A DNA stretch of 64,000 bases from Comamonas sp. BIGb0152 (GTDB taxonomy: Bacteria > Pseudomonadota > Gammaproteobacteria > Burkholderiales > Burkholderiaceae_C). Numbering within the stretch: the first letter of the stretch is position 1; each line of letters opens with the position of its first letter. The position numbers and the translations under genes are program-made. Location: the NCBI RefSeq assembly GCF_024809975.1, contig NZ_JANUDY010000003.1:186001-250000 (forward strand). Reading direction: 5' to 3'. Shown piece by piece: positions 1-64,000 of this stretch. The notes below the pieces were generated by a model that was not told the DNA's origin, ran no database searches, and saw only the letters and a list, made by a program, of their open reading frames with translations.

Positions 1-1
1 A

Positions 2-154
2 AAGCGCGACATCATCGGCTTGGCCCTGCAAGAAATGCTTGCGCGACAAGCGCTACAGCCCCAAGCCAGGTCAGGTGCTGTAGCCGTCATCAGTCGCATG
101 GTGCGGCGGTTAAGCAGCAACATCATCTCCTGGCGACGAATACCGACTTGCTAG
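2..154 (+). CDS. C-terminal end of an unidentified ORF, cut by the window start
   Basis: An open frame enters at the window edge and stops with TAG at 152-154, giving the last 50 codons of a protein. It begins KRDIIGLALQEMLARQ and ends IISWRRIPTC. The first residues resemble the second helix of ribbon-helix-helix DNA-binding proteins, but that is only a pattern impression. The latter half has mixed codon use and could be non-coding. Too little is visible to name a function; it may equally be an accidental open frame. Confidence 0.3.
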   Translation, partial: KRDIIGLALQEMLARQALQPQARSGAVAVISRMVRRLSSNIISWRRIPTC

Positions 155-373
155 CATTTCCATGCCCGAGCCTGGAGTGCTGCCCCTTTGCCCATCGCTT
201 GCCGCTGTGCGCGACCACAGCCGTTCCGTCAAAGCCCGGCCTGGCCCGATGCTGGTGTGCTTCGTGCGTGGCAGATCAGGGCAAAAAATACAAAGGCCCA
301 GGCCAAAACATGGGCCCAAAGCCAAGCCGCGTGCGAGCTACACAGGAGCCTCTAGCCCCCGTGCAATCCCGCA
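155..373. other. Non-coding stretch before the small membrane-protein gene
   Basis: No convincing gene is seen on either strand. The only structure noted is a possible minus-strand terminator near 284-316. The open frames crossing here have no ribosome binding site or recognisable protein pattern. Confidence 0.4.
284..316 (-). terminator. Possible intrinsic terminator of the small membrane-protein gene
   Basis: On the minus strand a stem GGCCCA/TGGGCC with a 10-nt loop is followed by TTTGTATTTTTTG. It lies about 60 bases beyond the stop codon at 374. The stem is short, so the call is tentative. Confidence 0.4.
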
Positions 374-748
374 CTATTTCGTGGCCGCAAAGCGCACAAG
401 ATTTTGAATATCGCTATTCCAGCCCTCCACCGCCAGCTTTTCGCCACCGTGGAAAAGCACATCGGCCTTGATCGTCTTCTTGGAGTAAAACGAGCCGGCA
501 ATGGCAATAACCAGTCCGATCAGCGAACCCATTGGCCCAAAGACCAGCCAGCCCACCAGCATGAGCATGGGAATGCCAATCAGAAGGCTAAAAACGGAGA
601 ACTTGGTCTCTTTATTGACCTCGGAGTTCACCGATGCGACCTCACTGGCTGCAAACGATTTCTCGACGGCGCCGTTGATGTAAAGCCGATTGTCTTGACC
701 CACATACGCCTTGCCATGGACGCCAAAGCTACCACCTGTAATCTTCAT
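374..748 (-). CDS. Small membrane protein of unknown function
   Basis: A 124-residue protein that I do not recognise. The first 50 residues are soluble-looking and contain GKAYVGQDNRLYINGAVEK. Two hydrophobic segments at about 51-70 and 73-87, separated by a Gly-Pro-Met-Gly turn, look like a membrane hairpin. A basic SKKTIKAD stretch and a short polar C-terminus follow. The start is supported by GAGGG just upstream of the ATG on the minus strand. It is divergent from the serine hydrolase gene. With no signal peptide, both ends probably face the cytoplasm. No function is proposed. Confidence 0.65.
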   Translation of the reverse strand: MKITGGSFGVHGKAYVGQDNRLYINGAVEKSFAASEVASVNSEVNKETKFSVFSLLIGIPMLMLVGWLVFGPMGSLIGLVIAIAGSFYSKKTIKADVLFHGGEKLAVEGWNSDIQNLVRFAATK

Positions 749-938
749 GAACCCTCGTGTTGCGAAGCAGGCATGCTACCAAATGAAACTACTTTCTAGC
801 GGTTTGCCCCTTTCAAAGCGCAAGCCGCCGTGCGCCGCCGATCCGACTGCAGCGCGTCAGTGTGGCTTGCGTCTGATGAACCGCCCATGGCGCGCCCTAT
901 AAGATACTGGCATGACTACGTGTCCAGGGAGTGAGTAC

Positions 939-2279
939 ATGGCAGTACAGCAATGGTTGAAACGCGCGCCAAGCCGCATCGCCGCATCATTTTTACTGGC
1001 GGTCAATGCAATTGCGGCTCAAGCCGCGCCTCCTGCGCAATACCCGAATGCCGCAGACAGCGACCCCATCAAACTTGGCTGGATGCTAGGCTCTCCGCCG
1101 CCCGCAGACCGCATTTTGCGGTTTGAGGATGGCTCGTATTTTCGCTTTCCGGCCATGCGCTGGAGCGTTGCACACTTCCGTGAGCTGATGCCGACCGTGA
1201 ACATCTCGCGCGGACTGCAGCCGGCCGCCGCACTGCCCCAAGCATTGCGCGACGATATTGACCCGTTGGAGTTCAGGCGTCTCGATTCCGGGGAAAAGAT
1301 GAGCTGGTCGGAATCGCTGTCAGCCAACTACACCGATGGCATCGTCGTGCTGCACAAAGGCCGCTTGGTTTACGAGCGCTATTTCGGTGCCCTCCAGGCA
1401 GACGGCCAGCATGGCGCCATGTCTGTCACCAAGTCCTTCGTGGGAACATTGGCATCCATGCTTGTCGCCCAGGGGCAATTGGACCCCAGCCGTCAAGTCG
1501 CTGACTATGTGCCGGAACTCGCCGCTTCGGCCTTCGGCAGCGCGACCGTGCGCCAGGTGATGGACATGACCACGGGCATCCAGTTCAGCGAAGACTACAC
1601 CGACCCTAAAGCAGAGGTCTGGGCGCATGCGGCCGCTGGCAACCCGCTGCCCAAACCGAAAGACTTTAGCGGCCCACGCAGCTATTACGAATTCCTCAAG
1701 ACGGTCAAACCGCAAGGCCAGCACGGCGAGGCATTTGGCTACCGCACGGCCAACACCGACGCGCTGGGATGGATCATTGCGCGGGCCACCGGGCAGTCCG
1801 TTGCACAGTTATTGTCCAGCCGCATCTGGAGCCGCCTGGGCGCTGAGCAGGACGCCTATATGTCCGTCGACGCGACCGGTACACCGTTTGCAGGTGGCGG
1901 CCTGAATACCGGTCTGCGAGACCTTGCCCGCTTTGGTGAAATGGTTCGCAACAACGGCTTCTTCAACGGCCAGCAGATCATCCCCGCTGCAGCCATCGCC
2001 GACATCCGCCAAGGCGGTAAGACCTCGGATTTTGCCAAGGCCGGTTACCAACTATTGCCAGGCTCGACCTACCGCAACATGTGGTGGATCACGCACAACG
2101 ACCATGGCGCCTTCGCCGCACGCGGCGTACATGGGCAGACGCTCTATATCGATCCCAAAGCGGAAATGGTCATTGCCCGATATGGCTCGCACCCGGTTGC
2201 AGCCAACGCTGCGAACGATCCAACGTCACTGCCAGCGTTTGATGCCCTTGCGCGGCATTTAATGGCACATCCACGCTGA
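939..2279 (+). CDS. Exported serine hydrolase, beta-lactamase class C / aminohexanoate-dimer hydrolase type
   Basis: A 446-residue protein of the penicillin-binding-like serine hydrolase fold. From the ATG at 939, residues 12-30 form a Sec-type signal ending AIAAQAA, so the mature enzyme is periplasmic or secreted. The nucleophile motif SVTK (S162-K165) is intact. GYRTANTDALG near 267-277 fits the second catalytic element, with Tyr268 the likely general base. These motifs match the class C beta-lactamase-related family that includes esterases and nylon-oligomer hydrolases. The ATG at 939 is preferred over one at 912 because GGGAG lies just before it and the signal peptide then starts correctly. 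The substrate cannot be told from sequence. It appears monocistronic. Confidence 0.8.
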   Translation: MAVQQWLKRAPSRIAASFLLAVNAIAAQAAPPAQYPNAADSDPIKLGWMLGSPPPADRILRFEDGSYFRFPAMRWSVAHFRELMPTVNISRGLQPAAALPQALRDDIDPLEFRRLDSGEKMSWSESLSANYTDGIVVLHKGRLVYERYFGALQADGQHGAMSVTKSFVGTLASMLVAQGQLDPSRQVADYVPELAASAFGSATVRQVMDMTTGIQFSEDYTDPKAEVWAHAAAGNPLPKPKDFSGPRSYYEFLKTVKPQGQHGEAFGYRTANTDALGWIIARATGQSVAQLLSSRIWSRLGAEQDAYMSVDATGTPFAGGGLNTGLRDLARFGEMVRNNGFFNGQQIIPAAAIADIRQGGKTSDFAKAGYQLLPGSTYRNMWWITHNDHGAFAARGVHGQTLYIDPKAEMVIARYGSHPVAANAANDPTSLPAFDALARHLMAHPR

Positions 2280-2481
2280 CAAAGCGCATGCGCCCGCCTG
2301 GCCCGAGCGGGCAGCCAGTCCAGCAAAAAGCCGGTCCGCAAGCCGTTGACCCGGCGCCAATCAGGCAGCGTCAACCCGCTCAGGCGGCCCATTGCCCTGC
2401 CCAAATACCCGTTTGCTTTCGCATAGCGGATTTGGTCCACCCACGGTAAAAGCTGACGCAGAAAATCTTATCGTTTGCTCC
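2280..2481. other. Intergenic stretch, possible gene remnant on the minus strand
   Basis: On the minus strand a GTG-started frame at 2440 reads DQIRYAKANGYLGRAMGRL, has fairly coding-like codon use, then runs into the end of the serine hydrolase gene. It may be a decayed gene start. No family was recognised and no ribosome binding site stands out. Confidence 0.3.
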
Positions 2482-2503
2482 AAAAAAAAGGAGCCGAAGC
2501 TCC
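2482..2503 (-). terminator. Intrinsic terminator of small ORF C
   Basis: The minus strand reads GGAGCTTCGGCTCC followed by eight T residues: a perfect 5-bp stem with a UUCG loop. It sits 34 bases after the stop codon of the small gene ending at 2537, which supports that gene being a real, separately transcribed unit. Confidence 0.8.
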
Positions 2504-2536
2504 CTGCATTGCTATTTGCGCCTGAGCGCAAGATAG

Positions 2537-2680
2537 TTAGACCAAGTCAATAGCCTTTTTGGCTGGTTCCTGAGGCTTCTCAGCCGGCTTTTTATCTTCC
2601 GGCTTGGGCGTCTGTTCGGCAGCCATGGTTTTCAGGGGCGCCTGTTGCTTAGCCAGGAAGGGATTGGATAGGAATGACAT
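2537..2680 (-). CDS. Small ORF C, 47 aa, with the shared palindromic start site
   Basis: A 47-residue protein, unrecognised. It begins MSFLSNPFLAKQQAPLKT and continues as a Lys/Glu/Pro-rich tail containing PKPEDKKPAEKP and ending AIDLV. The ATG at 2680 is preceded by AGACCGGAGGTCT with a 2-nt gap, exactly as at three genes on the other strand between 3312 and 4219, and the gene has its own terminator. The hydrophobic N-terminus with Leu-Ser followed by a charged tail loosely resembles the type A proteins downstream, but the FW pair is absent, so relatedness is uncertain. No signal peptide or membrane span is seen. Confidence 0.7.
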   Translation of the reverse strand: MSFLSNPFLAKQQAPLKTMAAEQTPKPEDKKPAEKPQEPAKKAIDLV

Positions 2681-2682
2681 TT

Positions 2683-2695
2683 AGACCTCCGGTCT
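2683..2695 (-). promoter_or_regulatory. Palindromic start-site element, copy 1 (small ORF C)
   Basis: The minus strand reads AGACCGGAGGTCT. AGACC pairs with GGTCT around a GGA triloop, so GGAGGT, a strong ribosome binding site, lies in the loop and 3' arm of a hairpin. The neighbouring bases T and A extend the stem to 6 bp. Spacing to the ATG is 2 nt. Confidence 0.75.
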
Positions 2696-2702
2696 AGTTC
2701 AG

Positions 2703-2720
2703 AAGGCAAGAATCTGCCTT
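2703..2720. repeat. Inverted repeat upstream of small ORF C
   Basis: AAGGCA and TGCCTT are separated by 6 nt, just upstream of the start-site palindrome on the minus strand. It could be a 5' UTR hairpin or an operator. Function unknown. Confidence 0.4.
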
Positions 2721-3218
2721 CATGCCAACCACCGTACGCCTTTTAATAACCTTAAACCATATGCAAGCGAATACTTACTTATTTTCTACCATGAAGGACC
2801 TAAAAATGCCCGACCGAAGACCTGGATGCTGCTAAGCCATCGGGCAAGCCCAGCCTCCGCCGCCAAGGGAGATGGCAATTTCTGGGCGTTGGTGCGCAAG
2901 GGTAAGCCAGGACAAGCGCGCTACGGACCCTGCACTGCACCAAGGCAGAACGAGCGTCTAGCATCAAGGGCAGCGCTACAGCAGTTGTAGCACCCAAAGA
3001 CGCTTGAGCCAGCGATGCGAAGCATCCGCCCGGCCCATCCACCAGCAGGAATGGGCCTTGCTCTGCACAAATGCGCGGCCGGGTGCATGCCGCCAACGCG
3101 CACATCCCACCCAAGTGGCTGAGGTAAAACGACCGGCGGCAGGGCACAGCCATACCCGTTGCCACCGCGCCGAGCCCCTTGCGAGAGGAATGTAGCCAAA
3201 GACGCAAAACAGGCTATT

Positions 3219-3248
3219 TTGGCACCTCCAGGTAAGTCTTTGTGTAAT
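3219..3248 (+). promoter_or_regulatory. Candidate sigma-70 promoter of the A1-B1-A2 cluster
   Basis: TTGGCA (3219-3224) and TGTAAT (3243-3248) are separated by 18 nt, about 80 nt upstream of the A1 start codon. Assigned by eye only. Confidence 0.4.
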
Positions 3249-3298
3249 GCCGTTGTAAGGGATTAAAGAGAGTACTGTGGATCTAGGCAATCTATCTC

Positions 3299-3324
3299 GA
3301 TTTGCCACCATAGACCGGAGGTCT
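3299..3324 (+). promoter_or_regulatory. Palindromic start-site element, copy 2 (A1), with conserved upstream box
   Basis: AGACCGGAGGTCT at 3312-3324 folds as a 5-bp stem with a GGA loop, extendable to 7 bp by the flanking AT pairs. It ends 2 nt before the A1 ATG and contains the ribosome binding site. The 13 nt before it, GATTTGCCACCAT, differ at only 2 positions from the sequence before the B2 copy at 4189. The shared element is therefore 26 nt with 24 identities. Confidence 0.75.
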
Positions 3325-3326
3325 AT

Positions 3327-3503
3327 ATGCTTTTGCACCCTCTTTCAAAGCACAAGCGCAGCTTCTGGGAGCTTGTGAAATCACTCTTCTCAGCAAAAAC
3401 CCCGGAACAAGTACCCGTCATTGATCAAGGCCACAAGCTCGCCAAGGAGCCTGAAAACCTGAATCGCAAAGCGACAGTTTTCCCCGGCTCCGGTGATTTC
3501 TGA
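3327..3503 (+). CDS. Small protein A1, 58 aa, type A family (LS...FW)
   Basis: Unrecognised protein, the first gene of the small-gene cluster. It starts MLLHPLSKHKRSFWELVKSL and continues with a polar tail ending VFPGSGDF. The Leu-Ser at 6-7 followed by Phe-Trp at 13-14 recurs in the genes at 3756 and 4451, so three type A paralogues are present. The N-terminal 21 residues could form a short amphipathic helix; there is no cleavable signal. The start is fixed by the GGAGG inside the palindrome 2 nt before the ATG. B1 follows after 17 nt. No function is assigned. Confidence 0.75.
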   Translation: MLLHPLSKHKRSFWELVKSLFSAKTPEQVPVIDQGHKLAKEPENLNRKATVFPGSGDF

Positions 3504-3520
3504 CGCAGGTGGAGGCCATG

Positions 3521-3742
3521 ATGACATTCACTGACAAAACCATCTTCAGCATACGATTGCGGCAGCCGCTTCCGCAGAAAGATGTTGATAGTCGTAACGT
3601 TTCCGACGACGACTACGTGTTTCATCGCCCATTTGTCGCAGGCGCCGACGTGCAAAAGGAGACGCCAATGCAACGCATGAAAGAAAAGACAGCCCGGCTT
3701 CTCGAACAAGCTGTGCTTCAGAAAAAACCTGACCCTAATTAG
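3521..3742 (+). CDS. Small protein B1, 73 aa, type B family (DVDSRNVSDDD)
   Basis: Unrecognised protein. From the ATG at 3521 it begins MTFTDKTIFSIRLRQPLP, then has the acidic core DVDSRNVSDDD at about 21-31, a FHRPF element, and a helical, charged C-terminus with KTARLLEQAVL. About 26 of the first 38 residues match the protein at 4217. In the 11-residue core, 9 codons differ between the two genes and every change is synonymous, which shows selection on the protein. GTGGAGG lies just upstream; the adjacent ATG at 3518 is an alternative start. The TAG stop overlaps the palindrome of the next gene. No signal peptide or membrane span. Confidence 0.8.
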   Translation: MTFTDKTIFSIRLRQPLPQKDVDSRNVSDDDYVFHRPFVAGADVQKETPMQRMKEKTARLLEQAVLQKKPDPN

Positions 3743-3753
3743 ACCGGAGGTCT
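3741..3753 (+). promoter_or_regulatory. Palindromic start-site element, copy 3 (A2), overlapping the B1 stop codon
   Basis: AGACCGGAGGTCT, 2 nt before the A2 ATG. The TAG stop of B1 (3740-3742) overlaps its first bases, so a ribosome finishing B1 would sit on the hairpin and could open it, coupling A2 translation to B1. The coupling is inference from the geometry. Confidence 0.75.
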
Positions 3754-3755
3754 AT

Positions 3756-3929
3756 ATGTTTTCACTTCTTTCATACCAACGACACATGGAATTCTGGCGC
3801 GATATGCGCGACATCCTCTGGATGCCCATCGACAAAATGGAGCCGATCCTTGCTGAGGTTAAGAGTCCCCAAAAACAGCAGCCAAAGGATGATCGAGCCC
3901 GCAATAAAAAACGGAAAACCGAATGGTAA
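3756..3929 (+). CDS. Small protein A2, 57 aa, type A family
   Basis: Unrecognised protein, second type A member. It begins MFSLLSYQRHMEFWRDMRDI, with Leu-Ser at 5-6 and Phe-Trp at 13-14 as in A1. LWMPIDKMEPI follows, recalling FPWIPIP in the protein at 4451. The last 20 residues are strongly basic (NKKRKTEW at the end), unlike the acidic tail of the protein at 4451. The start is set by the palindrome-embedded GGAGG. It directly follows B1, so A1-B1-A2 is read as one operon. Confidence 0.7.
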   Translation: MFSLLSYQRHMEFWRDMRDILWMPIDKMEPILAEVKSPQKQQPKDDRARNKKRKTEW

Positions 3930-4188
3930 AAACATGCCATGGGCGCTATTGAGGCGATTACTGCATACGGGCCATCGGCGCCCGCCCTTGGGCGATATCA
4001 GGGGCACAACAAAAGCATTGCGCGTCGGTGCCCTGTTTCCTGGTTCACCAAGTCCGTTGCGCACCCTCTAAACGGCGCTGGGCGGCAAACCAAGGGCTGT
4101 CAAAGATAGTTCTCCCGCGATCAAGCAAGTGTTTGCACAGCGCGGTTTGGGGCCTTTAAAAAGTCTCGTCGGACGAGGCCATCCTCCT
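3930..4188. other. Spacer between the two small-gene groups
   Basis: A 56-codon open frame starting at 3939 (MGAIEAITAYGPSAPALGRY) is present but has no clear ribosome binding site or paralogue here, so it is not called as a gene. A weak promoter candidate lies at 4133-4161. Nothing else stands out. Confidence 0.4.
4133..4161 (+). promoter_or_regulatory. Possible promoter of the B2-A3 pair
   Basis: TTGCAC (4133-4138) and TTAAAA (4156-4161) are separated by 17 nt, about 55 nt before the B2 start codon. Assigned by eye; weak. Confidence 0.25.
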
Positions 4189-4214
4189 GATCTGCCACCC
4201 TAGACCGGAGGTCT
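4189..4214 (+). promoter_or_regulatory. Palindromic start-site element, copy 4 (B2), with conserved upstream box
   Basis: AGACCGGAGGTCT at 4202-4214 is preceded by GATCTGCCACCCT and ends 2 nt before the B2 ATG. The upstream box is shared with the A1 copy. This copy precedes a type B gene, whereas copies 2 and 3 precede type A genes, so the element belongs to the start site and not to one protein family. Confidence 0.75.
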
Positions 4215-4216
4215 GA

Positions 4217-4432
4217 ATGTCTTTCACAGACAAAATCATCTTCAATATCCAGGCAAGAACGCCCGTCCCCAAAACAGACGTGGACAGCCGCAATGTCTCT
4301 GACGATGACGACCTCTTTCACCAGCCATTTCGCACCATGGCCGAGCCTATAAATCGTTCACCGAAAACAATTTATATTGAGAAAATCGTGCGTCTCTTGC
4401 AGCAGGCCGCTGCAAACAAAGCGACGATCTAG
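4217..4432 (+). CDS. Small protein B2, 71 aa, type B family
   Basis: Unrecognised paralogue of B1. It begins MSFTDKIIFNIQARTPVP, has the invariant DVDSRNVSDDD core at about 21-31, FHQPF, and a C-terminal helix with EKIVRLLQQAA. The N-terminal half is the most conserved part of the family; the middle (about 40-52) varies. The ATG is fixed by the palindrome. A3 follows after 18 nt, so B-then-A order is repeated as in B1-A2. The gene is visibly AT-richer than the chromosomal genes on either side. Confidence 0.8.
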   Translation: MSFTDKIIFNIQARTPVPKTDVDSRNVSDDDDLFHQPFRTMAEPINRSPKTIYIEKIVRLLQQAAANKATI

Positions 4433-4450
4433 TTGCCTGAGGAGATCCAC

Positions 4451-4618
4451 ATGTTTGTATTCCCACTCTCGACAGAAGGTTCATTCTGGGCCAGCTTAAA
4501 AAGCTGGGCTTTCCCTTGGATTCCCATTCCCCAAGCGCTCGACCAGCAAGAGTGCGTTGTCAGTGATCCAGAGAAAGACGATCAAGAGCAAGATCAAAAA
4601 ATCAACCGTGATGCATAG
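4451..4618 (+). CDS. Small protein A3, 55 aa, type A family
   Basis: Unrecognised protein, third type A member. It begins MFVFPLSTEGSFWASLKSWA, with Leu-Ser at 6-7 and Phe-Trp at 12-13, then FPWIPIPQAL and an acidic tail (SDPEKDDQEQDQ). The start is chosen at the ATG 4451 because GAGGAG precedes it by a normal distance; this gene lacks the palindrome. A terminator follows about 35 bases after the stop. The opposite tail charges of A2 (basic) and A3 (acidic) could allow pairing, but that is speculation. Confidence 0.7.
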   Translation: MFVFPLSTEGSFWASLKSWAFPWIPIPQALDQQECVVSDPEKDDQEQDQKINRDA

Positions 4619-4653
4619 CGCCTGACCAGCGCAGCCGTCAGCCCTGCATTGCA

Positions 4654-4679
4654 AGCCACCTATGGGTGGCTATTTTTTG
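4654..4679 (+). terminator. Intrinsic terminator of the small-gene cluster
   Basis: AGCCACC and GGTGGCT form a 7-bp stem with a TATG loop, followed by ATTTTTTG. It closes the B2-A3 unit. Confidence 0.8.
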
Positions 4680-4792
4680 TCTTGTGAAGATGCACAACCG
4701 TGCCGCAACAATCAGCCATCGCCGATACCAAGTGGATTGATGGGTCGGATCGGGGGCGGGAAAAGGCAAACTGGAGCAGCTGCTCGGAAATG

Positions 4793-4816
4793 AAAAAACC
4801 GCCCTGAAGGCGGTTT
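4793..4816 (-). terminator. Intrinsic terminator downstream of tRNA-Val
   Basis: The minus strand reads AACCGCCTTCAGGGCGGTTTTTTC, a GC-rich stem and T run, about 80 bases past the tRNA 3' end. A second small inverted repeat (AAACCTCGGAGAGGTTT) lies at about 4829-4845. Confidence 0.75.
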
Positions 4817-4895
4817 GTTCAAAATAGAAACCTCGGAGAGGTTTCCCATCAGATCCCTGGTATCCTGAAGTCTGGTTCTCTTCAGAGGGAAAATT

Positions 4896-4972
4896 TGGTA
4901 GGCGCGATTGGACTCGAACCAACGACCCCCACCATGTCAAGGTGGTGCTCTAACCAGCTGAGCTACGCGCCT
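4896..4972 (-). tRNA. tRNA-Val (anticodon GAC)
   Basis: The minus strand gives a full 77-nt cloverleaf. The acceptor stem AGGCGCG pairs with CGCGCCT and is followed by ACCA, so the 3' CCA is encoded. The D arm has AGCTCAGCTGGTTAGAGC, the anticodon stem is CCACC/GGTGG with loop TTGACAT (anticodon GAC), and the T arm contains GGTTCGAGTCC. GAC reads GUC/GUU valine codons. Confidence 0.97.
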
Positions 4973-4988
4973 GTCGTTGAAGACTCAA

Positions 4989-4994
4989 ATTATA
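4989..4994 (-). promoter_or_regulatory. -10 element of the tRNA-Val promoter
   Basis: A perfect TATAAT on the minus strand, 17 nt before the tRNA 5' end. No good -35 match was found at ideal spacing. Confidence 0.55.
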
Positions 4995-5054
4995 GCCAGA
5001 AAAAACGGGCCAAATGGAAACTTGGGCCTTTTTTTGAAAATAGTGCTTTCGGCC

Positions 5055-7295
5055 CTATTTGCGGCGCACCGAACGCACGCCCGAAACCGTGGCCACCGAG
5101 GCGAGCACCTTGGCCAGCTTGCCCGAGTCCGACACCTCCACGGTGAAGGTCATCCAGGCCGTTCCCTTGACGGACTGGGTCTGCACACCAATGACATTGG
5201 TCTTGTCCCGCGCAAACAGCTCAGAGATATCACGCAGCAGGCCTTGGCGATCGTGCGCCTCCACAGCCACATCGACTGGGTAGACGGCTTCAGTGGATCG
5301 CTGGCCGCTGGTCGGCTGGCCCCATTCCACATCGATGCTGCGCTCCGGATTGCGGGCGCACATCTCGCGAAAGTTGCTGCAGTCGTGGCGGTGTACGCTC
5401 ACGCCCTTGCCCCGCGTGACAAAGCCGCCGATGCGATCCGGCGGCGCGGGTTTGCAGCACTTGGCCAACTGGGTCATTAAAGAGTCGACGCCTACGACCA
5501 GCACCCCACCCTTGCCCGAACCTTCGGTGGCCTTGCGTGGGCGACTCAGCACCATCTCGTCATCGGGCTGCATGGGCTCGGGCGGGCGCAGGATGTTTTC
5601 TATGGTGCGCAGCGACAGCTCGTCCTTGCCCACCACCTCAAACAAGGCCTCTGCCGTTTTGAAGCCCAACAGCTCCGCCAGGTCATCGTGCTTGATGGAG
5701 GTCTTGCCTTCGCGCTGCAGCAGTTTTTCTACCAGGTCGCGGCCACGGCTCACGGTCTCGTGCATGACCTGGGCGTTGAACCAGGCACGGACCTTGGCTT
5801 TGGCGCGCGAGCTGACCAGGTAGCCCAGCTCGGCGTTGAGCCAGTCCCGTGATGGCCGCCCTTCCTTGACCGACACAATCTCCACGGTCTGGCCGTTTTG
5901 CAGCGCCGTATTCAGCGTCACCATCTGGCCGTCAACCTTGGCGCCCCGGCAGCGGTGGCCCAAATCGGTGTGTACCGAGTAGGCAAAGTCCACTGGCGTT
6001 GCGCCCTGAGGCAGCTCAATCACTGCGGCATTGGGTGTGAGCACATAGATATGGTCGTCGAACAGGCCACTGTCCTGGGTCTGGCCCACCATGTCCTTGC
6101 GCCAGGCCAGCAGCTGGCGCAGCACCGCAATCTTGGTGTCGTAATCGCTGCTGGCAGACACACCGGCATAGCCCTTGGTGCCCGCCTCTTTGTAGGCCCA
6201 GTGGGCTGCCACGCCGTTTTCGGCATGGTCGTGCATGGCCTGGGTGCGGATCTGTATTTCGATCGCCCTGCCCTGCTCATCCCGCACCACGGTGTGCAGG
6301 GACTGGTAGCCGTTGGGTTTGGGCTTGGCAATGTAGTCGTCAAACTCCGACTCCACTGGCGTGAAGCTTTCATGCACAAAGGACAAGGCTGCATAGCAGT
6401 CCTTGACCGTGGGCACCACCACGCGCAGTGCGCGAATATCGAACAGCTGGTCAAAGCCCAGCGACTTGCCACGCATCTTCTTGATGATGCTGTAGATGTG
6501 CTTGGGCCGCCCGGCCACCGTCGCGCTGATGCTTTGTGCGCGCAGCTGGGATTCGAGCCGCTCGCGCAGGCCCACCATATACAGCTCACGCTCCACCCGG
6601 GTCTCGTCGAGCAGCTTGGCGATCTTCTTATAGGTATCGGGTTCCAGAAAGCGGAAGGCCAGGTCCTCCAGCTCCCATTTGATCTGCCAGATACCCAGGC
6701 GGTTGGCCAGCGGTGCAAACACCTGCAGGCTCTCGCGCGCCACCGCTGGCGATACGGGGCCCTTGGTCGCGGCATACCAGCGCAGGGTCTGCAGCCGCGA
6801 TGTCAGGCGCAGCATCACCACGCGCAGGTCCCGCGAGAACGCCAGCAGCATCTTGCGGATATTCTCGGTCTGCGTGGCCGGGTCGTCGACCAGGTGGCCG
6901 GCATCGGCCTGGCGCGCCTGGGCCTGCACCTTCATCAGGGCCACGGTCTCCACCGCCAGCACCGCATAGCTCTCGCCAAAGGCTTTGCCAATCACCTCGC
7001 GTGGCTTGTTCAACTGCTCACTGGCATGCACCAGGTACGCCGCCGCCTGCATGGCTTCGGAGCCGCCAATGTGCTTGAGAATCGCCGCCACGGCATCGGC
7101 ATGGAGCAAGGCGTTCTCACCGGTATCCAGGGTCTCCTCGGCAATCAGCGGCTGAGAAAAAGCACGGGCCCGAGCCAGAACGTTGTCTTGCATGGGCAAG
7201 GCGTTGGCAGTGGCGGCCACCAGGGGTGAGACGGGTTCCGGGGGAAGATATTCCGCGCCGGGCGCGGGTTGAGCAACTGCCGTAAGACTTTTCAT
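5055..7295 (-). CDS. relA: GTP pyrophosphokinase RelA, (p)ppGpp synthetase
   Basis: A 746-residue long RSH protein that makes (p)ppGpp from ATP and GTP/GDP on starved ribosomes. The N-terminal hydrolase domain keeps its outline (ALLHADAVAAIL) but the metal-binding His-Asp pair is replaced (YLVHASEQL at 87-95), so hydrolysis is not expected. The synthetase domain contains EFDD at 317-320, the acidic EXDD motif typical of monofunctional RelA as opposed to SpoT, followed by KPKPNGYQSLHT and RAIEIQIRT. A TGS domain follows (from about 415, IYVLTPNAAVIELP) and a C-terminal ACT domain (VEAHDRQGLLRDISELF). The length is normal for the family. It lies just upstream of tRNA-Val on the same strand. Confidence 0.95.
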   Translation of the reverse strand: MKSLTAVAQPAPGAEYLPPEPVSPLVAATANALPMQDNVLARARAFSQPLIAEETLDTGENALLHADAVAAILKHIGGSEAMQAAAYLVHASEQLNKPREVIGKAFGESYAVLAVETVALMKVQAQARQADAGHLVDDPATQTENIRKMLLAFSRDLRVVMLRLTSRLQTLRWYAATKGPVSPAVARESLQVFAPLANRLGIWQIKWELEDLAFRFLEPDTYKKIAKLLDETRVERELYMVGLRERLESQLRAQSISATVAGRPKHIYSIIKKMRGKSLGFDQLFDIRALRVVVPTVKDCYAALSFVHESFTPVESEFDDYIAKPKPNGYQSLHTVVRDEQGRAIEIQIRTQAMHDHAENGVAAHWAYKEAGTKGYAGVSASSDYDTKIAVLRQLLAWRKDMVGQTQDSGLFDDHIYVLTPNAAVIELPQGATPVDFAYSVHTDLGHRCRGAKVDGQMVTLNTALQNGQTVEIVSVKEGRPSRDWLNAELGYLVSSRAKAKVRAWFNAQVMHETVSRGRDLVEKLLQREGKTSIKHDDLAELLGFKTAEALFEVVGKDELSLRTIENILRPPEPMQPDDEMVLSRPRKATEGSGKGGVLVVGVDSLMTQLAKCCKPAPPDRIGGFVTRGKGVSVHRHDCSNFREMCARNPERSIDVEWGQPTSGQRSTEAVYPVDVAVEAHDRQGLLRDISELFARDKTNVIGVQTQSVKGTAWMTFTVEVSDSGKLAKVLASVATVSGVRSVRRK

Positions 7296-7331
7296 GTTGT
7301 CACCACCATCACACCCCCTCTAGGGCGTGCG

Positions 7332-8267
7332 CTACGCACCGCACAAAAAAGCCAGCACTGCAGCCGTTTGATCAAAAGATACCAGGGTAGGAGCATGGCC
7401 CACACCTGCAAATTCCACCACCCGCGCCCGTGGGCCGGATGCGGCCATAGATTGGGCCGTTTTCTCCGAAAGCAAGTCGGATTCTGCGCCCCGCAATACC
7501 AATGTTGGGGCCTGAATCTGGTCATAGAGTCGCCAAAGCAACTGCTCGCCGGCGGCGGCCATCTCGGGGGTCATCGCCTGCATGGGCTGGGCGATGGCCG
7601 GGTCGTAATGCAGCCGCACCGCGCCGCCCGCTTCAGGCCGCAGCATGGGGCGCGACAGCGCCAGCCACTCTTCAGGGCTATGGGGCCCAAAGCCTTTGGA
7701 TATCTGAGCCATCGCCGCGACCGCCTCCTGCTCGCAGGCATAGCGCATGTGCTGGCCCACATAGCTGCCAATGCGCAGCAAGGCCGAAGGCTCCAGGGTA
7801 GGCCCCACGTCATTGAGCACCAAGCGCCGGATGGCGGCAGGCATCAGCGGCTGAATGCTGGGCTCGCCCGCCAAGGCCATGCCAATCAGCCCCCCCATGC
7901 TCGTACCCACCCAATCGAGTTGGCCCATCGGCGCGCTCTGGTGCACCTGCTGAAGCAGGGCCAGCATATCGGCCACGTACAAAGGCACCTGGTAGCCGGC
8001 CGGATCCTCCAACCAATCGCTGTAGCCACGTCCCACCACATCGGGGCAGATGACCCGCGCCTGCAGCGCCAGTTGGCGCGCCAGCACGTCGAAATCGCGC
8101 CCTTGCCGCGTCAGCCCATGGGCACAGACGATCACATGCGGGTGGTGGAGATCGCCGGTATCGTTCCACTCCCAATACGCCATGCGGTGCGTGGCACCCT
8201 GGCGACCCGTGTCCGTATTCCCCGCCACCGCACAGGTGACATACTGCAAGCGTGGATCTTGGTACAT
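7332..8267 (-). CDS. Alpha/beta hydrolase
   Basis: A 311-residue alpha/beta-hydrolase-fold enzyme. The nucleophile elbow GTSMGG places the catalytic Ser at 123; an oxyanion-side HG follows HVIVCA at about 50; the catalytic His is in GVGHAPTL near the C-terminus. No signal peptide, so cytoplasmic. The ATG at 8267 is chosen over an upstream in-frame ATG because GAGGGG lies directly before it. It is divergent from 3-hydroxybutyrate dehydrogenase across a 112-bp region with a 10-bp inverted repeat. The substrate is unknown; a role near polyhydroxybutyrate or short-chain ester turnover is only a guess from the neighbour. Confidence 0.8.
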   Translation of the reverse strand: MYQDPRLQYVTCAVAGNTDTGRQGATHRMAYWEWNDTGDLHHPHVIVCAHGLTRQGRDFDVLARQLALQARVICPDVVGRGYSDWLEDPAGYQVPLYVADMLALLQQVHQSAPMGQLDWVGTSMGGLIGMALAGEPSIQPLMPAAIRRLVLNDVGPTLEPSALLRIGSYVGQHMRYACEQEAVAAMAQISKGFGPHSPEEWLALSRPMLRPEAGGAVRLHYDPAIAQPMQAMTPEMAAAGEQLLWRLYDQIQAPTLVLRGAESDLLSEKTAQSMAASGPRARVVEFAGVGHAPTLVSFDQTAAVLAFLCGA

Positions 8268-8300
8268 GGCCCCTCTTATATGGAAGAACGCAACGATACA

Positions 8301-8326
8301 AGGCAAACCCTGGCTGGGGTTTGCCT
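8301..8326. repeat. Inverted repeat in the hydrolase/bdhA divergent promoter region
   Basis: AGGCAAACCC (8301-8310) and GGGTTTGCCT (8317-8326) form perfect 10-bp arms with a 6-nt spacer, midway between the two divergent start codons. No T run follows on either strand, so an operator is more likely than a terminator. Confidence 0.6.
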
Positions 8327-8379
8327 TAGGATGGATGCTGCGTATGCATGAATACTAACCGAGTAACTGGAGATATTGG

Positions 8380-9168
8380 ATGCTGAAAGCAAAAACAGCG
8401 CTCGTCACCGGATCGACGAGCGGCATAGGTCTGGGGATTGCGAAAGCGCTGGCGCGCCAAGGCGCAAACATCATCTTGAATGGCTTTGGTGATTCTGAAG
8501 GCCCGCTCAAGGAAGTGCAGGACGTCATCACCAGCGCGGGCTCAGGCGCGCGCGTGGGCTACCACGGCGCAGACATGGGCAAGGCCGACGACATTGAAGC
8601 CATGTTTGCCTATGCCACGCAGGCCTTTGGCCAGGTAGACATCCTCGTCAACAACGCCGGCATCCAGCATGTGGCAACGGTGCAGGATTTCCCGGTCGAG
8701 CGCTGGGACGCCATCATCGCCATCAACCTGACCAGCGCCTTCCACACCAGCCGGCTGGCACTGCCACCCATGCAAAAGGCAGGCTGGGGCCGCATCATCA
8801 ATATTGCGTCGGTGCACGGCCTGGTGGGCTCGGCCGGTAAATCGGCCTATGTCGCTGCCAAGCACGGCATTGTCGGTCTGACCAAGGTCACGGCGCTGGA
8901 GAACGCCGACAGCGGCATTACCTGCAACGCCATCTGCCCGGGCTGGGTGCTCACCCCGCTGGTACAAAAACAGGTCGATGCCAAGGCCGAGCAGCTGGGC
9001 ATCAGCAACGAAGAAGCCAAAAAGCGCCTGCTGGGCGAGAAGGAGCCTTCGATGCAGTTCACCACGCCCGAAGAGCTGGGGGAACTGGCCGTGTTCTTTT
9101 GCTCACCCGCAGCCAACAATGTGCGCGGCGTGGCCTGGAACATGGATGGGGGCTGGGTCGCCCAGTAA
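8380..9168 (+). CDS. bdhA: D-3-hydroxybutyrate dehydrogenase
   Basis: A 262-residue short-chain dehydrogenase/reductase that interconverts 3-hydroxybutyrate and acetoacetate with NAD. The cofactor loop TGSTSGIG is at 10-17 and NNAGIQH follows; the catalytic Ser is in NIASVHG and the Tyr-Lys pair in SAYVAAKHG. The spacing and the C-terminal pattern (WVLTPLVQKQ, a long cap segment, NMDGGWVAQ) match the bacterial 3-hydroxybutyrate dehydrogenase subgroup well. It probably serves polyhydroxybutyrate degradation. GGAG precedes the ATG and a terminator follows. Confidence 0.92.
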   Translation: MLKAKTALVTGSTSGIGLGIAKALARQGANIILNGFGDSEGPLKEVQDVITSAGSGARVGYHGADMGKADDIEAMFAYATQAFGQVDILVNNAGIQHVATVQDFPVERWDAIIAINLTSAFHTSRLALPPMQKAGWGRIINIASVHGLVGSAGKSAYVAAKHGIVGLTKVTALENADSGITCNAICPGWVLTPLVQKQVDAKAEQLGISNEEAKKRLLGEKEPSMQFTTPEELGELAVFFCSPAANNVRGVAWNMDGGWVAQ

Positions 9169-9200
9169 GCCTCGGCCACCAGACAGGCAAGCCCACACCC

Positions 9201-9224
9201 AAAGGCGCGAGAGCGCCTTTTTTA
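9201..9224 (+). terminator. Intrinsic terminator of bdhA
   Basis: AAAGGCGC and GCGCCTTT form a stem with a GAGA loop, followed by a T run. Confidence 0.85.
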
Positions 9225-9480
9225 ACGCCTCCACTTACTTATGCATTAAATGCATAATATTGAAACAATTCAAAAGAGACTCTTAAGATTTCCCATAAAA
9301 CAGGCAATAAAGGCCAAAAATGCAGGAAAAATCCTATTTTTCACGTAAGACCCAAACCCCGCCTATGCATATGTAACGCAAACTTTGTAACTTAGCGTCA
9401 AAAACTGCGCGCAAGATGCGCATTTCTTGAAAAAACCGGTCAAAATGTAAAAGTTACATATCAACCGGAGGACTCCAGCC
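9225..9480. promoter_or_regulatory. AT-rich leader of the response-regulator gene with possible OmpR sites
   Basis: An AT-rich gap. It holds a 19-nt palindrome TTATGCATTAAATGCATAA at 9239-9257, TGTAAC at 9372-9377 and 9386-9391 (14-nt period), and ATGTAA/TTACAT at 9445-9459. GTAAC-type half sites resemble known OmpR boxes, so autoregulation is plausible. The ribosome binding site CCGGAGG is at about 9465. Confidence 0.45.
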
Positions 9481-10212
9481 ATGGTTACAGCAACCAATCG
9501 CGTCGACAAAATCTTGGTCGTTGATGATGACGCACGGATCCGTGATCTGTTGCGTCGCTACCTGTCGCACGAAGGCTTTGAAGTCATGATTGCCGAGGAC
9601 GGCAAGGGCTTGCAGCGAATTTTGTTGCGTGAGACCGTGGACCTGATCGTGCTCGATTTGATGATGCCCGGTGAAGACGGTCTGTCCATCTGCCGCCGCC
9701 TGCGTGCCAGCAATGACCGCACCCCCATCATCATGCTGACCGCCAAGGGCGAAGACGTGGACCGCATCGTCGGCCTGGAAGTGGGTGCAGATGACTACAT
9801 CGGCAAGCCCTTCAACCCCCGCGAACTGCTGGCCCGTATCCATGCCGTGCTGCGCCGCCGCCCTCCACAAGAGGCACCGGGCGCACCTTCTGGCGAAAAC
9901 GAGGTGGTCAACTTCGGCCCCTTCACCTTCGACATGAGCACCCGCGTGCTGACCAAGGACGGCGAAGAGCTGCCGCTGACAACTGGCGAATTCGCGATGC
10001 TCAAGACCCTGGTGCGCCACCCGCGCCAGCCGCTGTCGCGTGAAAAGCTGGCCCTGCTGGCCCGTGGCCGTGAGTTCGAGCCCTTTGACCGCAGCCTGGA
10101 CGTGCAGGTATCGCGCTTGCGCAAGCTGGTCGAGGTCGATCCTGCCGCGCCGCGCTATATCCAGACCGTCTGGGGCGTGGGCTATGTGTTCGTACCCGAT
10201 GGTGCTAACTGA
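9481..10212 (+). CDS. ompR: OmpR-family response regulator
   Basis: A 243-residue DNA-binding response regulator. The receiver domain has the acidic triad at 15-17, the phosphoacceptor Asp59 (LIVLDLMMPG) and the switch Lys109 (YIGKPF). The C-terminal winged helix carries LTTGEFAMLKTLVRHP and SLDVQVSRLRKLVE, typical of OmpR. With the next gene it forms a two-component system, probably sensing osmotic or envelope conditions and controlling porins. Unusually, an intrinsic terminator separates the two genes. Confidence 0.9.
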   Translation: MVTATNRVDKILVVDDDARIRDLLRRYLSHEGFEVMIAEDGKGLQRILLRETVDLIVLDLMMPGEDGLSICRRLRASNDRTPIIMLTAKGEDVDRIVGLEVGADDYIGKPFNPRELLARIHAVLRRRPPQEAPGAPSGENEVVNFGPFTFDMSTRVLTKDGEELPLTTGEFAMLKTLVRHPRQPLSREKLALLARGREFEPFDRSLDVQVSRLRKLVEVDPAAPRYIQTVWGVGYVFVPDGAN

Positions 10213-10234
10213 TTTTTTCAGCAGCAACACCCTC

Positions 10235-10269
10235 AAACCGCCCCAGCCTGGCTGCGGGCGGTTTTTTTA
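10235..10269 (+). terminator. Intrinsic terminator between the response regulator and its kinase
   Basis: AAACCGCCC and GGGCGGTTT frame a loop containing AGCCTGGCT and are followed by a run of T. It would reduce read-through into the kinase gene. Confidence 0.85.
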
Positions 10270-10374
10270 TCTCCACACCAGACGCACACAATGGTGTCCA
10301 ATAGACACTGTGGCGAGAACCTATTGGCGTTCTTGGCCTCCCACTGACCCGATCCCCCAACCTGCACACGGACC

Positions 10375-11892
10375 ATGGCATCCACTCCCGCTAACGACGC
10401 CGACCAGTCCGGCCTGGCCCCCTTGGACGGCAGCGCCGCCGCAGCCGCGCACAGCAACAAGCGCACCCGCGTCGGTCTCAATCTTTTTTGGCGCACCTTC
10501 TTTTTGCTCGCCATCTTGCTGACCGGCAGCATCCTGGCCTGGGTGCAAACCTTGCGCTCTTTGGAGACGGAGCCACGCGCCATCCAGACCGCCCAGCAAA
10601 TCGCGTCCCTGGTCAATCTCAGCCGCGCCGCCCTGCTGCATTCGGATGCCATTGCCCGGGTGTCGCTGGTCAAAACCATGGCTGACCAAGAGGGGGTGCG
10701 CATTGTGCCGCGGGAGCCCAAGGATGTGTATGAGTCCATCGACAACTCCACGCCGCTGGGCGCACGCCTGACCCAAGAAGTCACCAAGCGCCTGGGGTCC
10801 AGCACCATTGTGGCCAGCAGCGTCAATGGGGAAGAAGGTCTGTGGGTCGGCTTCACCATTGATGGCGACCAGAACTGGTTCCTGATCGAGCCTTCGCGCT
10901 TCAACCCCGCCGGGGGCAAAACCTGGCTGGTGTGGGTGCTGACCGCCGCCGCCCTGTCGCTGGCAGGCGCTGCCGTGATTGCCGGGCTCATCAACCGGCC
11001 GCTCAAGCAGCTATCGAGTGCAACCAACCGGCTGCGCGAAGGCGATTTTGCCGCACAGCTCGATGAAGATGCCGTCACCAGCGAAATCCGCGAGGTGAAC
11101 ATCGGCTTCAACCGCATGAGCGAACGCCTGTCCAAACTCGAACAAGACCGCGCCGTGATGCTGGCCGGCATCTCGCATGACCTGCGCACCCCCCTGGCCC
11201 GGCTGCGTCTGGAGACCGAAATGAGCGTGTTCGACCAGGTCGCACGCGAACACATGGTGGCCGACATCGTGCAGCTCGATGCCACCATCGACAAGTTCCT
11301 AGACTACGCCCGCCCCGACCATGCCGCCAAGCTCACCCCCGTGAATGTCTATGGCGTGGTCTCGTCGTGCGTCTATGCCGTGCAGGACCACCAGGAGCTG
11401 CAGGTGCACATGAAGGTACCCGAGGAGCTGATGGTCAACGCCGATGAGATCGAGCTCTCGCGTGTGCTGTCCAATGTGCTGGAAAACGCGCGCCGCTATG
11501 GCAAAACGCCAGGCGCATCGCACACCCGGGTGGACATCAGCGTCAAGTTCAGCGAAAGCACCGTCACCATCCGCATGCGCGACCATGGCACCGGCGTCTC
11601 CAAAGACCAGCTGAGCAGCCTGACCAAGCCGTTCTACCGGGGCGACACCGCGCGTACCGCAGCCGCAGGCGCCGGCCTGGGCCTGTCCATCGTCGAGAAA
11701 ACGGTACAACGCATGGGCGGGCGCTTGACCATCGTCAACGCCTCCGATGGCAGCACGGGCTTGGTCACCAGCATCTACCTGCGCCGCGCGCCCGACCAGG
11801 CCATTGGCAAAGAACCCAAGCGCCGCCTGCTGCGCCCGCAAATCAAACGCCACCTGCCCGGTGCCCCAACCAACCTTGCAGACCTGCAGTAA
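10375..11892 (+). CDS. envZ: EnvZ-type sensor histidine kinase
   Basis: A 505-residue inner-membrane kinase, partner of the regulator upstream. The first 36 residues are a polar Ala-rich extension. TM1 is at about 38-58 and TM2 at 183-205, with a periplasmic sensor segment between. A HAMP domain follows to about 258; the phosphoacceptor His268 is in ISHDLRTPLARLR; the ATPase domain has NVLENARRYG and GAGLGLSIV. The ribosome binding site is weak and a terminator precedes the gene, so it may have its own promoter. The HAMP-to-dimerisation-helix arrangement is as in EnvZ. Confidence 0.88.
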   Translation: MASTPANDADQSGLAPLDGSAAAAAHSNKRTRVGLNLFWRTFFLLAILLTGSILAWVQTLRSLETEPRAIQTAQQIASLVNLSRAALLHSDAIARVSLVKTMADQEGVRIVPREPKDVYESIDNSTPLGARLTQEVTKRLGSSTIVASSVNGEEGLWVGFTIDGDQNWFLIEPSRFNPAGGKTWLVWVLTAAALSLAGAAVIAGLINRPLKQLSSATNRLREGDFAAQLDEDAVTSEIREVNIGFNRMSERLSKLEQDRAVMLAGISHDLRTPLARLRLETEMSVFDQVAREHMVADIVQLDATIDKFLDYARPDHAAKLTPVNVYGVVSSCVYAVQDHQELQVHMKVPEELMVNADEIELSRVLSNVLENARRYGKTPGASHTRVDISVKFSESTVTIRMRDHGTGVSKDQLSSLTKPFYRGDTARTAAAGAGLGLSIVEKTVQRMGGRLTIVNASDGSTGLVTSIYLRRAPDQAIGKEPKRRLLRPQIKRHLPGAPTNLADLQ

Positions 11893-12029
11893 AAGGCCCA
11901 GCCGCTGTGGCCGCTGGCCGCAGCGATGCAACAGCCCGGGCAGCCCGGGCCTGTTGCAGGGCGGTGGCTGGTACAAAGCCCAGACTGTGCATAGAATGCA
12001 GGCTCCTCCCCCTTCGCCCAGGAGTTGAC

Positions 12030-12440
12030 ATGCAAGCCCAGTGCCTCTGCGGCGCCGTCCATGTGACTGCGCCCACCGTTCAAGATGTTCATGTGTGCCA
12101 CTGCAGCATGTGCAGGCGCTGGAGCGAGGGCCCCGCGTTCACGGTGCATGGCGGCACCGAGGTGGAGCTGACGGGCCCCGTCACACGCTATGCCTCATCG
12201 CCTTGGGCAGAGCGCGCCTTTTGCAGCCACTGCGGCACGCACCTGTTCTACCGCCTGCTGGCCACCAACGAGCATTTTTTATCGGCCGGCCTGTTCCAGG
12301 ATGAGGACGGCATGCGCCTCAGCTCGCAGATCTTCATCGACGAAAAGCCAGCCTATTACGACCTGGCCAACGACACCCCCCAGCTGACCGGCGCGCAGGT
12401 ACTGGCGCAGTACGAAGACGCCTCCACGGACGACGCCTAG
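12030..12440 (+). CDS. GFA-fold zinc protein (glutathione-dependent formaldehyde-activating type)
   Basis: A 136-residue protein of the GFA family. The zinc-binding cysteines are visible in order: C5-L-C7, then C23-H-C25-x-x-C28, then C65-x-x-C68. TRYASSPWAERAFCSHCG is the usual family signature. Members bind two zinc ions; some are annotated as S-hydroxymethylglutathione synthase, but most have no proven activity, so only the fold is assigned. The ATG at 12030 is chosen because AGGAG lies just before it. Confidence 0.88.
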   Translation: MQAQCLCGAVHVTAPTVQDVHVCHCSMCRRWSEGPAFTVHGGTEVELTGPVTRYASSPWAERAFCSHCGTHLFYRLLATNEHFLSAGLFQDEDGMRLSSQIFIDEKPAYYDLANDTPQLTGAQVLAQYEDASTDDA

Positions 12441-12530
12441 TCGCCGCGCAAAAGGCGCGCTACTGCCTCTTACCGCCTCTTACCGCCGCACAGGCCCTCG
12501 GTCCTCAGGTCCTCAACACCCCCGGTTGGC

Positions 12531-13034
12531 TTAGGCGGCCGGCGCGCTCGCACGCACCAGCAACACCACAGCCCGCGCTTCCATCGCCGCGCCTTGGCCC
12601 ACCGGGCCCATTTTTTCGGCCGTCTTGGCTTTCACGTTGACCTGGGATTCATCAATGCCCAAGGTCTTGGCAATGTTGGCCCGCATCGCGGGAATGTGCG
12701 GCGCCAGCTTGGGCGCCTGCGCGATGACCGTGCTGTCCACGTTGTTGACCTGCCAGCCCTTGTCCGCCACACGGCGCATGGCCTCGGCCAGCAGCACCGC
12801 AGAGTCCGCGCCCCGGAAGGCCGCGTCGGTATCGGGGAAGTGCGATCCGATATCGCCCATGCCTGCCGCGCCCACCAAGGCATCGGTGATGGCATGCAGC
12901 AGCACATCGGCATCCGAATGGCCCAGCAGGCCCGTGGTGTGTGGCACCTGGATGCCGCCCAAAATCAAGGCACGGCCAGGCACCAGCGCATGAATATCCC
13001 AACCCTCACCAATGCGCATTTGCAGCATTTGCAT
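12531..13034 (-). CDS. ispF: 2-C-methyl-D-erythritol 2,4-cyclodiphosphate synthase
   Basis: A 167-residue (or slightly shorter) enzyme of the non-mevalonate isoprenoid pathway that cyclises CDP-ME 2-phosphate with loss of [14 protein letters not shown] carries the metal-binding Asp and His; [19 protein letters not shown] has the third metal ligand; [12 protein letters not shown] and [14 protein letters not shown] are typical of the family. Three in-frame ATGs lie at 13034, 13028 and 13019. AGGG is best spaced for 13028, while homologues usually start near 13019. It lies 61 bp downstream of ispD on the same strand. Confidence 0.93.
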
Positions 13035-13095
13035 CCCTTATCTCGTCCAAGTTAAATCAGTGCCAGGCACGCGGCAGCGTGCAGCCGGTCTGCCA

Positions 13096-13992
13096 TCAAT
13101 CAAAAAGCGCGGCCACCTGGCTTTCGCCGCTGGCCATGCGCTGCAGCAGCAAAGCCTCGGCCAGCGCAAAGTCATCGGGAAAGGTGACCTTGAAGTTAAA
13201 ACTGCTGCCCGGCACCAACCGGGGCTGCAAACCCAGGGCCTCGATGGCACTGGCTTCGTCGGTGACATCGTTGCAGCGCTCCAGCGCTTCGAGCAGCGTA
13301 CCGATACGGAACATCTGCGGCGTCTGCGCCAGCCACTTGTCCACCCGAGGCAAGGTGCTGCTGACCCGGCTTTGGCCATGGGCATCGGTGGCAGCGGCCT
13401 TGAGTGTATCGGGCAATGGCAGCGCCAGCAGGCCCCCCACCTCATCAGCAGCGCATTCCTGCATCAGCTGCTCAATCTGGCTGGGTTTGATGAGGCAACG
13501 CGCCGCATCATGCACCAGCACCCAGTCATGGGGCTGGGCACCCAGGCCCGAGTCGCCCAGCAAACTGCGCAGGCCGCCAGCCACGGTATCAGCCCGGGTC
13601 GCACCGCCGCAAGGGCTGATGGCAAAGCCAGGGCGCTGGTAGTGCTGCAAAAAATCATCGCCGGGGCTCACCCCCACCAGCACGCCAGACAGCGGCTTGG
13701 CCGCCATAAAGGCGGCCAAGGTGTGCAGCACCAGCGGCCAACCCGCCACCTGCTGGTACTGCTTGGGCACATGCGCTGGGCGGCCTGCATCCACCGCGCG
13801 CGCGCCCACCCCGGCACAGGGTAAAAAGGCCCAGAACTTGGCCACCACCTCCTGCCGCATCTCCCCCAGCGCCTGGGTTTGTGCGCCCGGGTCGGCGGGT
13901 AAGGCCGGTGCCGCCACCGTCGCCAGCGCGGGCACCTCGGGTGCAGCCCTGGGTACAGCAGGGATCAATTCGTTGCGGACGGTCTGGTTCAT
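13096..13992 (-). CDS. ispD: 2-C-methyl-D-erythritol 4-phosphate cytidylyltransferase with N-terminal extension
   Basis: A 298-residue enzyme that makes CDP-ME from MEP and CTP. The nucleotide-binding loop is AFLPCAGVGAR (about 55-65), with PKQYQQVAGWPLVLHTL after it; the product and metal site includes VLVHDAARCLI; ATQTPQMF-like AQTPQMFRI and the DEASAIEALG segment are present. The first 50 or so residues are Ala/Pro-rich and absent from typical IspD (about 230 residues), so either the start is wrong or there is a real extension. MRQEVVAKFWAFLP suggests a start near the internal Met45 is possible. Confidence 0.9.
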   Translation of the reverse strand: MNQTVRNELIPAVPRAAPEVPALATVAAPALPADPGAQTQALGEMRQEVVAKFWAFLPCAGVGARAVDAGRPAHVPKQYQQVAGWPLVLHTLAAFMAAKPLSGVLVGVSPGDDFLQHYQRPGFAISPCGGATRADTVAGGLRSLLGDSGLGAQPHDWVLVHDAARCLIKPSQIEQLMQECAADEVGGLLALPLPDTLKAAATDAHGQSRVSSTLPRVDKWLAQTPQMFRIGTLLEALERCNDVTDEASAIEALGLQPRLVPGSSFNFKVTFPDDFALAEALLLQRMASGESQVAALFD

Positions 13993-14163
13993 GGGGGTAT
14001 TTTAGAATGCGGAGGTTGCTCGGGACTGTCAGCCAGACCCGTGCTTTTGTTGTTTATTGAAAGCCCAGCGGCACCCTTTTGTGGGGCGGCCTGGGCTGCT
14101 TAGGCCCTGGCGCGGTATGCCGCCCCGGGCTGTAGTCCGTGTATGGACTGGTTCGGACCACGT

Positions 14164-17100
14164 ATGGAACTCCCCAAACTCACCGCCGGAAAACGTTTTC
14201 AGCTGCCCATGCCCCCGGGCAGCGCCGATGCCTTGCTGCTCGCCACCTTGGCGACGCGCGAGGCCGCAGCGCAGCGCGTCACCGCCATCATCACCGCCGA
14301 CGCGGGCGATGCCCATCGCCTGCAGGACGAGCTGGCGTTTTTCGCCCCAGAGCTGCGCGTAGCCCTGTTCCCGGACTGGGAAACCCTGCCGTATGACACC
14401 TTCTCCCCCCACCAGGACCTGATCAGCGAGCGCCTGGCTGCGCTGTGGCGCATCAGCCAGGGCGAGGCCGATGTGGTGCTGATCCCCGCCACCACCGCGC
14501 TGTACCGCCTGGCGCCGCCCTCGTTTTTGGCGGGCTACACCTTTGCGTTCCAGGCCGGGCAAAAGCTCGATGAGGCACGCCTCAAGGCCCAGCTCACCCT
14601 GGCGGGCTATAACCATGTCTCCCAGGTCGTCAGCCATGGCGAATACTCGGTGCGCGGCGGCCTGATTGATCTCTACCCCATGGGCTCGCTCGTGCCCTAC
14701 CGGGTCGACCTGTTCGACGACGAGATCGACTCGATCCGCACCTTTGACCCCGACACCCAGCGCAGCCTCTACCCGGTCAAGGATGTGCGCCTGCTGCCCG
14801 GGCGCGAGTTCCCGATGGACGACGAGGCCCGCACCCGCTTTCGCAACAAGTGGCGCGAGATGCTCGAAGGCGACCCGACCAAGAGCCGCATCTACAAGGA
14901 CATGGGCAATGGCGTGGCCACTGCCGGTATCGAGTACTACCTGCCGCTGTTCTTTGACGAGACCGCCACCGTTTTTGACTACCTGGGCGCACAGGCCACC
15001 GTCGTGCTGCATGGCGATATCGAGCCGGCGTTTCAGCGCTTTTGGCAAGACACCCGCGACCGTTATCGCCTGGTGCAGGGCGATCCAGAACGCCCGGTGC
15101 TGCCGCCCGACAGCCTGTTCCTCAGCACCGACCAGTTCTACACCACCGCCAAGCAGTTGGCCCAGCTGTCGCTGCGCCCCCAGTTGGAAGACGTGGAGCA
15201 CAGCGCCATCTTCCAAAAGCTGGACGACCTGGCCGTGGTACGCGGTGCCGAGGACCCACTGGCCAAGCTGCAGCAACACATCGCCCAGCGCCAGGCGCGC
15301 ACCCTGCTGCTGGCCGAAAGCGATGGCCGGCGCGAGAGCCTGCTCGATTTCTTCCGCGCCAGCGGCCTGAACCCACCGGCCTTTGATTCGCTCGCCGAGT
15401 TCCAGCAGACCAGCGATGAGCCGGTCGGCATTGCCACGGCCGCGCTGGCCAAGGGCTTCCGCTGGGCCGAGCAAGGCATTGACTTTGTCACCGAGACCGA
15501 GCTGTTTGCCGCCACCGGCGGCGCCCGCCGCAAGCGCCGCCAGGAGCAGGCCAGCGATGTCGAGGCGCTGATCAAGGACCTGTCCGAGCTGAAGGTGGGC
15601 GACCCGGTCGTCCACGCCCAGCACGGCATTGGCCGCTACCACGGCCTGATCAACATGGATGTGGGGCAGAAGAACCCCGATGGCAGCCCCTCGATGCAGG
15701 AGTTCCTGCACCTGGAATATGCCGACAAGGCCGTGCTCTATGTGCCCGTGAGCCAGCTCGCGCAAATCAGCCGCTACACCGGCGTCTCGGCCGAAGAAGC
15801 CCCTTTGCACAAGCTGGGCAGCGGCCAGTGGGAAAAGGCACGCCGCAAAGCCGCCGAACAGGTGCGCGACACCGCCGCCGAGCTGCTCAACATCTATGCC
15901 CGCCGTGCCGCTCGCGAGGGCCATGCCTTCCGCTACAGCCCGCAGGATTACGAGCAGTTCGCCAACGATTTTGGCTTTGAGGAAACCGCCGACCAGCGTG
16001 CCGCCATCCACGCCGTGATCCAGGACATGATCTCGCCCCAGCCGATGGACCGCCTGGTCTGCGGCGATGTGGGCTTTGGCAAGACCGAGGTGGCCTTGCG
16101 CGCCGCCTTTGTCGCCGTCACCGGAGGCAAGCAGGTCGCCCTGCTCGCGCCCACCACCTTGCTGGCCGAGCAGCACTACCAGACCCTGGTGGACCGCTTC
16201 TCCAAGTGGCCCATCAAGGTGGCGCTGGTCTCGCGCTTCCGATCCGGCAAGGAAGTGAACACCACCATCAAGGGCCTCGATGACGGCACAGTGGACATTG
16301 TGGTGGGCACCCACAAACTGCTGTCCGAGAAGACCAAGTTCAAAAACCTGGGCCTGCTGATCATCGATGAGGAGCACCGCTTTGGCGTGCGCCACAAAGA
16401 GGCCATGAAGGCGATGCGTGCCGAGGTCGATGTACTGACTTTGACGGCCACCCCCATCCCGCGCACCATGGGCATGGCACTTGACGGCCTGCGTGACCTG
16501 TCGGTGATCGCCACTGCGCCGCAACGCCGCCTGGCGATCAAGACCTTTGTGCGCAGCGAAGGCACGGGCGTGATCCGAGAAGCCGTGCTGCGTGAGTTGA
16601 AGCGTGGCGGCCAGTGCTACTTTCTGCACAACGAGGTCGAGACCATCGAGAACCGCCGCCAAAAGCTCGAAGAAATCCTGCCCGAGGCCCGCATCGCCGT
16701 GGCCCACGGCCAGATGCCCGAGCGTGAACTGGAGCGCGTGATGCGCGACTTTGTGGCCCAGCGCTACAACATCTTGCTGTGCTCGACCATCATCGAGACC
16801 GGTATCGACGTGCCCAGCGCCAACACCATCATCATCAGCCGCGCCGACAAGTTTGGCCTGGCGCAGCTGCACCAGCTGCGCGGCCGTGTGGGCCGCAGCT
16901 ACCACCAGGCCTATGCCTATTTGATGGTGCCGGACCTGGATGGCCTGACCAAGCAAGCCGCGCAGCGCCTGGAAGCCATTCAGCAGATGGAAGAGCTGGG
17001 CAGCGGCTTTTACCTGGCCATGCATGACCTGGAGATCCGGGGCGCGGGCGAAGTGCTGGGCGACAACCAGAGCGGCAACATGATGGAGATCGGCTACCAG

Positions 17101-17640
17101 CTCTACAACGAGATGCTGTCCGAAGCCGTGCGCAGCTTGAAGGAAGGCAAGGAGCCCGACCTGCTCAGCCCCTTGTCTGCCGCCACCGACATCAACCTGC
17201 ATGCCCCGGCGCTGTTGCCCAACGACTACTGCGGCGATGTACACCTGCGCCTGTCGTTTTACAAAAAGCTGGCCACGGCCAAGAACAGCGAGCAGATCGA
17301 CCACCTGCTCGAAGAGATCGTGGACCGCTTTGGCAAGCTGCCGCCCCAGGCACAGACCTTGGTCGATGTGCACCGCCTGCGCGTGCTCTGCGAGCCCTTT
17401 GGCGTGCAAAAGGTTGATGCCGCGCCCGGCGTGATCAACATCAGCTTCCACCCCAACCCGCCGATCGAGCCGATGACCATCATCGGCCTGATCCAGAAGA
17501 ACAAGGCCATCAAGCTGGCCGGCAACGACAAGCTGCGCATCGAGCGCGCACTGCCCGAGGTCAAGGACCGCGTGCAGATGGTGCGCGATGTGGTGCGCAG
17601 CTTGGGCAAGCCGGTGGTGGCCGAGGCCGCCACGGCATGA
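14164..17640 (+). CDS. mfd: Transcription-repair coupling factor
   Basis: A 1158-residue SF2 translocase that removes stalled RNA polymerase and recruits UvrA to the lesion. The UvrB-like N-terminal module is followed by the polymerase-interacting domain (DPVVHAQHGIGRYHGL, from about 479). The motor has Walker A GDVGFGKTE (about 634), DEEHRFG (about 734), TATPIPRT (about 760) and the RAD-like GRVGRS. A C-terminal TRCF domain ends the protein. The length matches the family. The ATG at 14164 fits homologue starts better than the in-frame one at 14143. serB follows. Confidence 0.96.
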   Translation: MELPKLTAGKRFQLPMPPGSADALLLATLATREAAAQRVTAIITADAGDAHRLQDELAFFAPELRVALFPDWETLPYDTFSPHQDLISERLAALWRISQGEADVVLIPATTALYRLAPPSFLAGYTFAFQAGQKLDEARLKAQLTLAGYNHVSQVVSHGEYSVRGGLIDLYPMGSLVPYRVDLFDDEIDSIRTFDPDTQRSLYPVKDVRLLPGREFPMDDEARTRFRNKWREMLEGDPTKSRIYKDMGNGVATAGIEYYLPLFFDETATVFDYLGAQATVVLHGDIEPAFQRFWQDTRDRYRLVQGDPERPVLPPDSLFLSTDQFYTTAKQLAQLSLRPQLEDVEHSAIFQKLDDLAVVRGAEDPLAKLQQHIAQRQARTLLLAESDGRRESLLDFFRASGLNPPAFDSLAEFQQTSDEPVGIATAALAKGFRWAEQGIDFVTETELFAATGGARRKRRQEQASDVEALIKDLSELKVGDPVVHAQHGIGRYHGLINMDVGQKNPDGSPSMQEFLHLEYADKAVLYVPVSQLAQISRYTGVSAEEAPLHKLGSGQWEKARRKAAEQVRDTAAELLNIYARRAAREGHAFRYSPQDYEQFANDFGFEETADQRAAIHAVIQDMISPQPMDRLVCGDVGFGKTEVALRAAFVAVTGGKQVALLAPTTLLAEQHYQTLVDRFSKWPIKVALVSRFRSGKEVNTTIKGLDDGTVDIVVGTHKLLSEKTKFKNLGLLIIDEEHRFGVRHKEAMKAMRAEVDVLTLTATPIPRTMGMALDGLRDLSVIATAPQRRLAIKTFVRSEGTGVIREAVLRELKRGGQCYFLHNEVETIENRRQKLEEILPEARIAVAHGQMPERELERVMRDFVAQRYNILLCSTIIETGIDVPSANTIIISRADKFGLAQLHQLRGRVGRSYHQAYAYLMVPDLDGLTKQAAQRLEAIQQMEELGSGFYLAMHDLEIRGAGEVLGDNQSGNMMEIGYQLYNEMLSEAVRSLKEGKEPDLLSPLSAATDINLHAPALLPNDYCGDVHLRLSFYKKLATAKNSEQIDHLLEEIVDRFGKLPPQAQTLVDVHRLRVLCEPFGVQKVDAAPGVINISFHPNPPIEPMTIIGLIQKNKAIKLAGNDKLRIERALPEVKDRVQMVRDVVRSLGKPVVAEAATA

Positions 17641-17694
17641 CCCGACCCAGCGGCCCGTTTATCATTGACCACCCCTCACCTCTCTAAAGCTCCC

Positions 17695-18408
17695 ATGAGT
17701 GCCTCCACCGAATTCGCCCCCGGCCTGACGATCCAGAACCTGGCCGCGCCGCAAAAGCTGTCCAACTACAAGCTGATCGCGTTTGACATGGACTCGACCC
17801 TGATCACCATCGAGTGCATCGACGAGATCGCCGACATCACCGGCAAGAAGGCCGAGGTCGCCGCCATCACCGAGGCAGCGATGCGCGGCGAGATCACCGA
17901 CTACAAGGACAGCCTGCGCCAGCGCATGGCCTTGCTCCAGGGCGTGCCCATGGCGGCGATCGAGCGCGTGCTGCAAGAGCGTTTGACTCTGACCCCCGGC
18001 GCCAAGACCCTGGTGGATGCAGCGCGTGCCGCCGGCCTCAAGGTGCTGCTGGTCTCGGGCGGCTTCACCTACTTTGCCGACCATGTCAAAAGCCTGCTGG
18101 GCATTGACTTTGTGCGCGCCAACCGCTTTGAGGTAAAGGACGGCCAACTGACCGGCGGCCTGATCGACCAAAGCTGGGGCGACATCTGCGATGGCGAAGA
18201 AAAGCGCAGCACCGTGCTGGGCCTGGCATCGCTGATGGGCATCGAGCCCGCGCAGGTGATTGCCGTGGGCGACGGCAGCAATGATTTGCCAATGATGCGG
18301 GCCGTCGGCCTGTCGGTCGCCTACCACGCCAAGCCGCGTGTGCGCGCCGAGGCCCAGGTAGCGATCAACACCGGCGGACTCGATCGCCTGCTGGAAGTGC
18401 TGGTCTAA
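17695..18408 (+). CDS. serB: Phosphoserine phosphatase
   Basis: A 237-residue HAD-superfamily enzyme for the last step of serine synthesis. The nucleophile motif DMDST is at 31-35, with IECIDEIAD after it; LVSGGFTYF is motif II; GDGSNDLPM near 191 is the metal-binding motif. The ATG at 17695 is chosen over one at 17665 by homologue length. It lies 54 bp after mfd and is followed by a terminator. Confidence 0.94.
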   Translation: MSASTEFAPGLTIQNLAAPQKLSNYKLIAFDMDSTLITIECIDEIADITGKKAEVAAITEAAMRGEITDYKDSLRQRMALLQGVPMAAIERVLQERLTLTPGAKTLVDAARAAGLKVLLVSGGFTYFADHVKSLLGIDFVRANRFEVKDGQLTGGLIDQSWGDICDGEEKRSTVLGLASLMGIEPAQVIAVGDGSNDLPMMRAVGLSVAYHAKPRVRAEAQVAINTGGLDRLLEVLV

Positions 18409-18436
18409 CGGCCCCTTACGCTCAGGCTTGGTCACA

Positions 18437-18461
18437 ACGGGAGCTGCATGCTCCCGTTTTC
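18437..18461 (+). terminator. Intrinsic terminator of serB
   Basis: ACGGGAGC and GCTCCCGT with a 5-nt loop, followed by TTTTCTG. Confidence 0.75.
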
Positions 18462-18593
18462 TGTTCTGTCCCACCCACGGGGCCAACACTTCAAAAACCC
18501 CAACAGCCAACACCAGCTTAGGCAGCGCCCCCTGCCGCCCAGGCCCAAGCGCCCTACACTCGCTCTCTTGCATGTAACACCAAGTGAAGCGCT

Positions 18594-19745
18594 ATGAACA
18601 CCCGCTCCTGGCTGGAAAAGCTGGTCGCATTCGACACCACCAGCCGCAACTCCAACCTCGCCCTCATCGAAACCGTGCGCGACGCACTGGCCCAGCAGGG
18701 CCTGAAGGTCGAGCTGATCCACTCCCCCGAGGGCGACAAGGCCAACCTGTTTGCCACCCTGCCAGCCAATGACGGCAGCACCCAGGGAGGCATCGTGCTG
18801 TCGGGCCACACCGATGTGGTGCCGGTCGATGGCCAGCACTGGGACAGCGACCCCTTCAAGCTGACGGAAAAAGAAGGCCGGCTCTACGGCCGTGGCAGCG
18901 CCGACATGAAGGGCTTTATCGCCGCATCGATTGCGCTGGTGCCCGAGTTCATCGCCATGCCGCGCAACAAGCCGATCCACCTGGCCTTGTCGTATGACGA
19001 GGAAGTGGGCTGCGCAGGCGCCCCGGTGATGCTGCGTGCCTTGAAGGCGCGTGGCCAGCAGGCCGATGGCTGCGTGGTGGGCGAGCCCACCAGCATGCAG
19101 GTCGTGGTGGCCCACAAGGGCATCAACCTGTACCGCTGCAAGGTGCATGGCAAGGCGGCGCATTCGTCGCTCACGCCCAAGGGCTGCAACGCCATTGAAT
19201 ACGCCGCACGCCTGATCTGCCATATCCGCGATGTGGCCGACCAGTTCAAGGCCAATGGCCCGTACGACGAGTTCTATGACGTTCCGTTCTCGACGATGAC
19301 CACCAACCAGATCTCGGGCGGCATCGCGGTCAACACCATCCCCGAGCTGTGCGAGTTCAACTACGAGTTCCGCAACCTGCCCGGCATGACGGCTGAGAGC
19401 ATCCAGGCCAAGGTGCAGAGCTATGTCACGGGCGAGCTGCTGCCCCGCATGCGCCGCGAGTTTGCCGATGCCCGCATCGACATCGAAACCGGCCCCGCCG
19501 CCCCCGCGCTGGAAGCCAGCGAACAAGCGGCCATCACCGCCCTGGTGCGCGCACTGACCGCCGACCAGGCCACGCGCAAAGTGGCCTACGGCACCGAAGC
19601 GGGCCTGTTCCAGAACCTGGGCATCCCCACCGTGGTCTGCGGCCCGGGCAATATCGAGCAGGCCCACAAGCCCAACGAGTTTGTCGAGATCAGCCAGCTC
19701 GATGCCTGCGAGCGCTTTTTGCGCAAGCTGGGCCAGTCGCTCTGA
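18594..19745 (+). CDS. argE: Acetylornithine deacetylase
   Basis: A 383-residue M20-family metallohydrolase that releases ornithine from N-acetylornithine in arginine synthesis. Zinc ligands are in SGHTDVVPVDGQ (H72) and GSADMKG (D104); the catalytic Glu is in YDEEVGCAG; CVVGEPTSMQ and the dimerisation-domain segment with GKAAHSS follow. PTVVCGPGNIEQAHKPNEF near the end is the usual ArgE pattern. Single gene, followed by a terminator. Confidence 0.92.
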   Translation: MNTRSWLEKLVAFDTTSRNSNLALIETVRDALAQQGLKVELIHSPEGDKANLFATLPANDGSTQGGIVLSGHTDVVPVDGQHWDSDPFKLTEKEGRLYGRGSADMKGFIAASIALVPEFIAMPRNKPIHLALSYDEEVGCAGAPVMLRALKARGQQADGCVVGEPTSMQVVVAHKGINLYRCKVHGKAAHSSLTPKGCNAIEYAARLICHIRDVADQFKANGPYDEFYDVPFSTMTTNQISGGIAVNTIPELCEFNYEFRNLPGMTAESIQAKVQSYVTGELLPRMRREFADARIDIETGPAAPALEASEQAAITALVRALTADQATRKVAYGTEAGLFQNLGIPTVVCGPGNIEQAHKPNEFVEISQLDACERFLRKLGQSL

Positions 19746-19782
19746 TTTAAAATACGCACTGCGGCCGCAAGGCTTGCCACCG

Positions 19783-19812
19783 AGCCCACCCTGCCCCAGG
19801 GTGGGCTTTTTA
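19783..19812 (+). terminator. Intrinsic terminator of argE
   Basis: AGCCCACCCTG and CAGGGTGGGCT form a long stem, followed by TTTTTATC. Confidence 0.85.
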
Positions 19813-19872
19813 TCTTCTGCCAGAAACCGGCGCCAGCGAATGCTGCTGCAGCCTTCACGTACCATTGCGCCC

Positions 19873-20655
19873 ATGAGCACCCAATACGAAGCCATCAAAG
19901 CCCCCGCGCTGTACACCAGCGCCTTTCAGGTGGAACCGCCTGCAGAGATGGGCGAGCGCAAGATGATCCCACGCCGGCCCGGCTTTTTCATCACCTACAG
20001 CCTGAGCGGCGCCACCGATGCCGAGAACGCCGCGCGCAAGGCCGCACTGGCCGAGCAGGCTGCCGCGCAAGCTACCGCGGATGCCGCCGAAGCCGAGCCC
20101 GCGCCCGCCGCTGCCCCGGTGGCCACCCCGCGCCTCTTGGTGCCCGGGCAATGGGGCCTGGTGCCGCACTGGGTCAAGTCTGCATCGGATGGCCAGCTGC
20201 GCGCCACCAAGCTGGTGAATGCGAAATCCGACAATGCATCGACCAGCACCGCCTTTCGCGATGCCTGGCTGAACAACCAGCGCTGCATTGTGCCGATGAT
20301 GGCCTTTGTCACCGACGACTACCGCACCGGCAAGGCCATGCCCACCCGCATCGCCCGGGTCGATGGCCTGCCCATGGGCGTGGCCGGTATCTGGGCCCGC
20401 TGGACCGACGACGACGGCACCGAGCTGCTGAGCTACGCCATCATCACCGTCAACGCCAATGCCCATGCGCTGATGAACCGCTACCAGCAGCCCGGCAACG
20501 ACAAGACCATGCCCGCCATCTTGAACGAAGGCGCCTATGACGCCTGGCTGCGCTCAACGGCCTACAAGGCCAAGGAGTTCCTGCGCGCCTACCCCGCGCA
20601 AAAGCTGCTGGCCAACCCGGTGGAAAAGGGCCGCAAGAATCCGCTGGGGATCTGA
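19873..20655 (+). CDS. SRAP-domain (HMCES/YedK-like) protein lacking the catalytic residues
   Basis: A 260-residue protein with the SRAP fold pattern: WGLVPHWVK (94-102), NAKSDNAST (116-124), AFRDAW (127-132), RCIVP (137-141), GIWARW (172-177) and TMPAIL (212-217). SRAP proteins normally cross-link to abasic sites through Cys2. Here residue 2 is Ser (MSTQYEA), the usual FYEW glutamate is replaced within PMMAFVTDDY, and the His of the HxRMPxIL motif is missing (NDKTMPAIL). An Ala-rich insertion lies at about 53-83. It may bind DNA without cross-linking, or have another role. The ATG at 19873 gives the family-like N-terminus. Confidence 0.8.
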   Translation: MSTQYEAIKAPALYTSAFQVEPPAEMGERKMIPRRPGFFITYSLSGATDAENAARKAALAEQAAAQATADAAEAEPAPAAAPVATPRLLVPGQWGLVPHWVKSASDGQLRATKLVNAKSDNASTSTAFRDAWLNNQRCIVPMMAFVTDDYRTGKAMPTRIARVDGLPMGVAGIWARWTDDDGTELLSYAIITVNANAHALMNRYQQPGNDKTMPAILNEGAYDAWLRSTAYKAKEFLRAYPAQKLLANPVEKGRKNPLGI

Positions 20656-20753
20656 GGCATGAAGCGGCGTATTCACAACGTTGCAGGCCGCCAATAGCCG
20701 TACCCAAGCCGCACGACCTATAGTTGGCAGAGTTCCATGACACCCTGCCCTCC

Positions 20754-21815
20754 ATGCTTCGTTGGCTGACTTCTTTTCTCGTCCCCACTTCTTCTCCGGA
20801 CACTGCACTCCAGCCGGCTGCCGCTGCGACCCAGATTGCCGTTTCTCAGGGCGAGCCACTCGTCTTGGCCTCGGTGATGCGGGACGCCCACGGCCTACCC
20901 GTGTTCGACTGGCCAGCGGTGTCCGAATGGGTTTCGCATCTGCCAGACCCTGAGGAGCAGGCCCAGGCCTGGCGCTTGGCAGAGCGCGCTTGGTTCGACC
21001 ATCTGTGCCTCGCGCTGGGGCCAGACTTTCGGGTGCGCGAACAGGGCACGGCGCTCTTGCTATCCAATCTGGATTCGGTGGTCGCCAAGGCCATGCTGGA
21101 CTACATCCACAAAAGCGTCCAGCGCATCTTGCAGGTACTGGAGGGTGTGGCCGAGATACCGCCTTGGGGCCATGACCTGGTCATCGTGTTCCAGGACAAG
21201 GAGAGCTACTACCGCTATGTCGCGCACTATTACCCGGACGAGGGTGAGTATGCGGAAAGCAGCGGTATGTACATCCAGGCGGGATGCGGGCATTTTGTGA
21301 CCATGGCCGACAACCTCCAAGCACTGGAGCCCATCATCGTGCACGAACTCACCCACGCCTACGTCCACCACTTGCCGCTCCCCACCTGGCTGGACGAAGG
21401 CTTGGCCGTCAATACCGAGCAGCGGCTGAGCCCAACGGCAGGCACACGTCCCGATCTATCCAAAATGCACGCTCGCCACCAATCCTTCTGGAATGCTGAA
21501 CGCATCCAATCATTTTGGAATGGCCAATCGTTCTTGCAAACCGGTCTATCGAACGAGCTGTCCTACGATCTGGCTCGGTTGCTGGTGGGCCATTTGGCGG
21601 CAGATTGGAATGCCTTTCGCCCATTTGTATTGCAAGCCCACCAACAGGATGGTGGAGCCCAGGCGGCAAGTGATTGCCTTGATATTGCCTTGGGCGCCTT
21701 GGTATGTGCGCTGCTCGATCGGGAATCATCGCCAGATTGGGAGCCAACACCTGCCCTATCGATGTCAGACCTCAGCGTGGGCAGTTCCGCCAGCCGCCAC
21801 GCCTTAGATCGCTGA
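20754..21815 (+). CDS. Gluzincin-type metalloprotease-like protein
   Basis: A 353-residue protein with a zinc protease signature: HELTH at 197-201 and WLDEGLA with Glu215 as the probable third ligand, separated by a short His-rich YVHHLPLPT segment. This is the pattern of peptidase_MA-like gluzincins. The N-terminal 180 residues show no known domain; an early hydrophobic stretch (LRWLTSFLVP) is too weak to be called a signal peptide. No function or substrate can be named. The ribosome binding site is poor, so the start is uncertain. It converges with xerD, leaving 4 bp between the stop codons. Confidence 0.7.
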   Translation: MLRWLTSFLVPTSSPDTALQPAAAATQIAVSQGEPLVLASVMRDAHGLPVFDWPAVSEWVSHLPDPEEQAQAWRLAERAWFDHLCLALGPDFRVREQGTALLLSNLDSVVAKAMLDYIHKSVQRILQVLEGVAEIPPWGHDLVIVFQDKESYYRYVAHYYPDEGEYAESSGMYIQAGCGHFVTMADNLQALEPIIVHELTHAYVHHLPLPTWLDEGLAVNTEQRLSPTAGTRPDLSKMHARHQSFWNAERIQSFWNGQSFLQTGLSNELSYDLARLLVGHLAADWNAFRPFVLQAHQQDGGAQAASDCLDIALGALVCALLDRESSPDWEPTPALSMSDLSVGSSASRHALDR

Positions 21816-21819
21816 TCCA

Positions 21820-22794
21820 TCAACCACGCGGATGGTGCTGGCTGTGCAGCACTTTCAGGCGCTCGCGGGCCACATGGGTGTAGATGGTGGTGGTGGAGAT
21901 ATCCGCATGGCCCAGCAGCAGCTGCACCACCCGCAAATCGGCACCATGGTTGAGCAAATGCGTGGCAAAGGCATGGCGCAAGGTATGGGGTGACAGCGGC
22001 ACAGTGATGCCGGCGCGCTGCGCATATTTTTTGACGATCATCCAAAAGGCCACCCGGGTCATGCCGCTGCCGCGCTGGGTGACAAACAGGTCTGCGCTTT
22101 GCCGCCCGGCCAAGATGGCGGGCCGGCTCTCTGCCAGGTACTGCTCCAGCCACTGCTGGGCCACCTGGCCAAAGGGCACCAGCCGCTCCTTGCGGCCCTT
22201 GCCAACCACCCGCACAATCCCATCGGCCAGGCTGAGCTGCACGCTTTGCAGCTCCACCAGCTCCGAGACGCGCAGGCCGCTGGCATACATCAGCTCCAGC
22301 ATCGCGCGGTCGCGCAGGCCCAAGGGATTGCTGGGGTCCGGCGCTTCGAGCAGGGCATCGACCATGGCCGATGTCATCGTTTTGGGCACGCGCAGCGGTT
22401 GGCGCGCTGCCAAGAGGCGCAAGGTGGGATCGGCGCTGATCAGCGACTCGCGCAGCGCCCAGTGGAAAAAGCGCCGCAGCACCGTCAGCCGCCGGTTGGC
22501 CGTGCTGGCCTTGTCGCCCATGCGCGTGGCAAAAAACGCTTGTAGCTGGGCTTCATCGCTGCGCTCCAGCGCCTGGCCGGGGTGGTCTTGGCTCAGCCAC
22601 TGGCCGAAAAGTGCCAGATCGCGCCGGTAGGCCGCCAAGGTGTTGCGCGCCAGGCCGTCTTCCAGCCACACCGCATCGATAAAGCGGTCAATCACCGGGT
22701 GCGCCGCATCGACGCGGGCCTTGCCGGCCGGAAGGGCTGAAGAGGCTACAGGGGGATGTACAGATCGGGGAGCGCTTGCCATGCCCGGCATCAT
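21820..22794 (-). CDS. xerD: Tyrosine recombinase XerD
   Basis: A 324-residue site-specific recombinase that resolves chromosome dimers at dif with XerC. All catalytic residues are present: R175 (SGLRVSEL), K199 (VVGKGRKE), H270 and R273 (LSPHTLRHAFATHLL), H296 (LLGHADI) and Y305 (TIYTHV). The N-terminal core-binding domain runs from about 33 to 120 (VIDRFIDAVWLEDGLARNT), after a 30-residue variable leader. The match is to the Xer group, not phage integrases, and no att-like structure or phage gene is nearby. Confidence 0.92.
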   Translation of the reverse strand: MMPGMASAPRSVHPPVASSALPAGKARVDAAHPVIDRFIDAVWLEDGLARNTLAAYRRDLALFGQWLSQDHPGQALERSDEAQLQAFFATRMGDKASTANRRLTVLRRFFHWALRESLISADPTLRLLAARQPLRVPKTMTSAMVDALLEAPDPSNPLGLRDRAMLELMYASGLRVSELVELQSVQLSLADGIVRVVGKGRKERLVPFGQVAQQWLEQYLAESRPAILAGRQSADLFVTQRGSGMTRVAFWMIVKKYAQRAGITVPLSPHTLRHAFATHLLNHGADLRVVQLLLGHADISTTTIYTHVARERLKVLHSQHHPRG

Positions 22795-22851
22795 GGCATG
22801 AAAAAAGCCGCCGGCTTGCGCGGGCGGCTGCGGTGGCGGGGTCAGCCAGGA

Positions 22852-23832
22852 TCAGTCGAGCTTCAGGTTCTGCTTCTTCACCACGTCCTTGTAGACATCG
22901 AACTCGGCCTTGATCTGCTCGGCGAACTGCTCGGGCGTATTGCCCACCACCAGCGAGCCGGTGTCTTCAATGCGCTTTTTCACCGCGGGGTCAGCCAGCA
23001 CCTTCTTGGTGGCAGCGTTGATGCGGTCCACGACTTCCTTGGGGACGCCCTTGGGCGCGAGGATGCCGTAGAAAGCCATGCGGTTCACAGGCTCCAGGCC
23101 CACTTCCTTGAAGGTAGGCACATTGGGCAACACGGCCAGGCGCTCAGGCGCGGCCACCACGATAGGCACCAGGCGGTTGTCCTTCACAAAAGGCAGGGTC
23201 GAGGGCAGGTTGTCCAGGATCATATTGACCTGGCCGGCCACCGTGTCGTTGAGCGCAGGGCCCGCACCGCGGTAGGCGATGTGCGTCATCTCGATGCCGG
23301 TGAGGCTCTTGTACAGCTCCATCAGCATGTGCTGGATGCCGCCGGTGCCCGAAGACGAGTAGGCGTACTTGTTGGGGTTCTTCTTGAGCTCGGCCTCGAA
23401 CTCCTTGTAGTTCTTGGCCGGGAACTTCGGGTTCACCGCAATGATGTTGGGCGTGGCCGCCACATTGATGATGGGCGTGAAGTCCTTGATCGGATCGTAG
23501 GAAATCTTGGGGTTGATCGCGGGGTTGGTCGCCACCGTGGAGACGGTGGCAATGCCCAGGGTGTAGCCATCGGCCGCAGCGCGCACCGTTTCCACCGCAC
23601 CGATGGTGCCGCCGGCACCGCCCTTGTTGTCCACCACCACAGGCTGGCCCAGCTCCTTGCCCAGGGGGTCGGCGATCACGCGCGCAATGATATCGGTGGT
23701 GCCGCCAGCTGCAAAAGGAACGATCAGGCGAATGGGCTTGTTAGGGTATTTTGTATCGGCCAGAGCGCCAGTGCTCAAGGTAGCTGCGGCAGCAGCGATC
23801 AAGGTCAGGCCCACGATAGAGCGACGTTGCAT
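22852..23832 (-). CDS. Periplasmic Bug-family (TctC) solute-binding protein
   Basis: A 326-residue extracytoplasmic receptor of the Bug family, which binds organic acids or related small molecules. The ATG at 23832 has GAGGAG in front and opens a signal peptide (QRRSIVGLTLIAAAAATLS...ALA). The family hallmarks follow: YPNKPIRLIVPFAAGGTTD, GQPVVVDNKGGAGG, and HIAYRGAGPALNDTVAGQV. The next gene upstream is a paralogue of very similar sequence. No TctA/TctB membrane genes are next to it, so it is an orphan receptor, as is common in Burkholderiales. Confidence 0.9.
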   Translation of the reverse strand: MQRRSIVGLTLIAAAAATLSTGALADTKYPNKPIRLIVPFAAGGTTDIIARVIADPLGKELGQPVVVDNKGGAGGTIGAVETVRAAADGYTLGIATVSTVATNPAINPKISYDPIKDFTPIINVAATPNIIAVNPKFPAKNYKEFEAELKKNPNKYAYSSSGTGGIQHMLMELYKSLTGIEMTHIAYRGAGPALNDTVAGQVNMILDNLPSTLPFVKDNRLVPIVVAAPERLAVLPNVPTFKEVGLEPVNRMAFYGILAPKGVPKEVVDRINAATKKVLADPAVKKRIEDTGSLVVGNTPEQFAEQIKAEFDVYKDVVKKQNLKLD

Positions 23833-23984
23833 GATGAATCTCCTCATTTGAAATGGTGCAGCCGCCATCGGCTTGCAGGCGGGTGACCCGCATGGCGCAC
23901 GGCCACGTAATGCTTTTTCAGCACAGCGCGTTTATACCGGATTAATTCGTCCGCAACCGTGCTGCAACCGCACAAAAAGCGCGT

Positions 23985-24006
23985 GATTTCCCTAGGATTT
24001 CCCTAG
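23985..24006. repeat. Tandem 11-bp repeat between the two Bug genes
   Basis: GATTTCCCTAG occurs twice with no gap. One-turn spacing places both copies on the same DNA face, about 150 bp upstream of the first Bug gene on the minus strand. It is a candidate activator or repressor site. Confidence 0.5.
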
Positions 24007-24049
24007 AAAAGCGCACGCGCTTTGAGGCAAGACAGCTTAAGCCTTGCAA

Positions 24050-25018
24050 TCAGTCCAGCTGGATACCCTGCTTGTCGACCACCGCCTTATAGGCCGCGTA
24101 TTCGTCCTTCATCTGCTGGGCAAAGACCTCGGGCGTGGTGCCCAGAATGTCAGAGCCCGTCTCTGCGATGCGCTTTTGCACATTCGGGTCTTCCAGCGCC
24201 TTTTTGGTGGCGGCATTGACCTTGTCCACAATCTCCTTGGGCAGGTTTTTGGGGCCGACGATGCCGTAATAGGCACTGCGGTTGACGACAGGAACACCCA
24301 CTTCGGTGAAGGTGGGAATGGACTCCAGGCCGGCCACCCGCTTAGGGGCCGCCACCACGATGGCGCGCAGGCGCTTGTCGCGGATAAAGGGGTAGGCCGA
24401 GGGCAGGTTGTCAAAAATCATGTTGACCTGGCCGGCCACGGTGTCGTTCAAAGCCGGGCCGCCGCCCCGGTAGGGAATGTGCACCACGTTCACGCCCGTT
24501 TCAGACTTGAGCATCTCCATCAGCAAGTGGGCAATGCTGCCGGTGCCAGGCGTGGCATACGAATACTTGCCGGGGTTCTTCTTGAGCTCGGCAATGAACT
24601 CCTGGTAATTGGTCGCAGGAAAGCTCGGGTGCACGGCAATCACATTGGGCGTGGCCGCCACATTGATGATGGGCGTGAAATCGCGCTGCACGTTGTAGGG
24701 CATCTTGGGGTTGACGGCCGGGTTGGTGGCCGTGGTCGACACCGTCGCAATACTCAAGGTGTAGCCATCGGGCTGGGCACGTGCCGCTTCGGCCGCACCC
24801 ACCGTGCCGCCGCCACCGCTTTTGTTGTCCACCACCACCGGCTGGCCCAGCGCCTTGGACAGCGGCTCCGAGATCACCCGGGCCACGATATCGGTGGTAC
24901 CACCTGCGGCAAAGGGCACGATCAGGCGGATGGGCTTGTTGGGATAGGGGTCAGCGGCCAGGGCAGCGCTGCTGCCCAGCGCCAGTGCCATGGCCAGGCA
25001 CAGTCGGCGGTTCATCAT
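24050..25018 (-). CDS. Periplasmic Bug-family (TctC) solute-binding protein, paralogue
   Basis: A 322-residue receptor with signal peptide NRRLCLAMALALGSSAALAA and the same hallmarks as its neighbour: YPNKPIRLIVPFAAGGTTD, GQPVVVDNKSGGGG and HIPYRGGGPALNDTVAGQV. The high similarity and tandem order suggest local duplication. Differences in the ligand loops cannot be interpreted by eye. A 217-bp gap with a tandem repeat separates the two, so they may be transcribed separately. Confidence 0.9.
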   Translation of the reverse strand: MMNRRLCLAMALALGSSAALAADPYPNKPIRLIVPFAAGGTTDIVARVISEPLSKALGQPVVVDNKSGGGGTVGAAEAARAQPDGYTLSIATVSTTATNPAVNPKMPYNVQRDFTPIINVAATPNVIAVHPSFPATNYQEFIAELKKNPGKYSYATPGTGSIAHLLMEMLKSETGVNVVHIPYRGGGPALNDTVAGQVNMIFDNLPSAYPFIRDKRLRAIVVAAPKRVAGLESIPTFTEVGVPVVNRSAYYGIVGPKNLPKEIVDKVNAATKKALEDPNVQKRIAETGSDILGTTPEVFAQQMKDEYAAYKAVVDKQGIQLD

Positions 25019-25248
25019 GGTGGAGGTCTCCTCGGAATCAGGGGTGCGGGCTGGGGCCCGCCTTCATGTAGCGCCCATGCTAGCGGGGTTGGCTGCCGGT
25101 TCTGCCCCAAACCGCGTTGCGGATGGCCCGTGTTTTCCCGTACCAGTGCCAGCGCTAGCGCAATCGGCAACTGCTTTGGCAGAGCTTGCACCCCCAGAAC
25201 GGCTTACCGCGGCGACAGCGAACCGGCCGCGCGCTATGCCCTTCCGCT

Positions 25249-26178
25249 ATGCTTGCGCCGGTGAACTACGCCCAACTGCTTTTCCCCGACTTCTCGCTCA
25301 TCCTGATTGGCTATCTGGTCTGCCGCTACACGGCACTGAACCGCGCCATCTGGCAGCCGGTGGAGAGCCTGGTGTACTACTTTCTCTTCCCCACCCTGCT
25401 GTTCTATTCGATCATCAGGAGCCCCATTGATTGGCAAGGCACCTCCAACCTGATGCTGGCCGGTGTGGCCACAGGCCTGGTCGCCATTGCGCTGACCTAC
25501 ACCTTGCCGCGCTGGCCCTGGCTGGGTAAACGGGTGGACAGCCGCGACGCTGCCGCCAGCGCCCAGATCGCATTTCGCTTCAACTCCTTCATCGGCCTGG
25601 CGCTGGCCGACCGGCTGGCTGGCCCCCAAGGCCTGCAGCTGATATCGGTGCTGATTGGGGTCTGCGTGCCCATGTTCAACATCGCCGCGGTCTACCCAAT
25701 GGCCAAGGGCTCGCAAAGCGGCTTTATGCGCGAGCTGCTGCGCAACCCGCTGATTGTGGCCACCCTCACCGCGCTGGTCTGCAACCTGCTGGGCCTGCGT
25801 CTGCCCGCCATCGTCGAGCCCACTGTCGCCCGCATCGGCCAAGCCTCCATCGTGCTGGGCCTGATGTCGGCGGGCGCTGGCATGCAGCTGGGGCTGCTGG
25901 CGCGCGGCAAACTGCTCAGCGGCTCAGTGCTGGCGATTCGCCACTTTGTCACGCCGCTGATTGCGCTGTGCATGGCGCACTGGCTGGCACTGTCTGCCCA
26001 GCAGGCCTCCATCCTGCTGATCTTCTCCGCCCTGCCCACCGCCTCCACCTGCTATGTGCTGGCTGCCCGCATGGGTTACAACGGCGCCTATGTGGCCGGG
26101 CTGGTGACCTTGTCCACCATCTGCGGGGTGGCCAGCCTGCCGTTTGCGCTCAGCCTGCTGGGCTGGTGGCCGGTTTAG
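25249..26178 (+). CDS. AEC-family transporter (auxin efflux carrier type)
   Basis: A 309-residue inner-membrane protein with about ten hydrophobic segments in two halves. It opens with YAQLLFPDFSLILIGYLVCR and has SLVYYFLFPTLLFYSI, the usual N-terminal half of AEC permeases. NPLIVATLTALVCNLLGLRLP and LIFSALPTASTCYVLAARMG are matching second-half motifs. Bacterial members export or import small organic acids such as malonate or malate. It is divergent from the Bug receptor, which hints at organic-acid traffic, but the substrate is unknown. The ATG at 25249 is preferred by homologue length; no strong ribosome binding site is visible. Confidence 0.85.
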   Translation: MLAPVNYAQLLFPDFSLILIGYLVCRYTALNRAIWQPVESLVYYFLFPTLLFYSIIRSPIDWQGTSNLMLAGVATGLVAIALTYTLPRWPWLGKRVDSRDAAASAQIAFRFNSFIGLALADRLAGPQGLQLISVLIGVCVPMFNIAAVYPMAKGSQSGFMRELLRNPLIVATLTALVCNLLGLRLPAIVEPTVARIGQASIVLGLMSAGAGMQLGLLARGKLLSGSVLAIRHFVTPLIALCMAHWLALSAQQASILLIFSALPTASTCYVLAARMGYNGAYVAGLVTLSTICGVASLPFALSLLGWWPV

Positions 26179-26210
26179 ACCTTCACATTTATCGGTTAGG
26201 CTTTGGCGCT

Positions 26211-26885
26211 ATGGAGAAAAACTTCAACCCATCCCGCCGCCATAGCATTCAGCGCCTGGCCCTCCTCCCCCTCTTGGGCCTGGCCGGAGCCGGGCTTGCC
26301 GCCTGCGGCAAAAAGGCCACGCTCGCCAATGCCCTGCCCTCAGGCACCACCGTCCTGGCCTTGGGCGATTCGCTCACCCAAGGTGTCGGTGCCAGCGCCG
26401 CGCAGTCCTACCCCCAGCTGCTGGCCGAGCACACTGGCTGGAACGTCATCAATGCCGGTATCTCGGGCGAGACCAGCCGCCAGATTGCGCAGCGCCTGCC
26501 GCAGCTGTTGGAGGCACACCACCCATCCCTGGTGATTGTTTGCGCCGGTGGCAACGACTGGCTGCGCCGCCAAAGCGCGCAAGCGGCCCAGGCTGAGATC
26601 GCCGGCATGCTGCAGCGCTGCAAGACACAGGGCATTCCCGTCTTGCTGGTCGCCGTGCCCGAGTTCAGCATGGCAGCAGCACTGACCGGCCGCGTGCAGG
26701 ACCACCCCATCTACGCGGCCCTGGCCAAAGACGAGCAGGTGCCCTTGCTCGCCGGGGCATGGAGCGAGGTGCTGGGGAATGACACCATGCGCGCCGATCA
26801 GGTACACGCCAATGCCGCAGGCTACGCACGCTTTACCGAATTGCTGGTGGCACAGCTGAAAGCCTCGGGCTTTCTCAGCGCTTAA
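26211..26885 (+). CDS. SGNH/GDSL-family lipoprotein esterase (TesA-like)
   Basis: A 224-residue hydrolase. The signal peptide ends in the lipobox LAAC at 29-32, so it is probably a lipid-anchored periplasmic protein. Block I GDSLTQG puts the nucleophile Ser at 54; block II is INAGISGET; block III GGNDWL; block V has the Asp-x-x-His pair in ADQVHANAAGY. This matches the TesA/arylesterase group (thioesterase I, lysophospholipase L1). TesA itself is soluble in the periplasm, so lipid anchoring is a small difference. It starts 32 bp after the AEC gene and may share its transcript. Confidence 0.88.
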   Translation: MEKNFNPSRRHSIQRLALLPLLGLAGAGLAACGKKATLANALPSGTTVLALGDSLTQGVGASAAQSYPQLLAEHTGWNVINAGISGETSRQIAQRLPQLLEAHHPSLVIVCAGGNDWLRRQSAQAAQAEIAGMLQRCKTQGIPVLLVAVPEFSMAAALTGRVQDHPIYAALAKDEQVPLLAGAWSEVLGNDTMRADQVHANAAGYARFTELLVAQLKASGFLSA

Positions 26886-26945
26886 AGATCGGCGTCAGCG
26901 TCCGTGCGCGCATGCCCCTGTGCGCACGTGCACCATTGCGCAAAA

Positions 26946-28028
26946 CTACGCACGGCGCTGGCCCAGCCCCCATTCCACATGCTCGCGCACCACGGCGCTG
27001 TCGTGGCTGGCGCGGCTTTGCAGCGCCTGGGCGTAGCGCGCATCGCCCGTCTGGCGCCAGGCATTGCCCAGGGCCACAGCAATATTGCGCAGCCAGCGTG
27101 CATGGCCGATACGGCGTATGGGGCTGCCTTCGGTGATGCGCAAAAATGTGGCCTCATCCCAGGCAAACAGATGGGGCAGTTGCTGGTCCATCAGCGCGCC
27201 CCGGGCATCAAAATCTGGCAGCGCGGCGCGCTGGGCAAACTTGTTCCAGGGGCAGGTGAGCTGGCAGTCATCGCAGCCGTAGATGCGGTTGCCCATGGGC
27301 GCGCGGAACTCCTCGGGGATGGGGCCATCGAGCTCGATCGTCAGGTACGAGATGCAGCGGCGCGCATCCACCGATTGCGGCGCCACGATGGCCGCCGTGG
27401 GACAGGCATCGATGCAAGCCGTGCACTGGCCGCAATGCGCGGTCACCGGCGCGGTCGCAGGCAAGGCGATGTTGACAAAGATCTCGCCGAGAAAAAACAT
27501 CGAGCCGGCATCGCGGCTCAGCACCAAGGTGTGCTTGCCCCGCCAGCCCTGGCCACTGCGGCTGGCCAATTCCGCTTCCAGTACCGGTGCCGAATCGGTG
27601 AACGCGCGGTGCGCCAGGTTGTGTTCGCCAAGCGCTGCATCGATGCGCTCGGCCAACTTTTGCAGGCGGTTGCGCAGCACCTTGTGGTAGTCACGCCCCC
27701 GGGCATACACGCTGACCACGCCTTCGCCAGGCCGGGCGTGGCGCTCCCACTCCAGCCGCTGCCAATCGGCAGGGGTGTTTTGCGGCAGATAATCCATGCG
27801 TGCTGTAATCACGCTGAGCGTGCCGGGCACCAGCTCGGCCGGCCGGGCACGCTTGAGGCCATGGGCCTGCATGTACTGCATCTCGCCATGGAAACCTTTT
27901 TCCAGCCACTGCATCAATCCAGTTTCCGCCGTCGACAAATCCACGCCTGCCACGCCGATTTGGGAAAATCCCAGCTCCAGCGCCCAGTCGTTGATCTGTT
28001 GGATAAAAGTGGGATCAGCGGCGTCCAT
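26946..28028 (-). CDS. queG: Epoxyqueuosine reductase
   Basis: A 360-residue cobalamin- and iron-sulfur-dependent enzyme for the last step of queuosine synthesis in tRNA. Two [4Fe-4S] binding runs are visible: CGQCTACIDACP and YGCDDCQLTCPWN. The N-terminal B12-binding part contains SQIGVAGVDLS and SVYARGRDYHK; a HEAT-like C-terminal tail follows (IRRIGHARWLRNIAVALGN). The start at 28028 fits homologues; it is divergent from tsaE. A yhhQ-type queuosine-precursor transporter lies at the window end. Confidence 0.93.
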   Translation of the reverse strand: MDAADPTFIQQINDWALELGFSQIGVAGVDLSTAETGLMQWLEKGFHGEMQYMQAHGLKRARPAELVPGTLSVITARMDYLPQNTPADWQRLEWERHARPGEGVVSVYARGRDYHKVLRNRLQKLAERIDAALGEHNLAHRAFTDSAPVLEAELASRSGQGWRGKHTLVLSRDAGSMFFLGEIFVNIALPATAPVTAHCGQCTACIDACPTAAIVAPQSVDARRCISYLTIELDGPIPEEFRAPMGNRIYGCDDCQLTCPWNKFAQRAALPDFDARGALMDQQLPHLFAWDEATFLRITEGSPIRRIGHARWLRNIAVALGNAWRQTGDARYAQALQSRASHDSAVVREHVEWGLGQRRA

Positions 28029-28058
28029 GTGCTGCCATTGTAAAAAACCTGAGGGCCC

Positions 28059-28571
28059 GTGCGGCCCGGGAACGACATTTTGAACGCTACTGCCAGCCCC
28101 TCCTACCCCGCGCTCCACTGCGTCTGGAAAGACGAGCGCGATACGGAAGCATTCGCCGCGCGCCTGGCGGCACAAGCTGCGCTGGCGAATATTTACCTAA
28201 CTTTGCATGGTGATCTAGGCGCCGGCAAAACCACCTTGGTGCGCCACCTGCTGCGTGCGCTGGGCGTGCAAGGCCGCATCAAGAGTCCCACCTATGCGGT
28301 GGTCGAGCCCCATGAGGGCCGCGACTTTCCCATCTGGCACTTTGACTTCTACCGTTTCGACGACCCACGCGAGTGGGAGGACGCCGGGTTCCGGGATATT
28401 TTTGCCAGCCCCGGCCTGAAAGTGGCAGAATGGCCGCAGAAGGCTGCAGCGGTAACACCCATTGCCGATGTAGCTATCAGTATTGAAGCAATCAACGAAT
28501 CAGAACGCCAGGTGCATCTGCAGGCCTACACCCCGGCAGGGGCCTCCATCGTCCAAGGGTTTTCAGCGTGA
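28059..28571 (+). CDS. tsaE: tRNA threonylcarbamoyladenosine synthesis ATPase TsaE
   Basis: A 170-residue P-loop protein that works with TsaB and TsaD to form t6A37 in ANN-decoding tRNAs. Walker A GDLGAGKTTLVRH is at 51-63; KSPTYAVVEPH and the LGxFDFYR-like WHFDFYRFDD follow; the C-terminus has LKVAEWPQKA. No ATG is available early, so the start is GTG at 28059 or, with GGGA better spaced, TTG at 28080. Its stop overlaps the amiC start (GTGA), as in many proteobacteria. Confidence 0.92.
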   Translation: MRPGNDILNATASPSYPALHCVWKDERDTEAFAARLAAQAALANIYLTLHGDLGAGKTTLVRHLLRALGVQGRIKSPTYAVVEPHEGRDFPIWHFDFYRFDDPREWEDAGFRDIFASPGLKVAEWPQKAAAVTPIADVAISIEAINESERQVHLQAYTPAGASIVQGFSA

Positions 28572-30169
28572 GCGACACCCCGAAATATCTTCCAGCATCC
28601 GCTCTTTCCTCTTCCACTGAAGCCATGGCTGCCAGCCACCACGGCCTGTCGCGCCGCGATGTGCTGCGCGGTGGCAGCCTGGTGTTGCTGCTGGGCAGCA
28701 GCCATCTGGCTTTTGGCGCCAGCATTGTGGCCGTGCGGCTGTGGCCCTCCAAGGACTACACCCGGGTCACGATCGAGTCCGACACCCCCCTCAAGACCGA
28801 GCAGCGCTTTGTGCCCGAGCCCCCGCGCCTGGCCCTGGACATTGAAGGCATTGAACTCAATCCGGCGCTGCGCGAGCTGGTCGCCAAGGTGCGCTCGGAC
28901 GACCCCAATATCGCCGGCATCCGCGTGGGCCAGAACTCGCCCAACGTCGTGCGGCTGGTGATCGACCTCAAGCAAGAGGCCAAGCCCCAGGTCTTTACCT
29001 TGAAGCCCGTTGCGCCTTACCAGCACCGTCTGGTGCTGGACCTCTACCCCGCAAAACCCAGCGACCCGCTGGAGAGCCTGATCACCGAGCGCATGATGGA
29101 AAGCAGCCACAGCGCCGTGGCTGCAGCACCCAAACCGGCCCCCGGCCCCAGCCCCAGCGTAGCGCCATCGGTGGCCGCTGCCATGGCCGGAGACCCGCCC
29201 GCACCGGCTGCACTGGGCACCGTGGTCACGGCAGCAGCGCCCTCGGCGGCCGCCACCGCCCAGGCCGCTGATCCGCTGGCCGAGCTGATCGCCAAGAGCG
29301 GCAACCGCCCCGGCGTACCTGCGCCCGCGCCAGTCGCACCGCCACCCACCGTGGTGGCTGTTGCCCCTCCTCCACCGCCCCCCACGCCGCCTCCCCCGAG
29401 CCCACCGCCCGCACGCGGCCGTCCGGCATCGCGCACCGACCGGCTCATCATCGTGGCGCTCGACCCGGGCCACGGCGGCGAAGACCCCGGCGCCACCGGC
29501 CCGAACGGCACCCGCGAGAAAGACATCGTGCTCAAGATCGGCCATATGCTGCGCGAGCGCATCAACAACAGCAGCGTGGGCGGCAACCCCATGCGCGCGT
29601 TCATGACACGCGATGCCGACTTCTTTGTGCCGCTCAACACCCGGGTCGAGAAGGCCCGCCGTGTGCAGGCCGACCTGTTCATCAGCATCCATGCCGATGC
29701 CTTCACCAAGCCATCGGCCAACGGCGCCAGCGTGTTTGCGCTGAGCGAGCGCGGTGCCACCAGCTCAGCCGCACGCTGGCTGGCGAACAAGGAAAACCAG
29801 GCCGACATGGTCGGCGGCTTGAATGTCGCCGGCGTCGGCAGCACGGATGCCCATGTGCAGCGCGCACTGCTGGATATGAGCACCACCGCCCAGATCAATG
29901 ACAGCCTCAAACTCGGCACCCATGTGCTGGGGCAGCTGGGCCAGTTTGCCCGCCTGCACAAGCCCCGAGTGGAGCAAGCCGGTTTTGCCGTGCTCAAAGC
30001 GCCGGACATCCCCAGCGTGCTGATTGAGACCGCCTTTATCAGCAACCCCGAGGAAGAAGCCAAGCTGCGCAGTACCGCCTACCAGACCCAGCTGGCGGAC
30101 GCCATCATGCGCGGTATCCAGGCGTACTTCGCCAAGAACCCGCCACTGGCGCGCAACCGCTCGGTCTAA
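28568..30169 (+). CDS. amiC: N-acetylmuramoyl-L-alanine amidase AmiC, Tat-exported
   Basis: A 533-residue periplasmic cell-wall amidase that splits septal peptidoglycan during division. A twin-arginine signal (LSRRDVLRGGSLVLLLG, R29-R30) is followed by an AMIN septal-targeting domain (about 52-160). A long Ala/Pro-rich linker includes a nearly pure proline run, and the zinc amidase_3 domain starts at about 293. Zinc ligands are in ALDPGHGGEDPGA and SIHADAF, with the catalytic Glu in VLIETAFISN. The GTG start overlaps tsaE. Activity normally needs EnvC/NlpD-type activators, which are not in this window. Confidence 0.93.
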   Translation: MSDTPKYLPASALSSSTEAMAASHHGLSRRDVLRGGSLVLLLGSSHLAFGASIVAVRLWPSKDYTRVTIESDTPLKTEQRFVPEPPRLALDIEGIELNPALRELVAKVRSDDPNIAGIRVGQNSPNVVRLVIDLKQEAKPQVFTLKPVAPYQHRLVLDLYPAKPSDPLESLITERMMESSHSAVAAAPKPAPGPSPSVAPSVAAAMAGDPPAPAALGTVVTAAAPSAAATAQAADPLAELIAKSGNRPGVPAPAPVAPPPTVVAVAPPPPPPTPPPPSPPPARGRPASRTDRLIIVALDPGHGGEDPGATGPNGTREKDIVLKIGHMLRERINNSSVGGNPMRAFMTRDADFFVPLNTRVEKARRVQADLFISIHADAFTKPSANGASVFALSERGATSSAARWLANKENQADMVGGLNVAGVGSTDAHVQRALLDMSTTAQINDSLKLGTHVLGQLGQFARLHKPRVEQAGFAVLKAPDIPSVLIETAFISNPEEEAKLRSTAYQTQLADAIMRGIQAYFAKNPPLARNRSV

Positions 30170-30195
30170 GCCGTTACGCGGCTTTCCAGGCACAA

Positions 30196-30221
30196 AAAAG
30201 GGACCGCTTCGGCGGTCCCTT
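30196..30221 (-). terminator. Intrinsic terminator of dedA (convergent region)
   Basis: GGGACCGC and GCGGTCCC form the stem. On the minus strand it is followed by TTTTTTG, so it serves dedA best; on the plus strand it is followed only by TTCGTC after amiC. Confidence 0.8.
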
Positions 30222-30241
30222 CGTCATCGTGCAATCGCTGG

Positions 30242-30919
30242 TCAGGCCGTGCCAGCGGCCTTCTCGTTCTTGCCGGCACGCCAGGCGCCAAAGATGGCCA
30301 AGAGTCCGGGCACCAGGATCAGGCCCCAAATGATCTTCTCCAGATTGGCCTTGACCCAGGGCAGGTTGCCAAAGAAGTAGCCGGCCGCGCAGATGCCAAA
30401 CACCCAGATGGCCGCGCCAATCAGGTTGAAGGCCACGAACTTGGCACGGTTCATATTGGCCACACCCGCCACAAAGGGCGCAAAGGTGCGCACAAAGGGC
30501 ATAAAGCGCGCCAGGATGATGGTGATACCGCCATAGCGCTCATAGAAAGCATGGGCCTTGTCAAAAGCCTTGCGGTTGAACCAGCGCGAGTTCTCCCACT
30601 TGAACACCTTGGGCCCCAAATGGTGGCCGATCTGGTAATTGCACTGGTCGCCCAGGAAGGCCGCCACAAACAGCAAGCCAGTGGCCAGCGGGAAGCTCAT
30701 CAGCCCGGCGCCGCACATGGCGCCCACGATGAACAGCAGCGAATCGCCGGGCAAGAAGGGCATCACCACGACGCCGGTCTCCACAAACACGATCAAAAAC
30801 AGCAGCGCGTAGACCCACATGCCATAGGTCGTCACAAAGGCTTCCAGGTACTTGTCGACATGCAAGATGAAGTCGATCAAATGCATGCCTGCATCGATGA
30901 ACCAGCTGAAGAATTCCAA
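30242..30919 (-). CDS. DedA-family inner-membrane protein
   Basis: A 225-residue membrane protein of the SNARE-associated/DedA family, which acts in lipid flipping and membrane homeostasis. Signature parts are FVETGVVVMPFLPGDSLLF (with the essential acidic residue), FLGDQCNYQIGHHLG, and RFMPFVRTFAPFVAGVANM carrying the conserved arginines. Five to six hydrophobic segments are present. The C-terminus is Lys-rich. The length is normal. It is divergent from mutL. Confidence 0.92.
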   Translation of the reverse strand: MEFFSWFIDAGMHLIDFILHVDKYLEAFVTTYGMWVYALLFLIVFVETGVVVMPFLPGDSLLFIVGAMCGAGLMSFPLATGLLFVAAFLGDQCNYQIGHHLGPKVFKWENSRWFNRKAFDKAHAFYERYGGITIILARFMPFVRTFAPFVAGVANMNRAKFVAFNLIGAAIWVFGICAAGYFFGNLPWVKANLEKIIWGLILVPGLLAIFGAWRAGKNEKAAGTA

Positions 30920-31079
30920 AACACAACCTCTCTATACAAAAACCGCAGCAGCCCTGAGGCTCTGCGGCAAACCATCTTGTGCCCACAGCGGGCAGCCTGC
31001 CCGCCAGCAGCCATGGGGGCTGAAGTGGCGATTGCACACTTTACCGCGAATGCCAGGCGGCTTTGCCTAAAATCCCTCC

Positions 31080-33176
31080 ATGACCGCAGATACCGCACCC
31101 GCCACGCTTGACCAGGCCACCCCCTCCGCCGACGCCCCAGCCGCTGTGCCTGCCAGCACCGGCAGCGCTGCGCCCGCGCGCCGCCCCATCCAGGATCTGC
31201 CCGATGAGCTGGTCAGCCAGATTGCCGCCGGTGAGGTGGTCGAGCGCCCCGCCTCGGTCGTGCGCGAGCTGGTCGACAACGCGCTCGACGCCGGTGCCAC
31301 CAGCATCACCGTGCGCCTGCTGGCCGGTGGCGTGCGGCTGATCACCGTGGAAGACGATGGCTGTGGCATTCCGCGCGAAGAGCTGCCCATCGCACTGCGC
31401 CGCCACGCCACCAGCAAAATCCGCAACCTGCATGACCTGGAATCGGTGGCGACCATGGGTTTTCGGGGTGAGGCGCTGGCTGCCATTGCCTCGGTCTCGG
31501 AGATGAGCGTGCTCTCGCGCCCTGCCCACCAAGACAGCGCCTACCTGCTGGACGCCCGCAGTGGCGAGCTGCGCCCGGCCGCACGCAATCCCGGCACGAC
31601 GATGGAGGTCAAGGAGCTGTTCTTCAGCACGCCTGCGCGCCGCAAGTTCCTCAAGACCGATGCCACCGAGCTGGCCCACTGCGTGGAAGCCGTGCGCCGC
31701 CATGCGCTGACCCGCCCGGGCGTGGGCTTTGCGATTTGGCATGAGGGCAAACTCGTCGAACAATGGCGCGCCACCTTGCCTCCGCGCAGCGATGAAGCAC
31801 AGCCCGACGATGCCGCCTGGCAGCAGCTGGAGCAGCGCGCCATGGACAAGCGCCTGGCCGATGTGCTGGGCCCCGATTTTCTCGAACAATCGATTGTGGT
31901 GAACTACCAGGCCGGCCATGTGCAGGTGCGCGGCCGCGCCGGCCTGCCCGATGCGGCGCGCTCCCGTGCCGACCAGCAGTTCTGCTATGTCAACGGCCGT
32001 TTTGTGCGCGACAAGGTACTCACCCATGCGGCCCGCGCCGCTTATGAAGATGTGCTGCACGGCCACCGCCAGCCCGTCTATGCGCTCTACATCCGCCTCG
32101 ATCCGATGCGGGTCGATGTGAATGTGCACCCGACCAAGATCGAGGTGCGCTTTCGCGATAGCCGCGAGGTGCACCAAGCCGTGCTGCATGGTGTTGAGAA
32201 TGCGCTAGCTGCTCCCCGCGCGCAGCAGTTGTTGGACGCTGCATCAGCGGCGCAAACCCCAACGTCGGGAGGCCAGCCCACTGCCGCACCCAACCAGGCC
32301 TATGCGCCCGCGCCACAGGCCCAGTCCGCCATGCGTTTCGATGCCCCGCCCCGCATCAATGGCCTGCAAGCGCTGCAACAAACAGCCGCACTCTGGGGCC
32401 AGGGCGCTAGCACTGCTGCACCCGCTGCCGTGCAGCCAGGCCAAGCAGCTGGCACGCCCGCGCCCTGGCAAGTGCAGGAAGTCAGCCCAGGCTGGAACCC
32501 ACAGCCCAGCGCCAGCGCAATAGCAGGCGGTGCCGGTGCCCCGCTGGTGCCCACGTTGCCACCCGAGTCCGCCGAGAACCCCTGGCCGCTGGGCCGCGCC
32601 GTGGCGCAAATCCATGGCGTCTACATCCTGGCCGAGAACGCCCAGGGCCTGGTCATTGTCGATATGCATGCCGCCCATGAGCGCATCGTTTACGAACGCC
32701 TCAAAAGCCAGTTGGACGACGGCGATGCCAGCAGCGCCATTGCCAGCCAGCCGCTGCTGATACCCGCTACCTTCTCCGCCACACCCGAGGAAGTAGCCAC
32801 CGCCGAGGACCACAGCGAGACCCTGGCCCAGCTGGGCCTGGAGGTGGTGCCCTTCTCGCCCAAGACCCTGGCCGTGCGCGCCACGCCTACCACCTTGGCC
32901 CAGGGCAACCCGGTAGAGCTGGCGCGCAGCGTGCTGGCCGAACTGGCCCAGCACGATGCCAGCACGGTAGTGCAGCGCGCCCGCAACGAGATCCTGGGGA
33001 CCATGGCCTGCCACGGTGCCGTGCGTGCCAACCGGCAGCTCACCATTGACGAGATGAATGCCCTGCTGCGCGATATGGAGCACACCGAGCGCTCTGACCA
33101 GTGCAACCATGGCCGGCCCACCTGGCGCCAGCTGAGCATGAAGGAGCTGGACGCGCTGTTTTTGCGGGGCCGCTGA
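31080..33176 (+). CDS. mutL: DNA mismatch repair protein MutL
   Basis: A 698-residue GHKL ATPase that links MutS to the downstream repair steps. Motif I ELVDNALDAGA is near 62; ATMGFRGEAL and the Gly-rich GTTMEVKELF follow. The C-terminal dimerisation domain from about 500 contains MHAAHERIVYE and CHGAVRANRQL. Its CHG..RA and HGRPTW-like NHGRPTW motifs suggest an endonuclease-type C-terminus. About 35 residues precede the usual start (IQDLPDELVSQIAAGEVVERP). A long Ala/Pro/Gln-rich linker lies at about 370-490. Confidence 0.95.
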   Translation: MTADTAPATLDQATPSADAPAAVPASTGSAAPARRPIQDLPDELVSQIAAGEVVERPASVVRELVDNALDAGATSITVRLLAGGVRLITVEDDGCGIPREELPIALRRHATSKIRNLHDLESVATMGFRGEALAAIASVSEMSVLSRPAHQDSAYLLDARSGELRPAARNPGTTMEVKELFFSTPARRKFLKTDATELAHCVEAVRRHALTRPGVGFAIWHEGKLVEQWRATLPPRSDEAQPDDAAWQQLEQRAMDKRLADVLGPDFLEQSIVVNYQAGHVQVRGRAGLPDAARSRADQQFCYVNGRFVRDKVLTHAARAAYEDVLHGHRQPVYALYIRLDPMRVDVNVHPTKIEVRFRDSREVHQAVLHGVENALAAPRAQQLLDAASAAQTPTSGGQPTAAPNQAYAPAPQAQSAMRFDAPPRINGLQALQQTAALWGQGASTAAPAAVQPGQAAGTPAPWQVQEVSPGWNPQPSASAIAGGAGAPLVPTLPPESAENPWPLGRAVAQIHGVYILAENAQGLVIVDMHAAHERIVYERLKSQLDDGDASSAIASQPLLIPATFSATPEEVATAEDHSETLAQLGLEVVPFSPKTLAVRATPTTLAQGNPVELARSVLAELAQHDASTVVQRARNEILGTMACHGAVRANRQLTIDEMNALLRDMEHTERSDQCNHGRPTWRQLSMKELDALFLRGR

Positions 33177-33202
33177 ACCGCGCCCCAGCAAACGAGCAAA
33201 CG

Positions 33203-33231
33203 AAAAAAAGGAAGCCGAGGCTTCCTTTTTC
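33203..33231. terminator. Bidirectional terminator between mutL and emrB
   Basis: GGAAGCC and GGCTTCC are flanked by an A run on the left and a T run on the right, so it can stop transcription from both converging genes. Confidence 0.85.
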
Positions 33232-33249
33232 CGTTCATGCAAAGCAAGA

Positions 33250-34818
33250 TCAATGCGCAGCCGATGCTGCCTCCGATCCACCACCGCCCTGGCCTTGTTT
33301 GGGGCCCTTGGCTAGCCAGACCAGCGGGATCAGCAGCAGGAACAGCATGGACGAGGCCCAGAAAATATCATTGGCCGCCAGCATAAAAGCCTGCTGATTG
33401 ACCATCTGGTCGACCCGGGCCAAGGCCTGCTGCAAAGTCAATCCGCTGGCCTGCAGGCCTTGCACCGCCTGGGCGGTCGGGCCATCGCCCAGGCTGATGT
33501 GCTCGACCAACTGCGCATGGTGCAAGACCGCGCGGCGCTCCCACAAAGTGGTGGCGACCGAGGTGCCCACCGCACCGGCGGTGATCCGCACAAAGTTGGA
33601 CAGGCCTGAGGCACTGGGCATTTTCTCGGGCGGGATATCGCTCAAGGTGATAGTCATCAGCGGGATGAAAAAGCCCGCCATGGCCACGCCCTGCACGATG
33701 GTCGGGATCATGATGGTCATCAGGTCCACCTGGGTGTTGAAGCGCGAGCGCATCCACATCACCAGACCGAAGACGATGAACGAGGCCGTCGCATAGCGCC
33801 TGGGATCGACCTTGTGGATGGTCTTGCCCACCACCGGCGAGAGCACCAGCGCCAGCAAACCCACCGGCGCCAACACCATGCCCGCATCCGTTGCGGTGTA
33901 GCCCATGAACTGCTGCAGCCACAAAGGCAGCAGCACCACATTGCCAAAGAACAGGCCATAGCCCACCGAAATGGCCAGGGTGCCGGCCCAGAAATTGCGG
34001 TTCTTGAAGAGGCGCAGGTCCACCACCGGGTGCTTGTCGCCCAGCTCCCAGATCAGGAAGTAGAGCAAGCCGACGACCGCAATCACCGCACAGGCGACCA
34101 CCATGGGCGACTGGAACCAGTCGTGCTCCTTGCCGATGTCGAGCATGATCTGCATTGCCGAGACCCAGACCACCAGCAGCCCCAGGCCAATCGCATCGAT
34201 CGGCAAGGCCTTGCGGGCCGAATCCCGGTGCCGGAAGATCGCCCAGGTGGCGCCCACGGCCAGCATGCCGACAGGCACATTGATGTAGAAAATCCAGGGC
34301 CAGGACATGTTGTCGGTGATCCAGCCGCCCAGCAAGGGGCCCATCACCGGCGCGATCAAGGTCGTCATCGACCAGAAGGCCATGGCCGTGCCCGCCATCG
34401 CGCGCGGGTAGCTGGCCAGCAGCAGCGACTGCGACAGCGGAATCATCGGCCCGGCAACAAAGCCCTGCAAGATGCGAAACGCAATCAAGGTCGTCATGTT
34501 GGGGGCCAGGCCGCACAGCCAGGACGAGATCACGAACAAGGTGACGCTGAGCATGAACAGCCGCACCTGGCCAAAGCGCATCGACAGCCAGCCGGTCAGC
34601 GGCACCGAGATCGCATTGGCCACCGCAAAGCTGGTGATCACCCAGGTGCCCTGGTTGGCGCTGACGCCCAGATCACCGGCAATGGCCGGCAGCGACACGT
34701 TCGCGATCGACGTGTCCAGTACATTCATGAACACCGCAGCGGACAGCGCCAGGGTGCCGATGAGGCGCGCCGATCCTTCGAGCGGCGGGTGGGGTAACGA
34801 GGGATTGGAAGTTGCCAT
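33250..34818 (-). CDS. emrB: DHA2-family drug:H+ antiporter, EmrB type
   Basis: A 522-residue inner-membrane exporter with 14 predicted spans. Motifs are typical of the DHA2 group: LDTSIANVSLPAIAGDLG in TM1, WVITSFAVANAISVPLTGWL, then GWITDNMSWPWIFYINVPVG. It forms a tripartite pump with the adaptor and outer-membrane factor encoded upstream in the same operon. Substrates of relatives are hydrophobic toxic compounds. Last gene of marR-omf-emrA-emrB. Confidence 0.92.
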   Translation of the reverse strand: MATSNPSLPHPPLEGSARLIGTLALSAAVFMNVLDTSIANVSLPAIAGDLGVSANQGTWVITSFAVANAISVPLTGWLSMRFGQVRLFMLSVTLFVISSWLCGLAPNMTTLIAFRILQGFVAGPMIPLSQSLLLASYPRAMAGTAMAFWSMTTLIAPVMGPLLGGWITDNMSWPWIFYINVPVGMLAVGATWAIFRHRDSARKALPIDAIGLGLLVVWVSAMQIMLDIGKEHDWFQSPMVVACAVIAVVGLLYFLIWELGDKHPVVDLRLFKNRNFWAGTLAISVGYGLFFGNVVLLPLWLQQFMGYTATDAGMVLAPVGLLALVLSPVVGKTIHKVDPRRYATASFIVFGLVMWMRSRFNTQVDLMTIMIPTIVQGVAMAGFFIPLMTITLSDIPPEKMPSASGLSNFVRITAGAVGTSVATTLWERRAVLHHAQLVEHISLGDGPTAQAVQGLQASGLTLQQALARVDQMVNQQAFMLAANDIFWASSMLFLLLIPLVWLAKGPKQGQGGGGSEAASAAH

Positions 34819-34870
34819 CACGCATCCTTGGGCCGCCCGGTGGGCAGCCCCTGGTCAAAACAAAGGGCGC

Positions 34871-36109
34871 TTACAGCTTCTTGCCGGCGTTGTTGGCGAT
34901 GACTTGCGCAATCACCGCATCGGCGCCTTCGTCCTGCACCTCATAGACATTGGTCTGCACCAGAGGCTCCTTGCGCGGCACATCGGCCAGCAGCTTGCCG
35001 TCCTGCTGCTGGATATCGACATCCACCAGCATCGACAGGCCCACGCGCAGTGGGTGCTCCTGCACCTGCTTGGCATCCAGCGCAATGCGCACCGGCACAC
35101 GCTGCACCACCTTGATCCAGTTGCCCGTGGCGTTTTGCGCGGGCAGCAGCGAGAAGGCCGAGCCCGTGCCCACGCCCAGGCCTTCGACGGTGCCGCTGTA
35201 CGCGACCTTCTTGCCGTAGAGGTCGGCCGTCATCTTGACGGGCTGGCCCAGGCGCAGATTGCGCAGCTGGTTTTCCTTGAAGTTGGCCTCCACCCACAGC
35301 TGGTTCATCGGCACCACGGTCATCAGCGGCGTGCCTGGCGCCACACGCTGGCCCACCTGCACCGAGCGCTTGCCCACCACGCCAGACACGGGCGAGACCA
35401 GCTCATTGCGCTGCATGGCCAGGTAGGCCTCACGCAGCTTGGCCGCAGCGGTCAGCACATTGGGGTGGTCAGCCACGCTGATGCCCTCGGTCAGCGACTG
35501 GTTGCTGGCCAGCTGCTCGCGCGCCGTGTTGACGGCAGCCAGCGAGGCATTGACCGCTGCCTGGGCGGCGTCCACCTGGCTTTGTGCATGGCTCAGTTCT
35601 TCCTTGGATACGGCCCCGTTGCCGGTCAAAGCCTGGCGGCGCTTGAGATCGCTTTGCGCGCGCAGCAGGTCGTTCTTGGCCTTGCTGACCTCGGCCTGGC
35701 GCTGGGCAATCTGCGCGGTGTAAGAGCCATTGTTCACATACAGGGTGCGCACCTGGCGCACCGCCTGGGCCAGGTTGGCCTTGGCCTGCTCAAAGGCCAC
35801 CTTGGCATCGGCCGGGTCCAGGCGCACCAGCGGCTGGCCTTCCTTCACATAGTCGGTGTCATCGGCCAGGATGGACTGCACCGTGCCGGCCGTTTGCGGC
35901 GCAATCTGCACCAGGTTGCCCTGCACGTAGGCGTTGTCGGTTTCTTCGAAGTGGCTGTTGACCATCCAGTCATAGATGCCATAGGCGGCACCCAGCACGA
36001 TAACGATGCCCGTCAGGCGCAGCAGCCATTTTTTGCGCGGTTGGGCAGCGGGTGCCTCTGGGGCGGTGGCCGCAGTGGAGGGAGAGGAGGAAGTGTTGTT
36101 GTTCGACAT
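34871..36109 (-). CDS. emrA: EmrA/HlyD-type membrane fusion protein
   Basis: A 412-residue periplasmic adaptor. A Ser/Thr/Ala-rich cytoplasmic start is followed by one membrane anchor at about 29-50 (LLRLTGIVIVLGAAYGIYDW). Next come the lipoyl half ETDNAYVQGNLVQIAP, a long alpha-helical coiled hairpin (about 115-230), and the second lipoyl half LVSPVSGVVGKRSVQVGQ. This domain order is the EmrA standard. It bridges EmrB and the outer-membrane factor; it lies between their genes. Confidence 0.93.
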   Translation of the reverse strand: MSNNNTSSSPSTAATAPEAPAAQPRKKWLLRLTGIVIVLGAAYGIYDWMVNSHFEETDNAYVQGNLVQIAPQTAGTVQSILADDTDYVKEGQPLVRLDPADAKVAFEQAKANLAQAVRQVRTLYVNNGSYTAQIAQRQAEVSKAKNDLLRAQSDLKRRQALTGNGAVSKEELSHAQSQVDAAQAAVNASLAAVNTAREQLASNQSLTEGISVADHPNVLTAAAKLREAYLAMQRNELVSPVSGVVGKRSVQVGQRVAPGTPLMTVVPMNQLWVEANFKENQLRNLRLGQPVKMTADLYGKKVAYSGTVEGLGVGTGSAFSLLPAQNATGNWIKVVQRVPVRIALDAKQVQEHPLRVGLSMLVDVDIQQQDGKLLADVPRKEPLVQTNVYEVQDEGADAVIAQVIANNAGKKL

Positions 36110-36187
36110 GGTGTTGCGTAGCGAGTTATGTGACGAGAGGCTGGGCCTCTCCGGTCTTGCTTATGTGTTGCACGCGAGGTGGGCAGG

Positions 36188-37714
36188 TCAGCTCTTGGCG
36201 CTGTCCATCGGGGCGTTGGTCTTGGTTTGGGCGTTGTTGTCCGGTTGCAGGTTGCTAGGGCTTTGGTCTTGGTAGCCACCGCCAAGCGCCTGGGCCAAGG
36301 CGGCATTGCTCGACAAGATGCGGGCCTCGATATCCACCATCTGTTGGCGCTGGGCCAGCACATTGGTCTCGGCCGACAGCACATTCAGGTAGGTGCCCAG
36401 ACCGGCGGAATAGCGCTGGTTGGCAATATCCAGCGCGCTTTGCGCGGCATCAGCGGCGCGGCGCTGCTCGGGCAACTGCGCATGGGCAGCGCGCACGCTG
36501 GCCACCTGGTCGGCCACATCGTGCACCGCAGTGATCACCGCCTGGTTGTAGGCCTGCACGGCCAGTTCGTAGTCGGCCGATGTGCCGCTCAGGTTGGCAC
36601 GCAGCCGGCCCGAATCAAAGATCGGCAGGCTGAGCGCCGGGCCCACGCCCCATTCGCGCGCACTGCCCTTGGCAAAGTTGTTGAAGCCAATGCTCGACAG
36701 GCCGAGGAAGGCCGTCAGATCGATATCGGGATAGAACTCGGCCTTGGCCTGGCGAATGCCTTGCTCGGCCGCCTCGACGCGCCAGCGCGCGGCCACAATA
36801 TCGGCGCGGCGCCCCAGCAGGTTGGACGAGAGCTGCGACGGAAAACGTGGCAGGCTCAGCTGGGCAATGGGCGATGCCACCAGTTCCCGGGCGCGTGCAG
36901 GCTGGCCCATCAGTGCGGCCAGCGCGTTTTGGGCCTGCTGCTTTTGCTCGCGCACCTGCAGCAACTGCACCTTGGCCTGGGGCACGCCGCTTTCGCTTTG
37001 GCGCACTTCCAAGGTGGTGTCCAAGCCGGCGTCATAGCGGTCGCGCACCAGCTGCAAGGTGTGGGCGCGCTGCTCAATCGCGCGCTCGGCCACCACCTCT
37101 TGCGCCTGCAGGCGCGAGAGCTGCACATAGGCCTGCACCATGGAGCTGGTCAGCAGCACGCGGGCGGCATCCATGTCGGCCTGGGCGGCGCGGGCCGAGC
37201 CCACGGCGGCATCCAGCGCGGCGCGGTGCTTGCCAAACAAGTCCAGCGACCAGCTGCCGTTGATACGCGCCTCTGCGCTGCTGTAGTTGTTGCCCGCCAG
37301 CGGCGGCGGAACCATGCCATTGGCCGGCGCATGGTTGCGCGTGGCGCTGGCCTGGCCGTTGACTTGCGGGCCCAGGGCCGATTCGCTGACCTGCGCCAGC
37401 GCCCAGGCCTTGCGGATGCGCGCCTGCGCCGATTGCAAATTGGGGCTGTCGGCCAAGGCCGTGTCGATCAGCGCATTGAGCTGCGCATCGCCCAACGCCT
37501 TCCACCACTGGGCATCAACCGGGGCCACGGTAGCGGCCTGGTCTGCCTCGGTAGGTTCGGTCAGCAAACCCAGGGACTCCGGCGAGCGCAGCTGGGCATG
37601 GGTGTCGATGCCGCGCATATCCGCGCAGCCGGCGATAAACGTGCTGGCTGCCAGCGCAATGGCTGACAGGGCCAGCCTGCGCTCGGCGCCGCCAAATGAA
37701 AAACTGCTGGTCAT
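36188..37714 (-). CDS. Outer-membrane efflux lipoprotein, NodT/OprM type
   Basis: A 508-residue TolC-like outer-membrane factor. A signal peptide ends in lipobox FIAGC (Cys30). Two homologous coiled-coil halves follow, with WWKALGDAQLNALIDTAL, then the second-half LPIFDSGRLRANL and SAGLGTYLNVLSAE elements seen in NodT-family channels. The ATG overlaps the marR stop by 4 nt (ATGA), which fixes the start. It gives the efflux operon its own exit duct. Confidence 0.92.
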   Translation of the reverse strand: MTSSFSFGGAERRLALSAIALAASTFIAGCADMRGIDTHAQLRSPESLGLLTEPTEADQAATVAPVDAQWWKALGDAQLNALIDTALADSPNLQSAQARIRKAWALAQVSESALGPQVNGQASATRNHAPANGMVPPPLAGNNYSSAEARINGSWSLDLFGKHRAALDAAVGSARAAQADMDAARVLLTSSMVQAYVQLSRLQAQEVVAERAIEQRAHTLQLVRDRYDAGLDTTLEVRQSESGVPQAKVQLLQVREQKQQAQNALAALMGQPARARELVASPIAQLSLPRFPSQLSSNLLGRRADIVAARWRVEAAEQGIRQAKAEFYPDIDLTAFLGLSSIGFNNFAKGSAREWGVGPALSLPIFDSGRLRANLSGTSADYELAVQAYNQAVITAVHDVADQVASVRAAHAQLPEQRRAADAAQSALDIANQRYSAGLGTYLNVLSAETNVLAQRQQMVDIEARILSSNAALAQALGGGYQDQSPSNLQPDNNAQTKTNAPMDSAKS

Positions 37715-38316
37715 AGTGCCCTCTCCTTGCCGGGCGGCTGTGCTGTGTTGTCGGTGTTGTCGGTGGGGGCGCAGGCGCCGCCATCGGGCAGGCACATGTC
37801 CACCGCCAAGGTGTTGGGCATGGCCTCATAGATACGGCGCAGGTAACCGTGGAACTGGGTCAATTCGTCGGGCGACAAGGGGCTGAGCGCGGCGCTGTTG
37901 ACCCCTTTGACGATATCGGGCACCTGCCTTGCAGCAGCCAGGCCCTCGTCGGTCAAACACAGGCTGACCACGCGGCGGTCATCGGTGGAGCGCTCGCGCT
38001 CGATGATTCCCTTGTCGACCAGGCGGTCGATGAGCCGCGTCATCGCGCCCGGGGTCTGCAAGGTGCGGCGCGCCAAATCCGCGGCCGTATGGGCCTTGCC
38101 GCTGGCCAGGTGCAAGACTGGAATCCACTGCGCCTGCGTCAGGCCCAGCGGCTCCATGCGGCGGTCCACCTCGGCCCGCACCACGGTAGAGATGATGCGC
38201 ATCAACCAGCAGGGGAAATCCACCGGCCGGATGGCTTCGATCTCGGGACATCCGCCTGCCCGCGCCTCTTGGTCCTCGCTAACAGACGCGGGTTGTTCCT
38301 GGTGCGAATCGGTCAT
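37711..38316 (-). CDS. MarR-family repressor of the efflux operon
   Basis: A 201-residue winged-helix regulator. The MarR core spans about 35-170: LTQAQWIPVLHL, AADLARRTLQTPGAMTRLID as the recognition region, and RERSTDDRRVVSLCLTDEG as the wing. About 30 residues precede and 30 follow the core. It is the first gene of the marR-omf-emrA-emrB unit and very likely represses it, released by phenolic or drug-like ligands as in relatives. Perfect inverted repeats lie just upstream. Confidence 0.9.
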   Translation of the reverse strand: MTDSHQEQPASVSEDQEARAGGCPEIEAIRPVDFPCWLMRIISTVVRAEVDRRMEPLGLTQAQWIPVLHLASGKAHTAADLARRTLQTPGAMTRLIDRLVDKGIIERERSTDDRRVVSLCLTDEGLAAARQVPDIVKGVNSAALSPLSPDELTQFHGYLRRIYEAMPNTLAVDMCLPDGGACAPTDNTDNTAQPPGKERAL

Positions 38317-38345
38317 GCCACGGGCCCTCTCTGAAATAGTTTACA

Positions 38346-38381
38346 AGGCAATGATTATCCAATCATTCATTGCCTAGGCAA
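38346..38381. promoter_or_regulatory. Probable MarR operator
   Basis: AGGCAATGA (38346-38354) and TCATTGCCT (38367-38375) are perfect 9-bp arms. Overlapping them is the 12-bp palindrome TTGCCTAGGCAA (38370-38381). They lie 30-65 bp upstream of the marR start codon in AT-rich DNA, where a MarR autoregulator would bind. Confidence 0.7.
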
Positions 38382-40047
<1,666 letters not shown>

Positions 40048-40089
40048 AAACGCCCGGGCATATCGCCCGGTCAGCACCCACTGCACAAT

Positions 40090-40121
40090 GCCCCCAGCGT
40101 TCAGCGCGCTGGGGGCTTTTT
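40090..40121 (+). terminator. Intrinsic terminator of gdhA
   Basis: GCCCCCAGCG and CGCTGGGGGC form a 10-bp stem with a 7-nt loop, followed by TTTTTGC. Confidence 0.85.
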
Positions 40122-40178
40122 GCTGCGCGTTAAATCATCACAACGACAACCACAACGACAAGGTATGAGGGTCGGGCC

Positions 40179-42050
40179 ATGGAACAAGCGGACTTTATCC
40201 ACTTGGTGCGCGAGAGCGAGATCGAAAGCGCCAACGACAGCGCCGCCTACCGGCGCAGCGTCATCCGGTTTGCGCTGCTGGGCTACCTCTGGGTGGTGGG
40301 CTGCCTGGTGCTCAGCCTGGGCGTCGTCGCTTTTGTGGTGACCCAGGCGCTGCGCGGCCAGTTTCGCGGCAGCTATGTGCTGGCGCTGGTGTTTGCGCTG
40401 GGCCTGCTGTGGACCAGCTTCAAGGCCCTGTGGAGTGGCCCAGCCGACGAGCCCGAAGGCATTGCCATCACCGCAGCCGAAGCCCCGGAGCTGTTCAAGG
40501 CGCTCGATCGCATTCGTCGCAAGGTCAAAGGCCCGGCCATCGATGCCGTCTACCTGCAAGATGACTGCAATGCCGCCATCTGGCAGCGGCCCCGCTTTGG
40601 CATGCTGGGCGGCTCGGTCAACTACCTGATGATTGGCCTGCCGCTGCTGATGGCGCTGGACAAGGCCAGGGTGATGGCCGTGCTGGCCCATGAATACGGC
40701 CATCTGCGCGAGAACCACAATCGCCTGAGCGCCTGGGTATACCGCTCGCGGCGCGCCTGGCTCAAGCTCTACTACAGCATGCGCGAGGATGACAGCCCCA
40801 TGGCTGCGGCCACACGCTCGTTCCTGAACTGGTACTTTCCACGCTTTGCCGCCAAGAGCTTTGCGATGGCTCGGCAGGACGAGTACGAGGCCGACCGCAT
40901 CGCCGCGCAGCTGCTGGGTGCCGACGTTGCCGCAGCCACGCTGACCGAGCTGGAGATCAAGGCCGCCTGGCTGAGCGATGCCTTCTGGGGCCAGCACTGG
41001 CGCAGCGCCGCCCAGCACCCGCTGCCCCAGGGCCCGTTCGTTGCCATGCAGGCCATGCTGCGCCTCAAACCCGAGCCGGCGTTTGCGCAAGAGGCCCTGC
41101 GCCAGGCGCTCGCCCGGATCAGCGATGTGGACGACACCCACCCAGCCTTGCGCGACCGCGTGGAGGCCATCAGCGGCGAGCGCCCCGGCCTGCCCAGCTG
41201 GTCCACCAAAGGCGCCCTCAGTCTGCTAGGCCCCAAAGCCGAGCAGTGGATGCAGCAGTTTGACGCCCGCTGGTGCAAGGACAACGCCAGCACCTGGAAG
41301 CAACACCATGCACGCATGGCACGCTGGCAGCAGCATGCCCAGCGCTTGCGAGCCAACGCGGCCCATCCCAGCAATGCGGAGCTGCTCGAGCTTGCGCGGA
41401 TTGAGCACAAGATCGACCGCAACGCACCGGTGCGCCCTCTCTACGAGCAAGTGCTGACCCGCGATGCGCAGCAGCCGCGCGCGCTGGCCGGGTTGGCCGC
41501 CTGCCTGCCACCCAGCGATGCGGCCTTGCAGAAAAAATGCCTGGAGACCCTGTGGCAGACCTGGCCCAGTTATCGGCCCTACGCGACGCGGGCCATGGTC
41601 AACATGTTGGAAACCCAGGCCAAGCAACGCGGCTACGACGCTGCGGCCATGCGCCTGTGGCGCGACCGCGCCCGCGAGGCCGAGCAGCAGCAACAAGACT
41701 TTTTCGACGGCTTGCAGCAGGCACCGGTGTTCCAGAGCACACGCGTGAACGACCTGAGCGAATTCGAGCTGGCGGACCTGCGCGGCGAGCTGGCCCTGTT
41801 CAAGCCCATCAGCCAGGCCTGGCTGCTGAGCAAGCATGCATCGACCATGCCCGAGCTGCGCATCCACCTGCTGTTGGTGCAAGCCCCCCGCCTGGATGAA
41901 GAAGATCGCAGCCAACTGCGCCGCGCACTGTATGCCGATATCGACCTGCCCGGCATGCTGCTGGTGGTGTGCGTGGGCCCAGGCGAGCCGGCCAGCGAAG
42001 AAGAAGCACGACGCCACGCGCGCCAGCCCATTTACGTCGCCCACCTGTAG
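40179..42050 (+). CDS. Membrane-bound M48-family metalloprotease
   Basis: A 623-residue protein. Two hydrophobic segments lie at about 28-55 and 66-85, followed by a zinc protease domain with HEYGH at about 170 (AVLAHEYGHLRENH) and EYEADRIAAQLL as the third-ligand region. This is the M48 (Ste24/HtpX-like) arrangement. The C-terminal 300 residues are helical and Trp/Gln-rich without a recognised domain; TPR-like packing is possible. A role in membrane protein quality control is likely from family knowledge but not shown. It lies between gdhA and miaA, apparently monocistronic. Confidence 0.82.
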   Translation: MEQADFIHLVRESEIESANDSAAYRRSVIRFALLGYLWVVGCLVLSLGVVAFVVTQALRGQFRGSYVLALVFALGLLWTSFKALWSGPADEPEGIAITAAEAPELFKALDRIRRKVKGPAIDAVYLQDDCNAAIWQRPRFGMLGGSVNYLMIGLPLLMALDKARVMAVLAHEYGHLRENHNRLSAWVYRSRRAWLKLYYSMREDDSPMAAATRSFLNWYFPRFAAKSFAMARQDEYEADRIAAQLLGADVAAATLTELEIKAAWLSDAFWGQHWRSAAQHPLPQGPFVAMQAMLRLKPEPAFAQEALRQALARISDVDDTHPALRDRVEAISGERPGLPSWSTKGALSLLGPKAEQWMQQFDARWCKDNASTWKQHHARMARWQQHAQRLRANAAHPSNAELLELARIEHKIDRNAPVRPLYEQVLTRDAQQPRALAGLAACLPPSDAALQKKCLETLWQTWPSYRPYATRAMVNMLETQAKQRGYDAAAMRLWRDRAREAEQQQQDFFDGLQQAPVFQSTRVNDLSEFELADLRGELALFKPISQAWLLSKHASTMPELRIHLLLVQAPRLDEEDRSQLRRALYADIDLPGMLLVVCVGPGEPASEEEARRHARQPIYVAHL

Positions 42051-42208
42051 AACCAGCGTCAGGCCTGTATCGAAAACTCCCGCCAAGCCCGTTGGCTTCG
42101 CTTTGGCCCTACACTGGCGGGCAGTCATCACTCCTGTATTGATAGCTGTCTGCGCCAGCCCCATGCCTGCATGGTGGCTCTGCGTGGCAAGCTCACCGCC
42201 TGTTTACC

Positions 42209-43234
42209 GTGCCATCCGCTGCAACCTCTCCCCTCTGCCTGGGCCTGGCAGGCCCCACTGCCTCCGGCAAGACCGGTGCTGCCATCGCGCTGGCGCAGCA
42301 ACTGGGTGCAACCCGGCCCGTCGAGATCATCAGCGTGGACTCTGCCCTGATCTACCGCGGCATGGACATTGGCTCGGCCAAGCCCAGCGTGCAGGAGCAA
42401 GCCGGCATTCCCCACCACCTGCTCGATATCCGCGATCCCCTGGACGCCTACAGCGCGGCCGAATTTGTGCGCGATGCGCTGGCGCTGGTGGCGCAAATCC
42501 ATGCGCGGGGCGGCATCAGCTTGCTGGTGGGCGGCACCATGCTGTATTTCAAGGCGCTGATGGATGGCATCGACGATATGCCCGCTGCCGACCCGGCGGT
42601 ACGTGCCCAGCTGGACGCAGAAGCGGCCGAACATGGCTGGCCCCATATGCATGGGCTGCTGGCCCAGGTGGACCCGGTCACCGCGCAGCGCCTGGCGCCG
42701 GGCGACAGCCAGCGCGTGCAGCGCGCGCTGGAGGTCTGGCGCATCAGCGGCCAGCCGCTGTCGCATTTCCATGCCCAGCAAAAACGCCCTTCGCCGCTGC
42801 TGCAGCTGGCGCCCGGTTTTCAGCTCTTCAGCCTGGAGCCCAGCGACCGCGCCTGGCTGCACGCCCGCATTGCACTGCGCTATGACCAGATGCTGGCCCA
42901 GGGTTTTTTGGCCGAGGTGTTGCAGCTGCGCGCGCGCGGCGATCTGCAGCTGAACCTGCCATCGATGCGCTGCGTGGGTTATCGCCAGATGTGGGAGATG
43001 CTCGACAGCTGTGCCCAGCAAGGCATCCGCGTGCGCAGCGAAAGCGATGTGCCACCCGCGCTATGGGCCGATATGCGCGACAAGGGCATTGCCGCCACGC
43101 GCCAACTGGCCAAGCGCCAGATCACCTGGCTGCGCAGCATGCCCGGCCGCCAGGCCATTGCCTGCGATGCGCCCGATGCTTTGCGCCAATGGCTGCAGGC
43201 AGCCAGCGCACGGCTGGCCGCTGCCATCCAATAA
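42209..43234 (+). CDS. miaA: tRNA dimethylallyltransferase
   Basis: A 341-residue enzyme that adds the dimethylallyl group to A37 of UNN-decoding tRNAs. The P-loop is GPTASGKT at 15-22; [19 protein letters not shown] and [10 protein letters not shown] are family signatures; [13 protein letters not shown] and RCVGYRQMW follow. The start is GTG at 42209, since no suitable ATG precedes the P-loop. The length is normal. Confidence 0.94.
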
Positions 43235-43249
43235 GCGCGGATCTACACC

Positions 43250-43792
43250 ATGCCATCCCAACCGCAAGAATGCCGCCCACCTGCGGGCAGCCGCATCGCG
43301 CTGCGCCTGGCTGGCGCGCATTTTAAAGATGCCTGGTGCATCCACACCGCAGAGACCGGCGAGCCGGCGCTGGCCTATTTTCTAGCCGCCGTGGCGCGCA
43401 CGCCGCGCTGGATTGAGTGGTGCATGCAGGCCCGCAATCGGGCCGGCCAACTGGTGGGACTCAAGGACCTGGGCACCCTCTCCCAGATCGATCCGCAGCG
43501 CCCCGCCAGCGCCTACCAGCCTGGCGAGCGCGTGGGCGTATTTACGGTTGTGGAGAACAACGCCGATGAAGCGCTGATCGGTGACAGCGACAAGCATTTG
43601 AAGGTGGTGCTCAGTATCCACCGCGCGCCTGTGGCTGGCCGCCAAGACCAGGTCGCCATCACCATCACGACGGTGGTGCATATCAACAACCTGCTCGGCC
43701 ATTTGTACATGCTGCCAGTGGCGCCTATGCACCGGCGCATTGCGCCTGCAGTGCTGGCCGCCCTAGGGCACGTGCAGCCAGCAAGCGCCTGA
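43250..43792 (+). CDS. DUF2867-family protein
   Basis: A 180-residue protein of a family without known function. Family features are a central NADEALIGDSDKHLKVVLSI region and the C-terminal HINNLLGHLYMLPVAPMHRRI. No signal peptide or membrane span. It lies 15 bp downstream of miaA, so it is probably cotranscribed, but there is no reason to link it to tRNA modification. Confidence 0.75.
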   Translation: MPSQPQECRPPAGSRIALRLAGAHFKDAWCIHTAETGEPALAYFLAAVARTPRWIEWCMQARNRAGQLVGLKDLGTLSQIDPQRPASAYQPGERVGVFTVVENNADEALIGDSDKHLKVVLSIHRAPVAGRQDQVAITITTVVHINNLLGHLYMLPVAPMHRRIAPAVLAALGHVQPASA

Positions 43793-43883
43793 ACGACGGA
43801 AGCAGCCATTGCGCTGGCCACGGCAGTACAGCGCACTACTTCCTGGATAGCCAATTTTTCTCATGGCCTCATAATCCATAGCC

Positions 43884-44987
43884 ATGCAGCACCACGACAC
43901 ACCCACCACCAGCGCGCCCCAGGCCCACAGCCACCACGGCTGGCGTGACCAAGCCATTGCCAAGATCGACGCTGATTACCAGCGCAGCGCCGACACCCAC
44001 CTGATCCCCTTGAACCTGCCTTGCTATGCGCAGGCAGGGATCGACCTCTACCTCAAGGACGAATCCACCCACCCCACGGGCAGCCTCAAGCACCGGCTGG
44101 CGCGTTCGCTGTTCTTGTATGCGCTGTGCAATGGCTGGGTGCAAGAGGGGACGACGATTGTGGAGGCCTCCAGCGGCTCGACGGCCGTGAGCGAGGCCTA
44201 TTTTGCGCGGCTGCTGGGTCTGCCTTTTGTGGCAGTGATGCCGCAATCCACCTCGCCCGAAAAGATTGCGCAGATTGAATTCTTGGGCGGTCGCTGCCAC
44301 TTTGTGGACCATGCCGCTGAGGTGTATGACGCTGCCCGCGCGCTGGCCCACAGCACTGGCGGCCACTACATGGACCAGTTCACCTATGCCGAGCGCGCCA
44401 CCGACTGGCGCGGCAATAACAATATTGCGCAGAGCATGTTCCAGCAGATGCGCATGGAACGGCACCCGGTCCCGCGCTGGATTGTGGTGGGCGCGGGCAC
44501 CGGCGGCACCAGCGCCACCATTGGCCGCTTTGTGCGCTACATGCGCTATGACAGCCAGGTCTGCGTGGCCGATCCGGAAGGCAGCGTGTTCCATGACTAC
44601 TGGCGCAGCGGCGATGCCAGCCTGACGGCGCCCGGCTCGCGCATCGAAGGCATTGGCCGCCCTCGCGTGGAGCCCAGCTTTATCCGTGGCGTGGTGGACC
44701 ACATGGAAGTCATCAGCAACCGCGAATCGGTCGCCGCCATGCAGCTGTTGGGCGATGTGCTGGGCCGCAAGGTGGGTCCCTCGACCGGCACCAATATGGT
44801 GGCCATGCTGCGCCTGGCCGATGGCATGCGCCAGCGGGGCGAAAGCGGCTCGCTGCTGAGCCTGCTGTGCGATGCTGGGGAGCGCTACCTGCCCACCTAC
44901 TACCACCGCGAATGGGTCAGCAGCCATTTTGGCGACTGCCCAAGCACGCAGCAGGCGCTGCAGGCCTTGCTGCATGGCCAGGGCTGA
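43884..44987 (+). CDS. PLP-dependent enzyme of the cysteine synthase fold, Cds1-like cysteine desulfhydrase
   Basis: A 367-residue fold-type II PLP enzyme. The Schiff-base lysine is K69 in [23 protein letters not shown] is the substrate loop; [13 protein letters not shown] is the phosphate-binding loop. The His-rich N-terminus, the absence of a CBS domain and TNMVAMLRL in the C-terminal part fit the Cds1 type, which degrades L-cysteine to sulfide, pyruvate and ammonia. Cysteine synthase is the alternative, but the active-site surroundings differ from CysK/CysM. cysE is 2 kb away on the opposite strand. Confidence 0.82.
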
Positions 44988-44996
44988 GGGCCCCAG

Positions 44997-46238
44997 TCAT
45001 GCCCTCGCAAGCATCCAGCGGCGGGTTGCCCACCAAAACAGCAGTGCTACTGCGCTGACCGCTGCGCCCAGCGCGCACACCGCCCACCAGCCGGCATGGG
45101 CATAGATGCTGGTGGCGCTGATCGCACCCAAGCCGCTGCCCAACGCATAAAACAGCATGTAAACGGCCACCACACGGCTGTGCGCATCGTGGCTGCGCGC
45201 AAAGATCAGCCCCTGGTTGCTGACATGCAAGGCCTGGCCCCCCAAATCCAGCAGCACAATGCCCAACACCAAGGCCGCGATGGCCCAGCGCACATCGGGC
45301 ATCCAGCCCAGCGCAGCCAAAGGCAGCCAGGCCAGCAGCAGCGCCAGCAAGGCCCACAGCGATGCACGTTGCGCCTGGCCCCTGTCTACCCAGCGCCCCG
45401 CCACTGTGGCGGCCAATGCCCCGGCCACGCCCACCAGGCCAAACAGGCCAATGGCAGTGTGCGAAAACCCAAACGGCGCCGCCCGCAGCGGCAGCACCAG
45501 GCTGCTCCAAAAAATGCTGAACGCGGCAAACATCAGCAAGGCCAGCACCCCGCGCACCTGCAAGACCCGGTCACGCCGCAGCAGGCCGGCCATGGACGCC
45601 ACCAGCTGGCCATAGCCCAGGCGAGAAGGTTGATGTGCCAGCACCGGCAGCCACCACCACAGCGGCAGGGCCATGGCCAGCATCAGCGCTGCCGAGGCCA
45701 TATAGACGCTGCGCCAACCCCAGGCATCGCCCACGGCCCCGGCCAGCACCCGCGCCAGCAGCAGCCCGATAAACACGCCACTTTGCGCGCCGCCCACCAC
45801 CCGGCCCTGGGCATGGGGCGGCGCCGCGCTGGCGGCATAGGCGATCAGGCCCTGGGTCATCGCCGTGCCGAGCAAGCCCACGGCCAGCATCGCGCCCATT
45901 AGCAGCAGCGCAGAAGGTGCCAGGGCCACCGCCAGCAGCGCCAGCACCAAAGCCAGCAGCTGCCAGGCCATCAAGGGGCGCCGGTTCAGCCTGTCGCCCA
46001 GCGGCACCAGCAGCAGCAGGGCCAGCGCAGCGCCCAGCTGCGTGGCAGTGATGACCCCACCCACGGCGGCCAACGGAATGCCCAAGTCCTGCGCGACCGC
46101 ATCCAGCAAAGGCTGGGCGTAGTACACATTGGCCACGCTGGCGCCCGCCGCCACGGCAAACAGCCACACCAGGCCAGCCGGCACCGCAGGGCCTTGGGTC
46201 TGCTGGGCGGGGGTATCAACACAAGACGAGGAGGTCAT
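44997..46238 (-). CDS. MFS transporter, DHA1-like exporter
   Basis: A 413-residue inner-membrane protein with 12 predicted spans. It contains ANVYYAQPLLDAVAQDLG and ATQLGAALALLLLVPLGDRL with the usual loop motif (GDRLNRRPLM). The N-terminus resembles the YnfM/arabinose-efflux type. It is divergent from an HxlR regulator, with a palindrome 11 bp from its ATG. No Shine-Dalgarno sequence is seen before the ATG, so the start may be leaderless or a little different. Substrate unknown; the regulator type suggests response to electrophiles or aromatic compounds. Confidence 0.85.
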   Translation of the reverse strand: MTSSSCVDTPAQQTQGPAVPAGLVWLFAVAAGASVANVYYAQPLLDAVAQDLGIPLAAVGGVITATQLGAALALLLLVPLGDRLNRRPLMAWQLLALVLALLAVALAPSALLLMGAMLAVGLLGTAMTQGLIAYAASAAPPHAQGRVVGGAQSGVFIGLLLARVLAGAVGDAWGWRSVYMASAALMLAMALPLWWWLPVLAHQPSRLGYGQLVASMAGLLRRDRVLQVRGVLALLMFAAFSIFWSSLVLPLRAAPFGFSHTAIGLFGLVGVAGALAATVAGRWVDRGQAQRASLWALLALLLAWLPLAALGWMPDVRWAIAALVLGIVLLDLGGQALHVSNQGLIFARSHDAHSRVVAVYMLFYALGSGLGAISATSIYAHAGWWAVCALGAAVSAVALLFWWATRRWMLARA

Positions 46239-46248
46239 CGCAAATCTA

Positions 46249-46263
46249 GTTTTAAATTAAAAC
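46249..46263. promoter_or_regulatory. Palindromic operator candidate, MFS/HxlR divergent region
   Basis: GTTTTAAATTAAAAC is a 15-nt palindrome. A similar half, CAGTTTTAAAATG, lies at about 46284-46296. The site is shared by two divergent genes, one of which encodes a DNA-binding regulator. Confidence 0.6.
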
Positions 46264-46327
46264 CAGATGGATTCTAGGCATTCCAGTTTTAAAATGCAAC
46301 TTAATTGGAAAACTTGGAGAACACTGT

Positions 46328-46759
46328 ATGACCCCAGCCGAGCCCTGCCCCGTTGCACGCGCATTGGATGCCATTGGCGACCGCTGGTCGCTGCTGATCG
46401 TGCGGGATGCTTTTGATGGTGTGCAGCGCTTCGGTGACTTGCAGCGCAGCTTGGGCATGGCGCGCAATATCTTGAGCGACCGGCTGCGCAAGCTGTTGGA
46501 TGCGGGTGTGCTGCAGACGCAGCCCGCATCGGATGGCAGTGCCTACCAGGAATATGCGCTGACGGCCAAGGGCCAAAGCCTGTTCCCGGTGGTGGTGGCG
46601 CTACGGCAATGGGGGGAGGACCAGCTCTTTGCGCCGGGCGAGGCGCATTCGAGCTTGGTAGAAAAAGCCAGCGGCCAGCCGGTGGCACGCATGCAGCCGC
46701 AGACCGCCGATGGCCACCTGCTGGCGCCCGATGACGCGGTGGTGCGCAAGCTGGCTTAA
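46328..46759 (+). CDS. HxlR-family transcriptional regulator
   Basis: A 143-residue winged-helix regulator. The HxlR core is complete: CPVARALDAIGDRWSLLIVRD, FGDLQRSLGMARNILSDRLR, then QEYALTAKGQSLFPVV. The C-terminal 40 residues extend the usual domain. Cys8 sits at the position where redox-active members carry a sensing cysteine. It probably represses the divergent MFS gene. Confidence 0.9.
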   Translation: MTPAEPCPVARALDAIGDRWSLLIVRDAFDGVQRFGDLQRSLGMARNILSDRLRKLLDAGVLQTQPASDGSAYQEYALTAKGQSLFPVVVALRQWGEDQLFAPGEAHSSLVEKASGQPVARMQPQTADGHLLAPDDAVVRKLA

Positions 46760-46803
46760 GCGCTTATCGCCAACGGCATAGAGCGCCAGGGCTGTAGAAC
46801 GAC

Positions 46804-47583
46804 TTACTTGCCGACCAGGTCGCTCAGCTTTTGCGCTTCAAATTCCGACTCACGCTGCGCATCGCAGGGCACACAATCGCCCAGCTTGCTTTGCAGGGAC
46901 AGCTTCTCGATAGCGGCCCAGAGCATGGTGATCTGCTGCTCATGGCCGGCGGCGCTGTCGATGATGCCGCGCATGGCCTTGGAGAGAGGGTCGTCCTCTT
47001 GCGTCACGCCATAGGCCGCAAACTTTTCCTCGGGTTGGGCTTCGGTCACATCGGCGCTGGCGCCTTGGCGCGAGGCAATGATGCGCGCGGGGATCCCCAC
47101 GGCCGTGGCACCGGCAGGCACAGGCTTGATGACCACGGCATTGCTGCCGATCTTAGCGCCATCGCCCACCTCAAAGCCGCCCAGCACCTTGGCGCCGGCG
47201 GCCACCACCACATTTTTGCCCAGGGTCGGGTGGCGCTTGGCCCCCTTGTAGAGCGTGGTGCCGCCCAAGGTAACGCCGTGGTAGATGGTGCAGCCGTCGC
47301 CAACGACCGCAGTCTCGCCAATCACGACACCCATGCCATGGTCGATAAAGACATTGCGGCCAATCTGCGCGCCCGGGTGGATCTCGATGCCTGTGAGCCA
47401 GCGCGCCAGGTGCGAGATGAAGCGGCCCGTCCATTTGAATCCATGGCTCCAGCACCAGTGTGCGGGCCGCTGCAGCCAGATCGCGTGCAGACCGGGGTAA
47501 CAGGTGATCACCTCCCAGCGGCTGCGGGCGGCGGGGTCGCGGTCCAGGATGCACTGAATGTCGGAGCGCAGGCGGTCAAGCAT
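46804..47583 (-). CDS. cysE: Serine O-acetyltransferase
   Basis: A 259-residue enzyme that makes O-acetylserine for cysteine synthesis. An N-terminal helical part ([17 protein letters not shown]) is followed by a left-handed beta-helix with hexapeptide repeats: [22 protein letters not shown] and [20 protein letters not shown]. The C-terminal tail after the helix is long and acidic. It is the short type found next to trmJ in Proteobacteria, often linked to Fe-S cluster supply. trmJ lies 38 bp upstream on the same strand. Confidence 0.93.
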
Positions 47584-47621
47584 GGAAACAATGGTTATAT
47601 AAGTATTCGGGGGCTGCCAGT

Positions 47622-48455
47622 CTAGCGTTTTGCGGCCTCGGCCGTGCGCAGCATAGCCTTGGCAACACCTCTCAGTATGTGGATTTCCTCTTGGCTCAGT
47701 TGCGCCCGGTTGAACATCTGGTTGAGCCGGGGCATCAGCTTCTTGGGCGCATCCAGGTCCAGAAAGCCAATCTCCGCCAAGGCCTGCTGCCAGTGCGCCA
47801 GCATGCCTGCCACTTGCTGGGCATCGGCCCGCTCGCCCCTTGCGACCACATCGCTCACGCCATAGCCGCCCAAGGCCTGGCGCCAGTCATAGGCCACCAC
47901 CTGCACGGCAGAGGCCAAATTGAGTGAGCCAAAATCCGGATTGGTGGGAATCGACAGCGCCACATTGCAGCGGTACACATCCTCATTGGCCATGCCATAG
48001 CGCTCGCAGCCAAACAAAAAGGCCACGCCCGTCTCGCCGCTGGGGTGGGCGGATGATGCGGCCTCGCTGGGCGCAAGCGCGCCATCCGCCGCTTGCACCG
48101 CTTCCACCGCTTGCTCGCTCGGCGCTGGCTGTGCCGCCAGCGCGCCTTGCAGCAGCAGCGCAAAATGCTCGCGTGGCGTACGCGCCGGGGGGCCAAAGTC
48201 GCGGGGGGTCATCGCCGTGGCACACAGGTGGCTCATGCCATCCAGGGCCTCCTCCACCGTCTCCACAACACGGCAGTTGGCCAGCACATCCAGCGCGCCG
48301 CTGGCACGTTGGATGGTCTCTTCCTTGCGCAGTACATTGCTCCAGCGCGGGCGCACCAGCACCAGGTCATCGAACCCCATGGTCTTGATGGCGCGGGCAG
48401 CAGCGCCCACGTTGCCGGCATGGCTGGTTTCGATCAGAACAAAACGGGTTTTCAT
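47622..48455 (-). CDS. trmJ: tRNA (cytidine/uridine-2'-O-)-methyltransferase TrmJ
   Basis: A 277-residue SPOUT methyltransferase acting on position 32 of tRNAs. Motif I is [17 protein letters not shown]; motif [23 protein letters not shown]; motif [21 protein letters not shown]. The C-terminal helical extension ([18 protein letters not shown] at the end) marks TrmJ/TrmJ-like over TrmL. The ATG at 48455 is chosen by homologue start. A Pro/Ala-rich insertion lies between motifs I and II. Confidence 0.92.
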
Positions 48456-48617
48456 AAACAGCTCGTGCAAAAATGGACATGCACCAGCGAAAAAAATCGT
48501 CCGCAGGTACAATCTAGCCCCTATTGTCGCTGCCGCATCGCCGGCCGCGAGCTACAAGCCGCTCTTGCCCCAGCGTTTCGCAGCGTTTTTGCTGCCCACC
48601 TTACGCCAACACAATTT

Positions 48618-49529
48618 ATGTCGTCCTCCTCCCTGCACCCCATGCTCAACATGGCCATCAAGGCCGCTCGCGCTGCTGGCGCCATCATCAACCGTGCCGC
48701 GCTTGACGTGGAATCGGTGCGGGTTTCGAACAAACAGGTGAACGACTTTGTGACCGAGGTGGACCAGGCTTCCGAGAAAGCCATCATCGAGACCTTGCTG
48801 ACGGCCTACCCTGACCACGGCATCCTGGCCGAGGAATCGGGCAACGAGTACGGCAACCCCCACTCCAACCACATCTGGATCATCGATCCGCTGGACGGCA
48901 CGACCAACTTCATCCACGGCTTCCCCGTGTATTGCGTCAGCATCGCGCTGGCCGTCAATGGCCGCGTCGAGCAAGCCGTTGTGTATGACCCCACCCGCAA
49001 CGACCTGTTCACCGCCACCCGTGGCCGTGGCGCGTTCATGAACGAGCGCCGCATCCGCGTGTCCAAGCGCACCATGCTGCGCGATACCTTGATCACCACC
49101 GGCTTCCCCTTCCGTCCGGGCGACAACTTCAAGCAGTACATGGCCATGCTGGGCGATGTGATGCAACGCACCAGCGGCGTGCGCCGCCCCGGCGCTGCCG
49201 CACTGGATCTGGCCTATGTGGCCGCCGGTTTCAGCGATGGTTTCTTTGAAACCGGCCTGAGCATCTGGGACGTGGCAGCCGGCTCGCTGCTGGTGACCGA
49301 GGCCGGTGGCCTGGTGGGCAACTTCACCGGCGAAGCCGACTTCCTGGAACAGCGCGAAGTGCTGGCCGGTGCCCCGCGCATCTACGGCCAGCTGGTGCCT
49401 ATCCTCGCCAAGTACAGCAAGTTCGCCAGCGCTGGCGACAAGGCCGGCGTGCGCCAGGCGCTGAATGAAGAAGGTGCTGAGGAAGCCGCAGCGAACACTG
49501 CTGAGCTGGACGCTGACAAGGCCGAGTAA
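48618..49529 (+). CDS. suhB: Inositol-1-monophosphatase SuhB
   Basis: A 303-residue Mg-dependent phosphatase, also a partner of the rRNA antitermination complex in enterobacteria. Metal ligands are in EESGNEYG and [17 protein letters not shown]; the second metal region is [17 protein letters not shown]. The ATG at 48618 gives the usual [16 protein letters not shown] start. About 30 acidic, Ala-rich residues extend the C-terminus beyond typical SuhB. It is divergent from trmJ, as commonly seen. Confidence 0.93.
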
Positions 49530-49547
49530 GCCTCTAGCCCTGTTCCA

Positions 49548-49586
49548 ACGACAAAGCCCGCAGGCGTTGCCTGCGGGCTTTGTCGT
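49548..49586. terminator. Strong bidirectional terminator after suhB
   Basis: Two perfect 18-bp arms (ACGACAAAGCCCGCAGGC and its complement) are separated by GTT. It can serve suhB and the converging gene. T runs are short, so strength rests on the stem. Confidence 0.8.
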
Positions 49587-49607
49587 TCATGGGTAGAAAA
49601 CGGGCGA

Positions 49608-50018
49608 TCAGTTGCCGAAGACGATCTGCGCAATCACACCGGAGGCAATGGCGACCAGCAGGTAGTCGCCGCCATTCTGGATCCAGCGGTAGCCGCGCGG
49701 CGGAGTGCTGAGGCGGTGGCCGCGCCAGTCATTCACCACGTAGCCATGCGCCCGGTATTGCGGCGGCACCCGCGAGCCCTTGACCCAGCGGTGGTCCGGG
49801 CCCGCACCCCGATGGTTGCGGGCATCGGAGCGGTGGGCATCATGGCGTTTGTCCTGCGGCCCCGCCCGACGATCGTCGTGGCGACCATCGTTGTGCCGGC
49901 GGTAATCATAGCGCTGCACATCTTGGGGGGGACGGGGTTGGGCTTGCACGCTGACCGCGCCAGCACCCAAGGTCGCCACCAGTGCAGCGACTGCCATACG
50001 GTTCATCCATGGTGTCAT
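49608..50018 (-). CDS. RcnB-family periplasmic protein
   Basis: A 136-residue exported protein. The ATG at 50018 has a perfect AGGAGG before it, then signal NRMAVAALVATLGAGAVSVQA. The mature part is Arg/His/Asp-rich and then has the family core GPDHRWVKGSRVPPQYRAHG, VVNDWRGHRLSTPPRGYRWI and a hydrophobic end (YLLVAIASGVIAQIVFG). RcnB helps nickel/cobalt homeostasis in E. coli; metal binding by the His-rich stretch is plausible here but unproven. Confidence 0.85.
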   Translation of the reverse strand: MTPWMNRMAVAALVATLGAGAVSVQAQPRPPQDVQRYDYRRHNDGRHDDRRAGPQDKRHDAHRSDARNHRGAGPDHRWVKGSRVPPQYRAHGYVVNDWRGHRLSTPPRGYRWIQNGGDYLLVAIASGVIAQIVFGN

Positions 50019-50528
50019 TGAGGACCTCCTATCCTTGTATCGCCACAAGGCACAACCGCCTTGCTTGTGGGCCATGATGGCGCAAGCGGCGAGGCAAATA
50101 AGTAGGAAGCAGGCAGCTTTACCGGAATTTTCGAGGCCTTGCGCTGGGCTTTACATTCGCGTCCGGGTGTTAAATCTCTTCAAAATGCACGCACCCGCCG
50201 CTGCACAAGCGCGCATTGGCTGCGATCAGGCGCTTTGGCTGATTCGCTAGGTATTACACTGCGTTGCCAGCGAGCGAACGCCAACATGGCCAACCAACTA
50301 CGTTAATATGCTCACCCTGCCCAGGCCCGCTGAACCCCGGCCAGCCTTGTATGATGCGCACAGCGGCCAGAGGCATACCGGCGCATGACGCCTTCCCACA
50401 CCTGGGGGAAGAAGCGCATGCCACCATGCCGCTGATGCACCGCCGGTTGTGCCCGCCTTTATGGGCCCGATGCCAACCCCATCACCACTGCCATGCCAAG
50501 TTGGATTAATACCAACCAACACCAATAG
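50019..50528. other. Intergenic stretch between the rcnB-like gene and mutS
   Basis: About 500 bases with no supported gene. Short open frames lack ribosome binding sites. It must hold two promoters, one for each divergent gene; no clear -35/-10 pair was found. Confidence 0.5.
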
Positions 50529-53183
50529 ATGAGCTCAAACCCAATGGAAAATCCAACGCTCGCAAAAGCCGATTTTTCATCGCACACACCCATGATGCAG
50601 CAGTACCATGCTGCCAAAGTTGACCACCCCAACACCCTGCTGTTCTACCGCATGGGGGATTTTTACGAGCTGTTTTATGGCGATGCCGAGAAGGCCGCGC
50701 AGCTGCTCAATATCACCTTGACCCAGCGCGGCCAGTCGGCCGGCCAGCCCATTCCGATGGCGGGCGTTCCCTTCCATGCGCTGGAGAACTACCTGGGCCG
50801 TTTGCTCAAGCTCGGCGAATCGGTGGCGATTTGCGAGCAGGTGGGCGAAGTGGGGGCCAGCAAGGGGCCCGTTGAGCGCAAGGTGGTGCGCGTGGTCACC
50901 CCCGGCACGGTAACCGACAGCGAGCTGATGAGCGACAAGGCCGAGGCCATGCTGCTGGTGGTACACCAGGCCCAGCGCGCCCGCTGTGGCCTGGCGTGGC
51001 TGAGCGTCACCCAGGGCAAGATTTTTCTGGCCGAGTGCACGCATGAGGAGCTGCCCGGCTGGATTGCCCGCATTGCACCCAGCGAAGTGGCCTATAGCGC
51101 CGGTGCCTCGCAGCGCTTTGAGCAATCGCTGTACCAGCTGCGCAGCAGCGGCGTGCTGACCTGCCCGCTGGCCCTGCGCCCTGACTGGCAGTTTGATGAA
51201 AAGCTGGGCGAGCGCAAGCTGCTCGAACAGCTGGGCGCCGCCAGCCTACAGGCCTGGAATGCACAGACCTTGTACGCTGCCCATGCCGCCGCTGGCGCGC
51301 TGCTCACCTACGCCGAGCACACGCAGGGCCGCAACCTGCCCCATGTACAAAGCATCCATGTGGTGCGCGATGATGCGCTGATCGACCTGCCGGTCACCAC
51401 TCGCCGCAATCTGGAACTGGTCAAGACCTTGCGCGGCGAGGACGGCCCCACCTTGTTCTCGCTGATCGACACCTGCCAGACGGGCATGGGCAGCCGCTTG
51501 CTCAAGAGCTGGTTGCTCGAACCCAGCCGTGACCGCAGCGATGCGCGTGCGCGCCTGGGCGCCATCGGCGTGCTGCGCGGCGACAGCAACACGCTGTCTG
51601 CAGCGCCTTGGCAGATTCTGCGCACGGAGCTCAAAGGCGTGTCCGATGTGGAGCGCATCACCGCCCGCATCGCGCTGCGCCAGGTGCGCCCGCGCGAGCT
51701 TGTCGCGCTGGGATTGACCCTGCAAAAGGCCCAGCAGCTGGCGCGCAATGCCGCCGCGCCTGCGCCGCTGCTCGGCGAGATTTTTGAAGCGCTGCAGCCG
51801 CCCTTGGATGCGATGGAGCTGCTGATCCGCGCCATCGACCCCGAGCCCGCAGCCCTGGTGCGCGATGGCGGCGTGATCGCTAACGGTTTTGACAGCGATC
51901 TGGACGAGCTGCGCGCGATACAGACCAATTGCGATGCCTTTTTGCTGGATCTGGAGACGCGCGAGAAAGCGCGCACCGGCATCAGCAACCTGCGCGTGCA
52001 GTTCAACAAGGTGCATGGCTTCTACATCGAGGTCACCAGCAGCCACAAGGACAAGGTGCCCGACGACTACCGCCGCCGCCAGACCTTGAAGAACGCCGAG
52101 CGCTTTATCACGCCCGAGCTCAAGACCTTTGAGGACAAGGCGCTGTCGGCCCAGGAGCGCGCGCTGCAGCGCGAGAAATGGCTGTACGAGCAGGTGCTCG
52201 ACCAGCTGCAGCCGCATGTCAGCGCCCTCACCCGCGTGGGCCAGGCCATTGCCTCGCTCGATGCGCTGTGCGCGCTGGCTGAGCGCTCGCTGACCCTGAA
52301 CTGGTGCGCACCGCAGTTTGTGCCCGAGCCCTGCATCGACATCGATGCCGGCCGCCACCCTGTCGTCGAGGCACGCTTGGCCGAGACCTCCAACGCGTCC
52401 TTCATCGCCAACAACACGCGCTTGTCCAGCTTGCAGCGCCTGCAGATCATCACCGGCCCCAATATGGGCGGTAAATCGACCTATATGCGCCAGGTGGCGC
52501 TGATTGCGCTGCTGGCCAGCATGGGCAGCTATGTGCCTGCCACGCGCTGCCTGCTCGGGCCGATCGACGCGATCCACACCCGCATCGGCGCGGCCGATGA
52601 CCTGGCCAATGCCCAGTCCACCTTCATGCTGGAGATGACCGAGGCCGCGCAGATTCTGCACAGTGCCACGCCCAACAGCCTGGTGCTGATGGACGAAATT
52701 GGCCGGGGCACCAGCACCTTTGACGGACTGGCACTGGCCAGCGGCATTGCCACGCACCTGCATGACAAGACCAAGGCCCTGGCCTTGTTTGCCACCCATT
52801 ACTTTGAGCTGACCGAGCTGCCGGCCAAGGCCAGGCATGCGATCAACATGCATGTGGCCGCGACCGAAGCGGGCAGCGACATTGTGTTTTTGCACGAACT
52901 GCAACCGGGCCCGGCCAGCCGCAGCTACGGCGTGCAGGTCGCCAAGCTCGCCGGCATGCCCGCGCCCGTGCTCAGCCATGCCCGCCATGCGCTGGCCGCG
53001 CTGGAGGCGCGCCAGCAGGCGGGCGACTCCCAGGTCGACCTGTTTGCCCAACCGGCTTCGGCCGAAACCCCGACCCCCAGCGCGGTCGAGGCGCAACTGC
53101 GCGAGCTGCAACCCGATACGTTGACACCGCGCGACGCACTCGATCTACTGTATTCACTCAAGCGACTCGCTGACAAGTCATGA
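50529..53183 (+). CDS. mutS: DNA mismatch recognition protein MutS
   Basis: An 884-residue mismatch sensor. The N-terminal mismatch-binding element is [11 protein letters not shown] (around 40), which carries the intercalating Phe-x-Glu. The C-terminal ATPase has Walker [14 protein letters not shown] (about 642) and [22 protein letters not shown] follows. The C-terminal helix-turn-helix part is present. The length is normal. Its TGA overlaps the next gene's ATG (ATGA). Confidence 0.96.
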
Positions 53184-54004
53184 CCTATTGTGTAGCCATC
53201 AAGCTGAACGCCGGCCTGGTGTTCCTCTCCGACTCCCGCACCAATGCGGGCCTGGACCATATCAGCACCTTCCGCAAAATGATGGTGTATGAGAAGCGCG
53301 GTGAGCGCTTCATGGTGCTGCTGTCTGCCGGCAATCTGTCGATCTCGCAATCGGTGCGCGAGATTTTGCAGACCCAGCAGCTCGAAGACGAGAACGGCGG
53401 CCCACCCATCACCATCTGGAACGCCAAGAGCATGTTCGATGCCACCCGCGTGCTGGGTGCTGCCGTGCGCCATATCCAGGAGCGCGATGGCAAAGCGCTG
53501 GAACGCGCGGGTGTTGATTTCAACTGCAGCCTGGTGTTTGGCGGCCAGATCGCCGGCGAGAGCCCGCGCCTGTTTCAGGTGTACTCGGCCGGCAACTTCA
53601 TCGAAGCGACGGCCGAAACGCCCTACTTCCAGATCGGCGAGGCCAAGTACGGCAAGCCCGTGCTCGACCGCGTGCTCACGCCCCACACCCCCCTCAACGA
53701 AGCAGCCAAGTGCGCGCTGGTCTCCATGGACAGCACGCTCAAATCCAACCTCTCAGTGGGCCTGCCGCTGGACCTGGTGGTGTATGAAACCGACCAGCTC
53801 GCCTGCGACAACATCGCCTGCATCGACGAGTTCAACCAGTACTTCCGCATGGTGCGCAATACCTGGGGCGACAAGCTGCGCCAGGCTTTTGACAGCATCG
53901 ACGACCCGCATTGGGACAGCGGCGATACGGCAGCGTCCATCCAGCCAGATGGCAGCGCGATTCGGCCGGTCAAGAAGATCACCCATTCGGACGAGATGCT
54001 CTAA
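53180..54004 (+). CDS. Anbu-type ancestral proteasome-like protease
   Basis: A 274-residue Ntn-hydrolase of the Anbu (bacterial proteasome homologue) group. After Met removal, Thr2 is the N-terminal nucleophile ([24 protein letters not shown]). [23 protein letters not shown] and [20 protein letters not shown] match the family. Anbu genes usually sit with an alpha-E, a circularly permuted ATP-grasp and a transglutaminase-like gene; here it instead overlaps mutS by 4 nt and no such partner lies alongside. Its function is not settled even in studied bacteria. Confidence 0.88.
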
Positions 54005-54046
54005 AGCCCTGCGCTGGATGCCCGGGCAGGCATTCAGCGCTACCGG

Positions 54047-54847
54047 TCAGCCATGCACCAGGTTGGGGTTCTGCGCCAGCTGCAGCGCAATGGCGCGGCA
54101 GGTGCGCAGCAAGGGCTGGATGTAGGCGGCTTGCACATCCTCGCGCTGGCGGAACAGCAAGGTGCTGACGCTGATGGCGGCAACGGGGCTGCCGTCGGGG
54201 CCCAGCACCGCCGCGCCAAAGCAGTAAATGCCCTCTTCATTCTCTTGCGCATCGGTGGACCAGCCGCGTTGGCGCACCTCGTCCACCTGCTTTTGCAGCG
54301 CCAGCGCATTGCCCACGGTCTGTGGCGTCAGCGGCGCATAGCCCAACTCGTCCATCAAGGCCCGGGCTTCGGGCGGGGGCAGTGCGGCCAGGTAGGCCTT
54401 GCCCACGGCGGTGGAGTACAGGTTCACGCTGGTGCCAATGCGCGATGACATCTGCACGGCGCTGTCGCTCTCCAGCTTTTCGATATAGACCATGCTGTGG
54501 CCCGATGGCACGGCGAAATGGATGGTCTCCTGCGTGGTATCGCGCAAATCACGCAGCGCCTGCGTGGCGGCCATGCGCAGGCCAGAGCGGCTCCAGCTGC
54601 GGCTGGCCAGCTGCACCAGGCGCGGGCCCAAGGTCCAGCAGCGCGTGGCGCCTACTTCGACCAGCATGCGCTCGGCCTGCAAGGCGGCCACGATGCGGTG
54701 TACCGTCGGGCGCGGAAAACCCGTCGCCTTGGCTATCTCGGCAATGCCCAGGGGCTCGCTGCCATCTGCGACCAGCTGCAGCACGCGCATGAACTTGGAA
54801 AACGCTGCCGTGCCGGCAACACTGCTTTCAGAAGACGAAGTAGCCAT
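54047..54847 (-). CDS. IclR-family transcriptional regulator
   Basis: A 266-residue regulator. The N-terminal winged helix has AFSKFMRVLQLVADGSEPLG and IAKATGFPRPTVHRIVAALQ; the effector domain spans about 95-260 and includes YIEKLESDSAVQMSSRIGTS and ENEEGIYCFGAAVLGPDG. The ATG at 54847 is preferred over an upstream start. No metabolic gene is adjacent on its strand, so the target is unclear. Confidence 0.9.
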   Translation of the reverse strand: MATSSSESSVAGTAAFSKFMRVLQLVADGSEPLGIAEIAKATGFPRPTVHRIVAALQAERMLVEVGATRCWTLGPRLVQLASRSWSRSGLRMAATQALRDLRDTTQETIHFAVPSGHSMVYIEKLESDSAVQMSSRIGTSVNLYSTAVGKAYLAALPPPEARALMDELGYAPLTPQTVGNALALQKQVDEVRQRGWSTDAQENEEGIYCFGAAVLGPDGSPVAAISVSTLLFRQREDVQAAYIQPLLRTCRAIALQLAQNPNLVHG

Positions 54848-55048
54848 GTTTGGATCCCATACTGCGCTGTAGCATACCCCAGTGCAGCGCCCGCAAGCGC
54901 CAGCGGCCACACGCAGCGCATCGTGCCCAGCACGGTCAGCGCGCTTGGCCTCGCTACCCAAGTCCCGCTGAAAACCTCCGTCTTTGCCTTAGCAAGTAGC
55001 CGCAAGGGCCCAGCAGCTCCTTATTTACTTCGGCTTCCCGAATCCTGA

Positions 55049-55065
55049 CTATGGAAAATCCATAG
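55049..55065. promoter_or_regulatory. Inverted repeat upstream of the LysR gene
   Basis: CTATGGA and TCCATAG are separated by AAA, 65 bp before the LysR start codon. It fits a dimeric regulator site, perhaps autoregulation. Confidence 0.5.
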
Positions 55066-55129
55066 CCAAGGCCCTGCCGTATCGCTACCATGGCGCATCT
55101 CCCCACGCACCTGCCAGCCTGTATTTGCC

Positions 55130-56029
55130 ATGCGCTTTGACCTGCAAGACCTGCGCCTTTTCGTCCATACCCTGGAGTCCGGCACCATCACCCAAGGGGC
55201 CGAGCGCTGCCACATCACCCTGGCATCGGCCAGCGAACGCATTCGCGGCATGGAAGCGGTATTGGGCGCGCCCTTGCTCCACCGCAGCAAAAAGGGCGTG
55301 ACCGCCACCGAGGCCGGTGCCGTGCTGCTGCCCCATGCCCGCCGCATGCTGCTGCAGATGGAGCAGCTCGCTGGCGACATGCAGGCCTTTGGCCAAGGCC
55401 TGGGCACGCGCATTGAGCTGCTGGCCAACACCTCGGCCATCAGCGAACACCTGATTGCGCCGCTGGGCGCCTTTATGCAGGCCAACCCCCAGCTGCGCCT
55501 GGAGCTGCGCGAGTGCACCAGCGATGCGATTGCGCGCGCGCTGGTCGCCGGTGAGGCCGATATGGGCGTGCTGTCCAACGCCGTGCCCGCCGGCAGCCTG
55601 CATACCCAGGCCTGGCGCGATGACCCGCTGGTGCTGCTGGGCCCCGCGCGCCTGTTGGGCAGCCTGCCCCAGGATGTGCAGCTGCACCACCTCAAGGACA
55701 TTGCCTTGCTCGGCCTGCTGCCCCAGCATGCACTGCACCAGCTGATGGCCGCGCAGGCGCTGCAGGCGGGGGTGGCCCTGCGCTACCGCGCGCTGGCACC
55801 GCACCTGGAGGCCCTGTGTGACTGGGTGGCCATGGGCCTGGGCGCCGCGCTGGTGCCGCGCACGGCTGCCGAATGCGCCACCCTGCGCTGGCCCCAGGCC
55901 CGGCTGCGCCTGCGGCCACTGAGCGCCGACTGGGCCGCGCGCCAGCTGGTGCTGGCCTGCCGCGACCCGGCGCAGCTACCGCCCCAGGCGCTGCAGCTAT
56001 GGACGTTCTTGCAAGAGGCCGCCCACTAG
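55130..56029 (+). CDS. LysR-family transcriptional regulator
   Basis: A 299-residue regulator. The helix-turn-helix part runs LQDLRLFVHTLESGTITQGA and ASERIRGMEAVLGAPLLHRS; the ligand-binding domain follows. The recognition helix is shifted from the usual SQPALS form (ITLASASERIRGME). No divergent target gene is present; IclR lies 280 bp away. Target unknown. Confidence 0.88.
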   Translation: MRFDLQDLRLFVHTLESGTITQGAERCHITLASASERIRGMEAVLGAPLLHRSKKGVTATEAGAVLLPHARRMLLQMEQLAGDMQAFGQGLGTRIELLANTSAISEHLIAPLGAFMQANPQLRLELRECTSDAIARALVAGEADMGVLSNAVPAGSLHTQAWRDDPLVLLGPARLLGSLPQDVQLHHLKDIALLGLLPQHALHQLMAAQALQAGVALRYRALAPHLEALCDWVAMGLGAALVPRTAAECATLRWPQARLRLRPLSADWAARQLVLACRDPAQLPPQALQLWTFLQEAAH

Positions 56030-56123
56030 CCACCCGCGAGCAAGCAAGGCACCGCTCACATAGCCGACGGCCTGCCCGGCCTTTGCCCCGAGCAGGCAGA
56101 TCTTGTGCAACACTTGCGCGCTT

Positions 56124-56834
56124 ATGTTTTCTCGCCTCTCTGTTTTTCTGGCGCCAGTGCTGCTGTGCGCCGCCGCCCCTGCCCTGGCTGCAGGGTTTGA
56201 TGACTGCCCGCAGTTCTTCTCGGGCAAGCCGCCGAGCACTACCGCCTACGGCCAGCTAAGAGAACTGTGCCTCGATGAATATGCCGTGCTGCATTCGGGC
56301 CAGTCCAAGACACCAATTTTTGTGGCCCAGCGTCTGAATGCGCGCATGCTGAACTTGGCCAAGGACTTGAAGCGCAAAGATAAGTTCCGTGAAGACGCGC
56401 GACTGCCTGAACGGGAGCGCGCGAGACTCTCTGACTACCGAAGCTCGGGTTTCAGTCGTGGTCATATGGCTGCTGCCGCTGACATGAGCACCGAACAAGG
56501 CAAGGCTCAAAGCTACTTGCTTTCCAATATGGTTCCCCAAGACATTACCCAGAATGGCAAGGCTTGGTCGCAGATCGAGCAGGACACGCGCCGCTATATC
56601 CGCCGCGCGCAGGGCGATGTCTTTGTCATCACCGGCCCGGTTTTTGGCAAGCAGCACCGCACCATTGGCGACGGCCAGGTCTGGGTGCCCGATGCCGTTT
56701 TCAAAATGGTCTATGACCCGTCCACCGGCCAGCGCTGGGTGCATCTGCAAGACAACCAGCCATCGACCAAGGCGGGCCCTCCGATCAGCTATGCGGAGTT
56801 TGTGCAGCGCACCGGCATTCGTCTGCTGGACTGA
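56124..56834 (+). CDS. Secreted DNA/RNA non-specific endonuclease (Serratia nuclease type)
   Basis: A 236-residue beta-beta-alpha-metal nuclease. Signal peptide FSRLSVFLAPVLLCAAAPALA at the start. The catalytic motif SRGHMAAAADM places the general-base His at 114; the Mg-binding Asn is in LLSNMVPQDITQNG. RARLSDYRSSGFSRGH is close to the DRGHL pattern with Ser in place of Asp. It may take up phosphate or nucleotides from extracellular DNA. The ATG at 56124 is chosen because it starts the signal sequence. No immunity gene is nearby, which fits an exported enzyme. Confidence 0.88.
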   Translation: MFSRLSVFLAPVLLCAAAPALAAGFDDCPQFFSGKPPSTTAYGQLRELCLDEYAVLHSGQSKTPIFVAQRLNARMLNLAKDLKRKDKFREDARLPERERARLSDYRSSGFSRGHMAAAADMSTEQGKAQSYLLSNMVPQDITQNGKAWSQIEQDTRRYIRRAQGDVFVITGPVFGKQHRTIGDGQVWVPDAVFKMVYDPSTGQRWVHLQDNQPSTKAGPPISYAEFVQRTGIRLLD

Positions 56835-56859
56835 CCACAGTCACCCCAGCTACAAAAAT

Positions 56860-56896
56860 GGCCCATGCTGCAATGCGCAGACATGGGCCTTTTTTG
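56860..56896. terminator. Terminator after the nuclease gene
   Basis: GGCCCATG and CATGGGCC with a 14-nt loop, followed by TTTTTTGC. It lies between two converging genes. Confidence 0.7.
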
Positions 56897-56913
56897 CTTG
56901 TTAACGGTGCAGA

Positions 56914-58056
56914 TCAGCAGTCGTTCGCCGCATCCAAAAACGCCGAGCCTTCGGTCAGCGGCGCAAAGCGGTAGGACGCTGGCGTGCGGCTGAGCTTGAC
57001 CGGGGCGCCCAGGCCCGTGTAATCACCCATCTTCACGACCATCTCGCGGTGCGCGGTATGCGGGGCTTGCAGCGCCTGCTCTACATTCAGCACCGGCGCG
57101 GCGGGCACGCCGATGGCCATCAGGTCTTCGGCCAGTTGCACGCCATCATGCGCGGCAAAGGCCTGTTCCAGCAGTGGCTTGAGCACATCGCGGTGGACCG
57201 AGCGCTGGCCGGCGGTGGCAAAGCGCGTGTCATCGGCAAGGGCCGCTTGCCCCAGGTGCTGGCACATCAGGCGGAACTGGCGGTCGTTGCCCACGGCCAG
57301 AAAAATCGGCGCACTGCCGGTGTTCACCACGTCGTAGGGGTAGATGTTGGGGTGGGCATTGCCGGAGCGGCCGGGGACCTTGCCGCTCATGAACCAATTG
57401 GCGGCATGCGGGTGCAGCAGCGAGATGCCCGCGTCATACAGCGAGGCATCGACCAGCTGGCCCAGGCCGCTGCGGCCGCGCTCATGCAGCGCCAGCAGCA
57501 CACCGATCACGGCATTGAGCCCCGTGACCATATCCACCACAGGCAGGCCCACGCGCAGCGGATCGCGATCGGCCTCGCCGTTGATGCTCATCAGCCCGGC
57601 CATGGCTTGGATGGCGGCGTCATAACCGGGCAGGCTGCCCAGCGGGCCATCGGCGCCAAAGCCGGTGACCCGGCACCAGACCAGATGGGGAAACTCGTGC
57701 TGCATTTGCGCGTAGCCAATACCCCATTTCTCCATCGTGCCGGTCTTGAAGTTCTCGACCACCACATCGGCCTGCGCCATCAAGTCGCGCACGCGGGCCT
57801 GGCCTTCGGCGCTGGCCAGATCCATGAACTGCACACGCTTGTTGCGGTTGAGGCCCAGGTAATACGAGGCCACGCCGTCGCGAAACGGCGGGCCCCAGCT
57901 GCGCGTGTCATCGCCTTGCGGCGGCTCCACCTTGAGCACATCGGCGCCATGGTCGCCCAGGATTTGGCCGCACAGCGGCCCGCCCAGAATGCGCGACAAA
58001 TCGAGCACCTTGATACCTTGCAGCGCGCCCACATTGGCCACCTGTGTTGTTGTCAT
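56914..58056 (-). CDS. CaiB/BaiF family (class III) CoA-transferase
   Basis: A 380-residue enzyme that transfers CoA between acyl groups. Typical segments: GIKVLDLSRILGGPLCGQIL, DVLKVEPPQGDDTRSWGPP, NKRVQFMDLASAEG, and the catalytic-Asp region GSLPGYDAAIQAMAGLM. It is the last gene of a group with a Bug receptor and an acyl-CoA dehydrogenase on the same strand, suggesting uptake, CoA activation and oxidation of one acid. The acid is not identified. Confidence 0.9.
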   Translation of the reverse strand: MTTTQVANVGALQGIKVLDLSRILGGPLCGQILGDHGADVLKVEPPQGDDTRSWGPPFRDGVASYYLGLNRNKRVQFMDLASAEGQARVRDLMAQADVVVENFKTGTMEKWGIGYAQMQHEFPHLVWCRVTGFGADGPLGSLPGYDAAIQAMAGLMSINGEADRDPLRVGLPVVDMVTGLNAVIGVLLALHERGRSGLGQLVDASLYDAGISLLHPHAANWFMSGKVPGRSGNAHPNIYPYDVVNTGSAPIFLAVGNDRQFRLMCQHLGQAALADDTRFATAGQRSVHRDVLKPLLEQAFAAHDGVQLAEDLMAIGVPAAPVLNVEQALQAPHTAHREMVVKMGDYTGLGAPVKLSRTPASYRFAPLTEGSAFLDAANDC

Positions 58057-58074
58057 CTTCCGTTTTCCGTTTGA

Positions 58075-59061
58075 TCAGTCCAGCGTCACACCGGACTGCT
58101 GAACCACTGCCTGCCATTTGTCCACTTCGGTGGCGATAAAGCGCCCCAGGTAAGCGGGCGAGCGGTCCGGCGATGCCTCCAGGCCCTGCGCGGCAAAGGC
58201 CTTTTTGACATTGTCGGAATCCAAGGCCTTGGAGAAAGCCTGGTTCAGCACCTGCACCCGCTCTGGCGGTGTGCCCTTGGGGGCCACCACGCCAAAGAAA
58301 ACACTCACGTCATACCCGGCCATGCCCTGCTCAGCCACGGTGGGAATATCGGGCATGGCGCTGGAGCGGCGTGCGGTGGCCACGCCCAGCGGCTTGACCT
58401 TGCCCGCCTTGATATAGGGCATGGCCGTCAGGATATCGGTAAAGCTCATGTCGACCTGTCCCGCCAGCAAATCATTGAGCGCCGGGCCCGTGCCCTTGTA
58501 GGGGATGTGCTGCAGTTTGGTGCCCGCCAGGTTGTTGAACATGACCCCCGCCAGGTGCGATGAGGCGCCATTGCCCGACGAGGCGAAATTGAGCTTGCCG
58601 GGCTGGGCCTTGTCCAGCGCAATCAGGGCTTGCACGTTGTCGGCCGGCAGGCTGGCTTTCACCACCAGGATATTGGGCAGGTAGCCCACATAGATGATGG
58701 GTGCGTAGCTGCTGCGCGGGTCGTAGCTGATGGACTTGTACAGGCTTTTGTTGATCGCCAGCGGGCCGGAGGTGCCAAACATGATGGTGTAGCCATCGGG
58801 CTTGGCCCGCGCCACGTACTCGGCACCAATATTGCCGCCCGCGCCTGCGCGGTTCTCCACCACCACGCTCTGGCCCAGCTCGCGCGTCAGCTCCGTCGCC
58901 AAAATGCGGGCCATCGCATCGGTAGGGCCACCGGGTGGGAAGGGCACGGTGAACATGATCGGACGGTCGGGAAACTTGTCAGCGGCCTGCGCCGAGGCCA
59001 TGCCCAGCCCGGCCAGGCAAGCAAGGGCGAGAGCCGCCGCGTTCAAGGAAAATTTTTGCAT
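58075..59061 (-). CDS. Periplasmic Bug-family (TctC) solute-binding protein
   Basis: A 328-residue receptor. Signal peptide SLNAAALALACLAGLGMASA; hallmarks FPDRPIMFTVPFPPGGPTD, GQSVVVENRAGAGG and HIPYKGTGPALNDLLAGQV. The ATG at 59061 gives the normal length, though the frame stays open further upstream. It lies 18 bp before the CoA-transferase gene, and the tight spacing with catabolic genes suggests it delivers their substrate. It is clearly diverged from the tandem pair at 22852-25018. Confidence 0.92.
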   Translation of the reverse strand: MQKFSLNAAALALACLAGLGMASAQAADKFPDRPIMFTVPFPPGGPTDAMARILATELTRELGQSVVVENRAGAGGNIGAEYVARAKPDGYTIMFGTSGPLAINKSLYKSISYDPRSSYAPIIYVGYLPNILVVKASLPADNVQALIALDKAQPGKLNFASSGNGASSHLAGVMFNNLAGTKLQHIPYKGTGPALNDLLAGQVDMSFTDILTAMPYIKAGKVKPLGVATARRSSAMPDIPTVAEQGMAGYDVSVFFGVVAPKGTPPERVQVLNQAFSKALDSDNVKKAFAAQGLEASPDRSPAYLGRFIATEVDKWQAVVQQSGVTLD

Positions 59062-59143
59062 GTTTGTCTCCATGTATTCAGGGGTGCAGGTCTGGTGCCT
59101 GCGTGTTGATGGGGGTGTCTCTGCCGGTCTGCGGATATGCGAC

Positions 59144-60850
59144 TCAGGCCAGCCAATCTTGCGGGATCGCCTCGCTGGCCAGCGGATCGCGCGGCAGCAC
59201 CCGGTGCAGCAGCACCAGCTGCGACAGCCGCAAGCGCTCGGGTGAATCAATCTGGCCCGCCTCCCAGGCCATCGCAATGGCGGTGGTGCAGTTGTACAAA
59301 CCGGTGGCGGCCTGGCGTGCCAGTACTGCGCCGCCGTCTTGCGCGGCAAGCTCGGCCAACGCGCTGGCGCGGGCCAGCGCAGCGTCCAACGCCTGGCGGT
59401 AGGCCGCGCTGATGCGGCAGTCTGCCAGCAGGCCTTGCAGATAGGCCTGCAGCACCGGCAGCGAGCCTTCACGTTGAATGGCGCGCACGACATCGAGCGC
59501 GACGATATTGCTGGTGCCTTCCCAGATGGAGCCCAAGTGGGCATCGCGTACCAGGCGGGGATCGGTCCATTCCTCGATATAGCCGCAGCCGCCGCGCACT
59601 TCCATCGCATCGCCGGTGACCTTGCGGGCATCGCGGCAGGCGCGGAACTTGATCATCGGCGTCAAGATGCGCAGCAGCGCATAGGCCTCTTTGTCGCCGG
59701 CATCCGAGCGCATCAAGGTCTGGGCGGTTTGGAACAGCATGGAGCGGGCCTGCTCGGCGGGCACGCGCAGCTTGTCCAGCTGGCGCTGCATCAGTGGCAT
59801 ATCCTGCAAACGCTTGCCAAAGGCCACGCGCTCGCTGGCGACAAACTCGGCCTCAGCCACAGCGCGGCGCATCATGCCGGCCGAACGCACGCCGTTGGAC
59901 AGGCGCGAGTTGTTGACCATGTCGGCCATCTGCACAAAGCCCCTGCCCTGCTCGCCGATCAGGTAGGCGGTGGCGCCTTCCATGCGGATCTCGCCGCTGG
60001 CCATGGATTTGGTGCCCAGCTTGTCCTTCAAGCGGATGATGCGGTAGTGGTTCTGGCTGCCGTCATCAAGCGTGCGCGGCAGCAAAAAGAGCGAGATGCC
60101 CTTCATGCCAGCGGGCGCTCCATCCACGCGGGCCAGCACCATCGCAAATTCCGCATCGGGGTTGGAGCAGAACCATTTGTCGCCCGTCACGCGCCAGCTG
60201 CCATCGGCCTGCGGCTGGGCCAGGGTCTGGGTGTTGGAGATATCGGAGCCGGCAGCCTGCTCGGTCATGAACATGGCGCCCTGGGCCTGGCTGTCCCAGT
60301 CCAGCGACAGCAGCTGCGGCAGGTACTTGGCGACCAGCTGCGGCGCACCAAATTTCTTCAAGGTGCGGGTCAGCGAGTCGGTCATCGACAAGGGGCAGCA
60401 CAGGCCAAACTCGGACTGCACGAACAAATAGGTCAGCGCATATTTGACGGTGGGCGGCATCTTGCCCTGCCAGCCCAGCATGTCGTCGCGGTGCGAAATG
60501 GCCTGCAAGCCAAATTCACCATAGGCAATGCGCTCCAGCTCTTCATAGGCCGGGTGCTTGATGATGCGCTGGCGGTCTTCGCCGGCGCGGCTGCGGTGCT
60601 CCAGGGTGGGCGGGTTCTTGTCGGCAATGCTGGCCAGCTCATCGATGCGGCCGCCGGCCAGCTCGCCCATGCGCTGCAGATAGGGCTGCAGATGGGCCAG
60701 CAGATCGGCGGGCAGGTACAGCTGCAGCAGCTGCTGCAAAGCCGGGTCGGTGGTGTAGAAATTGCTGCCGTGGCGATCGGGCACGGGGTGGTCGTGGGCC
60801 TGTGCCACTTGCGCCATGGCGCTGCGCTGGGATGGTTCCTGAGCGGACAT
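59144..60850 (-). CDS. Acyl-CoA dehydrogenase, AidB-like
   Basis: A 568-residue flavoprotein, longer than usual acyl-CoA dehydrogenases (about 380) because of N- and C-terminal extensions, as in AidB. FAD and substrate loops: AMFMTEQAAGSDISNTQT, VTGDKWFCSNPDAEFAMV, then RLKDKLGTKSMASGE. VRGGCGYIEEW and LGSIWEGTSNIVALDVVRA are AidB-like C-terminal motifs. The Glu in GYIEEW is at the usual catalytic-base region. Given the CoA-transferase and receptor downstream, a catabolic role is more likely than the DNA-alkylation response of E. coli AidB. Confidence 0.9.
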   Translation of the reverse strand: MSAQEPSQRSAMAQVAQAHDHPVPDRHGSNFYTTDPALQQLLQLYLPADLLAHLQPYLQRMGELAGGRIDELASIADKNPPTLEHRSRAGEDRQRIIKHPAYEELERIAYGEFGLQAISHRDDMLGWQGKMPPTVKYALTYLFVQSEFGLCCPLSMTDSLTRTLKKFGAPQLVAKYLPQLLSLDWDSQAQGAMFMTEQAAGSDISNTQTLAQPQADGSWRVTGDKWFCSNPDAEFAMVLARVDGAPAGMKGISLFLLPRTLDDGSQNHYRIIRLKDKLGTKSMASGEIRMEGATAYLIGEQGRGFVQMADMVNNSRLSNGVRSAGMMRRAVAEAEFVASERVAFGKRLQDMPLMQRQLDKLRVPAEQARSMLFQTAQTLMRSDAGDKEAYALLRILTPMIKFRACRDARKVTGDAMEVRGGCGYIEEWTDPRLVRDAHLGSIWEGTSNIVALDVVRAIQREGSLPVLQAYLQGLLADCRISAAYRQALDAALARASALAELAAQDGGAVLARQAATGLYNCTTAIAMAWEAGQIDSPERLRLSQLVLLHRVLPRDPLASEAIPQDWLA

Positions 60851-61006
60851 GCGGGTCTCCTCAATGGCTGGGCCTGCAGTGCTGCTTCCTGGATGGAGGG
60901 CACGGCGGGACCGCGTTGTTTTGCGCCATTTCAGCAGCCGGTGCTATTCGCGTCAAATATTATTAAACTCTTTATCGATACTTAATCAATATAGATAGGA
61001 GTGCCC

Positions 61007-61906
61007 ATGGAGCTGCGACTGCTGAACTACTTCGCTACCTTGGCTGAAGAGCTGCACTTCAGCCGTGCGGCCCAGCGCCTGTCGATCTCACAGCCGCCGT
61101 TGTCAGTCGCCATCCGCCAGCTGGAGGAAGAAATTGGTGCCCCGCTGTTTGAGCGCAGCAGCAAGGGCGTGCGGCTGACCGCCGCCGGCGCCCACCTGCT
61201 GCCGCGCGCACGCCAGCTGCTGGCGCTGGCCGGGCAGGCAGTGCAGGAGACGCGGGATGTGGGCCAGGGCGTGCGCGGCCATCTGCGCCTGGGCTTTGTG
61301 GGCTCGGCGCTGTACCGAGGCGTGCCCCAGGCGCTGGCCCATTTTCAAAGCGCGCACCCGCAGGTACGCATCGACATGCGCGAGCTCAACAGCGCCGAGC
61401 AGCTGCTGGGCCTGCAGCAGGCCGAGCTGGACATGGGCCTGGTGCATTCGGTGATGCTGCCCGAAGGCCTGCACAGCCAGCTGCTGATGCAAGAGCCCTT
61501 TGTGGCCTGCCTGCCGCGCCAGCATGCGCTGGCCGACAGCCTGGTGCTGGATTTGGCCCAGCTCAAGCACGAGCGCCTGGTGCTGTTCTCCAGCACCGTC
61601 TCGCCCCTCTACCACCAGCGCATCTACCAGATGTGCATGGCCCACGGCTTTGCGCCCGAGGTACGGCACGAGGTGCGGCACTGGTTGTCGGTGCTGTCGC
61701 TCGTGTCGCTGGGCCAGGGCTCGGCCATTGTGCCGGCCGCGCTGCAGCGTGTGGGCATGCCGGATGTGGTGTTTATTCCGCTGTTGGGTGAGCAGCCACA
61801 GTCCGAGCTGCTGGCCGTCTGGCGCAGCCAGCCGGGCAACCCGCTGGTGCACAAGCTGCTGCTTAGCTTGCAATCAGCCGTGCAGGCGGTGGCGCAAGGC
61901 AGGTGA
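61007..61906 (+). CDS. LysR-family regulator, divergent from the acyl-CoA dehydrogenase group
   Basis: A 299-residue regulator: MELRLLNYFATLAEELHFSR, then AAQRLSISQPPLSVAIRQLE as the helix-turn-helix and GAPLFERSSKGVRLTAAG. The effector domain opens with GHLRLGFVGSALYRGVPQAL. This pattern is close to regulators of aromatic and acyl-CoA pathways. It probably controls the divergent operon beginning at 60850. The ATG at 61007 has GGAG before it. Confidence 0.92.
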   Translation: MELRLLNYFATLAEELHFSRAAQRLSISQPPLSVAIRQLEEEIGAPLFERSSKGVRLTAAGAHLLPRARQLLALAGQAVQETRDVGQGVRGHLRLGFVGSALYRGVPQALAHFQSAHPQVRIDMRELNSAEQLLGLQQAELDMGLVHSVMLPEGLHSQLLMQEPFVACLPRQHALADSLVLDLAQLKHERLVLFSSTVSPLYHQRIYQMCMAHGFAPEVRHEVRHWLSVLSLVSLGQGSAIVPAALQRVGMPDVVFIPLLGEQPQSELLAVWRSQPGNPLVHKLLLSLQSAVQAVAQGR

Positions 61907-62725
61907 TCAAGCTGTGTGGCCGCTCAGCACGGTGCGCAGTAGCAAGTCATCGAGCGGTGCAAAATCCACGCTCGGTGTCTGGGGCGGCGGCGCGGCATCG
62001 AGCTGCGCCAACGTGGCCTCGATAAAGGCATTGAGCACCGGCATGGCCTGGCCATGCTCGGACTCCTTGGCCGCGCGCTTGACCACCAGCAGCGCCGCAA
62101 TGGCGTCGAGCACGGCCGGGTCACTGACGGTGCCATCGACCAGATCCTGAAAGCGCATGGGCGCCACGCCCTTGCCCTCCGACACCCACAGGCAGGCCAG
62201 CAAGGGGCGCAGCACATACAAGTATTTCTTGAGTCGCACCGTCTCGCACTGCAGGTACTCGCGGTAGTTTTTGCGCGCCATGTGCAGGTAGTGGTAGTGC
62301 GTGCGCTCGGGCAGGTGTACGCGCTCAATGGCGGCGCGCATGTCGGCCACAAACAGCGGATCGGCCTGGTAGACGACTGGCGAATCAAACCATTCGATCA
62401 AGGTGGCATTGCCTTTTTTGAGCAGGCCCAGCGCCTTGCGCAGCTCCCAGCCGTTGACATCGAACACATCCGAGATAGGCAGCTCGATCACATCGCGCTG
62501 CTCGCTCACGCTCAGGTACCAAGGCAGGCGCGGCGCATAGACAAAGCGCACATCGTAGTCACTGTCGGGCGATGCAAAACCCCAGCCCCGGCTGCCGGAT
62601 TCGCAGGCAAACAGGATGCGCACCTGGTGCTCGATCTCGATCTGTGCGAGCTTGGCTTCGATGTCGGCGCGCACGGCAGGGTCGATGGGGTGTACCTGCT
62701 CTTGCCAGGCTTCGGAATGGTTCAC
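61907..62725 (-). CDS. RlaP-type nucleotidyltransferase
   Basis: A 272-residue protein with a nucleotidyltransferase core: FACESGSRGWGFASPDSDYD holds the G-S signature and two catalytic Asp residues, then VRFVYAPRLPWYLSV. GWELRKALGLLKKGNATLIEW and YHYLHMARKNYREYL are typical of the RlaP (RNA-ligase-associated) family. No RNA ligase gene lies nearby. The start is GTG at 62725, with GGGAG before it. Substrate unknown. Confidence 0.85.
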   Translation of the reverse strand: MNHSEAWQEQVHPIDPAVRADIEAKLAQIEIEHQVRILFACESGSRGWGFASPDSDYDVRFVYAPRLPWYLSVSEQRDVIELPISDVFDVNGWELRKALGLLKKGNATLIEWFDSPVVYQADPLFVADMRAAIERVHLPERTHYHYLHMARKNYREYLQCETVRLKKYLYVLRPLLACLWVSEGKGVAPMRFQDLVDGTVSDPAVLDAIAALLVVKRAAKESEHGQAMPVLNAFIEATLAQLDAAPPPQTPSVDFAPLDDLLLRTVLSGHTA

Positions 62726-62932
62726 GCTCGCTCCCTTCAAAACCCCTGATATTGCCAGAACCCCAGGCACCTCCCCTTCCCTGCGCCGTGCAGGCTGCGC
62801 AGGCAATGCGAATGCATCTGCTTACAGCCCGCATCCAGAGCGGTGGTACGTGGGCATTGGGCTGCCTTCGCAACCAGCAGCGCGCAGACACGCGATACTG
62901 CAGGCTTCGCAAACTTTACCGAAAACAAGAAC

Positions 62933-63397
62933 ATGCAAGGCCATCCTGACGTCGTCGACTACCTCAAGGACCTGCTGCAGGGCGAGCTGGCGGCTCGCGA
63001 CCAGTATTTTGCCCATTCGCGCATTTACGAAGACCAAGGCTTCAGCAAGCTGTTCACCCGCCTGGACCATGAGATGCAGGAAGAAACCCAGCACGCCGAC
63101 GCGCTGCTGCGCCGCATTCTGATGCTGGGCGGCCGCCCCGATATGCGCCCCAAGGAGTTCACGCCCGGCGCCACCGTGCCCGAGATGCTGCAAAAGGACC
63201 TGGATACCGAATACGAAGTGCGTGCCGGCCTGCGCCAGGGCATGGAGCTGTGCGAAAAGCACAGCGACTATGTGAGCCGCGATATTCTGCTGGCACAGCT
63301 GCGCGACACCGAAGAAGACCATGCCTACTGGCTGGAAAAGCAGCTGGGCCTGATCAAGATGATGGGCCTGCCCAACTACCTGCAAAGCCAGACCTGA
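62933..63397 (+). CDS. bfr: Bacterioferritin with the haem-ligand Met52 replaced
   Basis: A 154-residue 24-mer iron-storage protein. The ferroxidase residues align with E. coli Bfr numbering: E18, Y25, E51, H54, E127 and H130 are present. Residue 52, the Met that binds haem between subunits, is Thr here (EETQHAD). So iron oxidation should work but haem binding should fail in a homo-oligomer; such subunits may partner with a second Bfr. The ATG at 62933 fits homologues. A strong hairpin follows. Confidence 0.92.
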
Positions 63398-63410
63398 TCT
63401 GCGCTCGCCC

Positions 63411-63447
63411 ATGCAAAAGGCCGCCATCGTCTGGCGGCCTTTTGCAT
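63411..63447. terminator. Bidirectional terminator after bfr
   Basis: Two 15-bp arms (ATGCAAAAGGCCGCC and its complement) with a 7-nt loop, between converging genes. Confidence 0.8.
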
Positions 63448-63494
63448 GGCGAAGACTGCTGCAGCCCCCTCGGACCTGGCAGTGTTGAACCCGG

Positions 63495-64000
63495 TCAGGG
63501 TGCAGCGGTGGCTACCGTTGGCATACGCATCGAGCGCACCAGCGCCGCTAGCACCACGCCATAGGCAGGCACAAACAGCAGCAGGCTCACGGCCAGTTTG
63601 ATGACATAGTCCACCAGTGCGATCTCCACCCAGTTGGCGGCCATGAAGGGGTCCGCGCTGCGCCAGAAGGCGATGGAGAAAAAGGCGGCGGTATCGAGCG
63701 CCTGGCCAAACACCGAGGCGGCAGCGGGCGCCATCCACCAGGCATGGCTCTTTTGGCGGATGCGGTCAAACACCTGGATGTCGAGCAGCTGGCCCAGCAC
63801 ATAGGCGGCAAAGCTGGCCAGCGCAATGCGGAACACAAAGCTGTTGAAGCTCTGCAAGGCCTCCCAGCCGTTGAAGCGCCCTTCATGGAAGATGACGCCC
63901 ACGACATAGGACACCAGCAGCGCCGGCAGCATGGCCCGGGTGATGACGCGGCGCGCCTCGACCTTGCCGATCAGACGCACGGTCAGATCAGTGGCCAAAA
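63495..64000 (-). CDS. YhhQ-type queuosine precursor transporter, cut by the window end
   Basis: The last 167 residues of an integral membrane protein. LATDLTVRLIGKVEARRVI is the family hallmark near the N-terminus; YVLGQLLDIQVFDRIRQ and GQALDTAAFFSIAF follow. The family imports preQ0/preQ1. The frame stays open to the window edge, so a few N-terminal residues are missing. With queG elsewhere in the window it fits a queuosine pathway in this organism. Confidence 0.9.
   Translation of the reverse strand, partial: LATDLTVRLIGKVEARRVITRAMLPALLVSYVVGVIFHEGRFNGWEALQSFNSFVFRIALASFAAYVLGQLLDIQVFDRIRQKSHAWWMAPAAASVFGQALDTAAFFSIAFWRSADPFMAANWVEIALVDYVIKLAVSLLLFVPAYGVVLAALVRSMRMPTVATAAP

Follow-up and report, generated by a model that had tools for sequence, protein, structure and literature searches.

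A two-hairpin leader shared by tiny genes of Comamonas

In the window analysed here, a stretch of 64,000 nucleotides from Comamonas sp. BIGb0152, a short hairpin motif that includes the Shine-Dalgarno sequence (AGACCGGAGGTCT; AGACC-GGA-GGTCT, hereafter HP2) stands immediately before the start codons of several tiny genes, and it belongs to a larger leader in which a promoter-like block, with TAnnnT as its candidate -10 element, is followed by a covarying hairpin (HP1) and then by HP2. Judged by sequence comparison, the leader as a unit, its tie to the start codon, the covariation within HP1 and selection on the downstream ORFs are evident. Given this shared leader and hairpin, the tiny genes look like a jointly controlled family of Comamonas and one related genus. 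The reading that we prefer is a lineage-specific switch of translation for a regulon of dispersed small-protein genes; a putative trans factor probably reads this switch, and we give the reading about an even chance of being right. A covariance model of the leader (R1) provides a sequence handle for dozens of real small genes that are not seen by the protein libraries searched, and the system is a clean case in which to ask how a single element at the translation start came to control unrelated genes. With a constant leader and differing ORFs, it also makes directly testable how regulation is acquired by new small genes.

Organization of the cluster

The initial annotation had described five tiny genes, but the cluster holds six (C; A1, B1, A2; B2, A3; Table 1). 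B1 (ATG at 3518) and A3 (ATG at 4451) have a plain Shine-Dalgarno sequence from which the hairpin is absent. The HP2 of A2 (at 3741) has a block score of just 7/30 and an R1 score of just 17.2 bits. A relative of tiny ORF C in locus L039 (MSFLSNPHLSNR...) carries an identical HP2.

Table 1. Features of the tiny gene cluster in the window
Feature	Position	Strand	Basis and remarks
Intrinsic-terminator-like hairpin after C	2488..2505	-	consensus scan only
Tiny ORF C, 47 aa (MSFLSNPFLAKQQ...)	2537..2680	-	ORF list
Whole leader of C (promoter-like block, HP1, HP2, ATG)	2678..2758	-	covariance model R1, 62.2 bits, E 1.3e-13
HP2 of C, Shine-Dalgarno hairpin 2 nt before ATG	2683..2695	-	motif scan
HP1 of C, perfect 7-bp stem GAAGGCA/TGCCTTC	2702..2721	-	sequence and predicted fold
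Whole leader of A1	3251..3329	+	R1, 91.5 bits, E 6e-21; one of the 26 sequences used to build R1
HP1 of A1, GGC-AATC / GATT-t-GCC	3286..3306	+	columns 36-56 of alignment A5; covariation
HP2 of A1	3312..3324	+	7-bp stem with flanks, 3310-3326
Tiny ORF A1, 58 aa, family A (...SFWELVK...TVFPGSGDF)	3327..3503	+	ORF list, alignment
Tiny ORF B1, 74 aa, family B (DVDSRNVSDDDYVFH)	3518..3742	+	no HP2
HP2 of A2, operon-internal	3741..3753	+	first two bases within TAG stop of B1
Tiny ORF A2, 57 aa, family A (MFSLLSYQRHMEFWRDM)	3756..3929	+	ORF list
Whole leader of B2	4144..4219	+	R1, 52.5 bits, E 3.6e-11
HP1 of B2	4177..4196	+	proposed by homology (alignment A4 row 4); predicted leader fold differs
HP2 of B2	4202..4214	+	motif scan
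Tiny ORF B2, 71 aa, family B	4217..4432	+	ORF list
Tiny ORF A3, 55 aa, family A (...SFWASLK...)	4451..4618	+	sequence and alignment; no HP2
Intrinsic-terminator-like hairpin closing the cluster	4654..4671	+	consensus scan only

The start-site motif is tied to start codons

The four copies of the motif that had been noted in the window were all recovered where they had been placed and with zero mismatches, each ending 2 nt before the ATG of a small ORF on one or the other strand (4/4), and a scan that allowed two mismatches returned the same four places. Four copies were reached in none of 100 shuffles. The whole genome contains five exact copies, of which the fifth (C2:38965) precedes an ATG that opens a 55-aa ORF; all five are thus found at a distance of 2 nt from an ATG; the reversed pattern occurs at 0 places in this genome. 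A search of related genomes had been suggested, and among 53 Comamonas genomes we found 45 exact copies, spread over 17 genomes, compared with nine places for the reversed control. Rather than lying at random positions, which would have spoken against a start-site element, all 45 copies are associated with a start codon at +2 (ATG in 38 and TTG in 7, scripted over all 45) and with a downstream ORF of 47-72 aa; by comparison, an ORF of this size starts at 12.5% of the 3830 plus-strand ATGs that lie in the window and in loci L036-L055. Read in gene orientation, the loop is GGA in 45 of 45 copies and never TCC. The initial annotation's statement that the Shine-Dalgarno sequence sits in a hairpin before more than one protein family holds for families that show no detectable similarity to each other, and its impression that no such system has been described agrees with an Rfam scan of positions 2300-5000 of the window, in which only a tRNA passed the gathering score and HP2 and the leader were unmatched, and with a string search of paper texts for the HP2 sequence, which gave no match.

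A larger leader upstream of the motif

HP2 was recognized in the initial annotation; the upstream part of the leader, consisting of the promoter-like block and the first hairpin, was missed. Across 38 distinct leaders, many of which are orthologues, conservation extends over most columns between -78 and -1, in contrast to columns -105 to -99, which carry 0.03-0.15 bits and are close to random; T-57, A-56 and T-52 are invariant (38/38). Since a sigma-70 scan did not find a consensus promoter at the conserved block, the promoter reading draws on conservation and the TAnnnT element only; the promoter, and a transcript start at or just before HP1, are thus best regarded as putative. The string GTTTAAGGTCATTAAAAGG may resemble a direct repeat of the PmrA/QseB type.

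For HP1, changes on both sides of the pair were found at six of seven pairs in 35 sequences (alignment A4, which comprises 35 of 36 selected leaders, one L045 row being left out inadvertently), and the covariation score of the whole structure was 0.205 in this set, compared with 0.138 after shuffling (0 of 500) and no more than 0.093 with the structure slid along the alignment. Slid by +1, the structure had nine pairs and 25 cells with both-side changes, against 8 and 18 unslid, with 38% versus 86% of cells pairing. Because HP1 was first proposed by eye and pair-counting came after, part of the advantage of HP1 over the slid control is built in, and RNAalifold on alignment A4 predicted only HP2 and did not find HP1. 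In a 67-row alignment, which was fitted to the leader model, all seven HP1 pairs show both-side changes, and the score is 0.295, compared with 0.199 after shuffling and a maximum of 0.120 after sliding. Three of six HP2 pairs show such changes in the same alignment; as HP2 hardly varies, its pairing is supported by few changes.

R1 was built on alignment A5, in which 26 of 39 full-offset leaders remain once near-identical ones are removed. It matches 70 places in 25 of the 53 Comamonas genomes, and of 141 genera sampled from the family, two gave matches. Among 28 matches inspected, six of them known already from the motif, 26 open an ORF of 48-74 aa.

Variation, strength and position of HP2

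Among 38 aligned HP2 copies, which were gathered by likeness (at most three changes, GGAGG kept), 11 of the 13 letters are conserved at 100% and two at 97%; owing to this way of gathering, the invariance is partly built in. The 5' arm is AGACC in 37 copies and GGACC in one, and the compensated form GGACC/GGTCC is found at three G032 loci and at L153. The consensus forms 5-7 perfect pairs, and single members are imperfect: AGTCT...GGTCT folds at 0 kcal/mol, and divergent B genes have GGATC/GGCTT-like arms with poor pairing. At least 11 of the 13 HP2 letters precede 17 of 27 B-family matches (the script returned no ORF for L245 and took a wrong start for L238), and some B genes have no HP2. Some entries of the wider collections look like chance: at least one (L014) in the set of 70 HP2 instances is a chance entry; of 24 viral_contigs stretches, L093, L096, L100, L103 and L105 are without a tiny ORF of the usual size or a leader; one of eight genome_contigs stretches, found in a MAG of the Actinomycetes, stands before a 403-aa ORF; and the G129 match precedes a 16-aa ORF.

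Twenty-two HP2 copies have a poor promoter-like block, and 11 of these come 9-112 nt after another tiny ORF. Eight of the 11 operon-type copies carry one broken pair (TGACC, AGTCC or AGTCT); the remaining three (L033, L034 1114 and L034 1986) have weak R1 scores of 34.1, 23.6 and 38.6 bits and may have decayed leaders rather than none. The upstream stop codon overlaps HP2 by 2 nt at 3741 in the window and at L045 8033, and in L097 a B ORF (8185-8457) extends through the HP2 at 8408. The presence of HP2, or of a slightly decayed form of it, inside operons favours an action on translation over one as a DNA operator.

Possible modes of action

We propose a 5' leader of two hairpins, with HP2 as its distal half, that would govern the translation start of the tiny genes. 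A dedicated promoter in the conserved 30-bp block with TAnnnT would start the RNA at or just before HP1, so that this covarying stem would lie at or near the RNA 5' end. The GGAGGU Shine-Dalgarno sequence would be placed half in the GGA loop and half in the 5-7 bp stem of HP2, and because it lies within a hairpin 2 nt before the start codon, the ribosome would have to open HP2, the closed form presumably being the off state. As HP2 seems to be constrained both in sequence and in pairing, it is probably read by a trans factor, either an sRNA or an RNA-binding protein, which might switch the tiny genes on or off together; we infer this factor, and likewise any role of the tiny proteins. In operons, translation of an upstream tiny ORF whose stop codon overlaps HP2 could open the hairpin by translational coupling. 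A point against a switch is that the predicted fold of the B2 leader in the window pairs the Shine-Dalgarno sequence with CCTCC of the HP1 region. In a more specific version, which we judge unlikely, the genes form a post-transcriptional regulon particular to the lineage. A dedicated RNA-binding protein would read the hairpin and switch translation of fast-turning-over orphan tiny proteins, the shared leader being the constant part that new small ORFs join; this protein could be the small single-RRM protein whose gene lies near several clusters or, where a genome lacks that gene, a core RRM protein.

A reader of HP2 need not be a protein. A base-pairing sRNA could open or block the GGA loop and the Shine-Dalgarno sequence of all mRNAs at once, and HP2 is nearly letter-identical before genes without detectable similarity (38 copies, gathered by likeness); on the other hand, all five exact motif copies in the genome are leaders, an sRNA having been sought only as an exact motif copy, and we regard this explanation as quite unlikely. 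The hairpins could also be constant parts with no switch at all, insulating the translation start and shielding the 5' end from decay. The predicted energy of HP2 is -4.1 kcal/mol for 13 nt and -6.5 kcal/mol for 17 nt, close to what we take to be the limit tolerated by ribosomes, and with such a weak hairpin ribosomes may simply melt it; HP1, moreover, would form the extreme 5' end of the RNA should TAnnnT be the -10 element. Insulation leaves the letter-level constraint on the HP2 arm beyond the Shine-Dalgarno sequence unexplained and does not account for this particular gene set carrying HP2, and we hold it to be unlikely. Far less probable still is the DNA operator that had been suggested initially, here taken as a palindrome near the gene start (TAGACC-N3-GGTCTA) bound by a dimeric repressor. 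The palindrome, 15 bp long and present on either strand within the window, would suit it, but the position of HP2 is set by the start codon (exactly 2 nt in 45/45 copies) and not by the promoter as for a DNA operator, the loop is GGA and never TCC in the same 45 copies, and HP2 also occurs inside operons. One HP2 group (GGACTGGAGGTCT) in addition keeps RNA pairing by a G-U pair that spoils the DNA palindrome, although the TGACC and AGTCC variants break RNA pairing too.

The initial annotation had also suggested an RNA thermometer, here a short one of the ROSE type, with a stable HP1 and an HP2 that melts on heating and frees the Shine-Dalgarno sequence. The layout does match the Pseudomonas ibpA leaders, which, as described in PMC3669281, are short two-hairpin 5' leaders with the Shine-Dalgarno sequence in the second hairpin, an unpaired start codon and conserved base pairs in the first hairpin, one with a compensatory change. 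The ROSE-like elements of that text are defined by the anti-Shine-Dalgarno motif U(U/C)GCU in an imperfect helix, whereas HP2 lacks this motif (its 5' arm is AGACC or GGACC in the 38 copies) and has a perfect stem with a GGA triloop. Predicted melting gave no support either: the last leader hairpin pairs the Shine-Dalgarno sequence as HP2 in three of the four window leaders, in which HP2 is predicted to stay closed from 5 to 60 C and thus in the growth range, in the fourth leader the Shine-Dalgarno sequence stays mostly paired in another predicted fold, and predicted two-state midpoints are about 70-79 C. The genes encode orphan small proteins and not small heat shock proteins, none of ten tiny proteins having a Pfam family over the cut-off. 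A thermometer appears quite unlikely.

At CsrA/RsmA sites, a hairpin with GGA in its loop covers the Shine-Dalgarno sequence, the core being ANGGA. HP2 is similar in that GGA lies exactly in the loop of a hairpin overlapping the ribosome site, but it differs from this core by CCGGA in 38/38 aligned copies. CsrA was rejected as the reader because the profile PF02599 (E 1e-5) matched in 0 of the 53 Comamonas genomes; as a control, it picked out three genomes, those of E. coli, B. subtilis and T. maritima, from 14 named ones. A trans factor, should there be one, would regulate translation in bacteria that gave no CsrA match. Small protein-bindable RNA motifs at the start site that block the ribosome are known from the MS2 replicase operator and from an RRM repressor put to use in E. 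coli, as presented in PMC10942595. Unlike the operators described there, one hairpin would serve many dispersed chromosomal genes in Comamonas, and its binder is hypothetical.

The tiny proteins and their surroundings

Ten tiny proteins gave no match over the cut-off in Pfam (best 13.4 bits, cut-off 26.8), no match in NCBIfam (best 12, cut-off 252) and none in PHROGs (best E 0.17); five were searched with PADLOC, with no match, and tblastn of one family-A protein against plasmid and phage records returned nothing at E 0.01. Lack of conservation of the ORFs would have counted against the initial annotation, but dN/dS was below 0.7 in every printed pair of tiny ORFs and, by this measure, the ORFs are under purifying selection. 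AlphaFold models of B2 (mean pLDDT 70.1, pTM 0.30; C-terminal helix best predicted) and A2 (mean pLDDT 62.1, pTM 0.27; N-terminal helix) are, as predictions, too weak for a fold search.

The clusters are found at varied genomic places, some of them near transposase or provirus genes. This agrees with part of the earlier suggestion of a mobile cassette, for which a mobile element of its own was not found. No neighbour gene is common to all clusters among 43 loci compared, and with the tiny families and their antisense ORFs set aside the most widespread neighbour occurs at six loci. A gene for a small single-RRM protein of 83 aa lies near several clusters and is a candidate lead for a trans factor.

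The leader and its distribution

The Shine-Dalgarno hairpin HP2 (AGACC-GGA-GGTCT), reported in the initial annotation 2 nt before the start codons of tiny open reading frames (ORFs), occurs in its exact form AGACCGGAGGTCT four times in the window, precisely where that annotation had placed it, and five times genome-wide. Over 53 genomes of the genus Comamonas we found 45 exact copies, spread over 17 genomes, compared with 9 matches for a reversed-pattern control. A scripted check showed that a start codon (ATG 38, TTG 7) lies 2 bases past every one of the 45 copies and that the ORF which it opens is 47 to 72 codons long; the copies are therefore not randomly positioned, and the proposed tie to start codons holds. 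HP2 varies hardly at all among copies, an invariance which is partly built in because the copies of the conservation set were collected by similarity to HP2; the start-codon count is untouched by this bias. Pairing is kept in the variants GGACC/GGTCC (three loci of one genome, G032) and, by G-U pairs, in others such as GGACTGGAGGTCT; exceptions are AGTCT...GGTCT, which folds at 0 kcal/mol, and GGATC/GGCTT-like arms in divergent genes of family B.

A 79-nt covariance model (R1) of the entire leader (promoter-like block, upstream hairpin HP1, HP2 and start codon), which holds no ORF information, matched 70 places in 25 of the 53 Comamonas genomes; the cut-off was E 0.1, and the filters used drop some weak matches. 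In a sample of the family (150 genomes, 141 genera) its matches were confined to the window's genome and a pair of genomes from a single further genus (g43). We inspected 28 matches, 6 of which had already been found via the motif: 26 open an ORF of 48-74 aa starting with ATG, TTG or, once, CTG, one was cut (L137), and one (L156) precedes an ORF of only 18 aa. Proteins of family B were found in 17 of the 53 genomes, every one of them a member of the leader-positive 25, and in 2 of the 141 genera. We conclude that the leader is real, lineage-specific and regulatory, and that the orphan small genes behind it form a dispersed set. String searches of the literature for motif and block returned no paper, and among the papers listed by word searches on Comamonas small genes or leaders, no title or opening of an abstract concerns such a leader.

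The tiny genes are real: dN/dS, by a simple counting method without a neutral control, was below 0.7 in all listed pairs and mostly 0.05-0.3 (pairs at least 60% identical, drawn from 69 distinct genes). Family A proteins (~55-60 aa) have a short N-terminal helix with an F-W nearly invariant in 15 sequences, followed by a polar tail; family B proteins (~62-74 aa) share the core DVDSRNVSDDDYxFH, or LPDVDSHxVSxDDY in divergent members; the minus-strand protein C (47 aa) has one relative, in L039. Scans of 10 proteins each against Pfam, NCBIfam and PHROGs yielded no family match at acceptance level, and the 5 proteins scanned with PADLOC likewise gave none. Across loci, subgroups of A and B share the N-terminal part and fixed C-terminal ends (TVFPGSGDF, YRYW, TAEEDY, FKFL) with variable middles.

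Putative promoter and HP1

Upstream of HP2 the leader extends, at constant distance, through HP1 to a block with consensus GTTTAAGGTCATTAAAAGGAGTACTGTGG, which lies ~79 to 50 nt ahead of the last base of the start codon. Among 38 distinct copies whose block sits at the modal offset, many of them orthologous to one another, T-57, A-56 and T-52 never vary; columns -105 to -99 look almost random, and the short stretch separating the block from HP1 (-49 to -46) is also variable. The invariant positions fit the pattern TAnnnT of a putative -10 element, from which RNA would start at HP1 or just before. A sigma-70 consensus scan did not find this candidate, and ATTAAA, farther upstream, may be an alternative -10. 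A second promoter class, with GTAAGTCTTTGTG upstream and ATTAAAGAGAGTACTG replacing ATTAAAAGGAGTACTG, occurs in the window and at L038, L040, L045 and L050, which suggests two modes of transcriptional input. The L156 leader (genome G014), with a near-perfect block and a decayed HP2 (GAGACCGGGGGGCCG), is perhaps a dying copy.

HP1, a stem of the form GGC-RATC / GATY-n-GCC in which one base bulges out, probably forms in the RNA. In 35 leaders, 6 of its 7 pairs show pairing-preserving changes on both sides, and the whole structure scored 0.205 for covariation; shuffled alignments averaged 0.138 (none of 500 reached the observed score), and sliding the structure gave 0.093 at best. In 67 distinct rows, whose alignment by the model leans to the structure, all 7 pairs show such changes (score 0.295; shuffled, 0.199; slid, 0.120 at the highest). 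On the other hand, raw both-side changes in the 35 leaders (8 pairs, 18 cells) were fewer than with the structure slid by +1 (9 pairs, 25 cells), related sequences without structure can outscore shuffles, and RNAalifold did not predict HP1 on the leaders.

How HP2 might be opened

Judged from its sequence, the leader most likely acts at the level of translation. The spacing of HP2 to the start codon is fixed, its orientation is single, and it also stands behind other tiny ORFs, which together favour translation over transcription. Evidence of the last kind is of mixed quality: likeness to the block is below 16 of 30 in 22 of 70 distinct HP2 instances, 11 of which lie 9 to 112 nt behind another tiny ORF, with one pair broken in 8 of these and a weak R1 match kept in the other 3; the two cleanest cases are listed in the table. 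At L097 the B ORF reads through HP2. Translational coupling is the natural reading of operon-internal copies, because a hairpin placed there would be melted by a ribosome elongating on or terminating the upstream ORF. At internal genes HP2 may also disappear, as before B1 and A3 in the window; at L235 GGAGGTCTAT is kept and the 5' arm is gone.

An RNA thermometer, considered in the initial annotation, would require HP2 to melt. Its predicted energy is -4.1 kcal/mol (13-mer) or -6.5 kcal/mol (17-mer), and since the folding models place its two-state midpoints at ~70-79 C and, in three of the four window leaders, keep it folded throughout 5-60 C, heat alone is unlikely as a trigger; in the predicted fold of the B2 leader the Shine-Dalgarno sequence pairs with CCTCC of the HP1 region. 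Among the described architectures that we found, the leader comes closest in layout to that of Pseudomonas ibpA, a short ROSE-like thermometer with two hairpins of which the second holds the Shine-Dalgarno sequence; the Comamonas leader lacks the ROSE motif and the loose stem, and its target genes differ (PMC3669281).

CsrA as a reader of HP2 was ruled out, as PF02599 occurs in none of the 53 genomes and controls worked. RbpB, a protein of the RRM kind, is reportedly a global RNA-binding regulator in Bacteroides. In E. coli, placing the motif of an RRM protein at the gene start lets that protein repress translation (PMC10942595). The surroundings of clusters offer a possible trans factor in a protein of 83 aa (L161) with a relative among Pfam RRM proteins, though its gene may be no more than another accessory gene. 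The 83-aa protein gave 18 genus-wide matches at least 54% identical, 9 of them within ~6 kb of an R1 match by coordinates, a figure which is biased because the family came to notice through recurrence, and which represents ~5 independent cases because the C. testosteroni loci look orthologous. Leaders occur in 10 of 12 genomes with this RRM clade versus 15 of 41 others (Fisher p 0.007, ignoring kinship of genomes). The 83-aa protein cannot be the sole reader, since in the genome of the window the leader occurs alongside only more distant RRM proteins (3 matches, best 51% identity). No such leader was seen upstream of the RRM genes.

Neighbours of the clusters

Coordinates of leader variants and neighbouring genes (L, loci; G, genomes; C, contigs)
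Feature	Location	Remark
Second promoter class	window 3231-3280	
L156 leader	L156:1180-1259	
Operon-internal HP2, perfect	window 3741	block 7 of 30; shares 2 bases with preceding B stop codon
Operon-internal HP2, perfect	L045 8033	block 8 of 30; shares 2 bases with preceding B stop codon
Small single-RRM gene	L041:1145-1396	near cluster
Small single-RRM gene	L149:2111-2362	near cluster
Small single-RRM gene	L162:2798-3049	near cluster
Small single-RRM gene	G004:C1:2774093	near cluster
Small single-RRM gene	G029:C1:3358220	near cluster
RRM match	G013 (two)	near leader
RRM match	G019	near leader
RRM match	G027:1744751	near leader
RRM match	G017	near leader
RRM match	G364	near leader
RRM match	G365:C48:3800	near leader
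RRM match	G029:3358220	near leader
RRM match	G004	near leader
RRM match	G029:4493505	not near leader
RRM match	G020 (two)	not near leader
RRM match	G019:3237531	not near leader
RRM match	G016	not near leader
RRM match	G034	not near leader
RRM match	G357	not near leader
RRM match	G365:C48:42407	not near leader
RRM match	G027:1740440	not near leader
Hydrophobic N-terminus gene	L036:2257-2835	
Hydrophobic N-terminus gene	L038:3977-4486	
Hydrophobic N-terminus gene	L043:1697-2206	
Hydrophobic N-terminus gene	L046:3453-3980	
Hydrophobic N-terminus gene	L101:9339-9887	
Helix-hairpin-helix tandem	L045:10710-11648	
Helix-hairpin-helix tandem	L052:9-775	apparently one locus with L104
Helix-hairpin-helix tandem	L104:7665-8488	apparently one locus with L052

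Also recurrent beside clusters is a gene whose product, ~170-190 aa long, has a hydrophobic N-terminus, and which adjoins the MFKFSAYPPASFW gene in 4 of 5 loci; one of the products is HIRAN-like, slightly under the Pfam cut-off, and three others scanned gave no match. Small helix-hairpin-helix proteins lie in tandem near clusters at two loci, and one also matches the RNA polymerase alpha C-terminal domain. On three IMG/VR contigs (L097, L092, L101) clusters adjoin provirus genes (anti-repressor, tail protein, replication initiation). The window's cluster is immediately flanked by what we take, from the translations, to be a serine-hydrolase-like gene, a tRNA and a RelA/SpoT-like gene.
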